Positions 1 through 41,959 of a stretch of DNA of 41,959 nucleotides are shown here, piece by piece. Both the position numbers and the translations under genes were made by a program. The stretch's first letter is position 1; each line of letters starts with the position of its first letter. The notes under the pieces are model-generated. The model worked only from the letters and a program-made list of their open reading frames with translations. It was not told the origin of the DNA and searched no databases. The stretch comes from an uncultured Eubacteriales bacterium (GTDB lineage: Bacteria > Bacillota > Clostridia > Christensenellales > Aristaeellaceae): contig CADCJO010000021.1 in assembly GCA_902801765.1 (NCBI GenBank), positions 1 to 41,959 of the forward strand, in the 5' to 3' direction.

Positions 1-100
1 ACTACTTTTGTGTCCATGTGATGGGATTTTCACCTTTTCAAATGTCCACAATGTGGGTTTGTCGCTAATTCATGTGTCCATTTTACGGGGTACATTTTAC
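1..100. mobile_element. possible insertion-sequence terminus with three 32-bp-spaced boxes
   Basis: TGTCCA occurs at 11, 43 and 75, exactly 32 bp apart, and each is followed after six bases by GGG (TGTCCA-N6-GGG). The array ends in a GTACATTTTAC-like edge near 100. Regularly spaced transposase-binding boxes at an element end are typical of IS21-type elements, whose istA/istB genes would then lie to the left, outside the window. No transposase fragment is visible here, so this is inference from the site pattern. The stretch 101-287 is AT-rich and shows no gene or clear signal. Confidence 0.4.
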
Positions 101-287
101 TAAACTCAATCTAAAACTACATCATCTTTGGGCATCTTTTACGCCATGGCGTTGCTTCATTCCGGTCGACGTAGCGCTGCTATGGCTCCCTTCATTCAGC
201 TTAGCCAGGGTAAAAAAATCCATCCCAAATCTTTCAATATTTTAGAATTCAAATAACAGTATTACAATATACCCCAAGCACGTGAAT

Positions 288-313
288 AAAAAACCGCCCG
301 GCGAACCGGGCGG
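288..313 (-). terminator. intrinsic terminator of the 329-763 gene
   Basis: On the minus strand an 8-bp G+C stem (CCGCCCGG at 294-301 pairing with 306-313, four-base loop) is followed by six T residues (288-293). It lies just beyond the stop codon of the minus-strand gene at 329-763. Confidence 0.85.
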
Positions 314-328
314 CAGCACGGAATGCGG

Positions 329-763
329 CTATTTTGCGCGCGCTTTCAGCGCTTTGTACACTTCCACCTGCGCGGGGAAGCGATCCCAGCGCTTATAACG
401 CGCGTCGTATTTTTTCAAAAATCCATACGCTGTTTCCGACGAAAGGAAGGGAATCAGCGGAATGCAGTGGCGTTCGAGGGCGCGGAGCATGAATTGGGCA
501 GATACGGGCCAGGCAGGCGTGTCATCCCGGGCCAGCAGCATCAATACCGCCCGTTCCGCGTCCTGGGGGGATGGCCCGGCATCGCGGATTTCAGCGGCAA
601 TCTTTTCCACACGCTCATCCACCTGCGCGTGGCAAGGGTCGTCCTTGATGGAATGCCCAAAGCCAAACAGACCGTCCGTCGGCCTATATTTCTTTTCGCA
701 TTCCTTCATCGCCGTCCGGTAATCCTCGATCGCCTGCTCCAGTGCCGTCAGCAGTTCCTCCAT
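329..763 (-). CDS. hypothetical protein, 144 aa
   Basis: I do not recognise this protein. It is 144 residues, soluble, charged and probably mostly helical, with no signal peptide or membrane segment and no catalytic motif I can name. The N-terminal third is acidic and helical (MEELLTALEQAIEDY); the C-terminus is basic (ends KALKARAK). The ATG is preceded by GGGAGG at seven-base spacing, so the start is secure. A strong terminator follows the stop. It is the last gene of a minus-strand series that includes the small membrane protein at 783-1034 and possibly the sugar transporter upstream, but nothing ties its function to sugar uptake. Confidence 0.7.
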   Translation of the reverse strand: MEELLTALEQAIEDYRTAMKECEKKYRPTDGLFGFGHSIKDDPCHAQVDERVEKIAAEIRDAGPSPQDAERAVLMLLARDDTPAWPVSAQFMLRALERHCIPLIPFLSSETAYGFLKKYDARYKRWDRFPAQVEVYKALKARAK

Positions 764-782
764 CCGCGCTCCTCCCGCTTCC

Positions 783-1034
783 TTATTTCAGGGTGTTTTC
801 ATTTTCTTTGTCCTGCTCCCGTCCGTCTTCCTTGGGGCTTTTCTTCCACACAAGGAAAGCGTAGACGATCACCGCCGCGCCTGCCAGGCCGAAAAAGGCA
901 ATGAACACGATGCGCAAAGCCGGGGGCATAGAAGCGTCAGCGTCAGCGCGCTTTTCAAAAAGCTGGTACGCCAGATAGATCAGATATGCCCCCACGACCC
1001 CCAGCAGCGTGGAATGGATTCTTTCGTTTCTCAA
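783..1034 (-). CDS. small two-span membrane protein
   Basis: About 83 residues if translation starts at the TTG at 1034, which has GAGGG about eight bases upstream; an upstream TTG at 1064 would add ten residues but lacks a good ribosome binding site. Two hydrophobic segments are visible (roughly residues 9-24 and 41-61), followed by a highly charged tail rich in K, E, D and N. This gives an integral membrane protein with a polar C-terminus. I cannot assign a family. It sits between the sugar permease gene and the 329-763 gene, all on the minus strand, so it may be co-transcribed. Confidence 0.6.
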   Translation of the reverse strand: MRNERIHSTLLGVVGAYLIYLAYQLFEKRADADASMPPALRIVFIAFFGLAGAAVIVYAFLVWKKSPKEDGREQDKENENTLK

Positions 1035-1139
1035 GAAAGCACCCTCTTTTTTGGGATTGGGCAATAGGCGTCAGGAGCCAACGATCAAAGGGATTGCGGC
1101 TTGATTTGTCTTTTCCTCCTGCCGATTGCCTTTCAGCCA

Positions 1140-2366
1140 TCACTTGCCGGACTTGCGGCTGGATACCACGTCGAAGATGACGGCGACCAGCAGAACGCCG
1201 CCTTTCACGACGTACTGCCAGGAGTCGGTGATGCCCATGATGGACATGCCCATGTTCAGCACGCCCAGCAGCATAGCGCCGATGACCACGCCGCCGATGG
1301 TGCCGCTGCCGCCGTACGCGGACGCGCCGCCGATGAAGCAGGAGGCGATGGCGTCCATCTCAAAGGACGTACCGGTCTGGCCGGAAACGGAACCGACGCG
1401 GGCCAGGCACAGCAGGCCGCACAGGCCGGCCAGCAGGCCCATGTTGGCATAGGCCAGGAAATAGACCTTGTTGGTGTTGATGCCGGACAGGCGGGTGGCC
1501 TTTTCATTGCCGCCCACAGCGTAGAAGTAGCGGCCGAAGGCGGTCTTGGAGGTGATGAAGTAATAGATCAGGCAGATAGCCAGCACCCATACCAGCATGA
1601 CGGAGATGCCCTTGTACTGGCTCAGCAGATAGCAGTACCACATCACCAGCGCGCTGATCACGATCACCTTGCCGTAATCGACGAGAGCGCTGTTCTGGTG
1701 ATAGCCGTTCTTGCGCTTGTTCAGGCGGGAACGCGCGGTCATGACCAGAATCAGCACCACCACGATGCCGCCGATGACCAGAGGCGACCAGATGTGGGGG
1801 TTGTCCACCGGATTCTGCTTGGTGGAAATCACGTCCAGCCCTGGAATGTTGATGTAGGAAGTGAACAGATTGGTGAAGGCCTTATCCTTGATGGGCACGG
1901 TTTTGCTGTCCAGCACAAGGCGGCCCAAGCCACGGAAAATGAACATGCCCGCCAGGGTGGTGATGAAGGGGGGAATGCGCACATAGCCAATCCAGTAGCC
2001 CTGCCAGATGCCGACCGCCAGGCCCACCAGCAGGCACAGGAGCACGGTGATGTAGGCGTTCCAGCCCATGTTGGTGCTCAGCACAGCGGCTAGACCGCCG
2101 GTCAAGCAGATGACGGAGCCAACGGAGAGGTCGATGTTGCCGCCCGTGAGGATACACAGCAGCATACCGCAGGCCAGGACCAGCACATAGCCGTTCTGCA
2201 GCAGCAGGTTGCTCATGTTCTGAGCGTACAGAAGACGGCCATCCGTCAGGAAATAGAACAGAACGAACACCGCGATCAGGGCAATGGTCATGGAATTTTT
2301 CGTCAGGAACTTCAAAACCTTGTTTGTACCGCTCACCTGAGCGGGCGCTTTGGCTGTGGCTGCCAT
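1140..2366 (-). CDS. mmsB: sugar ABC transporter permease (MmsB/XylH type)
   Basis: 408-residue polytopic inner-membrane permease of the monosaccharide ABC family (BPD_transp_2 type: XylH, RbsC, MglC, GguB). Successive hydrophobic helices run almost the whole length. A large hydrophilic insertion near residues 175-215 matches the longer XylH/GguB subgroup. The family signature is near the C-terminal third (ACFIGGASAYGGSGTIGG). The start ATG has GGAGTGA eight bases upstream. It is the third gene of a binding protein-ATPase-permease operon, 46 bp after the ATPase gene, and forms the membrane channel through which the sugar delivered by the 4066-5172 protein passes. The exact sugar (xylose, arabinose, galactose or glucose) cannot be read from the sequence. 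Confidence 0.92.
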   Translation of the reverse strand: MAATAKAPAQVSGTNKVLKFLTKNSMTIALIAVFVLFYFLTDGRLLYAQNMSNLLLQNGYVLVLACGMLLCILTGGNIDLSVGSVICLTGGLAAVLSTNMGWNAYITVLLCLLVGLAVGIWQGYWIGYVRIPPFITTLAGMFIFRGLGRLVLDSKTVPIKDKAFTNLFTSYINIPGLDVISTKQNPVDNPHIWSPLVIGGIVVVLILVMTARSRLNKRKNGYHQNSALVDYGKVIVISALVMWYCYLLSQYKGISVMLVWVLAICLIYYFITSKTAFGRYFYAVGGNEKATRLSGINTNKVYFLAYANMGLLAGLCGLLCLARVGSVSGQTGTSFEMDAIASCFIGGASAYGGSGTIGGVVIGAMLLGVLNMGMSIMGITDSWQYVVKGGVLLVAVIFDVVSSRKSGK

Positions 2367-2412
2367 GAGGCGTCACTCCTTTTTCAGTTTATTTTGCTGG
2401 AAAGCGTCATGA

Positions 2413-3948
2413 TTACCTGCCGTCCCGCAGGATGTAGCCCATAATGGATTCCTGGGTGGCTTCGGACGCGTCCAGCTCAGCCAGCAGATTGCCTTCGTTC
2501 ATCACGTAAATCCGGTCGCACATACCCAGCAGCTCCGGCATTTCGGAGGAGATCATGATCACGGATTTTCCCTGATCCACCATTTGATTGATCAGACAGT
2601 AAATATCGTACTTGGCGCCTACGTCGATGCCGCGGGTCGGCTCGTCCAGGATCAGAATATCGGGCTCGGTGAACATCCACTTGCCCAGCAGCGCTTTTTG
2701 CTGGTTGCCGCCGGACAGATTGCCCACCTTCTGCTCGATGGTGGGGGTCTTTGTGCCCATTTCTTCCTTCATCTTTTCCGCGGCGTCGCGTTCCTTGTCC
2801 CGGTCGATGATGCCGTTGCTGCACACTTTATCCAGCCGGGACAGGGTGGTATTGAACCGGATGCTTTCATTCAGCAGCAGACCGTTGGTTTTCCGGTCCT
2901 CGGTCACATACGCCAGGCCCGCATGGATGGCGGCTTCGGGATTTTTTAATTGCGTTTCTTTTCCGTGGATTTTCAGCGTGCCGGTGATGCCCGTGCCGTA
3001 GCTTTTGCCGAAAATAGACATGGCCATTTCCGTGCGTCCCGCGCCTTGCAGGCCGGAAAAACCGATCACCTCGCCCTTATGCACCTTGAAGGAGGCGTTG
3101 TTGACCACCACCTTTTCGGGATACAGCGGATGATGCACCGTCCAGTCCTTCACTTCCAGGCTCACTTCGTCCTGTACGTGATGCTCCCGGGCAGGGTAAC
3201 GATCCTCCATGGGGCGGCCCACCATGCCTTTGATAATGCGGTCCTCGCTGAATTCATCCACGCCCTTTACCAGCGTTTCGATGGTGGCGCCGTCGCGGAG
3301 GATGGTGGCTTTATCAGCGCAGTAGATAATTTCGTTCAGCTTGTGGGTAATGATGATGGAAGTGAGCCCCTGCTTCTTAAATTCCATCAGCAGATCCAGC
3401 AGCATCTTGGCGTCCTCATCATTCAGGGAGGAGGTGGGTTCGTCCAGGATCAGCAGCTTCACGTTTTTGGAAAACGCTTTGGCGATTTCCACCAGCTGCT
3501 GTTTGCCGGTGCCGATATCCTTGATGAGCGCGTGGGGAGATTCATGCAGCCCCACCTGCTTCATATGCTTTTCCGCTTCGGCATAGGTTTTGTTCCAATC
3601 GATATGACCGAATTTATTTTTAAACTCATTGCCCAGGAACATGTTTTCCCCGATGGACAGCAGGGGGATCAGGGCCAATTCCTGGTGAATGATCACAATA
3701 TTCTGCTCTTCGGATTCTTTCAGGGTTTTAAACTGGCACAGCTTTCCGTTGTAATAGATTTCTCCCGTATACGTTCCGTAGGGATAAATGCCGGAAAGCA
3801 CGTTCATCAGCGTGGATTTGCCCGCGCCGTTTTCCCCGATCAGGGCGTGGATTTCTCCGCGTTCCACCACCAGGTTTACATTGTCCAGCGCTTTGACGCC
3901 CGGGAATTCCTTGGTGATGTTTTTCATTTCCAGGATCACGTCAGCCAA
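2413..3948 (-). CDS. mmsA: sugar ABC transporter ATP-binding protein, duplicated ATPase
   Basis: 511 residues with two fused ABC ATPase domains, as in MglA/RbsA/XylG/GguA. Domain 1 has Walker [10 protein letters not shown] at residues 38-46 and LLILDEPTS as Walker B. Domain 2 has the degenerate Walker A (GAGRTE) usual for these proteins and a good signature (LSGGNQQK) followed by [15 protein letters not shown] longer open frame exists upstream, but the best start is the TTG at 3948, with AGGAGG about eight bases before it and homology starting immediately ([14 protein letters not shown]). It powers uptake together with the permease at 1140 and the binding protein at 4066. Two strong hairpins separate it from the binding-protein gene. 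Confidence 0.93.
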
Positions 3949-3983
3949 GCGCGATTCCTCCTTTTTACGGTAACGGTGTTTCA

Positions 3984-4052
3984 AGAAAAGGGGCGGGGCC
4001 TGGCCCCGCCCAATGGCATCAAATTGCTCTGTCCCGCTGCCGGGACAGAGCA
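3984..4052 (-). terminator. paired intercistronic hairpins (leaky terminator / mRNA stabiliser)
   Basis: On the minus strand, directly after the binding-protein stop, there is a perfect 12-bp stem (4025-4036 with 4041-4052, loop of four) and then an 8-bp G+C stem (3991-3998 with 4004-4011) followed by a short T-rich tract (3984-3990). Such elements often let the binding protein accumulate above the ATPase and permease by partial termination or 3'-end protection. The stems are seen; the role is inference. Confidence 0.65.
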
Positions 4053-4065
4053 TGGTTTCAGGAGA

Positions 4066-5172
4066 TTACTTGGCGATCAGGTAGCCGTCATCGCCCATGG
4101 CGTACAGGCCGGTGTCAACCAGATAGTCCAGGTTGTCCTTGGTGACCACGGTGGGCACCAGCAGGAAGGAAGGCGTGAAGTGGCCTTCGGAGGTGAAGTA
4201 GGAGGTGGTGTCGAAAGCGCATTCGATGCCGCCGAAGTTGGCGATCAGGGCTTCGCCCACTTCAGCGCCTTCCAGGATGGCCTTGGCCACTTCCAGGGTC
4301 ACGATGGCTTCGTTGGCAACGTTCTTGTAAACGGTCATGGTCTGCTTGCCGTCCACGATGTTGCGCAGGTTGGCGATGTCGCCGTCCTGGCCGGTCACGA
4401 TCACGGCGTTGTCGCCCGCATAGTCGCTTTCGATGGCCTGGGCCACGCCGGCGGCGGTGGAGTCATTGGAGCACAGCCAGGCATCCAGCACGGTGCCGTC
4501 GGCATAGTAGGAAGCCAGCAGGTTGGAGGCGCGGTTCAGGGCGGTGTCGGTGTTCCACTGAGCGGTAGCGACCTGCTGGAATTCGGTCTGGCCGGAAACA
4601 ACCTTGATGGTGCCCGCTTCGATGTAGCCCTTCAGCACGTCGAAAGCGCCGTTGAAGAAGTAACCGGCGTTGTTGTCGGCGGGGTCACCGGCGGTGAATT
4701 CCATGTTGAAGGTCTTGTCGCCAGCGTTGGCCAGATCCAGAGCAGCTTCCACGAACTTGCCCTGCAGGGTGCCGACGGTGTAGTTATCGAAGGACACATA
4801 GTAGGACACGGCGTCGTTGCCGATCAGGCGGTCGTAGGAGATCACGGGCACGCCTTCTTCAGCGGCGCGGTCCATAACGGTGTTCAGGCCGTCACCGTCG
4901 ATGGCGGCGATGATCAGCAGATCGACGTTCTGGCTGAGCATGTTGTCGATGTCGTTCACCTGCTGGTCGTTCTTGTTGTCGGAATAGGTCAGGATGGTTT
5001 CGTAGCCAGCGGCTTCAAACTGCTGCTTGAGGTATTCGCCGTCACGGTTCCAGCGTTCCAGAGACTGGGTGGGCATGGAGATGCCGACCTTCTTGGCGGC
5101 GCCTTCGGCCATCACAGACACACACATCAGGCTCATGACCAGAGCCAGCACCAGGCACAACAGTTTCTTCAT
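4066..5172 (-). CDS. chvE: sugar-binding lipoprotein-like periplasmic protein (ChvE type)
   Basis: 368 residues: an N-terminal signal peptide (KK, then a hydrophobic run, cleavage likely after VMA near residue 22), then a periplasmic-binding-protein type 1 fold (Peripla_BP_4). It begins VGISMPTQSLERWNRDG, the form seen in ChvE/XylF-type multiple-monosaccharide binding proteins. No clear lipobox is present, so anchoring in this Gram-positive-type cell is uncertain. The ATG at 5172 has AAGGAG upstream. The longer frame to 5403 reads through non-homologous sequence and is rejected. This is the first gene of the transporter operon, driven by the promoter at 5669-5697, and it captures the sugar outside the membrane. 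Confidence 0.92.
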   Translation of the reverse strand: MKKLLCLVLALVMSLMCVSVMAEGAAKKVGISMPTQSLERWNRDGEYLKQQFEAAGYETILTYSDNKNDQQVNDIDNMLSQNVDLLIIAAIDGDGLNTVMDRAAEEGVPVISYDRLIGNDAVSYYVSFDNYTVGTLQGKFVEAALDLANAGDKTFNMEFTAGDPADNNAGYFFNGAFDVLKGYIEAGTIKVVSGQTEFQQVATAQWNTDTALNRASNLLASYYADGTVLDAWLCSNDSTAAGVAQAIESDYAGDNAVIVTGQDGDIANLRNIVDGKQTMTVYKNVANEAIVTLEVAKAILEGAEVGEALIANFGGIECAFDTTSYFTSEGHFTPSFLLVPTVVTKDNLDYLVDTGLYAMGDDGYLIAK

Positions 5173-5660
5173 AGCGGGGTACACTCCTTCTTTATTTTTT
5201 TGGCTCAACCGGAGCCTTGGGTACATTGTCAGCGCCTCCGCCGCGGGCGGCATCCCAGTTTCCTGCATGAACACGCGGCGGCACGTGCGCACTGCCCATT
5301 GCCCTGCATCAGCGCTTCGGCCATGTGAAGCGCTTCTTTCCCGCCAGCTCCCGCCGAACGATGGGTTCATTGGGAAGCCAACACGGAAGATCAACCGTTT
5401 CATGCGCGTGCAGAGGAAAAGAATAATCCGTCATGGGGCCGAAGCGGAAATTGTCCTTTCGAAGCTCGCCAAAGGCTTTCAACGGAATCTTCCTTCTTTC
5501 ACCACAGCAGTTTATGTCCCTTCCCAGAAAAAACACTCTCCATTGAAACGGAAGGGAACATGTCGGAATCCGTCACTAAATCCCTGAATTTTTATAAATC
5601 ATCCAGGGAAATGCACACTTTTACGGACGCAGGGCAAAGCAGGTTTTGATCTTTCTTTTT
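5173..5660 (-). other. long 5' leader of the sugar transporter operon
   Basis: This gene-free stretch of almost 490 nt separates the promoter at 5669-5697 from the first start codon at 5172. I see no convincing small gene, known riboswitch or terminator in it. A 75-codon open frame at 5309-5536 lacks a ribosome binding site. A leader this long is more than initiation needs and could hold a regulatory RNA structure. Confidence 0.5.
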
Positions 5661-5668
5661 TCAGGCAT

Positions 5669-5697
5669 ATTATAATGCATCCCGTGGAAATTATCAA
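5669..5697 (-). promoter_or_regulatory. promoter of the chvE-mmsA-mmsB operon
   Basis: Read on the minus strand: -35 TTGATA (5692-5697), 17-bp spacer, -10 TATAAT (5669-5674). It is a near-consensus housekeeping sigma promoter pointing at the sugar-binding protein gene. Confidence 0.75.
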
Positions 5698-5793
5698 CCC
5701 CTTCCCGCCATGTTTCTTTTTTATTTTTTGTTTTTACGTTGCTTTTCTCCTGCGCACTTGTTTTGCCAATACAGCAAAGAAACACCCGCGCAA

Positions 5794-5823
5794 TTGACAA
5801 CGGGCGGGGCGGGCTGATATAAT
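5794..5823 (+). promoter_or_regulatory. promoter of cysteine synthase gene
   Basis: Consensus -35 TTGACA (5794-5799), 18-bp spacer, consensus -10 TATAAT (5818-5823). The leader is short, about 20 nt before the TTG start codon, leaving little room for a riboswitch or T-box. Confidence 0.85.
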
Positions 5824-5850
5824 AAAGTTTCGCAAAGGGGGGAAGTTTGT

Positions 5851-6780
5851 TTGGTTTTTGATACGATTCTGGACGCCGTGGGCCACACGCCGATGGTTCG
5901 GCTGAACCGGATGGCGGGCAAGGACAGCGCGGAGGTTCTGGTAAAGGTGGAAGCGCTGAACGTGGGCGGTTCCATCAAAACGCGCACGGCGCTGAACATG
6001 ATCAACGAGGCCGAAAAAGAAGGCCTGATTGACAAAGACACCATCATCGTGGAGCCCACCAGCGGCAACCAGGGCATCGGACTGGCGCTGGTCGGCGCGG
6101 TGCGGGGCTACCGCACGATCATTATCATGCCCGATTCCGTCAGTGAGGAGCGCCGCAAGCTGGTGCGGCATTACGGCGCGGAGGTGAAGCTCATTCACGA
6201 CGCGGGCGATATTGGCAAATGCATCGAGGAATGCCTGAACGCCGCGCTGAGCATGAAACGGAAGAATCCCAAGGTGTTCGTGCCCCAGCAGTTTGAGAAT
6301 CCCAACAACACCATGGCCCAGCGGAACTTCACCGCACAGGAAATCCTGGAGCAGGTGGACGGCCCTATCCATGGGTATTGCAGCGGCATCGGCACCGGCG
6401 GCACGCTGACCGGCATCGGCGAGGTGCTCAAGGCGCATAACCCCGATATTGAAATCTGGGCCGTGGAGCCGGAAAACGCCGCTATCCTGGCGGGCGGCAC
6501 CATCGGCACCCACATCCAGATGGGCATTGGCGACGGCATCATTCCGCCCATCCTGAACCGCGAAATCTATGACCATATCTGCGTCACCACCGATTCCGAA
6601 GCCCTCGAAACCGCCCGCCGCCTGGCGCGGGAGGAGGGCCTGATGTGCGGCATTTCCAGCGGCACCAACGTGGCCGCCGCGCTGAAGCTGGCTAAAAAGC
6701 TGGGGCCGGGCAAGACGGTTGTCACCGTGCTGCCCGACACCGCCGAGCGCTATTTTTCTACCCAGCTGTTCGGGGAGTGA
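5851..6780 (+). CDS. cysK: cysteine synthase (O-acetylserine sulfhydrylase family)
   Basis: 309 residues, the usual length for CysK. A PLP-dependent fold type II enzyme making cysteine from O-acetylserine and sulfide. The PLP lysine is K43 in GGSIKTR, the substrate/PLP loop is TSGNQ at 70-74, the phosphate-binding glycine loop is GTGGT at 181-185, and QFENPNN is the usual active-site region. Two deviations: the common KDR after the lysine reads KTR, and TSGNT reads TSGNQ. The fold is clear, but the exact acceptor (O-acetylserine or O-phosphoserine) is open. The start is TTG at 5851, after a GGGGGGAAG ribosome binding site. The gene has its own consensus promoter and a small downstream partner gene. 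Confidence 0.9.
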   Translation: MVFDTILDAVGHTPMVRLNRMAGKDSAEVLVKVEALNVGGSIKTRTALNMINEAEKEGLIDKDTIIVEPTSGNQGIGLALVGAVRGYRTIIIMPDSVSEERRKLVRHYGAEVKLIHDAGDIGKCIEECLNAALSMKRKNPKVFVPQQFENPNNTMAQRNFTAQEILEQVDGPIHGYCSGIGTGGTLTGIGEVLKAHNPDIEIWAVEPENAAILAGGTIGTHIQMGIGDGIIPPILNREIYDHICVTTDSEALETARRLAREEGLMCGISSGTNVAAALKLAKKLGPGKTVVTVLPDTAERYFSTQLFGE

Positions 6781-6785
6781 CTTTG

Positions 6786-6980
6786 ATGCCTGATCCGCAG
6801 AAGGACCCGCTTTCCAAAACCCTGCCTGACAAAACGCCCCATTCTCCTTCCGCCCCTGCGCAGATGATTCAAAGAAAGCTGCGCAAAGAACGCGAATGGG
6901 CGAACAGAACGGAACAGTCCGAATCGGAACCCTATGAAGAAACCTATCGCGACGGCAGCCTGAAAAACGAGTGCTGGTAG
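6786..6980 (+). CDS. small hydrophilic protein downstream of cysK
   Basis: 64 residues, very polar, rich in P, K, E and R, and probably disordered. It starts with PDPQKDPLSK and ends with KNECW; there is no membrane segment. The ATG at 6786 is eight bases after a GGGGAG that lies at the end of cysK, five bases beyond the cysK stop, so it is likely translated from the same transcript. A terminator follows closely at 6999-7046, which supports a real two-gene unit. I do not recognise a family. It could be a short regulator or partner of the cysteine synthase, but that is only inferred from position. Confidence 0.5.
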   Translation: MPDPQKDPLSKTLPDKTPHSPSAPAQMIQRKLRKEREWANRTEQSESEPYEETYRDGSLKNECW

Positions 6981-6998
6981 CGCGGCGGGAAAAAGACG

Positions 6999-7046
6999 GC
7001 GCCTGCATGGATTCACACGTCCGCAGTACAATGCGGGCGCTTTTTT
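6999..7046 (+). terminator. intrinsic terminator of the cysK unit
   Basis: A 10-bp stem (GCGCCTGCAT at 6999-7008 with 7031-7040, one G-T pair) with a 22-nt loop, followed by six T residues at 7041-7046. Confidence 0.8.
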
Positions 7047-7050
7047 CTGC

Positions 7051-7079
7051 TGTACAATCGGGCCAAAAGATGGTATACT
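7051..7079 (+). promoter_or_regulatory. probable promoter of the HAD/GH130 operon
   Basis: -35-like TGTACA (7051-7056), 17-bp spacer, -10 TATACT (7074-7079), immediately after the upstream terminator and 71 bp before the next start codon. The -35 is weak, so an activator may be needed. Confidence 0.5.
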
Positions 7080-7150
7080 GTGACAGGGAAAAAACCGTCA
7101 CGGGATTTCAGGGAGAGGTTCCATAAAACGACAAGGAGAGGAGAAACGCC

Positions 7151-7792
7151 TTGATTGAAGCCGTGATTTTCAACCTGGACGGGGTGCTGGTATGCACCGA
7201 TGAATGCCATTACCGGGCCTGGACGCAGCTGGCCCATGAGCAGGGGATTCAATTGCAGCCCGATCTGTACCTGAAAATGGTGGGCTTGAAGCGAATGGAC
7301 AGCATCCGGATTCTGCTTCAGGGCCGCGACCGCACCTATACCGCTCAGGAAATGTGGGCGTTGGGCGTGAGGAAAAACGACCTGTTCAACGAACAGATTG
7401 ACCGCCTCGACCAGGAAAGCATTCTGCCCGGCGCGCTGGAAACGGTGATCGCCTTGAAAAACAAGGGCGTCAAAACGGCAGTCGCCTCATCCAGCGAAAA
7501 CGCTGCCGGCATCCTGCGCCAGCTGCGCATCGACCATTGGTTCGATGCGGTGGTGGACGGAACGCAGATCGAGAAGGGTAAGCCCGACCCGGAAGTGTAC
7601 CTTACCGCCGCGCGGAAGCTGCGTACGCCGACAGGGAACTGCCTTGTAATCGAAAATACCCCCGCGGGAGAGGAAAGCGCGAAGCAGGCCGGTATGCGCT
7701 GCATGACCCTGTCCAATCCCTACGCGCCCAATGAACTTCAATTGCCGTCTACCCTGGCGGAGCTGGATCTGCCGCTGCTTGCCGCACACTAA
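7151..7792 (+). CDS. beta-phosphoglucomutase-like HAD protein with altered catalytic residue
   Basis: 213 residues with the architecture of beta-phosphoglucomutase (HAD superfamily, helical cap after motif I). Motif I reads IFNLDGVLV: the nucleophile Asp of the family (D8 in the Lactococcus enzyme) is Asn8 here, while the general acid/base Asp10 remains. Motif II is VASSS (about 111-115), motif III is KGKPDPE, and motif IV reads VIENT, with Asn169 where the model enzyme has Asp. An Asn nucleophile should not form the aspartyl-phosphate, so this may be a pseudoenzyme, a phosphosugar sensor or a changed activity. The start is TTG 7151, after AAGGAGAGGAG. It is the first gene of a unit with GH130 and a Dabb protein, so a sugar-phosphate role fits the context. 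Confidence 0.85.
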   Translation: MIEAVIFNLDGVLVCTDECHYRAWTQLAHEQGIQLQPDLYLKMVGLKRMDSIRILLQGRDRTYTAQEMWALGVRKNDLFNEQIDRLDQESILPGALETVIALKNKGVKTAVASSSENAAGILRQLRIDHWFDAVVDGTQIEKGKPDPEVYLTAARKLRTPTGNCLVIENTPAGEESAKQAGMRCMTLSNPYAPNELQLPSTLAELDLPLLAAH

Positions 7793-7820
7793 AATCATAA
7801 GGAAAGAAAGGACAATCGCT

Positions 7821-8843
7821 ATGACCAAGTATCAGATGATCGCCCCCGCGCTGCCCAACGTTCCCTGGCAGGAAAAGCCGGTCGGACACATCAACAGCCC
7901 CCTCTGGCGCTACAAGGACAACCCCATCATCGGCCGCAACCCGCTGCCCGGCGTAGCCCGCATTTTCAACTCCGCCGTGATGCCCTATGAAGGCAAATTC
8001 GTGGGTGTGTTCCGCGGCGAACAGACCAACGGCGTGCCCTACATCTATCTGGGCTGGAGCCAGGACGCCATTCACTGGGACTTTGAGCCCAACAAGATTC
8101 CCTTCGTGGACGAAGCGGGCAAGCCCTTCATGCCCATCTACGCTTATGACCCGCGCCTGGTGAAGGTGGAGGACACCTATTACATCATCTGGTGCCAGGA
8201 CTTTTACGGCGCGGCCATCGGCGTGGCGAAGACCCAGGACTTTAAGTCCTTCGTCCGCATTGAAAATCCCTTCCTGCCCTTCAACCGCAACGCGGTGCTG
8301 TTTCCCCGCAAGGTGCACGGCAATTTCATGATGATGAGCCGTCCCTCCGACAGCGGCCACACCCCCTTTGGCGACATCTTCATCAGCGAAAGTCCGGATA
8401 TGGTGTTCTGGGGCAAGCATCGCCATGTGATGAGCCGGGGCAACAGCTGGTGGGAAGGCCTGAAAATCGGCGGCGGCGCCGCGCCTATCGAGACCAGCGA
8501 AGGCTGGCTGCTGTTCTACCACGGCGTCACCCAGACCTGCAACGGCTATGTATATTCCATCGGCGGGGCCATCCTGGATATCGACGAGCCCTCTAAGGTA
8601 AAATACCGCTGCAACAATTATCTGCTCACCCCCGAAGAATGGTTCGAGGAGCGGGGCTTCGTGCCCAACGTCACCTTCCCCTGCGCCACCCTGCATGACC
8701 CGGCTTCCGGCAAAATCGCCGTGTACTACGGCGCGGCTGACAGCTATGTGGGCCTGGCCTTCGGCTATCTGGACGAGATCATCGACTACATCAAGGACAA
8801 CAGCAAAACGACCAACGACGATACCGAAATCGGCCGCCGCTGA
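7821..8843 (+). CDS. GH130 family glycosidase/phosphorylase
   Basis: 340 residues, five-bladed beta-propeller of family GH130. Characterised members phosphorolyse beta-mannosides (for example beta-1,4-mannosyl-glucose or mannooligosaccharides) to alpha-mannose 1-phosphate; some are hydrolases. The catalytic Asp of the family corresponds to D110 in YDPRLV. Other family landmarks are GVARIFNSAV and GGGAAPIET near the conserved phosphate site. No signal peptide, so it acts in the cytoplasm on imported sugars. The ATG at 7821 has AAAGGA eight bases before it; the longer frame from 7731 overlaps the previous gene and is rejected. It lies 28 bp after the HAD gene and 10 bp before the Dabb gene, so one operon is likely. 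Confidence 0.88.
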   Translation: MTKYQMIAPALPNVPWQEKPVGHINSPLWRYKDNPIIGRNPLPGVARIFNSAVMPYEGKFVGVFRGEQTNGVPYIYLGWSQDAIHWDFEPNKIPFVDEAGKPFMPIYAYDPRLVKVEDTYYIIWCQDFYGAAIGVAKTQDFKSFVRIENPFLPFNRNAVLFPRKVHGNFMMMSRPSDSGHTPFGDIFISESPDMVFWGKHRHVMSRGNSWWEGLKIGGGAAPIETSEGWLLFYHGVTQTCNGYVYSIGGAILDIDEPSKVKYRCNNYLLTPEEWFEERGFVPNVTFPCATLHDPASGKIAVYYGAADSYVGLAFGYLDEIIDYIKDNSKTTNDDTEIGRR

Positions 8844-8853
8844 GGGTAAGAAG

Positions 8854-9138
8854 ATGAAGCATTATATCATTGTCAAGTTCGTGGAGGGCACCGACGTGAA
8901 AGCCCTCGTCGGGCCGGTGAAGGCCATCTATGACGAAACTCTGTCCATCCCCGGCGTGCACAGCGTTGACTTCAAGCTCTCCAATTCTGACCGCGCCAAC
9001 CGCTACGACCTCATGATCGTCATGGACATGGACAAGGAAGCCCTGCCCGCCTACGACGTGTCCGCGCCGCATCTCCGCTGGAAAACCGAGTACGGCGACC
9101 GCGTGGCGAAAAAGGCGATCTTTGACTGCGACGAGTAG
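8854..9138 (+). CDS. Dabb (stress-responsive alpha/beta barrel) domain protein
   Basis: 94 residues, matching the ferredoxin-like Dabb domain: it opens MKHYIIVKFVEGTDV, then a helix region (KALVGPVKAIYDE), a central GVHSVDF, and the typical closing stretch APHLRWKTEYG. Dabb proteins are small cytoplasmic dimers with diverse or unknown roles. In carbohydrate loci such proteins are often found beside glycosidases and may act as mutarotase-like or binding proteins. The start ATG is eight bases after the GH130 stop codon, with GAGGG overlapping that stop, so translation is likely coupled. It is followed directly by a long structured repeat rather than a simple terminator. Confidence 0.8.
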   Translation: MKHYIIVKFVEGTDVKALVGPVKAIYDETLSIPGVHSVDFKLSNSDRANRYDLMIVMDMDKEALPAYDVSAPHLRWKTEYGDRVAKKAIFDCDE

Positions 9139-9149
9139 CTTTAAGTAAC

Positions 9150-9500
9150 GAAGAGGAAACGCTGGGGCTGTTCGCCCCAGACCCCAACCAGGGTCCTGAG
9201 GACCCTGGACCCGCAACTGGCGAATGAACATCGTTGGAATAAGCATACAAGCTGGGGAAAGTGAACTTTCCCCCTCGGATTTTCCCAGGCTTTCCGCGGA
9301 TGCAAAGCATCCGGGCTGGCGGCTTCGCCGCCGGGCCAGAAGCCCTACGGCATCAAGTCAAACTTCCGCGTTCCTCCAAGCTTCAGCGAGAACCAAGCTG
9401 GTTTTCTGGTTCAAGTATAATCCGCTATTGAGGTCCAGGAGATGAAATCTCCTGGTGCAGGTGCACGAGGGCCGCACAGGCCCTCGCCCCGTCGTAATTT
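9150..9500 (+). repeat. multi-hairpin interspersed repeat, copy A (family R3)
   Basis: About 350 bp of non-coding DNA made of consecutive hairpins: 9162-9180, 9188-9208, 9254-9273, 9297-9313, 9318-9332, 9435-9455 and 9466-9486. A second copy in opposite orientation lies at 17540-18010 and is collinear over almost the whole length, with conserved linkers such as CTGGACCCGCAA, GGGCCAGAAGC and ATCCGCTATTGAGGTCCAGGAG. Stems differ between copies but stay paired (for example CCAGGGTCC/GGACCCTGG here and CCAGGGCGG/CCGCCCTGG in the other orientation). Sequence at 9501-9541 holds only the next gene's ribosome binding site. Confidence 0.85.
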
Positions 9501-9541
9501 ATAGCGCTCTTTCAATCCCAATTGCCACTGGAGGAATTATT

Positions 9542-11053
9542 ATGCCTCGTTTTCAACTTGCGTCCCTGTTCAGCGACGGGGCGGTGCTGTGCAGAAGAAA
9601 AGAGATCCGGGTGTTCGGCACGGGGGAAGAGGGAATCCGCTTGTCCGTGCGGCTGCTGGACGAGGGCGGAAAGACCCTTTGCCAGGATGAAACAGTCGTC
9701 GAGCAGGGCCGCTTCTGCTTCTGCCTGCCGCCGCAGGAGGCGCGGATGGGGTGCGTGCTCACCGTGACGGACGGTCAGGATAAAACCATCTGCTGCGATA
9801 TCGCCATCGGCGAAGTGTACCTGGCCGGGGGCCAGAGCAACATGGAGCTGGAGCTGCAGAACGCCGACGAAGGACCTCAGCTCATCCCGTCCCACCGCAA
9901 CGGCCAGGTGCGGTATTTCAACGTGCCCAAGTTCGCCCGGTTCACCGACGAAGCCGAGGAAGCCAACAGAACCGCCCGCTGGGTGGCGGTGGCCCCCGGC
10001 ACGGCGAAGGATATGAGCGCTGTGGGTTATTTCTTCGCCATGAAACTGCAAGCGCATCTGCGCGTACCTGTGGGCATTATCGACTGCTATTGGGGCGGCA
10101 CGTCCGTCACCTGCTGGATGAGCGAAGAAACGCTCCGGCTCACCGCCGAGGGCCGACGCTACCTGAAAGAATATGAGGACAGCTGGGCCGGCAAGAGCAT
10201 GGAGCAATACCTGGAGGAAGAAGGCGCGTTCTTCGGCGGGTTGGACGCCTGGGCCAAGCAGGCCGACGCCCTGAAAAAAGAGCATCCCGAATACACCACC
10301 AAGGAAATCAACGCGGTCATCGGCCCCTGTCCGCCCTGGAATCCGCCGGTGGGCGAGGGTTCGCCCTTCCGTCCGGCCGGGCTGTTCCACACCATGCTGG
10401 AGCGGGTCGTGCCCGCCACGCTGACTGGCGTGCTGTTCTATCAGGGCGAGGAGGATTCCTGGCGCACGAAGCGGTATGACATCCTGCTGACCAGCTTCAT
10501 TTTCCAATTGCGCGAGCTGTTTATGGATGACGAACTGCCCTTCCTGAATGTGCAGCTGCCCATGTGGATCGACGGCGCGGCGACAGAGGACAGCAGGCTG
10601 TGGCCCGTGCTGCGCCTGGCCCAGCAGAAGGTGTGGCGCAATGTGCGGAACACCGGCCTGGCGGTGCTGCTGGATCAGGGTGAATTTGACAACATCCACC
10701 CCACCAACAAGCGCGTGGTGGGGGAGAGGCTGTATGAATGTGCGCTGGATACGATCTATCATGAACCGGCGCAGCTGCCGCCCTTCGCTGTCGGAAAATG
10801 TCAGCGGGACGGAAAACTGATCGTCGCGCTTTCCGCGCCTGTGATGGACTGCGGCAAGGGCGATTTTCTGCTGGAAATCGCCGGGACGGATGGCGTATTC
10901 CACCCCGCCGATGTGGCGCTGGAAGAAAAGCAGCTCGTCCTTTCCTCCACTGATGTGCCGCGCCCCGCTGCCGTGCGGTACGCCTGGCTGGATTATGCGC
11001 ACGTGCGCCTGTTCGGGGAGAACGGACTTCCCTTGGCGCCGTTTGCGCTGTAA
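9542..11053 (+). CDS. SGNH-type carbohydrate acetylesterase (sialate O-acetylesterase family)
   Basis: 503 residues of the SASA/sialate O-acetylesterase family. The nucleophile Ser99 lies in GGQSNME, the oxyanion-region glycines in YWGGTS, a characteristic FYQGEED follows, and the catalytic Asp/His pair is in DNIHPTNK. No signal peptide, so it probably deacetylates oligosaccharides in the cytoplasm. The ATG at 9542 follows GGAGG; an upstream in-frame extension is rejected. With GH130 upstream, the natural substrate could be acetylated mannooligosaccharides rather than sialic acid, as in known mannan loci; this is inference. A bidirectional terminator separates it from the convergent tmcAL gene. 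Confidence 0.85.
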   Translation: MPRFQLASLFSDGAVLCRRKEIRVFGTGEEGIRLSVRLLDEGGKTLCQDETVVEQGRFCFCLPPQEARMGCVLTVTDGQDKTICCDIAIGEVYLAGGQSNMELELQNADEGPQLIPSHRNGQVRYFNVPKFARFTDEAEEANRTARWVAVAPGTAKDMSAVGYFFAMKLQAHLRVPVGIIDCYWGGTSVTCWMSEETLRLTAEGRRYLKEYEDSWAGKSMEQYLEEEGAFFGGLDAWAKQADALKKEHPEYTTKEINAVIGPCPPWNPPVGEGSPFRPAGLFHTMLERVVPATLTGVLFYQGEEDSWRTKRYDILLTSFIFQLRELFMDDELPFLNVQLPMWIDGAATEDSRLWPVLRLAQQKVWRNVRNTGLAVLLDQGEFDNIHPTNKRVVGERLYECALDTIYHEPAQLPPFAVGKCQRDGKLIVALSAPVMDCGKGDFLLEIAGTDGVFHPADVALEEKQLVLSSTDVPRPAAVRYAWLDYAHVRLFGENGLPLAPFAL

Positions 11054-11068
11054 CTGTATATGAAGGAA

Positions 11069-11098
11069 AGCGCCGCACGCGGGTTTGCGTGCGGCGCT
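11069..11098. terminator. bidirectional terminator between convergent genes
   Basis: A perfect 12-bp stem (AGCGCCGCACGC at 11069-11080 with 11087-11098, loop GGGTTT) sits between the acetylesterase stop (11053, plus) and the tmcAL stop (11105, minus), with a T-rich run on the plus side. Confidence 0.75.
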
Positions 11099-11104
11099 GT
11101 TTGT

Positions 11105-12280
11105 TTATTCATGCAGAATGATTGGCTGCGTCCGGTAGGTTTTCCCCCGGGGCAATCCGGCGGCGATGCGCCAGAGATCGTCTGCGCGGCAGTCCAGCAC
11201 GGCGGCGGCTTCCTTCGCGGGCCGCGCGTAAAGGGAGAAGCCGGTTTCCTGGGTATGCTTCTGCATTTGACGCAGCAAAGGCCGGGCGCTTTCCCGGAAG
11301 CCCAGGATACGGGCGGAGGTGGGGAAAGCGGGCAAGTCGGCTTTGGTGACGCCCATCACGCCATGACACAGTGCGCGGCTGAGGCGGCCCCGGGTGTAGC
11401 GCCGGGTCTTGACCGCGTCGATCAGCGCTTCCCGGCTGACGGCGTTTTCGGCGGCTTTCAGGATGCGCATTTCCAGTCCTTCGCTGACGCCGGGCCACTG
11501 GGCGATTTCTTCTGGGGAGGATAAAAGCAGCTTGTGGCGCAGGACGGTATCCAGGCCGCTGGGCGGGCAGATGCCGTTCCGCACGGCTTGTTCCAATACA
11601 GGAAAAGCATTTTTCGGGGTGGCGTTTCTGACGCCTGCCCAATCGCCCCGTAGAATAGCGCTTCGCACAGCGGAGGCAGAGGGCAGCGTCTCCAGTTCAC
11701 CCGCGTGATAGTCTGTTTCCCGCAGGACAGGTACAGGAAGGATAGAACTGTTCAGCCGAATCAAAGCTCTTAAGTAGGAAATTGCCAGGGCGGTATTCGG
11801 CGCGTCAAATGTTTTGGCCGGAATGTTTAACCGGATCGCAACAGCCTGTCCCTGGGCGGCGGCGAAGGATAAGCCTTTCTTCACCCCTGCTTGGATCGCG
11901 GTTTCCATTGCTTCGTCAGGTACTTCCAACAGTTCCGCGGCGGCTTGCAGCAAGGATAAATCGTCTGTTTCGCTGCCGAAGGACAGATGGGTGACACAGC
12001 TCAGCGCTTGCAGGATGGCGACCCCTCCCAAGGCGAAGTATTCCGCTTCCCGCACGGAAAAGGCATAGGGCAATTGCAGCACCGCGTCCGCGCCGCACCG
12101 CAGCGCCATTTCCGCCCGGGCATGAGCGGGCAGCAGCGCGGGCAGACCCCGCTGGGTGAAGCTGCCGCTCATGACGCAGACGATGAAATCCGCGCCCGTT
12201 TTCTCCCGCGCCAGACGCAGGTGCCGTTCATGGCCCTTATGGAAGGGATCGTATTCTGCGATCACACCGCAAACGTTCAT
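11105..12280 (-). CDS. tmcAL: tRNA(Met) cytidine acetate ligase
   Basis: 391 residues, the family length. TmcAL (YlbM, DUF795) makes N4-acetylcytidine at the wobble position of elongator tRNA-Met from acetate and ATP. The N-terminal nucleotidyltransferase signature is clear: VIAEYDPFHKGHERHL carries the HxGH-like motif, followed by VCVMSGSFTQRG. PSASAVRSAI later matches the second ATP-binding motif region. The start ATG at 12280 is five bases after AGAGGTG; the longer frame to 12349 runs through a palindromic repeat and is rejected. An elongator-type tRNA with CAT anticodon, its expected substrate, is encoded at 35130-35206. Confidence 0.92.
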   Translation of the reverse strand: MNVCGVIAEYDPFHKGHERHLRLAREKTGADFIVCVMSGSFTQRGLPALLPAHARAEMALRCGADAVLQLPYAFSVREAEYFALGGVAILQALSCVTHLSFGSETDDLSLLQAAAELLEVPDEAMETAIQAGVKKGLSFAAAQGQAVAIRLNIPAKTFDAPNTALAISYLRALIRLNSSILPVPVLRETDYHAGELETLPSASAVRSAILRGDWAGVRNATPKNAFPVLEQAVRNGICPPSGLDTVLRHKLLLSSPEEIAQWPGVSEGLEMRILKAAENAVSREALIDAVKTRRYTRGRLSRALCHGVMGVTKADLPAFPTSARILGFRESARPLLRQMQKHTQETGFSLYARPAKEAAAVLDCRADDLWRIAAGLPRGKTYRTQPIILHE

Positions 12281-12301
12281 AGAGCACCTCTTTATATAAT
12301 T

Positions 12302-12348
12302 TGTGGGGGAAACCATTCTTTGGGGGCCAAAGAATGGTTTCCCCCACA
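12302..12348. repeat. 22-bp-arm palindromic repeat, copy a (family R1)
   Basis: Perfect inverted repeat, 22-bp arms (12302-12323 and 12327-12348), loop GGG. Its outer flank reads GAAAGGGGTG when viewed on the minus strand, the same leader that precedes the other copies, so this copy is inverted relative to them. It lies upstream of tmcAL. Confidence 0.9.
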
Positions 12349-12379
12349 CCCCTTTCCAAGAAAGCCGTATAAGAGGATA

Positions 12380-12556
12380 TTAAATAAATGCGTTCTGTTC
12401 CTGGCTGTATTTGTATCCCGCTTTTCCCAGCGTTTCCTCAATCTCCGCCTTGCTTACGTCCAGGTCGTCGCACAGGGCGTCCAGGCTGGGGTACTGGTCG
12501 CGGAGCTTCATATTGATCATGCTCAGGAGCATGAAAGGGTCTTTTGGCAACATCAT
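12380..12556 (-). CDS. DUF4250 small protein
   Basis: 58 residues (57 from the second ATG, 12553). The protein opens MLPKDPFMLLSMIN and continues with PSLDALCDDLDVSKAEI, which matches the DUF4250 family of short Clostridia proteins of unknown function. The middle looks like a small helix-turn-helix (ALCDDLDVSKAEIEETL), so DNA binding is possible but unproven. The ribosome binding site is weak. It lies between two palindromic R1 repeats, downstream of araD on the same strand. Confidence 0.8.
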   Translation of the reverse strand: MMLPKDPFMLLSMINMKLRDQYPSLDALCDDLDVSKAEIEETLGKAGYKYSQEQNAFI

Positions 12557-12625
12557 AATTCACAAAACTCGTCTTTCGTCTAATTGTATTGATGTAATGC
12601 CCTTTATGGTTTTCTTGGAAAGGGG

Positions 12626-12672
12626 TCTGGGGGAAACCATTCTTTGGCCTCCAAAGAATGGTTTCCCCCAGA
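12626..12672. repeat. 22-bp-arm palindromic repeat, copy b (family R1)
   Basis: Perfect arms at 12626-12647 and 12651-12672 with loop CCT, preceded by GGAAAGGGG and followed by AAAAA. Its second base pair is C-G where copy a has G-C, a compensated change. It lies just beyond the araD stop codon. Confidence 0.9.
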
Positions 12673-12684
12673 AAAAATCTCCCG

Positions 12685-13380
12685 TCACTTCTGCCCGTAA
12701 TAAGCGTTCTTGCCGTGCTTGCGCAGATAGTGCTTGTCCAGCAGCGTCTGCTGCATGGAGGGCAGACCGGGGGTGAGCATCATGGCGTGGAAGTCCATGA
12801 ACGCCACTTCCTCCATGACCACGGCGTTGTGCACGGCTTCCATGGCGTCCTTGCCCCAGGCGAAGGGGCCGTGGGAGAACACGGTCACGCCGGGCACCTG
12901 GGCGGGGTCGATGCCGCGGGAACGGAAGGTTTCGATAATGACCATGCCGGTTTCCTTCTCATATTCGCCCTTGATTTCCGCGTCGGTCATGGGCCGGGTG
13001 CAGGGGATGGAGCCGTAGAAGTAATCGCCCTGGGTGGTGCCCATGGCGGGAATATCTTTCCCGGCCTGGGCAAAGGACGTGGCCCAACGGGAATGGGTGT
13101 GCACGATGCCGCCGCATTCGGGGAAAGCCTTGTACAGCTCCAGATGGGTGGGCGTGTCGCTGCTGGGCTTCCATTTGCCCTCCACCACTTTGCCGTCCAG
13201 GTCAACGACCACCATGTCGTCCGCGGTCATGCCGTCGTATTCCACGCCGGAGGGCTTGATCACAAACAGCCCCGCTTCCCGGTCAATGCCGGATACGTTG
13301 CCCCAGGTGAAGGTGACCAGGTTGTACTTGGGCAGAAGCAGATTCGCTTTCCAGACTTGCTCTTTCAATTGTTCAAGCAT
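12685..13380 (-). CDS. araD: L-ribulose-5-phosphate 4-epimerase
   Basis: 231 residues, the same length as E. coli AraD, which converts L-ribulose 5-phosphate to D-xylulose 5-phosphate through a Zn-dependent retro-aldol mechanism. Metal and catalytic residues are present: D75 in SSDTPTHL, H94 and H96 in HTHS, H170 in SHGPF, and the C-terminal tyrosine in NAYYGQK. The TWGNVSG and KPSGVEYD phosphate-site motifs are also intact. The start ATG has GAGGTG eight bases upstream. It lies downstream of the FGGY kinase gene on the same strand, but a repeat-filled gap of about 390 bp separates them. L-xylulose/ascorbate-pathway epimerases (UlaF/SgbE) are close relatives, so the physiological sugar is most likely, not certainly, L-arabinose. 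Confidence 0.93.
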
Positions 13381-13500
13381 AAAAATTCACCTCAAATCAT
13401 TTGTCCTGTATCATATGGTTTTGAATATATTTATATATGAATCGTAACTGTTCAGTAGTAATAGAATGCAGGGTGCTTCATCAATAAGAAGCATGAACGA

Positions 13501-13596
13501 AACCCCTCAGTCGGCTACGCCGACAGCTCCCCTGATAGGGGAGCCTATATTGCCTCCCCTATCAGGGGAGGTGCCCCCGCAGGGGGCGGAGAGGTT
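13501..13596. repeat. head-to-head double hairpin repeat (family R2)
   Basis: Two units face each other. Unit 1 reads AACCCCTCAG, then hairpin 13511-13523 and hairpin 13526-13544. Unit 2, inverted, has hairpin 13553-13571, then hairpin 13573-13587, and ends AGAGGTT. The CTCCCCT/AGGGGAG stems are shared; the other stem differs in sequence but is kept in form. Similar elements are, to my knowledge, common in gut Clostridia genomes. The flanking parts of 13381-13771 (13381-13500 and 13597-13669) hold no gene and are AT-richer; an araD promoter probably lies at 13400-13480 but I cannot fix it. Confidence 0.8.
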
Positions 13597-13669
13597 CTCC
13601 CTCTTCCTTGGGCTCCATGGTCGACTGAATAGTTACTATGAATCTTTTATTGCCTTGCTCGGAAGGGGG

Positions 13670-13759
13670 TCTGGGGGAAACCGCTCTTAGCCTTCCCCTT
13701 TTAGGGGAAGGCGGCCCGTAGGGCCGAATGAGGTTTTCCAAAGAGCGGTTTCCCCCAGA
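13670..13759. repeat. palindromic repeat copy c (R1) with an R2-type unit inserted in its loop
   Basis: The R1 arms are at 13670-13688 and 13741-13759 (19 bp, perfect). Instead of a three-base loop, 52 bases lie between them and form two further hairpins (13691-13711 and 13712-13726) followed by GAATGAGG. That insert has the same order of parts as the R2 units at 13501-13596. One repeat family has therefore gone into the loop of another. The element is placed just after the FGGY kinase stop codon. Confidence 0.85.
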
Positions 13760-13771
13760 AAAAGCTCCTGC

Positions 13772-15340
13772 TTACAGGCACTTGATCGCCGCCACTTCCA
13801 TGGGCAGCGCTTTCTTGTAGCGTTCCAGGAAGGTCTGGAAGCCCTGAATGTCGGCTTCGTCGGCCATGAGGGTGGAGGACTTGGCGTCGGCAAAGACCAC
13901 GCTGTTCAGGTAATCTTCCAGGGCCTGGCCCTCTTTCTTCCAGAGCATATAACCCGCCAGCAGGGCCATGCCGTAGGGGCCGCCTTCGCCCGCGGTTTCC
14001 ATGACGGACACGGGGGAGCCGACGGCGGCGGACAGCAGGGTCTGGCCCACGCCGGGGGTCTTGAAATAGCCGCCATGGCCGTACAGCTTGTCGATGGGCA
14101 CGTTCTCTTCCTTGGTCAGAATATCCATGCCGATTTTGAGCGTCGCCAGAGCGGAGAGCAGGTGGGTGCGCATAAAGTTGGCCAGGGTCATCTTGGCGTT
14201 TTCCATCCGGGCGAACACGGGACGGCCCTCGTCCAGGTCGGTGACGCCCTCGCCGGAGAAGTAGTTGAAGCTCAGCAGGCCGCCGCAGTCCTTGTCGCCC
14301 TCCATGGCTTTATTGAAAAGCTTGGGGTAGAGGTCGCCCTTGCTGACCTTCGCGCCGATCAGGTCCGCGAACTCGGCCAGCAGGTTCACCCAGGCGTTGA
14401 TGTCGCTGGTGCAGTTGTTGCAGTGCACCATGGCAACGGGCAGGCCCGCGGGAGTGGTGACCATATCGATCTCCCGATGCACACCCAGGCCGTGATCCAC
14501 CACCACCATGGCAAAGTCGCTGGTGCCCGCGGACACGTTGCCCGTGCGGGCAGCCACGGAATTGGTGGCGGTCATGCCGGTGCCCGCGTCGCCTTCCGGC
14601 GGGCAGAAGGGCACGCCGGGCTTGAATTCGCCGGTGGGGTCCAGGAACAGCGCGCCGTCTTCGGTGAGGCAGCCCGCGTTCTCGCCCGCCATCAGCAGGT
14701 CGGGCAGCAAATCTTCCAGTGTAAACTGCATGCCCTTGGAAGCAATCAGCTTGTCAAATTCCTCCATCATGCCCGCGTCGTACACCGGCTTCTCGGGGTC
14801 GATGGGGAACACGCCGCTGGCTTCGCCGATGCCCAGCACTTGTTTGCCGGTGAGCTTTTCATGGATGTAGCCCGCCAGGGTGGTGATGTGGGCGAGGCGG
14901 GGGAGATGGTCCTCCCCGTTCAGGATGGCCTGATACAGGTGGGCGATACTCCAGCGCTGGGGGATATTGAAGTGGAACAGCTCGGTCAGCTCCGCGGCGG
15001 CGGGGCCGGTGATGGTGTTGCGCCAGGTGCGGAATTCGGTGAGGGGATTTCCGTCCCGGTCAAAGGGCAGGTAGCCGTGCATCATGCCGGAAATGCCCAT
15101 GGCCCCCACTTCGGTCAGCGTTTCGCCGAACTTTTCCTTTACGTCCTTTTTGAGATCCGCAAAACAGCTTTGCAGCCCGGTGTGGATCGCGTCCCAGGAA
15201 TAGGTCCACACGCCGTTCACCAGCTGGTTTTCCCACTCATGGCTGCCGGAGGCGATGGGCTTGTTTTGCTCGTCGATCAGGACGGCCTTGATGCGGGTGG
15301 AGCCGAATTCCAGGCCCAGGGCGGTTTTTTTGAAATCCAT
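13772..15340 (-). CDS. FGGY-family carbohydrate kinase, probable pentulokinase
   Basis: 522 residues with the two actin-like domains of FGGY kinases. The N-terminal phosphate-binding motif is [16 protein letters not shown], with conserved GISGMMHG next. The ATP-site region in the C-terminal half has SAGTSDFA, and [15 protein letters not shown] corresponds to the FGGY signature region. The catalytic Asp should be in [11 protein letters not shown] 15340 follows GGAGAG at eight bases, and a near-consensus promoter lies just upstream. With araD downstream, L-ribulokinase or a closely related ketopentose kinase is the most likely role. It is not close enough to E. coli AraB for me to use that symbol, and xylulokinase remains possible. 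Confidence 0.85.
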
Positions 15341-15385
15341 AAGCGTTTCTCTCCTTTATGATGATGTTTTTATCCTGCGTCATTT

Positions 15386-15443
15386 GCTGGTATTTCCAGC
15401 TTCAATCCATCAAAATTGTACCATTGATAACCAGAAAATGCAA
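15386..15443 (-). promoter_or_regulatory. promoter and possible operator of the sugar kinase gene
   Basis: Minus-strand -35 TTGCAT (15438-15443), 17-bp spacer, -10 TACAAT (15415-15420). A palindrome GCTGG-TATTT-CCAGC (15386-15400) lies just downstream of the expected start point, a good position for a repressor site. The promoter is well supported; the operator is inference. Confidence 0.65.
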
Positions 15444-15452
15444 TCGCTTTTG

Positions 15453-15480
15453 AAAAAAGAAACGCCCCGATTCGGGGCGT
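15453..15480 (-). terminator. intrinsic terminator of the GH27 gene
   Basis: On the minus strand an 8-bp stem (15462-15480, loop of three) is followed by TTTCTTTTTT. It lies directly after the GH27 stop and separates that gene from the kinase promoter. Confidence 0.85.
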
Positions 15481-15488
15481 CGGAGGCG

Positions 15489-16772
15489 TTAAAAGGTGAT
15501 TTGCCACACGGCGGCGTCATGGGGCGGCAGAGTGGCGGAGAGGGAACCGTCGGCGGGCTGTCCGCTCCACAGCTCTGTGGCGGAGACGCAGCCCGCTTCC
15601 AGGGCGTCGGCGGGGAAGGCAACGGTCTGTTCCTCGTCGGACAGGTTGAACACGGCGGCGTAGCAGCCCTTGCCGTCCTTGCGCGGGGCGATCCAGCAGC
15701 AGGCGGTATCGGAGGCGCAGACGGGATGGGCGCACCAGCTTTCCTTTTCGATGGCCAGCAGCGGGGCGTTGGTGAGCAGCTTCAAGGTGAATGCGTCGTT
15801 CTTGGGCAGGTCGCCGCCTATCATGAGGGGCGAACGCATCATGCACCAGAGGGTCATCATGGTGCGCTGCTCGGCCTGGGTGAAGTTCGTCCAGCCGTGG
15901 TGGCTGCGCTCCCCGGCGTCCGGGCCTGCGTTGTCCTGCTCATAGCATTGCCGCAGCGCGCCCAGGGGCAGCATATCGGCATCCGGCCAATGGCCGGGTC
16001 CGGCGTGAATGCACCACTTTTCCGCTCGCTCAAACATGGCTTTGAGCAAGCGCCATTCGTCCCAGAAGTCGTCGGTAATACGCCAGAGGTTGGCGTACTT
16101 TTTCAGGTGCTCCGCCTGCTCCAGAGGAGCGGGGCCGGGGGAGAGGCTCAGCACGATGTCCCGCCCGCAATGGCGGCAGGCCTCGGAAAGAATTTCGATT
16201 TCCCGCTGGCAGTGGGGATATTCCCGGGCGATGTCGTCGCATTTGACGTAGTCCACACCCCATTCCGCGTAGAGCCGGAAAATGCTGTCATAGTATTCCC
16301 GGGCGGCGGGCAGCTCGGCCCGGGTGCCGTACATGTCCGGGTTCCAGGCGCAGATGGAGTTGGGGTTCGCCGCCTGGTCGCAGCGGGCGTCGCTGTTCAG
16401 GATGGGCAGGCGGCGGTGGGCCGCCATCCGGGGCAGGCCGCGCATGATGTGGATACCGAATTTGAGGCCCAGGGAATGGATGTAGTCGGCTAAAGGCTTG
16501 AAGCCTTGGCCGTTCGCCGCGCTGGGAAAGCGGTTTTCCGCTGGCAGCAGGCGGCCGTAAGCGTCCATCACCACGTCGGAGAAGGGCTCGTAAGCATGGG
16601 TCTGGGCGGTGGGCTGATACCACTGAATGTCCACCACCACGTATTCCCAGCCGTATTGCTTGAGATACTTCGCCATGTAGTCGGCGTTTGCCCGTACCGT
16701 CTCCTCGGTCACCGCCGCGCCGTAGCAGTCCCAGCTGTTCCAGCCCATGGGCGGGTATTGCGCGATCATCAT
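15489..16772 (-). CDS. GH27 glycoside hydrolase (alpha-galactosidase or beta-L-arabinopyranosidase)
   Basis: 427 residues: a GH27 (beta/alpha)8 barrel and a C-terminal beta-sandwich (about 350-427). It starts PPMGWNSWDCYG, the family opening. The nucleophile is D179 in YVKCDD and the acid/base is D235 in RITDD. The double-Asp motif that binds galactose O4/O6 in classical alpha-galactosidases (DDCW) reads DIQW at 48-51, so substrate choice may differ. No signal peptide, so it acts on imported oligosaccharides. With araD and a pentulokinase nearby, beta-L-arabinopyranosidase is plausible; this is inference. ATG 16772 follows AGAAGGGA. It has its own terminator. Confidence 0.87.
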   Translation of the reverse strand: MMIAQYPPMGWNSWDCYGAAVTEETVRANADYMAKYLKQYGWEYVVVDIQWYQPTAQTHAYEPFSDVVMDAYGRLLPAENRFPSAANGQGFKPLADYIHSLGLKFGIHIMRGLPRMAAHRRLPILNSDARCDQAANPNSICAWNPDMYGTRAELPAAREYYDSIFRLYAEWGVDYVKCDDIAREYPHCQREIEILSEACRHCGRDIVLSLSPGPAPLEQAEHLKKYANLWRITDDFWDEWRLLKAMFERAEKWCIHAGPGHWPDADMLPLGALRQCYEQDNAGPDAGERSHHGWTNFTQAEQRTMMTLWCMMRSPLMIGGDLPKNDAFTLKLLTNAPLLAIEKESWCAHPVCASDTACCWIAPRKDGKGCYAAVFNLSDEEQTVAFPADALEAGCVSATELWSGQPADGSLSATLPPHDAAVWQITF

Positions 16773-16793
16773 GAATCCCTTCTTTCTCTTATG

Positions 16794-16810
16794 AAGTTCT
16801 AAGTTCTAAG
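16794..16810. repeat. short GTTCTAA repeat (family R5, minor copy)
   Basis: AAGTTCTAAGTTCTAAG, the same iterated seven/eight-base unit as at 30760-30840, lies between the GH27 start and the preceding gene's stop. Confidence 0.6.
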
Positions 16811-16825
16811 CAATAGAAACTTTTC

Positions 16826-17494
16826 CTATTCCTGCCCAAGCGCGAAGCATTCGGGCAGCAGCAGGAAATTTTGCCCGTTGCTGCCGGGCAGGGGAATGAA
16901 GTGGGCCTCCGGATTCACGTCCAGCCAGCCCTGGATGGCCTGGGACTCCGGGCCGTCCACCCGGCGGATGTTGACGGAGGAGCGGGGCTCCTCAAAATAA
17001 CTGAACAGCACGTCCTCATGCAGGGCGATGGACATATATTTGTCGCCCTTGAGCAGCCCTTCCCGCACGATAGCAAAATGATGATACACATACTCGAACA
17101 TCGTGTCGTGCTTCAGGTATGCGATGCGTCCCCGGCGGCGCAGGGGCTTGGGGTCGCGCCGCCAGTCCGCTTCGTCCTTCGGCTCGCAGTGCCAGTAGAT
17201 ATGATACATTTTCGCCCAGGGAACCGTGCTTTCCTTCTCGGGCCAGAGCGAAAGCAGCGGCGTCAAAGGCGTCATGAATGCTTCCGGCCCTGTTTCTTCC
17301 CCGATGGCTTCATAATAAAGGAACAGCTGCCGCCCATAGATGTACAGCGCGGCGGTCATGAGCTTCCCCTTCGCAATCAGCGCTTCCGCGTTTTCACGGC
17401 AGGCGGCAATCGCGGAGGAATATGCGGACGTTTCCTCCGGCGGCAGGTTCAGCCTGCCCCGGTAATGACAGCGAAGAATCGGTTTTCCGGGCAT
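16826..17494 (-). CDS. hypothetical protein, 222 aa
   Basis: I do not recognise a family with confidence. 222 residues, soluble, rich in aromatic residues and arginine, with no signal peptide. The middle holds MYHIYWHCEPKDEADW, and the second half GRIAYLKHDTMFEYVYHHF. The general look, short beta strands alternating with helices and a YWHCEP-like edge, faintly recalls mutarotase or Dabb-type ferredoxin folds, but I would not name it on that. The ATG at 17494 is preceded by AAGGGGGAAAG. It is 53 bp upstream of the GH27 gene on the same strand and probably in one transcript with it, which points to a carbohydrate role. Confidence 0.6.
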   Translation of the reverse strand: MPGKPILRCHYRGRLNLPPEETSAYSSAIAACRENAEALIAKGKLMTAALYIYGRQLFLYYEAIGEETGPEAFMTPLTPLLSLWPEKESTVPWAKMYHIYWHCEPKDEADWRRDPKPLRRRGRIAYLKHDTMFEYVYHHFAIVREGLLKGDKYMSIALHEDVLFSYFEEPRSSVNIRRVDGPESQAIQGWLDVNPEAHFIPLPGSNGQNFLLLPECFALGQE

Positions 17495-17539
17495 TTTCTT
17501 TCCCCCTTAAAAGTATTAACACGCTTATTGCGAAAAGTA

Positions 17540-18010
17540 ACGACGAAGCAGGGGCCTATGCGGCCCCCCGTACCCCTGCACCAGGAGGTTTCACCTCCTG
17601 GACCTCAATAGCGGATATTGCTCAAAAAAACGAATTAGCTTGATTCCCGCTGGTGCTTGAAGGAACGCGGAAGAGTGGCTTGGTTCCGTGGTGCTTCTGG
17701 CCCGGCGGATGAATCGCCGATGACCGCCTGTGGCGGGAATTTCATCGGCGATGAAATCAGGCGAAACGAGCAATGTCCGCATGAAGCGGAAAGCCAGGGA
17801 ATCATCCGCAGGGGAAAGCTCACTTTCCGCCTCGGATGTTCCCGGGCTTTCTTGGGCCAGAAGCCTTCAAACTTTCCGTAACCCCGGCACGGCAAGCGGA
17901 GCTTGTCTGCTTATCCCAACAACGTTATTTCGCCTATTGCGGGTCCAGGGCGGTCACCGCCCTGGCGCAGGTCTGGGGGCGCGCAGCCCCCAGCGTCTCC
18001 TTCCCCGCTT
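17540..18010 (-). repeat. multi-hairpin interspersed repeat, copy B (family R3)
   Basis: Inverted relative to copy A (9150-9500), collinear with it and about 120 bp longer. Matching hairpins are 17973-17993, 17945-17965, 17581-17601 and 17550-17566. It has extra arms around the GGAAAG-TGAG-CTTTCC hairpin that copy A has mostly lost, and a different hairpin set next to the shared GGGCCAGAAGC linker. No credible gene lies inside; short open frames here are shadows of the stems. It fills the gap between metH and the unknown gene at 16826. Confidence 0.85.
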
Positions 18011-18065
18011 GCTTTGAAATTTACCCTTGAGAACACAACTGTTTAGAATATAAAGAGAAACAGCG

Positions 18066-20417
18066 TTATTCTCCAAATACCTGCCGGGCGATGGCGACGG
18101 CGGCGCGTGCGTCTTTGGCGTAGTGATCCGCGCCGACGGAGTGTGCCCAGCTTTCCGTCACGACAGCCCCGCCCACCATCACAGCGGGGGGCGCGTCCAT
18201 GCGGCGCAGCTGAGCGATGGTTTCCTCCATGGCGGGCAGGGTGGTGGTCATGAGGGCGGAGAGGCCCACCAGCTTTGCGCAGTGTTCTTTTGCGGCGGAG
18301 ACCACCTTTTCCGGGGGCACGTCCTTACCCAGGTCGATGACGGTATAGCCGTAGTTTTCCAGCACGGTTCTGACGATGTTCTTGCCGATGTCGTGAATGT
18401 CGCCCTGTACGGTGGCGATGATGATTTTGCCCTTGCTGACGGTTTCCGCGCCGGTATTGGCCAATACGGTTTTGATCTCCTCAAATACCGCCTGGGCCGC
18501 CTGGGCGGCGGACAGAAGCTGGGGCAGGAATACCTTGCCCTGCTCGTAGTCCACGCCCACCTTGTCCAGCGCGGGAATCAAATGCCGTTCCACCAGGGAC
18601 AGCGGCGCTTCCGTTTTCAGCGCTTCCCGGGCCATGCGTCCCGCTTCGGTTTTCAGGCCCCGCAGGATGGCGTCGTCCAGGGTCATCGTAAACCCGGCGG
18701 CAGGCTTGCTTTCGGTTTGAGTATCGGCAAACCGGGCGACGTATCGCTTGCTTTGCGCGTCCTCCCCGTTCAGCACCCGGAAGGCGGCGATGGCGTCCAT
18801 GATGTCCTTTTGATTGGGGTTCACGATGGGCAGCGTCAGCCCCGCGTGCAGGGCGCGGATGAGGAAGGTTTGGGTCATGAGCAGGCGGTTGGGCAGGCCG
18901 AAGGAAATGTTGCTGACGCCCAGCAGCGTTTGCAGGCCCAATTGATTCCGCACCATGGCAACGGCCCTGAGCGTTTCCTCCGCCTGCTCCTGCTGGGCGG
19001 ACACGGTGAGGGTCAGGCAGTCGATCCACACGTCCTGCTGGGGGATGCCCAGGGCCAAAGCGCGGGACAGAATTTTTTCCGCGATGGCGAAGCGCTTTTC
19101 GGCGGTGTCTGGAATGCCGTCCTCGTCCAGCGTCAGACCCACCACCGCCGCGCCGTATTTCTTCACCAGCGGCAGAATAACGTTCAGGGATTCTTCCTTG
19201 CCGTTGACCGAATTCACCGCCGCTTTGCCGTTGTATACCCGCAGAGCGGCTTCCAGCGCCTGCGGGTTGGCGGAATCAAGCTGCAGCGGCGCGTCCACCG
19301 CCGCCTGCAGGGCTTTCACCACCCGGGGCAGCATCGTCACTTCGTCCACGCCGGGATAGCCCACGTTCACGTCCAGGATCTCCGCGCCTGCGTCCAGCTG
19401 CTGGATGGCTACGTCCACGATGTAATTGAGATCGTTTTCCAATAATGCCTGCTGGAACCGCTTTTTGCCCGTGGGGTTGATGCGTTCGCCAATCACCCGA
19501 ATCCGGTCCATGGGCAGGGTGACGGTGGGCGTGCAGACGACGCTGCGTGGCTCATACACCCTGCGAACGTCTTTCTTTTCGGATAAAACCTGTCTGAGCG
19601 CCCGGATGTAATCCGGGTTCGTGCCGCAGCAGCCGCCCACAATGTCGGCCCCTTCCCGGAGAATCAGCGCCATGGCGGAAGCAAAATCATCCGCGGATAA
19701 ATCATAGTGCCCGTCGGTGGGGTCGGGCAGGCCCGCGTTGGGCTTGGCGATGACGGGCAAAAGGGTGTTCCGCCGCAGCTCCCGCAGCAGGGGCAGCAGC
19801 TCCACAGGGCCCAGGGAACAGTTGATGCCGATGGCGTCAGCCCCCAGTCCCTCCAGGGTGTGGGCCATGGCGGCGACGGTGCAGCCGGTAAAGGTGCGGC
19901 CCGAGGCGTCAAAGCTCATGGTGACGATGACGGGAAGCTTGGTATGCTCCTTCGCGGCCAGCAGCGCGGCCTTGGCTTCGTACAGGTCGGTCATCGTTTC
20001 GATCACCACCAGGTCGGCCCCGGCTGCCACGCCGGCTTCCATCATCTCCGCGAACTGATCGTAGGCGTCTTCAAAAGTGAGTGTACCAAGCGGCTCCAGC
20101 AGCTCGCCCAGCGGCCCGATGTCCAGGGCGACGAAGGCTTTTTCCCCCGATTCTTTTTTAGCCAAGCGGACGCCCGCGCTGACCACCTCGGCCACGGAAT
20201 GGCCGGTCTTTGCCAGCTTGCGGCGGTTCGCCCCGAAGGTGTTGGCGTACACCACCTGGCTGCCCGCGTCGATATATGCCCGGTGGACAGCGGCAATCAT
20301 TTCAGGATGCTCGATATTTTTCAGTTCCGGGATTTCGCCGGGCTTCAAGCCGCTTTTTTGCAGCATGGTGCCCATGGCCCCGTCCAATAACGTGATTTGG
20401 GAAATATCAAATGCCAC
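18066..20417 (-). CDS. metH: cobalamin-dependent methionine synthase, without reactivation domain
   Basis: 783 residues. Order of domains: homocysteine-binding barrel (about 1-285; Zn ligands C200, C263, C264 in GINC and GGCCGT), pterin-binding methyltetrahydrofolate domain (about 305-560; RVIGERINPTGKK opening), cobalamin cap and Rossmann B12 domain (about 575-783; lower axial ligand H675 in DIHDIGKN). The C-terminal AdoMet reactivation domain of E. coli MetH is missing and is supplied by the separate protein at 20407-21063. It transfers the methyl group from methyl-THF to homocysteine. The start is GTG at 20417, after AGGGGAA, and overlaps the upstream gene by 11 bp. Confidence 0.95.
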   Translation of the reverse strand: MAFDISQITLLDGAMGTMLQKSGLKPGEIPELKNIEHPEMIAAVHRAYIDAGSQVVYANTFGANRRKLAKTGHSVAEVVSAGVRLAKKESGEKAFVALDIGPLGELLEPLGTLTFEDAYDQFAEMMEAGVAAGADLVVIETMTDLYEAKAALLAAKEHTKLPVIVTMSFDASGRTFTGCTVAAMAHTLEGLGADAIGINCSLGPVELLPLLRELRRNTLLPVIAKPNAGLPDPTDGHYDLSADDFASAMALILREGADIVGGCCGTNPDYIRALRQVLSEKKDVRRVYEPRSVVCTPTVTLPMDRIRVIGERINPTGKKRFQQALLENDLNYIVDVAIQQLDAGAEILDVNVGYPGVDEVTMLPRVVKALQAAVDAPLQLDSANPQALEAALRVYNGKAAVNSVNGKEESLNVILPLVKKYGAAVVGLTLDEDGIPDTAEKRFAIAEKILSRALALGIPQQDVWIDCLTLTVSAQQEQAEETLRAVAMVRNQLGLQTLLGVSNISFGLPNRLLMTQTFLIRALHAGLTLPIVNPNQKDIMDAIAAFRVLNGEDAQSKRYVARFADTQTESKPAAGFTMTLDDAILRGLKTEAGRMAREALKTEAPLSLVERHLIPALDKVGVDYEQGKVFLPQLLSAAQAAQAVFEEIKTVLANTGAETVSKGKIIIATVQGDIHDIGKNIVRTVLENYGYTVIDLGKDVPPEKVVSAAKEHCAKLVGLSALMTTTLPAMEETIAQLRRMDAPPAVMVGGAVVTESWAHSVGADHYAKDARAAVAIARQVFGE

Positions 20418-21063
20418 AGTGTGTTCCCCTTTCCCGATAGGCGCAATGCTCTTTTAAGGCGCAGAAGCCGCAGCCGCGAATCCGGGCGGGCTGGGGCGAT
20501 TCCGACAGGCCGATGACGGCGGTGACGGTCTTGGCGGGCAGCATGAGCAGGCTGTCCGTCACCGTGACCCCCAACCGCCTGCCTGCGTCCAGCGCCGCGA
20601 TAAAATCCGGCTGGAGGGTCAACGGCAGGTCACCGTAGCCGGGGCTGAAACGATCGGTCAGATACATGCCCGGATACCGTGAAGCAATTTCTTTTTCCGC
20701 TTCGTCGCAGCCCGCTTCCGCATACGCGCTGCCGCAGGCGTTCAGGATCGCGGCCTTCGCCATGTCCCGCGCCTGAGTCATGCGCAGCAGCCGGTCGAAC
20801 GCCGCGCCTAAGGTGCAGCAGAGCAGCGCTGCCCGATTGCAGCCTTGCAGCATGGTTTTTGCCATGGCGCCAGGCAAAAACAATCCCGCTTCCGGCAGGA
20901 ATGCGCCGCTGTCCGTATGTTCAACAGAAAATACTTTGTATACAAAGCATGGAGCCAGCGCTGCCGCCAGTTCTTCCGCCGCCTGCCCCACAGCCAGCCG
21001 CGCTGCTTCATCCGCGGCGCTTGCGCCTAAATACCGCAGTACTTCAGAAATAGGAATGGTCAT
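20407..21063 (-). CDS. methionine synthase reactivation protein (MetH activation domain)
   Basis: 218 residues, a stand-alone version of the MetH AdoMet-binding activation domain. The family motif is RFSPGYGD at 138-145 (RxSxGYGD). The C-terminus carries C198-x2-C201-x5-C207-x8-C216, a Cys pattern common in anaerobe versions and possibly binding an Fe-S cluster or metal. It restores oxidised cob(II)alamin MetH by reductive methylation. The ATG at 21063 overlaps the metF stop (ATGA) and its own stop overlaps the metH start, so the three genes are translationally coupled. The longer frame to 21174 enters metF and is rejected. Confidence 0.9.
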   Translation of the reverse strand: MTIPISEVLRYLGASAADEAARLAVGQAAEELAAALAPCFVYKVFSVEHTDSGAFLPEAGLFLPGAMAKTMLQGCNRAALLCCTLGAAFDRLLRMTQARDMAKAAILNACGSAYAEAGCDEAEKEIASRYPGMYLTDRFSPGYGDLPLTLQPDFIAALDAGRRLGVTVTDSLLMLPAKTVTAVIGLSESPQPARIRGCGFCALKEHCAYRERGTHCGI

Positions 21064-21929
21064 GACTGTTTTAAATCTTCGATGATGCCCTTCACCAGTT
21101 CCACCCGGCGGAAAGGCGTCATGATGTAATATCCGTCCACGCTGTCCCGCATCTGCCGGGCCATGATCAGGCATTGCCGCCGCCCCATGGCCTCGCCCGC
21201 GGCGCGGTCAAGCCCCTGATACGCGGACAGCAGGCTGTCGCCAATTTCCATGCCCGCCACCTCGTTTTTGAGAAAGCAGGCGTTTTTATAGCTCACAATA
21301 GGAAACAGCCCGCCCAGCAGCGCTGAGCGCAATTCATTCCGTGCTGAACGCAGATTTTCCAGCGCCCGGGGACTGGATACCGGCTGGGTCAGGAAAGCCT
21401 GAATACCGCTTTCTTCCTTCCGTTTCGCCCGCTCCAATTCCTTATCGAAATTCTGTGCGTTCACGTTCAGCGCCCCGCAGAGGAAAAAGGGGTTCAGCCT
21501 GCCCTGGGCCTGCAAATCCACGATGGACTTTGCCAGCGTGCGGCTGGTCATCTGGAACACGCCCTTCACCTGCTCCCGGTCCTCGTGGCTCACCGGGTCG
21601 CCCGTCACCAGCAGCACCTGGCCGATGCCTTCCATGGACAGGCCCATCAGCAGCGCTTTGGCCGCGTTCAGGTTCCGATCGCGGCAGGCCATGTGGGGCA
21701 GCGTTTCGATGCCATATTCCCGTTTCAGCTTTGCCGCCAGCATGCACGCGTCGATGCTGGCCTTGCCGATGGGACAGTCCGCAATCGTAATCACGTCGGC
21801 CCCGGCTTCGTACAGCGCTTGCGCCCCGCCAATGAACGCTTCCGGACTTTCGTTGCGCGGGGGATCAAACTCCACCAAAATGGGCCGTCGCTTTTCATGC
21901 AGCATCCGTTCCAAAGAAGCCCCTGGCAT
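21060..21929 (-). CDS. metF: methylenetetrahydrofolate reductase family protein
   Basis: 289 residues, a flavin TIM barrel of the MTHFR family, which reduces methylene-THF to methyl-THF, the methyl donor of the MetH encoded downstream. Visible landmarks are VEFDPPRN at the first strand, HMACRDRN (folate/FAD region), LLVTGDPVS and the QPVSSPRALENL stretch following FLTQ. The start codon context is weak (AAGTGAGAG before ATG 21929), and an inner ATG at LHEKRR could be used instead. It is the first gene of metF-activator-metH. I find no SAM or B12 riboswitch in the 140-bp gap upstream, where the vanW terminator also lies. Confidence 0.9.
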   Translation of the reverse strand: MPGASLERMLHEKRRPILVEFDPPRNESPEAFIGGAQALYEAGADVITIADCPIGKASIDACMLAAKLKREYGIETLPHMACRDRNLNAAKALLMGLSMEGIGQVLLVTGDPVSHEDREQVKGVFQMTSRTLAKSIVDLQAQGRLNPFFLCGALNVNAQNFDKELERAKRKEESGIQAFLTQPVSSPRALENLRSARNELRSALLGGLFPIVSYKNACFLKNEVAGMEIGDSLLSAYQGLDRAAGEAMGRRQCLIMARQMRDSVDGYYIMTPFRRVELVKGIIEDLKQS

Positions 21930-22023
21930 GTGCTCTCACTTCACTTTCCGTACCGCTTTTTCTTCCCTGTTTACTTTACCATTCCCGCCCGGATTATGCA
22001 ATCCCCGCCGACAGCAAAGCCAG

Positions 22024-22063
22024 GGGAAAAACAAAATTCCCCCTGCTTCCTGAAAGCAGGGGG
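22024..22063 (-). terminator. intrinsic terminator of the ftsH-PHP-vanW operon
   Basis: On the minus strand a 10-bp stem (22039-22048 with 22054-22063, loop of five) is followed by AATTTTGTTTTT, right after the vanW stop at 22070. Confidence 0.85.
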
Positions 22064-22069
22064 AGACGA

Positions 22070-23587
22070 TCATTCCCGGTTCAGGGTACCGACGGCGTAG
22101 ACCGCGCCGCGGGCCTTGCAGGTATCGCGGCTGACGAATTTTTCTTCAATCAGCTGGCCGTTCTGCCATTTTTGCAGGTAGGTTTCGTTGATGAAGCCGT
22201 CCCGGGCTTTGCGCACCTGGTAGGGTTCCTCGTCCTTGTAGGTGACATAGGTGTGGTCGGTATCCTTCTGAAAGGTTTCCGTCAGGGGCGCGGGCAGGGT
22301 TTCCACGGTGTCGGTGCGGAGGGTGTAGCTGACGCCGTCTTCCAGCTTGGGGCCGTAGATGCATACCTGGCACTCATAGCTGTTTTTCTTTTTTTCCACC
22401 ACCTTGGCGGTGATGTAGATGGTGCCGTTCAGGGTGTTTTTGAATACGAGATCGTGCCGCCCATAGACCACGGTGGCGTCCTGGCCGAAGGTGGTGTAGG
22501 ACACGGGGTCGGAGTGGGAAATGCGGTCCACAATCTGCAAATCGGAAAGCAGCGCTGCCAGGTACATGGTGGTGCTGGCCTGGCACACGCCGCCGCCGAT
22601 GCCCATTTCCTCCATGCCCAGCACATATTCGATGGCGTACTTGTAGCCGTTTTTCAGGGTGCGTTCCTTGGTGACCTTGTTGAAGCTCAGCCGTTCGCCG
22701 GGAGCGACGGTCTTGCCGTTTAAGAAGGAAAAAGCGTTGCGGATATTGCTGTTGCGGTCCTCTGTGGAGGCGGAGGAAATGGGGGTGGTGGCCTTGCTGC
22801 GCAGCGATACCTGATTGCGGATATCCTGGGTGGTCACCTTGGGGGCGACAGGCGTGGTGGTAAATTCCAGGTTGCCGCCCTTGCCTTCGGCGGCGCGCTG
22901 CAAAATTACCTCCCGGAAAGACGCCATGTCCACGGTCGTGCCGTACTGCTCGGGCTGGATAACGAAGGGGTCGGCCTTGTCGGGATCAAAGTAAGCCAGG
23001 GAAGCGTCCTGGGGTTCCGTGGTCAGCTCCGCCTGAATCTGGCTTAAAATGCTGTCCAGCCGTTCGTGGGTCATTTCGCTTTCGGTGGTAAAGGCGTGCA
23101 CAGGGTTTTGGGCGACTTCGTCCATGGCCGCCTTGCGTTCTTCGAGCGTGCCGACTTTGCCCTTCATATACAGCGGCTCCAGCAGCGCGTACACGCTGCC
23201 CACGTCGGTGGCAACGCCAAAATCGGAATAATGCAGCGTGTAAAACAGATGGCTGCGGTAGGTCAGCCCCAGGCTCCAGCCGGTCTGGCGTTCCTTGATC
23301 TGAGCCAGCACCGCGTCGATGCCTTCCTGGGCCGTCATGCCGCCCAGGGAAAGACCGTCCACATAAATGCCGGGCAGGTACGTGTCGTTATACGGCGCAA
23401 CTGCGTCCGCCAAAGCCTTGACCCGCGCCTGCTCCGCCTTCACGTCCTGGATGTATTTGTATCCATACACCCCGGCGACGCCCGCGATGATGACCAGAAG
23501 CACCAGCAGGAGGATCGGCCATTTCTTTCGGGGCGGCTTGGGGGCGGGCGGGGGCTGGGGCGGGCGATAGCCCTGTTGGAAATTCAT
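22070..23587 (-). CDS. VanW family membrane-anchored protein
   Basis: 505 residues. A short proline-rich cytoplasmic start (about 8-19), one membrane anchor (about 24-44), an extracellular region with putative peptidoglycan-binding repeats (about 60-290, PG_binding_4-like), then a VanW domain (about 300-430; FNKVTKERTLKNGY and GGGVCQASTTMY) and a C-terminal extension. VanW-type proteins are envelope proteins of unclear enzymatic role, associated in some species with vancomycin resistance loci and in Clostridia with the cell wall generally; there is no sign of a resistance cluster here. The ATG at 23587 overlaps the PHP stop (ATGA) and follows AAGGAG. Confidence 0.85.
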   Translation of the reverse strand: MNFQQGYRPPQPPPAPKPPRKKWPILLLVLLVIIAGVAGVYGYKYIQDVKAEQARVKALADAVAPYNDTYLPGIYVDGLSLGGMTAQEGIDAVLAQIKERQTGWSLGLTYRSHLFYTLHYSDFGVATDVGSVYALLEPLYMKGKVGTLEERKAAMDEVAQNPVHAFTTESEMTHERLDSILSQIQAELTTEPQDASLAYFDPDKADPFVIQPEQYGTTVDMASFREVILQRAAEGKGGNLEFTTTPVAPKVTTQDIRNQVSLRSKATTPISSASTEDRNSNIRNAFSFLNGKTVAPGERLSFNKVTKERTLKNGYKYAIEYVLGMEEMGIGGGVCQASTTMYLAALLSDLQIVDRISHSDPVSYTTFGQDATVVYGRHDLVFKNTLNGTIYITAKVVEKKKNSYECQVCIYGPKLEDGVSYTLRTDTVETLPAPLTETFQKDTDHTYVTYKDEEPYQVRKARDGFINETYLQKWQNGQLIEEKFVSRDTCKARGAVYAVGTLNRE

Positions 23588-24444
23588 AGGGTAACTCCTT
23601 GTGATTCGTTTTGTTTCGCCAATCGATACAGCTTCCAGGCGTCCTGCAGCGCGTTCGGCCATTCCGCGGCGGTCTCGCCGATCATGCCGTGGCTGGTTCC
23701 TTCGCCGTGAAAGTCGCTGCCGCCGGTAACGAGCAGATGGCGCTCCCGGGCAATCGCATCCCAATCAGCGCAGTGTCCCCGGTTGGCGGGATGATACACT
23801 TCCAGGCCCATGAGCCCGGCCTGCTGCCATTCGGTGAGCTTTTCAAGCACCCGCTCCATCGGCCAGCGGATTTCGCCCGGATGCGCCAGCACCGGCACCG
23901 CGCCGCGGCTTCTGAGCAGCCGAATCGCTTCGGCGGCGGTGGGCGTCAGGCGGGGAACATAAGCGGGTTTGCCTTTGCCAATGAAGCGGTCAAAGGCTTC
24001 GCCTGTGTTCTGCACAAATCTGCGCGCCGCTAATGCCCGGCCGATATGGGGCCGGCCTACGCTGCTCCCCGCGCCTGCGATGATTTCTTCGATGGGCAGT
24101 TCCATCCCCAGCGCTTTGAGTTTTTCGCCGATCAGGCGCACCCGGTTGACCCGGTCTTCCCGCATGGTCCGGAAAAATTCGTTCAGTACCGGGTCGTCGT
24201 GCCGGACGCCGTAGCCCAGGATATGCACTTCCTCGTCGCCCTCGGTGCTGATTTCCACACCGGGCAGGAAAGCGAGGCCCCGCTCGTAAGCCGCGTCGGC
24301 GGCTGCGGGCAGGGCGTCAAGGGTATCGTGGTCGGTGATGGCAAAGAGGGTCACGTCCGCCCGCGCCACCAGCCGCGCCACCTGCCAAACGTCAAATTGG
24401 CCGTCGGACGCGGTGGTGTGCAGATGCAAATCGGGCCGCCTCAT
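23584..24444 (-). CDS. PHP-domain phosphoesterase
   Basis: 286 residues of the PHP family, close in type to RNase AM/YciV and nucleoside 3',5'-bisphosphate phosphatases. The metal-binding motifs are in place: HLHTTASDG (H7, H9), ITDHDT (38-40), GVEIS, LAHPGE and GSDFHGEG. Such enzymes remove phosphate from 3',5'-bisphosphonucleotides or trim RNA 5' ends. It is coupled by ATGA overlaps to both ftsH upstream (start 24444, ftsH stop 24441) and vanW downstream, so the three proteins are made together. The link with FtsH is positional only. Confidence 0.88.
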
Positions 24445-26378
24445 GCCTGAATATCCTCTTCGGTGATCACAGCGGGTTCTTCCGGCTTTTCTTCAGCTTT
24501 TTCTTCGGCTTTATCCGCATCGTTGATGAAGCGCAGGAAGTCCTCCCGGGTGACGGTTTCCTTTTCGATCAGCAGTTCGCCCAAACCGCGCAGCTGGTCG
24601 ATGTGCTCTTTCAGGATGGCCTGGGAGTCGGCGTAGCACTGGGTCAGGATGGCGCGCACTTCCGCGTCGATCAGGGCGGCGGTTTCCTCGCTGTAATCGC
24701 GGGTCTGGCCGAACTCCATGCCCACGAACACTTCCTGATCGTTGCTCAGGTACACGGTGCCGATTTTGTCACTCATGCCGAACCGGGTCACCATGCCGCG
24801 GGCCACTTCGGTGGCGCGTTTCAGGTCGCTCACCGCGCCGGTGCAGATGTCGTCCTGGGTCAGGCTTTCGGCGGCGCGGCCGCCCAGCATCATGGTGATT
24901 TCCTGGAGCAGGCGCTTCTTGCCCTGGTGGTCAAATTCCTTTTCGGGCAGGCTCAGCGTCATACCGGCAGCCTGGCCGCGGGGCACCACGGTGATCATGT
25001 GCACGTCGTCGCACAGGGGCAGATAATGGCCCACGATGGCGTGTCCCGCCTCGTGGTAGGCGGTGATGCGCCGGTCTTCCTCCAGCACCTTGTGGCTGCG
25101 CTTTTCGGGGCCCATCTGAATGCGTTCCACGGCCTCGATCAGGTGATGCTGGGTGATGGTGGTCTGCTTTTCGCGGGCAGCCTGAATGGCGCCCTCGTTC
25201 ATGATGTTTTCCAGGTCTGCGCCGGTGGCGTAGGGCGTGCGCTTGGCGATGTTGTCCAAGTCCACGTCGGGGGCCAGGGGCTTGCCCTTGGAATGCACCT
25301 TCAGAATGGCGATGCGGCCGTTCACGTCGGGATAGTTGACGGTGACCTGACGGTCAAACCGGCCGGGACGCAGCAGGGCGGGGTCGAGAATGTCGCGCCG
25401 GTTGGTGGCGGCCATCACGATGACGCCTTCGTTGGCGGTGAAGCCGTCCATTTCCACCAACAGCTGGTTCAGGGTCTGTTCGCGCTCGTCGTGACCGCCG
25501 CCCAGGCCCGCGCCGCGGTGACGGCCCACGGCGTCGATTTCGTCGATGAACACGATGCTGGGGCTGTTGCGCTTGGCCTGCTCAAACAAATCGCGCACGC
25601 GGGACGCGCCGACGCCCACAAACATTTCCACAAAGTCTGAACCGGAAATGGAGAAGAAGGGCACGTTGGCTTCGCCGGCCACAGCCTTGGCCAGCAGGGT
25701 TTTGCCCGTGCCGGGAGGGCCCACCAGCAGCACGCCCTTGGGGATGCGCGCGCCCAGATCGGCATAATGCTTCGGATTCTTGAGGAAGTCCACGATTTCC
25801 CTGAGTTCTTCCTTTTCCTCGTCGGCCCCCGCCACGTCGGCGAAGGTGACCTTGTTCTTGCTGGGGTCCACCATGGCGGCGCGGGATTTGCCAAAGTTCA
25901 TCACCCGTCCGCCGCCGCCGGTCTGCTGGCGCATGATGTACCACCACATCACCATCAGCAGCACGATGGGGATCAGGTAGGGCAGCATTTCCAGATACCA
26001 GGGGGTCACGATGGGGGCAAGGTACTCGATCTCAAATCCCAGGTCGTGCACCGAAACGGTGTCCACGCTCTTGCCCGCCTTGTTGGCGGCCATGGTCAGC
26101 ACGGTGTCATAAAAATCCGGGCCGATGGTGGTTTCAAAATCATAGGCGCGGCTGGGATAATCCGACAGGGATATCTTGCTGTCCTTGAACCGTCCCACCA
26201 GGGAAATGTTCCGGATGGATACCCGGTCCACCTTGCCCTCGTCAATGTACTTGAGCAGCTGGGGGTATTCGATCCGGCGGTCCACCGTATTCACGCCCCC
26301 GGATAAAAGCACGATCAGGAGAATAAACGCCGCGATCATCGCAAAATAGCCGATCAGGCCGCGGGATACTTTTCGCAA
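24441..26378 (-). CDS. ftsH: ATP-dependent zinc metalloprotease FtsH
   Basis: 645 residues. Two membrane helices (about 10-27 and 133-149) frame an extracytoplasmic domain. The AAA module has Walker A GPPGTGKT at 220-227, Walker B IVFIDEID at 275-282 and a second region of homology ending RPGRFDR. The Zn protease motif HEAGH is at 442-446. The C-terminus is acidic and rich in E, K and P. FtsH degrades misfolded membrane proteins and short-lived regulators. The TTG start at 26378 has AGGAGGAAGG upstream. It follows tilS and hpt in the common Firmicutes order. Confidence 0.96.
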
Positions 26379-26446
26379 AATTCCTTCCTCCTAAAAATCT
26401 AAAAAATCAATCATGGATTATACCACAAAAAGCTTCCTTTTGACAA

Positions 26447-27013
26447 TCATTTTTCTGCGTCGCTGTAAATGCGGGGATGCAGCACGCCAATATCGGGCAA
26501 ATTGCGGTATTTCTCGTCAAAATCCAAGCCGTAGCCCACCACGAAGGCGTCGGGAATGTTGAAGCAGGAGTAATCCACCTTCAAATCCACCCGGCGGCGG
26601 GCGGGCTTATCCAGCAGCGTCACGATGGAAACGGATGCGGCTTCGCGGTTGGCGAACACCTTTTTCAGATAATGCAGCGTCATACCGCTGTCCACGATGT
26701 CCTCCACGATTACCACATGTTTGCCCACCACGGGCTTATCCAGATCCTTCACGATCTTGACCACGCCGGTGCTCTTGGTGCTGCTGCCGTAGCTGGACAC
26801 CACCATGAAGTCCGTGGTCAGCGGCACGTCGATCTCGCGGATGAGGTCGGTGAAGAATACGCTGGCCCCTTTCAGGATACACACGAATATGGGTTCTTCG
26901 CCCCGGAATTTTTCGGTCAGCTTTTCGCCCAGCTCCTTCACGGCCGCGGCGATTTGTTCCCTCGTGACGAGGATGCGATCCAGATCCTGATAGATGACAG
27001 CGTTGGTATTCAT
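26447..27013 (-). CDS. hpt: hypoxanthine phosphoribosyltransferase
   Basis: 188 residues, the usual length. It salvages hypoxanthine and guanine with PRPP. The PRPP-binding loop VIVEDIVDSGMTL is at about 101-113, and the purine-site region VGYGLDFDEKYRNLP is near the C-terminus. ATG 27013 is preceded by AAAGGAG. It sits 7 bp after tilS, an old conserved pairing; in Bacillus HprT and TilS cooperate in control of ftsH, which is also next door here. Confidence 0.95.
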   Translation of the reverse strand: MNTNAVIYQDLDRILVTREQIAAAVKELGEKLTEKFRGEEPIFVCILKGASVFFTDLIREIDVPLTTDFMVVSSYGSSTKSTGVVKIVKDLDKPVVGKHVVIVEDIVDSGMTLHYLKKVFANREAASVSIVTLLDKPARRRVDLKVDYSCFNIPDAFVVGYGLDFDEKYRNLPDIGVLHPRIYSDAEK

Positions 27014-27019
27014 GATGAT

Positions 27020-28345
27020 TTACTCCTTTTGTGATTGTTCAATCAATGAAAAGTGTCCCGGAATCAAGCCTTCATAGCGAAGCAGTACGGCGCCGTCGCC
27101 GGGGTTCACCCGCGCTTCCTCCCCGACGCCCACGCCGACGGCCCAAACGACCCGGCTGCCGACGCACAGAAGCGGGATATATTTCCGGAAGGGCCGGGGG
27201 ACCTTTTTGTCCACAAAATAATCCTGCATGGACTTTGTGCCCTTGGCTCCCAGGGGATGAATCCTGTCGCCGGGCCGGAGGAAGCGCAGCCCGCATTGCT
27301 CATATACGCCGCGGCGCATGGCCTGCACCCGTTTTCCGTCGCCGGTTTCCCCCTGCCAGGGCGCTACGGTCAGCGTACCCGGCACTGGTTCTTCCTCTTT
27401 TTCCGGAAGAAGATGCAGGTATTCCTGAGAGCATTCCGCTCTTCCGTTTCCCGGCAGGTTCATTTTCCGACCGGGGGAGAGGCGCATCAGCGCTTCCGTC
27501 GTTTCTGCGTCCAGCGTCACGGGCCAGGCCATCCGCAGCACATAGCGCCGCAGGGCGGGATGCAGGCTTTGCAGCGCCGTAAGCCGAATCCATTGGCAAG
27601 GACCGCATAAACAGGCGTTGTCCGGGGAGGCCAGGAAGCGCCTGGCTTCGATTCGAAAAAAGTCGTCCTCATCCGCTAAAATCCGCGCCGTCCGGCACAT
27701 GGCTTCCTCCGCTTTTGGAAAGCGCGCGGCAATCATGGGCAAAACCTGGTGCCGAACATAATTGCGTTGGTAATCATCCTGGGCGTTGGTTTCATCCTCC
27801 ATCCAGGAAACGCCTTTTTCCGTTAAGGCTGCGCGGAGGATTCCGGGGGATACGTTCAGCAGGGGCCGCCAGAGCAGGAGCGTATTCCTCCCGCTGGTTT
27901 CGGCCATGGCTGCCAGCCCGGCCGCGCCGCTGCCCCGGAACAGATGCAGCAGCACCGTTTCCGCCTGGTCGCGCTGATGATGGGCCAGAGCCAGAACGTC
28001 TGCGCCAAATTCCAGGCAGGCTTCCCGCAGGGCTGCGTACCGCGCCTGCCGGGCCGCGTCCTCGCTTGTCCCCGTCACCCGCACGCGGCATATTTTGCAG
28101 GGTATGCCCAAATCCGCGCACATCCGGGCGACAAAATCCGCGTCCCGTCCGGAAGTTTCCCGCAGCCCATGATCCACGTGGGCCGCGGACAGGGAAAAGC
28201 CTTCCCTCTGGGACAGCTCATGCAGCGCCCACAGCAGCGCCACCGAATCCGCCCCGCCGGATACCGCCGCCGTGACGCGGCCTGGCCGACCCAAATCCTG
28301 CCAGGATTGTGCGGCGGTTTCCAACAAAAAAAGCCATTCGTTCAT
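27020..28345 (-). CDS. tilS: tRNA(Ile)-lysidine synthase
   Basis: 441 residues: an N-type ATP-pyrophosphatase domain with SGGADS at 29-34, followed by the HHxxD-like ALAHHQRDQAET segment, then the TilS substrate-binding domain and a C-terminal TilS domain (GDRIHPLGAKGTKSMQDYF). It modifies cytidine 34 of tRNA-Ile2(CAU) to lysidine, so AUA is read correctly. The ribosome binding site is poor (GGGGTAAAATAAGCGAGT), suggesting low expression. It is the first gene of tilS-hpt-ftsH. Confidence 0.94.
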   Translation of the reverse strand: MNEWLFLLETAAQSWQDLGRPGRVTAAVSGGADSVALLWALHELSQREGFSLSAAHVDHGLRETSGRDADFVARMCADLGIPCKICRVRVTGTSEDAARQARYAALREACLEFGADVLALAHHQRDQAETVLLHLFRGSGAAGLAAMAETSGRNTLLLWRPLLNVSPGILRAALTEKGVSWMEDETNAQDDYQRNYVRHQVLPMIAARFPKAEEAMCRTARILADEDDFFRIEARRFLASPDNACLCGPCQWIRLTALQSLHPALRRYVLRMAWPVTLDAETTEALMRLSPGRKMNLPGNGRAECSQEYLHLLPEKEEEPVPGTLTVAPWQGETGDGKRVQAMRRGVYEQCGLRFLRPGDRIHPLGAKGTKSMQDYFVDKKVPRPFRKYIPLLCVGSRVVWAVGVGVGEEARVNPGDGAVLLRYEGLIPGHFSLIEQSQKE

Positions 28346-28398
28346 ACTCGCTTATTTTACCCCGGAAACGCAGGAAACGCAAGGGGATTTTCCATGTT

Positions 28399-28875
28399 TT
28401 ACGATTCGTTCACCAGCTTGCCGGTCATATGCTCCGGCACCAGGCGGAACAGGAGCGTGCGAGAGCCGGAATGGGTGATTTCCTTTTCGATATACGCGTC
28501 GTCCCGGGTGAATTTATGGCTCAGCTTCCGGGCCATATCATAAATGGTTTCCTTGTCCTCGATGATTTCAACGCGACCGAACACGATCACGCTTTTGATG
28601 TTCAGCGCCCATTCGCCTTCCCTGCGGAAGCCCCGGTCATACACGCAGAAGGACGCCTTGCCGCAGCGCCGGATGGCGTCGATCTTGTGGCCGGTCATGC
28701 CGCTGTGAAAATACAGGCAGCCGTCGTCCTCATGATAATAGTGATTGATGGGCAGGCCGTAGGGGTAGCCGTCGTCCCCCTGCACGCTGAGGACGCCCCG
28801 CAGTTCTTCCTTTAATAATGTGATACACTCTTCTTTGCTGATCTGCTGCTTCTTCCGCACCAGTTCCCGAAACAT
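28399..28875 (-). CDS. PNPOx-like FMN-binding protein (NimA-type)
   Basis: 158 residues with the split-barrel flavin-binding fold. YGLPINHYYHEDDGCLYFHSG is the usual FMN-site strand pair, and GHKIDAIRRCGKASFCVYD follows as in NimA/pyridoxamine 5'-phosphate oxidase-related proteins. Probably a cytoplasmic flavoprotein reductase; the NimA subgroup reduces nitroimidazoles, but I cannot assign a substrate. It is transcribed away from ylxM-ffh, and its upstream region is shared with the palindromes at 28941-29012. Confidence 0.82.
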   Translation of the reverse strand: MFRELVRKKQQISKEECITLLKEELRGVLSVQGDDGYPYGLPINHYYHEDDGCLYFHSGMTGHKIDAIRRCGKASFCVYDRGFRREGEWALNIKSVIVFGRVEIIEDKETIYDMARKLSHKFTRDDAYIEKEITHSGSRTLLFRLVPEHMTGKLVNES

Positions 28876-28940
28876 GCGTATCCCTCCCTTCGATCATTGA
28901 TTATATTACCATAAGGGCGAGGAAAAGAAAAGAAGAATCC

Positions 28941-29012
28941 GTCAAGGAAAAAGACTTGACAAGAAAAAGAAAACGTGTATAATATACGTTTGTCAAGCGC
29001 TGAGACTTGACA
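28941..29012 (+). promoter_or_regulatory. ylxM-ffh promoter bracketed by two palindromic boxes
   Basis: -35 TTGACA (28956-28961), 16-bp spacer, -10 TATAAT (28978-28983). Two identical palindromes flank it: GTCAAG-N8-CTTGAC at 28941-28960 (overlapping the -35) and TGTCAAG-N8-CTTGACA at 28991-29012 (in the transcribed leader, touching the AGGAGG at 29012-29017). The boxes start 51 bp apart, near five helical turns. The layout suggests a repressor operator pair. Confidence 0.75.
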
Positions 29013-29027
29013 GGAGGAAGAAGCAGG

Positions 29028-29405
29028 ATGGCAACAGATACGATTTCCATGATGGAAAAGAAGGTCACGCTGTCCTGGCTGCTGGCGTTCTACGGCGATA
29101 TGCTGACGGAGAATCAGCGGGAAATGGCGCGGCTCCATTGGGAAGAAGACTTCTCCCTGGCCGAAATCGCCAGCCAGTTTTCCGTTTCCCGCCAGAGCGT
29201 GCATGACACGGTGAACCGCACGGAAAAGCAGCTGACCGCGCTGGAAGAAAAACTGGGGCTGCTGGGCCGGTTTCAGAAAATGGAAGCGGGCCTGCGCGCC
29301 TGCCAGGCGGAGCTTTCCCAGGTGCGGGCCACGGAAGAATCGGCGGGCCATTTAGCCGAAGCCCGCCGCTGGATCGATGAATTGTTGAATCAGGAGGAAG
29401 CGTAA
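29028..29405 (+). CDS. ylxM: YlxM family putative DNA-binding protein
   Basis: 125 residues. The N-terminal half contains a sigma-70 region 4-like helix-turn-helix (LTENQREMARLHWEEDFSLAEIASQFSVSRQSVHDTVNR, shown here in part: FSLAEIASQFSVSRQSV); the C-terminal half is coiled-coil-like. YlxM is conserved beside ffh in Firmicutes and thought to modulate SRP. The ATG at 29028 follows AGGAGG and AGG; an upstream TTG at 29007 falls inside the palindrome and is rejected. Its stop overlaps the ffh start by one base, so the pair is coupled. It may itself be the regulator of the palindromic boxes upstream (inference). Confidence 0.92.
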   Translation: MATDTISMMEKKVTLSWLLAFYGDMLTENQREMARLHWEEDFSLAEIASQFSVSRQSVHDTVNRTEKQLTALEEKLGLLGRFQKMEAGLRACQAELSQVRATEESAGHLAEARRWIDELLNQEEA

Positions 29406-30745
29406 TGGCCTTTGAAGGGCTTTCGGACAAGCTGCAAAAAGCGTTTAAAAAGCTGACCGGCAAGGGCAAGCTCACCGAGCAGAACATCAAGGACGCGATG
29501 CGCGAGGTGCGCATGGCCCTGCTGGAAGCCGACGTGAACTACCTGGTGGTGAAGGACTTCATCAAGAAGACCACCGAGCGCTGCGTCGGCGCGGAGATTT
29601 TAGCCAACCTGAACGCCGGACAGCAGGTCATCAAAATCGTCAACGAAGAACTGACCGCGCTCATGGGCGGCAGCAACGCCAAACTGACCTGGTCGTCCTC
29701 CGTACCCACGATCTACATGCTCTGCGGTTTGCAGGGCGCCGGTAAAACCACCATGGCCGCCAAGCTGGCGGGTTATCTCACCAAGCAGGGCAAGAAGCCC
29801 CTGCTGGCCGCCTGCGATATTTACCGCCCCGCCGCCATCAAGCAGCTGCAGGTGGTGGGCGAACAGGTGGGCGTGCCGGTGTTTGAAAAGGGCACCCAAA
29901 GCCCCGTCAAAACCGCCAAGGAAGCCGTCGAATACGCCCGGTATTACGGTCAGGACGTGCTGATCATCGACACCGCCGGCCGCCTGCACATCGACGAAGC
30001 GCTGATGACCGAGCTGCAGGAGGTCAAGGCGGCGGTTCATCCCCAGGAAATTCTGCTGGTGGTGGACGCCATGACCGGTCAGGACGCGGTGAACGTGGCG
30101 AAAACCTTCGATGAAAAGCTGAGCATCGACGGCGTCATCATCACCAAGCTGGACAGCGACACCCGCGGCGGCGCGGCGCTGTCGGTCCGGGCTGTGACGG
30201 GCAAGCCCATCAAGTTTGCCGGTACCGGCGAAAAGCTGGGCGATATCGAGCCCTTCCATCCCGAACGCATGGCCAGCCGTATCCTGGGCATGGGCGATAT
30301 CCTGACCCTGATCGAAAAGGCCGCCGCCTCTGCCGAAGCGGAGGAAGCCGAAAAGCTGGCCGCCAAAAACAAGAAGAACCCCACCGAAATGGATCTGAAC
30401 GACTTCCTGGATCAGATGCGTCAGATCAAGAAAATGGGGCCGCTGCAAAATGTGCTGGGCATGCTCCCCGGCATCGGCAGCAAGCTCAAGGACGTGGAAG
30501 TGGACGACAACGCGCTGAAAAAGCCCGAGGCCATCATCTGCTCCATGACCCTGAAGGAGCGCCACAATCCCTCCATCCTGAACGCTTCCCGCCGCAAGCG
30601 CATCGCCGCAGGCGCGGGCGTTACCGTGCAGGATGTGAACGCCCTCATCCGCCAGTTCGAGCAGATGCAGAAAATGATGAAGCAGATGATGGGCAACAAG
30701 CGCGGCATGATGCGTGCCATGCGCAACATGAAGGGCTTGCAATAA
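29405..30745 (+). CDS. ffh: signal recognition particle protein Ffh
   Basis: 446 residues: N domain (about 1-90), GTPase G domain (G1 GLQGAGKT at 108-115, DTAGR, TKLD), and methionine-rich M domain ending with the MMKQMMGNKRGMM run that binds SRP RNA and signal peptides. It targets membrane and secreted proteins to the translocon. TAATG overlap with ylxM shows coupling. Downstream lies a repeat, then rpsP. Confidence 0.97.
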   Translation: MAFEGLSDKLQKAFKKLTGKGKLTEQNIKDAMREVRMALLEADVNYLVVKDFIKKTTERCVGAEILANLNAGQQVIKIVNEELTALMGGSNAKLTWSSSVPTIYMLCGLQGAGKTTMAAKLAGYLTKQGKKPLLAACDIYRPAAIKQLQVVGEQVGVPVFEKGTQSPVKTAKEAVEYARYYGQDVLIIDTAGRLHIDEALMTELQEVKAAVHPQEILLVVDAMTGQDAVNVAKTFDEKLSIDGVIITKLDSDTRGGAALSVRAVTGKPIKFAGTGEKLGDIEPFHPERMASRILGMGDILTLIEKAAASAEAEEAEKLAAKNKKNPTEMDLNDFLDQMRQIKKMGPLQNVLGMLPGIGSKLKDVEVDDNALKKPEAIICSMTLKERHNPSILNASRRKRIAAGAGVTVQDVNALIRQFEQMQKMMKQMMGNKRGMMRAMRNMKGLQ

Positions 30746-30759
30746 TACAGGCAGTTATC

Positions 30760-30840
30760 AGTTCTAAGTTCTAAGTTCTAAGCTGAAAGCGCGTTCAATC
30801 AAACTAAAAGCTTGGAACTTAGAACTTGGAACTTAGAACT
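30760..30840. repeat. GTTCTAA iterated inverted repeat (family R5)
   Basis: Left arm 30760-30784 has AGTTCTAAG repeated three times; right arm 30809-30840 is its inverse, with CTTAGAACT and CTTGGAACT units. The arms can form one long imperfect hairpin with a loop of about 24 nt. It fills the ffh-rpsP gap; a smaller piece is at 16794-16810. The rest of the gap is AT-rich with no other feature. Confidence 0.8.
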
Positions 30841-30914
30841 AAAAACTAAAATCGCGGTTATCATATTCTATGATTACCATACATTCAATTCAAATTTAGG
30901 GAGGAAAAACTACC

Positions 30915-31163
30915 ATGGCTGTGAAAATCCGTCTCAAGAGAATGGGCATGAAAAAGCACCCCTTCTACCGCGTCGTCGTCGCTGATGAACGCAACGCCCG
31001 CGATGGCCGCTTCATCGAAGAAATCGGCTACTACGATCCCATGAAGCAGCCCGCCGACATCAAGATCGACAACGAAAAGGCTCAGCAGTGGATCAAGAAC
31101 GGCGCTCAGCCCACCGATACCGCCCGCATTCTGCTCAAGAAGTCCGGCGCGATCGAAGGCTAA
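30915..31163 (+). CDS. rpsP: 30S ribosomal protein S16
   Basis: 82 residues, the normal length. Opens with [22 protein letters not shown], the S16 signature. GGGAGG lies before the ATG. First gene of rpsP-khpA-rimM-GNAT-trmD. It is required for 30S assembly, and RimM, encoded nearby, acts in the same process. Confidence 0.98.
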
Positions 31164-31179
31164 GTAGAAAGGAACATCC

Positions 31180-31407
31180 ATGCGGGAACTCGTTCTTTTC
31201 CTGGCAAAGTCGCTGGTGGATAACCCCGACCAGGTGCAGGTGATGGAAACGGAAGGGCCCGAGGCCATTATCCTGGAACTGTCCGTCGCGCCTGACGATA
31301 TGGGCAAGGTCATCGGCAAGCAGGGCCGCATCGCCAAGGCCATCCGCACCCTGGTCAAGGCCGCCACGGCGAAAGACGCTAAGCCGGTGTTTGTTGAAAT
31401 CCAGTAA
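31180..31407 (+). CDS. khpA: KH-domain RNA-binding protein KhpA
   Basis: 75 residues, a single KH domain with the typical GKVIGKQGRIAKAIRTLVKA (GxxG loop GKQG). KhpA (YlqC) pairs with KhpB/Jag in Firmicutes and binds many RNAs, affecting cell elongation. The gap from rpsP is 16 bp with AAAGGA before the ATG. Confidence 0.95.
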   Translation: MRELVLFLAKSLVDNPDQVQVMETEGPEAIILELSVAPDDMGKVIGKQGRIAKAIRTLVKAATAKDAKPVFVEIQ

Positions 31408-31417
31408 TATTGCCATT

Positions 31418-31441
31418 AGGGCGGCAGGTTTTTGCCGCCCT
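31418..31441 (+). terminator. hairpin between khpA and rimM, possible attenuator
   Basis: Stem of 9 bp (AGGGCGGCA at 31418-31426 with 31433-31441, loop of six) followed by a weak TTCATTATCATTT tract. The T-run is poor, so it likely reduces rather than stops transcription into rimM. Confidence 0.5.
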
Positions 31442-31463
31442 TTCATTATCATTTGGAGTTTTT

Positions 31464-31994
31464 ATGTTATCAGAGTATTTATTGATCGGTCAGATTTTAC
31501 GGCCACAAGGAATCAAAGGTTTAGTGAAGGTACGCCCGGACACGGACGATCCGGAACGGTTTCTGGACTTGGAAACGGTGTTCGTCAAGCAGGGCGAAGC
31601 GTATACGGAAATGCCCGTGGACGAAATCAGCGTCCGGGAGGACGGGGTGTATCTGCGGCTGAACGGCGTTCAGGACCGGGACGCGGCGGAAAAGCAGCGC
31701 AACCTGATGCTGTATGTGGATCGCGCCCACGCGGTGGAGCTGGGCGAGGATGAAACCTTTATCTGCGATCTGATCGGGTGTAAAGTGATCGATCTGCAGG
31801 GGAACGAGCTGGGCACTGTAAAGGACGTACTGCAGCCCGGCGGCAACGACGTGTATGTGATCAAAACGCCCAAGGGCGAAATGCTGCTTCCTGCCCTGAA
31901 ACACGTGATCCCCACCGTGGATGTGAAAAACGGCACCATGACCGTGGACGAAAAGCGGCTGCCCGAAGTGGCGGTGTGCGATTGGGAGGATTAA
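31464..31994 (+). CDS. rimM: 16S rRNA processing protein RimM
   Basis: 176 residues. N-terminal RimM domain (YLLIGQILRPQGIKGLVKV) and C-terminal PRC barrel (LIGCKVIDLQGNELGTVKDV). It helps maturation of the 30S head, working with S19. The ATG at 31464 follows TTTGGAGTTTTT; the longer frame from 31410 runs through the hairpin and is rejected. Confidence 0.95.
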   Translation: MLSEYLLIGQILRPQGIKGLVKVRPDTDDPERFLDLETVFVKQGEAYTEMPVDEISVREDGVYLRLNGVQDRDAAEKQRNLMLYVDRAHAVELGEDETFICDLIGCKVIDLQGNELGTVKDVLQPGGNDVYVIKTPKGEMLLPALKHVIPTVDVKNGTMTVDEKRLPEVAVCDWED

Positions 31995-32621
31995 ATGGCT
32001 CTACCGCAATTGGACAACCACGACTTCCGCATCCGGTATTATGAACTGATGCTACGGGGCGATATCACGGATATGCCGGAAGTCCCCCTGCCCGCGGAGT
32101 ATCACTATGAAATGTATTGCCCCGGCGACCGGGACGCCTGGATCGAAATTGAAAAGAGCGCCAAGGAATTCAACACTTACGAACAAGGGCTGGATGCCTG
32201 GAAGCGCTACTACGAAGGCCGCGACGATGAGCTAAAGAATCGCATGGTGTTCGTGGTGAACGAAAATGGGGAAAAGGTGGCTACCGCCACGGCGTTTTAC
32301 GATATTCGCGGCATCGACCAGAGCGCCGACGGCTGGCTGCACTGGGTGGCGGTGCGACGGGAGGATCAGGGCAAGGGCTTATCCAAGCCGCTGATTTCCC
32401 ACGTCATCCAGATCATGAAAGCGCTGGGCCAGACCCATTGCAAAATCCCCACCCAAACCACCACCTGGGTGGCAGTGAAGGTGTATCTGGATCTGGGGTT
32501 TAGGCCCATTGAAAAGAATCTGGTCAACAGCCGGGACGGGTGGCGCATCATCAAACGGCTGACCGACCACCCCGCGCTTTCTGAACTTGAAGCTGCAAAA
32601 GATGAAGAGGTTTTGAGATAA
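31995..32621 (+). CDS. GNAT family N-acetyltransferase
   Basis: 208 residues with a GNAT fold. The acetyl-CoA-binding region is WVAVRREDQGKGLSKPL (the RxxGxG/A-type loop reads REDQGKG), followed by QTTTWVAVKVYLDLGFRP. The substrate is unknown. It starts at the base after the rimM stop (TAAATG), so it is co-translated with rimM and sits between rimM and trmD, where most Firmicutes have no gene. An RNA or ribosomal-protein substrate is an attractive but unproven idea. Confidence 0.85.
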   Translation: MALPQLDNHDFRIRYYELMLRGDITDMPEVPLPAEYHYEMYCPGDRDAWIEIEKSAKEFNTYEQGLDAWKRYYEGRDDELKNRMVFVVNENGEKVATATAFYDIRGIDQSADGWLHWVAVRREDQGKGLSKPLISHVIQIMKALGQTHCKIPTQTTTWVAVKVYLDLGFRPIEKNLVNSRDGWRIIKRLTDHPALSELEAAKDEEVLR

Positions 32622-32651
32622 AGATTCCTCTATAGCTTTCTCGAAAGGGGG

Positions 32652-32697
32652 TCTGGGGGAAACCGCTCTTTGGCTCCAAAGAGCGGTTTCCCCCAGA
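32652..32697. repeat. 22-bp-arm palindromic repeat, copy d (family R1)
   Basis: Perfect 22-bp arms at 32652-32673 and 32676-32697 with a two-base spacer, preceded by CGAAAGGGGG and followed by AAAAA/TCT. Its inner stem reads CGCTCTTT/AAAGAGCG, as in copy c, and differs from CATTCTTT/AAAGAATG of copies a and b by two compensated base pairs. It interrupts the gap between GNAT and trmD. Confidence 0.9.
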
Positions 32698-32725
32698 AAA
32701 ATCTTTCCTAAAAGGATTTGATTGC

Positions 32726-33502
32726 ATGACCATTGACATTCTGACCATTTTCACCGAGATGTTTGACAGCGTGCTGAACGCCAGCATTCTGGGCCGGGCG
32801 CGGCAGGCGGGGCTGATCGAAATCGAAGCGACGGACATTCGCCCCTTTTCCGCGTCCAAGCACAAGAACACCGACGATTATCCCTTCGGCGGCGGGGCGG
32901 GGATGCTGATGATGGCGCAGCCCATCGCGGACTGCATGAAAGCGGTGTGCGAAAAACGGGGCGTGCCCTGCCTGTCCAACCTGGAGCCCCACGAAAGCGC
33001 CGGGGTCAGGCGGATCTACCTCTCCCCCCGGGGCGTGAAGCTTACCCAGAAGCTGGCTCAGGAGCTGTCAAAAGAGGATCATTTGATCCTGCTCTGTGGG
33101 CACTATGAGGGGGTCGATCAGCGGGCGTTGGACAAGTACATTGACCTGGAAGTGTCCATCGGGGACTACGTGCTCACCGGGGGGGAACTAGGGGCCATGG
33201 TACTGGCGGACTGCGTGGCGCGGCTGATTCCCGGCGTGCTGGGCAGCGAGGAAAGCCCCCAGGACGAGAGCTTTTCCGACGCGGGATTGCTGGAATATCC
33301 CCAGTATACCCGGCCACGGGAGTTTGAGGGCATGGCCGTCCCGGACGTATTGCTCAACGGCGATCACGCGAAGATCGCCGCCTGGCGAAGGGAGCAGGCC
33401 ATAGCTGTAACCTTGGAACGCCGCCCCGACCTGCTCAAAACTGCCACGCTGACAGAGAAGGAAAAGCGGATGTTGACGGTGTTTGATGATAGGACGCTTT
33501 AA
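32726..33502 (+). CDS. trmD: tRNA (guanine37-N1)-methyltransferase
   Basis: 258 residues. SPOUT-class methyltransferase with the deep trefoil knot region LLCGHYEGVDQRALDKY and IGDYVLTGGELGAM. It methylates G37 next to the anticodon in tRNAs such as tRNA-Pro and tRNA-Leu; the tRNA-Pro and tRNA-Leu genes nearby both have G at position 37. AAAGGA precedes the ATG. The usual rplS (L19) gene does not follow; the next gene is proC after a repeat-filled gap. Confidence 0.97.
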   Translation: MTIDILTIFTEMFDSVLNASILGRARQAGLIEIEATDIRPFSASKHKNTDDYPFGGGAGMLMMAQPIADCMKAVCEKRGVPCLSNLEPHESAGVRRIYLSPRGVKLTQKLAQELSKEDHLILLCGHYEGVDQRALDKYIDLEVSIGDYVLTGGELGAMVLADCVARLIPGVLGSEESPQDESFSDAGLLEYPQYTRPREFEGMAVPDVLLNGDHAKIAAWRREQAIAVTLERRPDLLKTATLTEKEKRMLTVFDDRTL

Positions 33503-33617
33503 TTTCCAAGGATTAGGGAATAGGGATGAGGAGAACGAGAGTACAGAGCGCAGAGTATAGATCATATACTGAGCGCTTTGAAACCGACGGACAGGCATTT
33601 TATCATTCAACTAACAT

Positions 33618-33758
33618 TGTCATCCCGAGCGAAGCCGAACCAGAGGTGAGGCGAAGTCGAGGGACCTGAGAGTTGGGCATCAGGCTGCTTGACTGTTTAT
33701 GTTTCTCTCGGATCCCTCCACTCCGCTGCGCTCTCGCTCCGCTTCGGTCGGGATGACA
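33618..33758. repeat. TGTCATCCCGA-type inverted repeat (family R4)
   Basis: Outer arms TGTCATCCCGA (33618-33628) and TCGGGATGACA (33748-33758) with inner matching parts (GAGGGACCTGAGAG near 33659-33672 and CTCTCGGATCCCTC near 33705-33718, partly complementary) and GAAGC/GCTTC. Elements with TGTCATCC...GGATGACA ends are very widespread in bacteria and of unknown function. The remaining sequence at 33503-33617 and 33759-33850 shows nothing else; no rplS. Confidence 0.75.
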
Positions 33759-33874
33759 GAATAACGTTCGCAATAACAGTTGCTTCGTTTAATCATGATT
33801 AAACTGTACTCTGCATTCTAAAACGCAAGTGTTTAAAGTCCCAAATAAACGAATTCAGAAAGGAAGTCATCCCT

Positions 33875-34681
33875 ATGATCAAACTGGGTATCATCGGCTG
33901 CGGCAACATGGGCGGGGCCATGCTGCGGCAAATGCTGAAAGCGGGCATCTTTGCCCCGGAGGAAGTGCTGGTATCAGACAAGAATCCGGCATTGCGCACA
34001 CAGCTGAAATGCGAACTGGGTGTAAATGTCACCTTCCAGAACACGGAAGCCGCCGCCGCGCCGGTGCTGCTGCTGGCGGTGAAGCCGCAGTTCATTCAGG
34101 CCGTAGGTCAGGATATCGCGGGTGTGGTAAAGCCCGACGCGCTGGTGATTTCCATTGTGGCAGGGTATGACCTGAGCATGCTCCACAGCCTGCTGAACAA
34201 TGAAACCGCCCACATCATCCGTGTGATGCCGAACACTCCCGCCATGGTGGGGGAAGGCGTGCTGGCGGCCTGCCGGGGAGAGTACGTGACGGACGAGGAA
34301 TGGGGCTTCGGTATGAAGCTGCTGTCCTGCATGGGCATGGCGGAAGAAATGCCTGAGCGGCTCATGGACGCGGTGACGGGCCTGAGCGGTTCCTCTCCCG
34401 CATTCGTGTTCCTGTTCCTGGAAGCGCTGGCCGACGCGGGCGTGCGGGGCGGTCTGCCCCGGGCCACGGCTCAGCGGTTCGCCGCGCAGACGGTTCTTGG
34501 CAGCGCGAAACTTGCCCTGGAAACCGGCAGGCATCCCGGTGAATTAAAGGACATGGTCACCTCCCCGGCGGGGACTACCATCGAAGGTGTCGCTGCCCTG
34601 GAGAAAAACGCTTTCCGTTCCGCCGTTATGGAGGCGGTGGAGGCCGCGATTCAGAAATCAAAATCCTTCCACCAGAAATGA
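33875..34681 (+). CDS. proC: pyrroline-5-carboxylate reductase
   Basis: 268 residues. The N-terminal NAD(P) motif is LGIIGCGNMGGAM and the C-terminal dimerisation helices contain TGLSGSSPAFVFLFLEAL and SPAGTTIEGVAALE, both typical. It performs the last step in proline synthesis. AAAGGAAG lies before the ATG. It stands alone, with a terminator following. Confidence 0.95.
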   Translation: MIKLGIIGCGNMGGAMLRQMLKAGIFAPEEVLVSDKNPALRTQLKCELGVNVTFQNTEAAAAPVLLLAVKPQFIQAVGQDIAGVVKPDALVISIVAGYDLSMLHSLLNNETAHIIRVMPNTPAMVGEGVLAACRGEYVTDEEWGFGMKLLSCMGMAEEMPERLMDAVTGLSGSSPAFVFLFLEALADAGVRGGLPRATAQRFAAQTVLGSAKLALETGRHPGELKDMVTSPAGTTIEGVAALEKNAFRSAVMEAVEAAIQKSKSFHQK

Positions 34682-34707
34682 CAGCGCAAGGCACGCGGAC
34701 AAGAGCA

Positions 34708-34745
34708 AAGCCGGGCTTTCCATTCCCGGAAAGCCTGGTTTAATA
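34708..34745 (+). terminator. terminator of proC
   Basis: A 14-bp stem (34708-34721 with 34728-34741, two G-T pairs, six-base loop) with a short T-rich tail TTTAATA. Confidence 0.65.
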
Positions 34746-34834
34746 CATATTCCGCTCAAATGTAAGGATATTTGAATGCGACGCTGGGCACGAGAGAAGC
34801 GAATAAAAAGACTGCAATTTTTTTAAAAAAGCTA

Positions 34835-34863
34835 TTGACAAAACATTGGGTTTCGCATATAAT
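34835..34863 (+). promoter_or_regulatory. promoter of the tRNA cluster
   Basis: Consensus -35 TTGACA (34835-34840), 17-bp spacer, consensus -10 TATAAT (34858-34863), with an A/T-rich UP-like tract before it, 40 bp ahead of tRNA-Pro. Confidence 0.9.
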
Positions 34864-34903
34864 AACATTCGTCGGTTGTGACGAGCACCGATCAAGAAAC
34901 CTT

Positions 34904-34980
34904 CGGGGTGTAGCGCAGTCTGGTAGCGCACGTGCTTTGGGAGCATGGGGCCGGGGGTTCAAATCCCTTCACCCCGACCA
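34904..34980 (+). tRNA. tRNA-Pro (anticodon TGG)
   Basis: Cloverleaf with acceptor CGGGGTG/CACCCCG, anticodon TGG at 34938-34940 followed by G37, T-loop GTTCAAAT, CCA encoded. First of seven tRNA genes. Confidence 0.95.
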
Positions 34981-35016
34981 TTTCTGGTTGGCGAAGGGTA
35001 CGAGGGATGACACCAT

Positions 35017-35089
35017 GGCCCTGTGGTCAAGTGGCCTAAGACACCGCCCTTTCACGGCGGTAACTCGGGTTCGAATCCCGGCAGGGTCA
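35017..35089 (+). tRNA. tRNA-Glu (anticodon TTC)
   Basis: Acceptor GGCCCTG/CAGGGTC (one G-T), anticodon stem CCGCC/GGCGG with loop CTTTCAC giving TTC, T-loop GTTCGAAT. The CCA is not encoded. Confidence 0.94.
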
Positions 35090-35129
35090 TCCTTTCCTTT
35101 ATTCTCCAGCAGCAGCTTCGGGACGCCAA

Positions 35130-35206
35130 GGGCCATTAGCTCAGTTGGTCAGAGCAGTCGGCTCATAACCGATCGGTCCGGGGTTCAAGTCCCTGATGGC
35201 CCACCA
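35130..35206 (+). tRNA. tRNA-Met, elongator type (anticodon CAT)
   Basis: Acceptor GGGCCAT/ATGGCCC, anticodon CAT at 35164-35166, CCA encoded. The anticodon stem lacks the three G-C pairs of the initiator, so it is elongator Met; Ile2 (lysidine-modified) is the alternative and cannot be excluded. Confidence 0.88.
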
Positions 35207-35211
35207 TTTAT

Positions 35212-35286
35212 GGCCCGGTAGTTCAGTCGGTTTAGAATGCCAGCCTGTCACGCTGGAGGTCGAGGGTTCGAGCCCCTTCCGGGTCG
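35212..35286 (+). tRNA. tRNA-Asp (anticodon GTC)
   Basis: Acceptor GGCCCGG/CCGGGTC with G discriminator, anticodon loop CTGTCAC giving GTC, T-loop GTTCGAGC. The CCA is not encoded. Only five bases from the preceding tRNA. Confidence 0.94.
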
Positions 35287-35309
35287 CTTTTCTCTCCCAT
35301 TTGGGTGAT

Positions 35310-35382
35310 GCTGGTGTAGCTCAATTGGCAGAGCAGCTGATTTGTAATCAGCAGGTTGCGGGTTCAAGTCCCTTCACCAGCT
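35310..35382 (+). tRNA. tRNA-Thr (anticodon TGT)
   Basis: Acceptor GCTGGTG/CACCAGC, anticodon stem GCTGA/TCAGC with loop TTTGTAA giving TGT, T-loop GTTCAAGT. The CCA is not encoded. Confidence 0.94.
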
Positions 35383-35429
35383 CTTTCCCTTGGATTACCT
35401 TGGGAATGAATCTTCAAAATCTATTTCAT

Positions 35430-35514
<85 letters not shown>

Positions 35515-35521
35515 TCAAAAT

Positions 35522-35608
35522 GCGGGAATGGCGGAATTGGCAGACGCGCATGATTCAGGTTCATGTGTACGTACGTACTTGCAGGTTCAAGTCCTGTTTC
35601 CCGCACCA
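35522..35608 (+). tRNA. tRNA-Leu (anticodon CAG), likely integration site
   Basis: Class II tRNA. Acceptor GCGGGAA/TTCCCGC, anticodon stem CATGA/TCATG with loop TTCAGGT giving CAG, CCA encoded. The variable arm is made of three GTAC units (stem GTAC/GTAC, loop GTAC). The integrase gene lies just beyond and points at this tRNA, so its 3' end is the probable attachment site. Confidence 0.93.
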
Positions 35609-35645
35609 CAGAACCCTTGATTTTTCAAGGGTTCTGCTTCTTTTT
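35609..35645 (+). terminator. terminator of the tRNA cluster
   Basis: Perfect 12-bp stem CAGAACCCTTGA/TCAAGGGTTCTG (35609-35620 with 35625-35636, loop TTTT), then CTTCTTTTT. Confidence 0.85.
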
Positions 35646-35663
35646 GGCGGCCTTCCACCCCAA

Positions 35664-35696
35664 CCCCACCCCAACGGACCTGATATTGGGGTGGGG
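35664..35696. repeat. strong hairpin between integrase and tRNA terminator
   Basis: Perfect 11-bp inverted repeat CCCCACCCCAA (35664-35674) / TTGGGGTGGGG (35686-35696), 11-base loop, with more CCCCAACC and GGTTGGGTG copies around it. No T-run, so not a standard terminator. Could be an integrase arm site or the end of the int transcript. Confidence 0.6.
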
Positions 35697-35748
35697 CTAT
35701 ACGCCATGGGACATGGTTGGGTGAAATTTTCTATTATTGTTCATCGTT

Positions 35749-36882
35749 TTACAACCCGGCGATGAACTTTTCCATGCGGTTCGCGCTTTCCTTCTGCATG
35801 GTGGCGGTGACGTGTGCGTAGCGATCCAGTGTGAATGCCGAGGAGTAATGCCCGGCGTTCTGCTGGATCGTTTTTACGTCATCCCCCGCCATAATGGAAC
35901 TGACCACATAAGTGTGTCTCAGATCGTGGAAGCGGTGCGCGTCGATACCCGCTGCCACCAGGATCTTGTGAAGAATCTTCCATGCGGTCGGCTGGGACAG
36001 GTGGCTGCCATCCGGATGCGTGAACACCAGGTTGGGGAAGCCGCCATCGTTCCATGCCGGCCCCAGCGCTTTCCGCTGTGCTTCCTGCTCTTCCTTGTGC
36101 TTCTTCAGCACCTGGAAGACCGTAGGAGCGGGAGCGATGGTGCGGGGCTTGCTGTTCTTCGGTGTCGCAAACCGGAAGACTTCGCCTTTCTTTCTCGGCT
36201 GAGCCAGCTGCTTGGTGACCCGAATCAGACCGTTCTCAAAGTCCACAGAATCCCAGGTCAGCCCCAGCAGCTCGCCGGACCGCAATCCGGTGAAGATTGC
36301 GGTCACGATGAGCGCCTCATGCTCGTGGCCTTTCAGAAAGGCCAGCAGCTTGGAAAGTTCCGGCGTATCCAGCGGATGAATCTCCGCTTGCTCGATCCGG
36401 GGCAGGATGCAGTTGCTGGATGGATTCTTGCTCAAGTAGCCTATTCTGACAGCCACATCCAGTGCCTTATGCAGGCAGCCGTGAATGTTCTTGATGGATT
36501 TCGGACTGAGCCCTTCCTCCCGCTTCTTATTGTAGAGGCGCTGAATCATGGGCGTTCGGAGTGCCGACAGTTTGACGTCTCCGAGCGCGGGGATGATGTG
36601 CACCCGGATCTGCATTTCGTAGGTATCAGCAGTGCCGAGCTTCACATTCCCCAGGTAGTCGCGGTGCCACATGGTCAGCCATTGGCCGAGGGTCAGGCCG
36701 CTGTCCTCTCTGAAATCACCATGGTCGATGGTGACGGAGACTTCGGTCAGCTTCTTCCGGACTTCCGCCTGGGTTCGTCCATAGACCGAATGCCGTTTTC
36801 CATCGGCACAGTATCGGGCTTCCCAGCTTCCGTCAGCCCGTTTTCTGATGGTTCCTTCGCCGTTAGCACGCTTTCTTGCCAT
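35749..36882 (-). CDS. tyrosine recombinase / site-specific integrase
   Basis: 377 residues. N-terminal AP2-like arm-binding domain (about 1-50), SAM-like core-binding domain (about 60-160), catalytic domain (about 170-370) with R201 in GLRSGELLGL, K242, H319 and R322 in HDLRH, H345 in GHYS, and nucleophile Y355 in LDRYAH. All catalytic residues are intact, so it is probably active. It belongs to the phage/ICE integrase family (Tn916-like broad group). It integrates and, with an excisionase, excises the element at the tRNA-Leu end. It overlaps the xis-like gene by 20 bp. Confidence 0.94.
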   Translation of the reverse strand: MARKRANGEGTIRKRADGSWEARYCADGKRHSVYGRTQAEVRKKLTEVSVTIDHGDFREDSGLTLGQWLTMWHRDYLGNVKLGTADTYEMQIRVHIIPALGDVKLSALRTPMIQRLYNKKREEGLSPKSIKNIHGCLHKALDVAVRIGYLSKNPSSNCILPRIEQAEIHPLDTPELSKLLAFLKGHEHEALIVTAIFTGLRSGELLGLTWDSVDFENGLIRVTKQLAQPRKKGEVFRFATPKNSKPRTIAPAPTVFQVLKKHKEEQEAQRKALGPAWNDGGFPNLVFTHPDGSHLSQPTAWKILHKILVAAGIDAHRFHDLRHTYVVSSIMAGDDVKTIQQNAGHYSSAFTLDRYAHVTATMQKESANRMEKFIAGL

Positions 36883-37186
36883 TGTTTTCTCCTTTCGACA
36901 GCCAATCCAGGAGAGCCTGACGGGCGATCACGATCTTTTTGCCAGCATGGATGCTCGGAATCTGATTCTCCCGAATAAGTTGGTACATCGTTGGCCTGCT
37001 GATACCGATCAGCTCCGCTGCTTCCCGGACGGACAATGTCATCTTCGTGCCCGGCGATGATTGCTGAGGTATGCTGTTGTCAAGGTGCTCTGGCTCCTGC
37101 AGAGCCGCGGTGCTGTCCAGCATGCGGAGAACCTCGTCCACAACCTGGTGTACCTGCTCTTCAGTATATAGCCTGTTTCTCATCAT
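36863..37186 (-). CDS. excisionase-like helix-turn-helix DNA-binding protein
   Basis: 107 residues. The C-terminal half (about 50-98) is a MerR/excisionase-type winged helix: LSVREAAELIGISRPTMYQL then IHAGKKIVIARQALLDWL. The N-terminal half is helical and unassigned. ATG 37186 has AAAGGA upstream. It overlaps the integrase start, so it is translated with it. Probably directs excision; a transcriptional role is possible. Confidence 0.85.
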   Translation of the reverse strand: MMRNRLYTEEQVHQVVDEVLRMLDSTAALQEPEHLDNSIPQQSSPGTKMTLSVREAAELIGISRPTMYQLIRENQIPSIHAGKKIVIARQALLDWLSKGENNGKKAC

Positions 37187-37374
37187 GGCAATATCCTTTC
37201 ATGCTTTAAAGTGATGTAAAGTTGTAAACTATCTCTTTCCCGAATGCTCCTGCCGTTTTGTTACCGGTTAGAATCCGATTTTTAACGGGGATGATTCATT
37301 CTTCATCTCCCGTCTGAACAAGCCACGAAAAGCCCTGCTCTGGAAGGCTTTCTGACAGGCTAACCGGTAACAAA

Positions 37375-37764
37375 TTACGTGCGTTTCATTTGCTTTCGCT
37401 GATAGTAGCTGCGCTGTTTGACCCGGTTGCGGAGTCGCTCGTGAAGAGGTTTGCAGTGCGGGCAGTATCGCTGTCGACCGCTGTTGGGGATGAAAGCTCC
37501 TCCGCACCAGGCGCAGGTTCTTTCATTCGGCCGGGTCACATCTTCTTCCCGAAGCAGTTCTGTCCAGATGATCCGATTCAATTCCGGATTGATGGGCAGC
37601 ACGCATTCCAGAAAATAATCGCAGTCAATAGCGCCGTCGTGAATCGTCGGATAGCGGGGATTGATGATGGTGCACTCTCCATCCTCAATACATTTCCCAC
37701 CGATGTAATTGCAGCATTCTCCATGCGCCAGAGTTCTGACATTCCGGATTAACATGTTGTTCAT
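37375..37764 (-). CDS. cysteine-rich VLP domain protein
   Basis: 129 residues from the ATG at 37764, which is about nine bases after GGAGAG (an upstream ATG at 37803 would add 13). The N-terminal part has Cys-rich HGECCNYIGGKCIED and ECVLP, the naming motif of the Cys_rich_VLP family found in mobilizable elements of Firmicutes. The C-terminal part is a zinc-ribbon CAWCGGAFIPN...YCPHC followed by a basic tail (RNRVKQRSYYQRKQMKR), which suggests nucleic-acid binding. Function unknown; often encoded next to mob genes. Confidence 0.8.
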   Translation of the reverse strand: MNNMLIRNVRTLAHGECCNYIGGKCIEDGECTIINPRYPTIHDGAIDCDYFLECVLPINPELNRIIWTELLREEDVTRPNERTCAWCGGAFIPNSGRQRYCPHCKPLHERLRNRVKQRSYYQRKQMKRT

Positions 37765-37810
37765 TCTTTTGGACTCTCCTCGTTTACATTCATCTTCCAT
37801 CATGATCTGG

Positions 37811-37929
37811 CTGTGTGTCCGATTACACAGTCAGGAACAGTTGCGGCGCTGCTCTGCGTTCGGATCATGCTTCGCGGCTGCATGACGCAGAGCAGTGTGT
37901 ATCTGAACGCACAGGATAGCTTTTCCTGT
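37811..37929. repeat. cluster of three hairpins, possible origin of transfer or single-strand origin
   Basis: Hairpin 1: CTGTGT/ACACAG (37811-37830). Hairpin 2: 11-bp arms CTGCTCTGCGT (37849-37859) and ACGCAGAGCAG (37885-37895) with an inner CATGC/GCATG stem. Hairpin 3: ACAGGA/TCCTGT (37911-37929). Located upstream of the cysteine-rich VLP gene. Such clusters are found at oriT or lagging-strand origins; assignment is inference. No gene in 37804-38377. Confidence 0.5.
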
Positions 37930-37988
37930 ACGGGAAGTCATAGAGGCAATTCGTATGACTTTGGCTTCCGCTGACAGCATATCACATG

Positions 37989-38019
37989 GTTTCCAAAATC
38001 GTTTTCATGTTTTGAAAAC
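37989..38019. repeat. 13-mer shared with the 40.0-40.3 kb repeats, plus palindrome
   Basis: GTTTCCAAAATCG (37989-38001) is the exact inverse of CGATTTTGGAAAC at 40039-40051 and differs by one base from 40252-40264. It overlaps GTTTTCA-N5-TGAAAAC (38001-38019). Three sites of one sequence within the element suggest a protein-binding site. Confidence 0.5.
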
Positions 38020-38179
38020 TTCAGAAAGCGTTGCAGCTTAAGGCTTTGTTGGCATTTTTGCGTCTGGCTAAATTTCTAAAATGACGGTTTTACTGGGGTT
38101 CCCGGGCCAAAAGTTTTCACGAAATGAAATTTATTTTTTCAGAAGACCGTCTTCATGCTCTCCTGAAAACAGCCCCGGA

Positions 38180-38260
38180 GAATAGTAGCAAGCAATGCAA
38201 ATCTGCTAGATTTTGCAAAAAGCTTGTTGGTAGGCTCCGCCCCCAAGCCCCTGATCTGCC
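38180..38260. other. conserved mobile-element non-coding stretch with TGCAAATCT/AGATTTTGCA hairpin
   Basis: The sequence around 38196-38235 carries TGCAAATCT-GCT-AGATTTTGCA, flanked by GCAAGCAA and AAGCTTGTTGG and then a GCTCCGCCCCC. I have the impression that this stretch recurs in many Firmicutes mobile elements near mob genes, but that is memory, not a search. It lies where a relaxase gene would normally follow mobC. The 80-codon frame across it has no protein look. Confidence 0.4.
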
Positions 38261-38377
38261 AGCGCAAGCGCTGTGGTTGTGCAGGTTCCCTGCGCTTTGT
38301 CCCGTCCCAGATATCATGAAATAACGTGATTGCTTCCGCTGGATCGGAGCAAAATTGCCGTGTAAGGAAAGCCATTA

Positions 38378-38722
38378 TCACTCGTAAAGTACCTCCAACC
38401 GTTCATAGATTTGTCTTATCAATTGAGTAATCTCCTCCTGCTTTTCCAGGATCTCATCGATTTCTGTTTCATAGATACTTCCATGTTCGTTCATTCGCTT
38501 GGCAATCTGATTTACGTTATTTGAAAGAATACTCATCTGCCGAGAGGCTTCCCGAAGCTCAGGCAGGTCAAGCCGCAATAGATAACCATTCAGCACCATC
38601 GCGCGAAAGAATCCTGATTTGTTTTTGACGCCGGCATTTTTCATTTTCTGCTGAATGATAGCGGCCTGTTCTGGAGTGGTATCGAAACTGAAGTGAACAG
38701 TGTGGTTTTGCATTTCGCTCAT
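38378..38722 (-). CDS. MobC-like relaxosome accessory protein
   Basis: 114 residues from ATG 38722, which follows AAGGAAG; a longer frame to 38815 has no ribosome binding site. The N-terminal half is a ribbon-helix-helix-like part (VHFSFDTTPEQAAIIQQKM and KSGFFRAMVLNGYLL), and the rest is the MobC signature LSNNVNQIAKRMNE followed by coiled coil. MobC proteins help the relaxase open oriT. A relaxase gene normally starts at the mobC stop, but none is present here. Confidence 0.85.
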   Translation of the reverse strand: MSEMQNHTVHFSFDTTPEQAAIIQQKMKNAGVKNKSGFFRAMVLNGYLLRLDLPELREASRQMSILSNNVNQIAKRMNEHGSIYETEIDEILEKQEEITQLIRQIYERLEVLYE

Positions 38723-38839
38723 GTGTATCTTCCTTTCTGAATCCAATAAACTCAGGTGCATTGTTTCATTGCTGTTGTTTGGTTCGGGCTTATTTTTCAC
38801 TGCTGCCTCTGGCAAGAAACCTTGTTTGGCTCACTGCCG

Positions 38840-38945
38840 GTCCTTTCGGCGCTCCCTTCCGAAGAGGAAGATCATGGCGGTTTGGACAGATCTGGAAACG
38901 TGGCCCTGATTGTCAAGGTGCGCTTCGTTGGCGATGCCAACGACT
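38840..38945. other. candidate oriT upstream of mobC
   Basis: The 264-bp gap between the replication gene and mobC holds TTCGG/CCGAA (near 38845-38865), then AAGGTGCGCTTCG, which resembles the TAAGTGCGCCCT nick region of MOB-P type origins, then CGTTGGC-GAT-GCCAACG (38926-38942). Location upstream of mobC is right for an oriT. The nick-like match is partial. Confidence 0.35.
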
Positions 38946-38986
38946 AATGACGGGAATGGCTCAGCTCTTTCGTCTTGGTTAATTGC

Positions 38987-39856
38987 TTACCACGATTCCC
39001 ATTGTTCTTCATTATCTGAAACCTGGGGAATCGAGGTTGCATCCACATAGTTCCGCCATGGTTCCCGCTGCAGCCATTTCACAATGCCGGGGACATACTG
39101 ACCATTCGCTGTCAGCCAATCCACGGTTTGTTTTTCCGCTTCCAGGGCGGACAGGATAGCTTCAATCGTCGCGCCGTCATTCAGTGCCTTCTCCACCAGC
39201 ACTGCTGCAGCCTCACGGTTTGTCCGCCTGTTCTGCGGATAAGCAAGCCATATCTCTGAAAAACGATCCGGTTCAGTCTTCGTCCCATACCCTAAAGAAG
39301 AATATATATTCTTTTTATATGGGTTAGGTCTTGCCAGCGTACCGGTTTGGGCGGAACCGGTCTGATTCCGAGGATCAGTTGGTATCACAGTGATACCGGT
39401 TTCCTGATAACTGGTATCATCCTGATACCATGCCTGACTGGCATCCAAAGGGGAACCGGTACAATCCTGAGCATCCCATGCCTCTGCGCTGGCTCCATCA
39501 TGGATACAGGTCGCTCCAGCTTCTGGTCCATTTTTCACACCGGCAGGATCGGGCCAATTCACCACATGCAGCATCGTTCCCACGTTAGGGATCGACCGGA
39601 TTGTTACCATGCCCTGTGCTTCCAGCATCCGCATTCTGCGGCGCAGCTTGTCCCTGGACCAACAGAGTGCTTTTGCCGTTTTCCGTTCTGACAGGGGCAT
39701 GTCGCCCGGCTGAAGCTGCAGCCCGCGCCAACAATACTGATTGTGGCTCGCCATGGCCAGGCAGTGAAGATACAACTTCACAGCTCCATCGTCAGCCCAT
39801 ATCGGGCTTCTCATGAGCTGCCGGATTGCATCTGCGTTTCGTCTCGTGTTCATCAT
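38987..39856 (-). CDS. replisome organizer / replication initiation-type protein
   Basis: 289 residues from the ATG at 39856 (AAAGGA eight bases before it; an in-frame ATG at 39865 is less well placed). The N-terminal domain (about 10-95) looks like the phage replisome-organizer winged helix: LMRSPIWADDGAVKLYLHCL and LSERKTAKALCWSRDKLRRRM. A low-complexity linker (about 115-195) follows, then a C-terminal DnaD/helicase-loader-like part (LTANGQYVPGIVKWLQREPW). It probably starts replication of the excised element or loads the host helicase. Neighbouring direct repeats at 39922-40290 may be its regulatory leader or origin. Confidence 0.75.
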   Translation of the reverse strand: MMNTRRNADAIRQLMRSPIWADDGAVKLYLHCLAMASHNQYCWRGLQLQPGDMPLSERKTAKALCWSRDKLRRRMRMLEAQGMVTIRSIPNVGTMLHVVNWPDPAGVKNGPEAGATCIHDGASAEAWDAQDCTGSPLDASQAWYQDDTSYQETGITVIPTDPRNQTGSAQTGTLARPNPYKKNIYSSLGYGTKTEPDRFSEIWLAYPQNRRTNREAAAVLVEKALNDGATIEAILSALEAEKQTVDWLTANGQYVPGIVKWLQREPWRNYVDATSIPQVSDNEEQWESW

Positions 39857-39921
39857 CGTTTCCATCCTTTCTTTTCTCTGGTGTTATCCCCGCCACCCCC
39901 CTATATGGGGAATAAGGCGCA

Positions 39922-40290
39922 AAGTGACACCGGTCATCGGAAATAATCTTTGCAGTCCGCTTCATCTCGCTTTCTTCTGATGCATATCATCGTTCATTCA
40001 AGATCACCTCTAAGCACCCATAAATGGCAAAATAACATCGATTTTGGAAACACCTGCAGAAATTTTTTTCGGGATTGAAGCCCATGCCATGCATTTTCCA
40101 GCTACCTCCCACCCTTCAATGTAAAAATCAAGGCTAAGTGACACCGGCTTTAGAAAATTTTCTGAGCAGTACGCTTATCGCATTTCCACTGAATGGCGTT
40201 CATCGGCAGCCATGCTGGTTTACCTCCTCATATCTACATGGCGAAAATCATCGTTTTTGGAAACACTTGCATGAGATTTCGGGGTATTTT
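39922..40290. repeat. diverged direct duplication, period 214 bp
   Basis: Copy 1 starts AAGTGACACCGG at 39922 and copy 2 at 40136. The second block (ATGGCRAAA...CGWTTTTGGAAACACYTGCA) is at 40024 and 40238. Both pairs are offset by exactly 214. On the minus strand each copy has a ribosome-binding-site-like AGAGGTG or GAGGAGG, a tiny open frame and then the 13-mer upstream of it. 39857-40587 otherwise holds no gene. Plausibly a duplicated 5' leader of the replication gene, or an origin region. Confidence 0.65.
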
Positions 40291-40444
40291 TTCTTTGATA
40301 CATCCAAGACCATTGCTGGAAGCTCATAACGACCACAAAGGCCTCCGAAGAGGCGCATAGAAAAAGGGACGGTCCGGCAGCCAGCGCCAAGAGCGTCCCC
40401 AGTCTTTTCAGCCTGTCATTTACGTGTAAAGACATGGTTATTTG

Positions 40445-40453
40445 TGATATACT
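40445..40453 (+). promoter_or_regulatory. extended -10 promoter of the secreted-protein genes
   Basis: TGATATACT (TG-N-TATACT) at 40445-40453 with no good -35; it lies 135 bp before the TTG start at 40588, with AT-rich surroundings. Confidence 0.45.
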
Positions 40454-40587
40454 AAAACTGATTTCTATTCCGAAAGGCTTGGAAAGAAATCAGCTGCATG
40501 CAAGAAAATGTAGACATGCTTCGTCTTTATAGTGGAGGTCAAACACCGATTACTGACAAATGAATGAAGGAAAGAAGGACAGTTGCA

Positions 40588-41403
40588 TTGAAAAAGGTGT
40601 CATGTTGGTTTCTGACGTTTTTACTGATTCTTTTGGGTATATCAACCTGCAATGTATATGCGGAAGAATGGGAAACATTTGTGAAGAGGCACGCCGAAGA
40701 GATTGTTAAAGAGAGATTCAATGCAGACTACGGAGCTGCAGACTTCTGGGAAGAATTGGTTGATGCCAATGGTCCGTTTCGTTTCTGGACTGTCGAACAA
40801 AAAAACTGGTACAGCGGTCTGCTGCCATATTTGATCGAAGCAGAGGAACAAAGAATCCAAACATATCATCCAGATTGGATTGCGTCTGTTCCCTTTGCAG
40901 ATCAGATTCTTTCCTGGAAATACGGCGTTAGAGAACCGGGAATGATTGAGGAAGATGAAGCCAGACAAATGGCGCTTGACTTCCTGATGTCATCGTATGA
41001 TCTGGATTGCAGTGAGAACAGAGTATCCGTATCACTGTATACCGGGCATCGTGAAACAGGAGACTTTATTGCACCATACTGGGTATTTCGTTTCTATGAT
41101 CACTCGCTTGTGAAAGCCGAGGTCTGGATCAATGCCAAAACAGGATATATGCCCAGGCATCAAATGCTTGAAGTAAAAGATAAGGTCAAAGAATCTTTTG
41201 TGGAAATGCTGAAAACCGGCTATACCGTGGCAGGTGAACCAGTTACAGCGGATATGTTCACGGATGATGCTGTTGAAATCTATTTCTCCGAAGAGGATCA
41301 TTTATGGTATGCTGCTGTCAATCCAGCCGGAGATTCCTATTGGTATATTTCAATCGATGATGCTACGCTGGAAACAGTGAGTACTTCGACAGCAAACGGA
41401 TGA
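40588..41403 (+). CDS. secreted protein of unknown function
   Basis: 271 residues from the TTG at 40588, which has AAGAAGGA eight bases before it and gives a textbook signal peptide (KK, hydrophobic run, cleavage near NVYA-EE); an ATG at 40564 lacks a ribosome binding site. The mature part is acidic and aromatic-rich. The region PYWVFRFYDH...VWINAKTGYMPRH and the last 60 residues (LWYAAVNPAGDSYWYISIDDATLETV) look like PepSY-type beta sheets, with DEARQMALDFL before one. I do not recognise a family with confidence. Codon and base use are AT-rich compared with the core. First of three adjacent signal-peptide genes. Confidence 0.8.
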   Translation: MKKVSCWFLTFLLILLGISTCNVYAEEWETFVKRHAEEIVKERFNADYGAADFWEELVDANGPFRFWTVEQKNWYSGLLPYLIEAEEQRIQTYHPDWIASVPFADQILSWKYGVREPGMIEEDEARQMALDFLMSSYDLDCSENRVSVSLYTGHRETGDFIAPYWVFRFYDHSLVKAEVWINAKTGYMPRHQMLEVKDKVKESFVEMLKTGYTVAGEPVTADMFTDDAVEIYFSEEDHLWYAAVNPAGDSYWYISIDDATLETVSTSTANG

Positions 41404-41424
41404 GCAAAAGAGGATTTGAAAAAC

Positions 41425-41556
41425 ATGCGTAAACTTGCGGCGTATATGGCTCTGATGATGATTGCGATGGCTTGCCTGAATACGGCTTTTGCAGAAGAAC
41501 ACGATAGTGTAAGGTATGCTGGGGGTGACCAGCAGTGGAAAGAAGGACAGCTATGA
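41425..41556 (+). CDS. very short secreted peptide (43 aa)
   Basis: 43 residues: RKLAAYMALMMIAMACLNTAFA as signal peptide, leaving about 20 residues (EEHDSVRYAGGDQQWKEGQL). AGAGGA lies nine bases before the ATG at 41425. Its stop codon overlaps the next gene's start (ATGA), which argues for real translation. It may be a truncated relative of the neighbouring secreted proteins or a genuine small exported peptide. No family recognised. Confidence 0.55.
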   Translation: MRKLAAYMALMMIAMACLNTAFAEEHDSVRYAGGDQQWKEGQL

Positions 41557-41959
41557 TGAAGAAACCCTTCCTTTGCCTTGTTGCTCTGATTCTCATGCTG
41601 TTCAGCGCTTCGGCGTTGGCAGCCGGCAGTGATGAAGCACTGATCACAGATACACTCCGCCAGGCAGGCATCACTGAGCCGGTGCAGCTTACGCAGTGGG
41701 GCGACTCGGCTGCTTGCTTCGCCGAGACGGATGGCGTCAAAAGGCTGATTCTGCTGGAACGGCATGACGGCGTGTGGCAGATCGTGATCGATAATCCGAC
41801 AGCGCTGATTCAGGAGTGGGACTGGCCGGAGCTATATTCGGACACCGACACAGCGATCTATTGGGAGTACAATAATTTTGACGGCAAGACCGCCATGGTT
41901 TTCAGCAGCTGGCGGGAAGCCGGCGTATGGGGTCAGGTGGAAGCGCAGATCGCAGGCAA
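41553..41959 (+). CDS. secreted protein, 3' end outside the window
   Basis: At least 135 residues, open to the window edge. Signal peptide MKKPFLCLVALILMLFSASALA with cleavage before AGSDE. The mature part alternates short strands rich in W, D, E and Y (QIVIDNPTALIQEWDWPEL, YWEYNNFDGKTAMVFSSW). Acidic and extracellular. ATG 41553 (or 41556) overlaps the small peptide's stop and has AAGAAGGA upstream. GC content is higher than in the 40588 gene, a change within the cluster. No family recognised. Confidence 0.75.
   Translation, partial: MMKKPFLCLVALILMLFSASALAAGSDEALITDTLRQAGITEPVQLTQWGDSAACFAETDGVKRLILLERHDGVWQIVIDNPTALIQEWDWPELYSDTDTAIYWEYNNFDGKTAMVFSSWREAGVWGQVEAQIAG

Follow-up and report, generated by a model that had tools for sequence, protein, structure and literature searches.

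What kind of element occurs twice in one stretch of DNA, is built of a long series of hairpins, and differs between its two copies on both sides of its stems while the stems remain paired? The window, by which we mean the whole stretch of 41,959 nucleotides analysed here, holds two such copies, A and B, and the initial annotation took their paired stem changes and constant loops as a sign of selection on structure. The answer that we favour, at a probability of about 0.55, is that they are members of a genus-wide, MITE-like repeat family, non-autonomous and with units of about 350-500 bp, that was seeded by transposition and then rewritten by template switching and conversion.

The four hairpin pairs first noticed are present in both copies, B being inverted relative to A, and each copy reaches slightly further than first annotated (about 9139-9507 for A and about 17514-18045 for B). 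The order of parts was obtained from 25 copies aligned in one orientation and from both arms as listed for 82 copies. Read from end to end, the element comprises an outer inverted arm, hairpin hp1, a linker, hp2, a central arm, hp3, a second linker, hp4, and the opposite outer arm. Within the central arm, an outer stem leads to the stem CTTCTGGCCC/GGGCCAGAAG, which opens into one long and two short hairpins (a three-hairpin junction). The left and right halves are approximately inverted versions of each other, so that the whole element forms an imperfect palindrome whose arms bear hairpins. The features of the two copies are as follows.

9139 to 9507, + strand: copy A, whole element including outer arms, between two + strand genes; an insertion relative to the G013 site
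9139 to 9156, + strand: copy A, left outer arm, diverged TIR2-like, CTTTAAGTAACGAAGAGG
9162 to 9180, + strand: copy A, hairpin hp1
9188 to 9208, + strand: copy A, hairpin hp2, CCAGGGTCC-TGA-GGACCCTGG
9254 to 9273, + strand: copy A, tip hairpin of the central arm, with about 70 bp missing to its left
9296 to 9314, + strand: copy A, core helix 7, loop AAA (TTT in other copies)
9317 to 9342, + strand: copy A, core helix 8 and the 3' strand of the long central stem, GGGCCAGAAG
9435 to 9455, + strand: copy A, hairpin hp3, CCAGGAGAT-GAA-ATCTCCTGG
9466 to 9486, + strand: copy A, hairpin hp4
9495 to 9507, + strand: copy A, right outer arm, TAATTTATAGCGC
17514 to 18045, - strand: copy B, whole element, bounded by TIR1 arms (like TTAACAGTC...), between two - strand genes
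18025 to 18045, - strand: copy B, left TIR1 arm, TAAACAGTTGTGTTCTCAAGG
17973 to 17993, - strand: copy B, hairpin hp1
17945 to 17965, - strand: copy B, hairpin hp2, CGG-type stem
17662 to 17887, - strand: copy B, central arm, matched by model R1 at 136.6 bits
17707 to 17788, - strand: copy B, foreign hairpin module replacing core helix 7 and part of helix 8, with similar modules in other copies
17581 to 17601, - strand: copy B, hairpin hp3
17548 to 17569, - strand: copy B, hairpin hp4
17514 to 17539, - strand: copy B, right outer arm, diverged TIR1-like

Relative to the other aligned copies, about 70 bp are missing from copy A, namely the left half of its central arm (the junction is at 9253/9254), in agreement with the earlier proposal that units lose modules. 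In copy B, an extra, foreign module of about 80 bp at 17707-17788 stands where a central hairpin would be. Two kinds of outer arm occur, TIR1 and TIR2, and some copies have no recognisable outer arm. In G000, the genome that holds the window (2.4 Mb, 81% complete), TIR1 (TTAACAGTC...) occurs at 72 sites with up to three mismatches and TIR2 (GGGCACTTTAATTCAC) at 62 sites with up to one; the reversed-pattern control for TIR1 and the control for TIR2 gave none. Adjacent inward-facing TIR1 pairs are spaced 110 to 641 bp apart, the 110-bp pair reading as an internal deletion. Folded as DNA, copy A is more stable than its dinucleotide-preserving shuffles (z -5.8, none of 100 as good), and the RNA fold of one complete copy elsewhere in the same genome reaches z -12.6.

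The two copies are far from alone, and the multi-copy, multi-hairpin family larger than REP/BIME units that was first proposed is borne out, with its unit of about 350-500 bp. The central arm was turned into a covariance model, R1 (179 positions, 63 pairs), which has 149 matches in G000. At least 85 of these are near-full cores, a floor obtained with 150 of 2233 candidates scored; 82 of these 85 were compared by sequence, and the remaining matches are fragments or matches to the palindromic complement. This disposes of the possibility, raised at the outset, that there are no further copies. Of the 62 TIR2 sites, 19 or more are no further than 120 bases from a contig start, so that further copies have probably been lost to assembly. 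R1 matches were found in 27 of the 29 genomes of the genus, G000 included, and are absent from G016 and G027. A sample of the family (120 genomes from 50 genera, under stricter filters) has eight genomes with a match, five of them from the genus; the others (G098, G106, and G153, from two genera) have matches at two places each. One of these, a good copy of 150 bits in a different genus (L377, G106:C97:79411-79591), could be a case of horizontal transfer.

A pattern scan of named species genomes gave at least 90 stretches, in metagenome-assembled genomes titled uncultured Clostridiales, Clostridia, Christensenellaceae, or Oscillospiraceae. Among the matches listed, many have goat, red deer, or water buffalo in their labels, and two are from Chloroflexi. 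When 15 of these stretches were checked with R1, 13 proved true copies; the two Chloroflexi 20-mer matches (L297 and L298) had no R1 match and were rejected as chance. The labels of the relatives suggest that the host of the window is a gut bacterium. Plasmid and phage collections gave no match to the element. Rfam 15 at gathering threshold returned only tRNAs over the whole window, and copy A had no Rfam match up to a permissive E value of 5. Seven tRNA genes are clustered at 34904-35605 on the + strand of the window. In another family of the order, a lone tandem pair resembling hp1-hp2, with a similar linker and no central arm, was seen at L051:1500-1580 (G042). This is a real genus-wide repeat family, unusually large among palindromic non-autonomous repeats, and we did not recognise a description of it in the open-access literature searched on bacterial MITEs and on palindromic and Clostridia or rumen repeats.

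With respect to genes, the copies are distributed far from evenly. A codon-usage gene caller was trained on 14 open reading frames of the window, 12 of them with a Pfam hit. Of 137 copies, it located 121 between two called genes and left 16 unassigned, some of the relatives' copies sharing a site with a G000 copy. The placed copies occupy 79 tandem, 38 convergent, and 4 divergent gaps. On a circular chromosome, convergent gaps are as numerous as divergent ones, so that 38 against 4 points to strong avoidance of gaps between two promoters (two-sided binomial about 6e-8, somewhat overstated since some sites are common to genomes). Copies A and B each lie between tandem genes, on the transcribed strand; over all tandem gaps, 45 copies have the same orientation as transcription and 34 the opposite one, so that, with inverted elements at shared sites as well (see below), no fixed orientation to transcription was found. 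An intrinsic-terminator reading of copies A and B was rejected, each region having one hit where shuffles average 0.8 and 1.0. Two promoter-like matches lie at 18020-18075 of the window, by the outer edge of copy B, where shuffles average 0.2.

How the copies came to these places is best seen at shared gene junctions. The comparison of filled and empty orthologous gaps, already envisaged in the initial annotation, is informative at one site, the junction that holds copy A in G000: this is empty in G013, with 13 bases between the matching stretches, and has a 454-bp insertion of the same family in G007. This one comparison suggests that transposition itself took place. At the same junction, G019, the closest species, has similar outer arms around an unrelated inner palindrome. 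A second site (G000:C5:60202-60568) presents a comparable picture: in G019 and G004, TIR2-like outer arms enclose other palindromes, G010 carries a family member, and G013 and G023 have further palindromes. Other elements also nest inside copies, including two kinds of insert at the hp3 tip. No target-site duplication is evident by eye at TIR1 or TIR2 ends, in a comparison with a single clean empty site. Among the listed sites of G000 and G019, there are no adjacent inward-facing TIR1 pairs 1-3 kb apart, in assemblies that break in repeats, and no autonomous transposon with TIR1 was seen.

Several other repeats were noted in passing. In relatives, the slots of copy A and of the second site hold other palindromic repeats (L176 and L269-L273), such as AAAGCCTTCCCC... 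and TGTCATCCCGAGCG..., the latter of which we take to resemble REPs. Further MITE-like repeats are nested in copies at G000:C60:9797-10437 (L154; ATACTAAACTCAAT..., at the hp3 tip) and at G000:C3:51965-52566 (L079; GGGAGTGTTCACACTACC...).

Comparison of orientation at shared sites adds a second kind of change. It covered 57 relatives' copies, 20 of them from G019, and one-flank matches were left out (two inverted-type and one contradictory in G019, three same and one contradictory in G007, one inverted-type and one same in G013, and one contradictory in G004). At the seven sites where both flanks are common to G000 and G019, the element is inverted at four, copy B and three others, and the junctions outside the arms of these inverted elements match the counterpart; in more distant relatives, all four shared sites have the same orientation (three in G007, one in G013). 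When 23 relatives' copies were ranked by similarity against 76 G000 copies, the nine shared sites took ranks 1, 1, 4, 20, 24, 41, 56, 59, and 75 of 76. Two inverted pairs (ranks 1 and 4) look like the same copy turned round. At six of the nine sites (ranks 20th to 75th), the paired copies are no closer than many unrelated copies: the position is common to the genomes, and the sequence is not recognisably inherited with it. One copy shows the opposite of free rewriting, being 99.5% identical between G000 (L066, C31:6144-6322, flush with a stop codon) and G019 (L210), with flanks at 90-91%; it could be functional or have been replaced recently.

Such turnover at fixed positions can be explained by copy-to-copy conversion in either orientation or by repeated insertion at one junction. 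A further type of change, at the tips of hairpins, favours copying. At helix 6 (126 copies), loops occur as pairs of reverse complements with almost no one-step intermediates: TGAA 30 and TTCA 18 (intermediates in one copy), TAAA 29 and TTTA 11 (in three copies), and CTCG 14 and CGAG 4 (in none). At helix 7 (131 copies), AAA is found 72 times and TTT 25 times, GAA 20 and TTC 5 times, and other loops 9 times. On a tree made with the tips masked (133 of 143 rows, 165-185 nt), the minimum number of changes of orientation is 19 for helix 7 and 7, 7, and 2 for the three loop pairs of helix 6. Recombination between copies can inflate these counts, but does not by itself make reverse-complement loops. 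The orientations of helices 6 and 7 have no evident association (joint counts 41, 34, 15, and 9). The constancy of loops, as first described, therefore fails at these two core tips. It does hold at other tips, which mostly do not flip: helix 8 has TTC 79 times and GAA twice, hp3 one loop 30 times against 2 for its commonest stem, and hp2 TGA in 50 of 51. Flipping is thus clear at two tips only, and our confidence in template switching and conversion is reduced by the tips that do not flip.

These observations bear directly on the alternative in which several palindromic mobile elements insert recurrently and independently into preferred post-gene slots, with no conversion, the hot spots possibly being the hairpin tips of older elements. 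We consider it possible, if rather doubtful. Such hot-spot insertion could mimic both conversion and inversion; a single site holds at least four kinds of palindrome over six genomes, the two kinds of insert at the hp3 tip fit, and insertion sequences that target REP palindromes are known (PMC1525189). Yet the outer arms stay recognisable at the same site across several species while the interior changes, the inverted copies keep their counterpart's junctions with two inverted pairs near-best mutual matches, and the flips at tips are left without an explanation.

The pairing itself was the starting point of the structural interpretation, and it is real. In an alignment of the relatives (68 distinct rows), 97.2% of cells are paired, in an alignment fitted to the R1 model and hence biased toward it. 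Twenty-four of the 63 pairs have changed on both sides, with 126 cells carrying a double change against a shuffle mean of 37.9, a value never reached in 500 shuffles; the covariation thus exceeds the shuffled control, and template switching gives the same signal. The inner part of hp2 occurs as five perfectly paired types (TCC, CGG, GGA, TAC, and TGG). In the inner helices, double transversions number 35 against 12 one-sided ones in the relatives' alignment, and 43 against 63 in the G000 alignment, which includes interrupted copies. Of the original claim, then, the covariation stands, the constancy of loops holds at some tips only, and the inference of selection is not established: together with in-place inversion and exchange, the loop flips at two tips mean that copying between arms can explain the pairing with no selection for pairing. 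The evidence for a mutational explanation is no weaker than that for selection on structure.

That the copies are functional structured RNAs, or RNA 3'-end elements, kept by selection for pairing and dispersed like a regulon, is accordingly unlikely in our estimation, despite several points that speak for it. Besides the covariation and the stable RNA fold of one copy, copies lie at gene 3' ends, one loop is kept at three of the five tips examined, and one copy is 99.5% conserved between species. Over all stems, moreover, GU exceeds AC by about 3:1 in both alignments, compared with 1.6-1.7 for raw unpaired transitions. This excess falls to 22:17 and 50:26 in the best-aligned inner helices and to 0:5 in hp2, and the wobble test of an RNA strand was dropped as support, the 3:1 excess being weak within inner helices. 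The mixed orientation in tandem gaps, the inversion of four of the seven elements shared with G019, the inverted loops at two tips, the lack of an Rfam match, and the unrelated palindromes found at the same site in some relatives likewise argue against a structured RNA.

Some constraint does appear to act, on sequence. Variation is about threefold lower in paired columns (0.06) than in unpaired ones (0.18-0.21), and the sampled genomes hardly differ in the central stem. Template switching does not explain either of these, and the low variation of paired columns exceeds what arm-to-arm copying alone would give, so that the central stems are probably under sequence constraint. Our guess is a protein recognising the central stem, perhaps the mover of the element.

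Very improbable is that these are REP/REPIN-type elements moved as single-stranded hairpins by an IS200/RAYT (Y1) transposase, for although they are palindromic, extragenic, and high in copy number, a REP-like palindrome (TGTCATCCCGAGCG...) lies in the same slot of two relatives, and the copy-rich G003 and G024 do have a Y1 match (PF01797), this match is absent from six copy-rich, incomplete genomes (G000, G019, G007, G013, G010, and G017), and the 10 of 29 genus genomes that have it include G027, which has no copy at all.

In the preferred reading of seeding by transposition and later rewriting, the family would have spread from a putative trans-acting source, and its sites would afterwards tend to stay in place, their content being replaced through the copying of a nearby template. 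During replication, a hairpin arm could be copied from the opposite arm by template switching, which would give both paired changes and inverted loops, and whole elements could be converted from other copies in either orientation. Insertions would survive where promoters stay joined to their genes, and copies would hence gather after stop codons, where they may add putative hairpins to mRNA 3' ends. Template switching suits the two tips and, by extension, the element as a whole. A single-step origin of paired changes and loop inversions by template switching has been proposed for the hairpins of rRNA (PMC8794818). More tentatively, the post-gene sites might form a self-copying slot system, stable through speciation, in which palindromes are rewritten, flipped, and exchanged by copying that is blind to orientation.

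Several known systems resemble the family in part. Bacterial MITEs such as Correia, RUP, and ERIC are short, noncoding, intergenic elements with terminal inverted arms, many copies, and nested insertions. The present repeats are likewise short, multi-copy, intergenic, nested, and devoid of coding capacity; they have terminal inverted repeats and an insertion, at one site, where a relative is empty. Unlike bacterial MITEs, they span 350-500 bp with at least seven sub-hairpins in fixed order and change orientation and content in place; as regards the hallmarks of MITEs, target duplication is not evident by eye at the single clean empty site and an autonomous partner was not found among the listed TIR1 sites. 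Foldback transposons have large terminal palindromes that fold back on themselves. Large palindromes fold back here too, but the arms carry hairpins, and no transposase partner is known. With REP, BIME, and REPIN repeats (PMC2817692, PMC3116915), the family shares its palindromic, extragenic, high-copy character and its mosaic of hairpins; it differs from them in a unit about ten times larger than their 20-40 bp and in the six copy-rich genomes with no Y1 (RAYT) match. As in the rRNA hairpins (PMC8794818), paired changes and reverse-complement loops are possible in one step at the DNA level, but that case concerns rRNA genes, whereas here the repeat is interspersed, numbers dozens of copies per genome, and shows inversions of whole elements as well.

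Covariation across the copies of a repeat is easily mistaken for proof of a selected RNA structure. In this family, it comes with reverse-complement loops and in-place inversions, which point, at least in part, to a mutational cause; covariation alone is thus insufficient for naming such repeats noncoding RNAs. The dozens of copies per genome and the many related species make the template-switch explanation directly testable in bacteria. Across these species, intergenic slots hold a changing set of nested palindromes, and, if they do constitute a self-copying system, the repeat would stay paired and homogeneous within each genome with little or no ongoing transposition.
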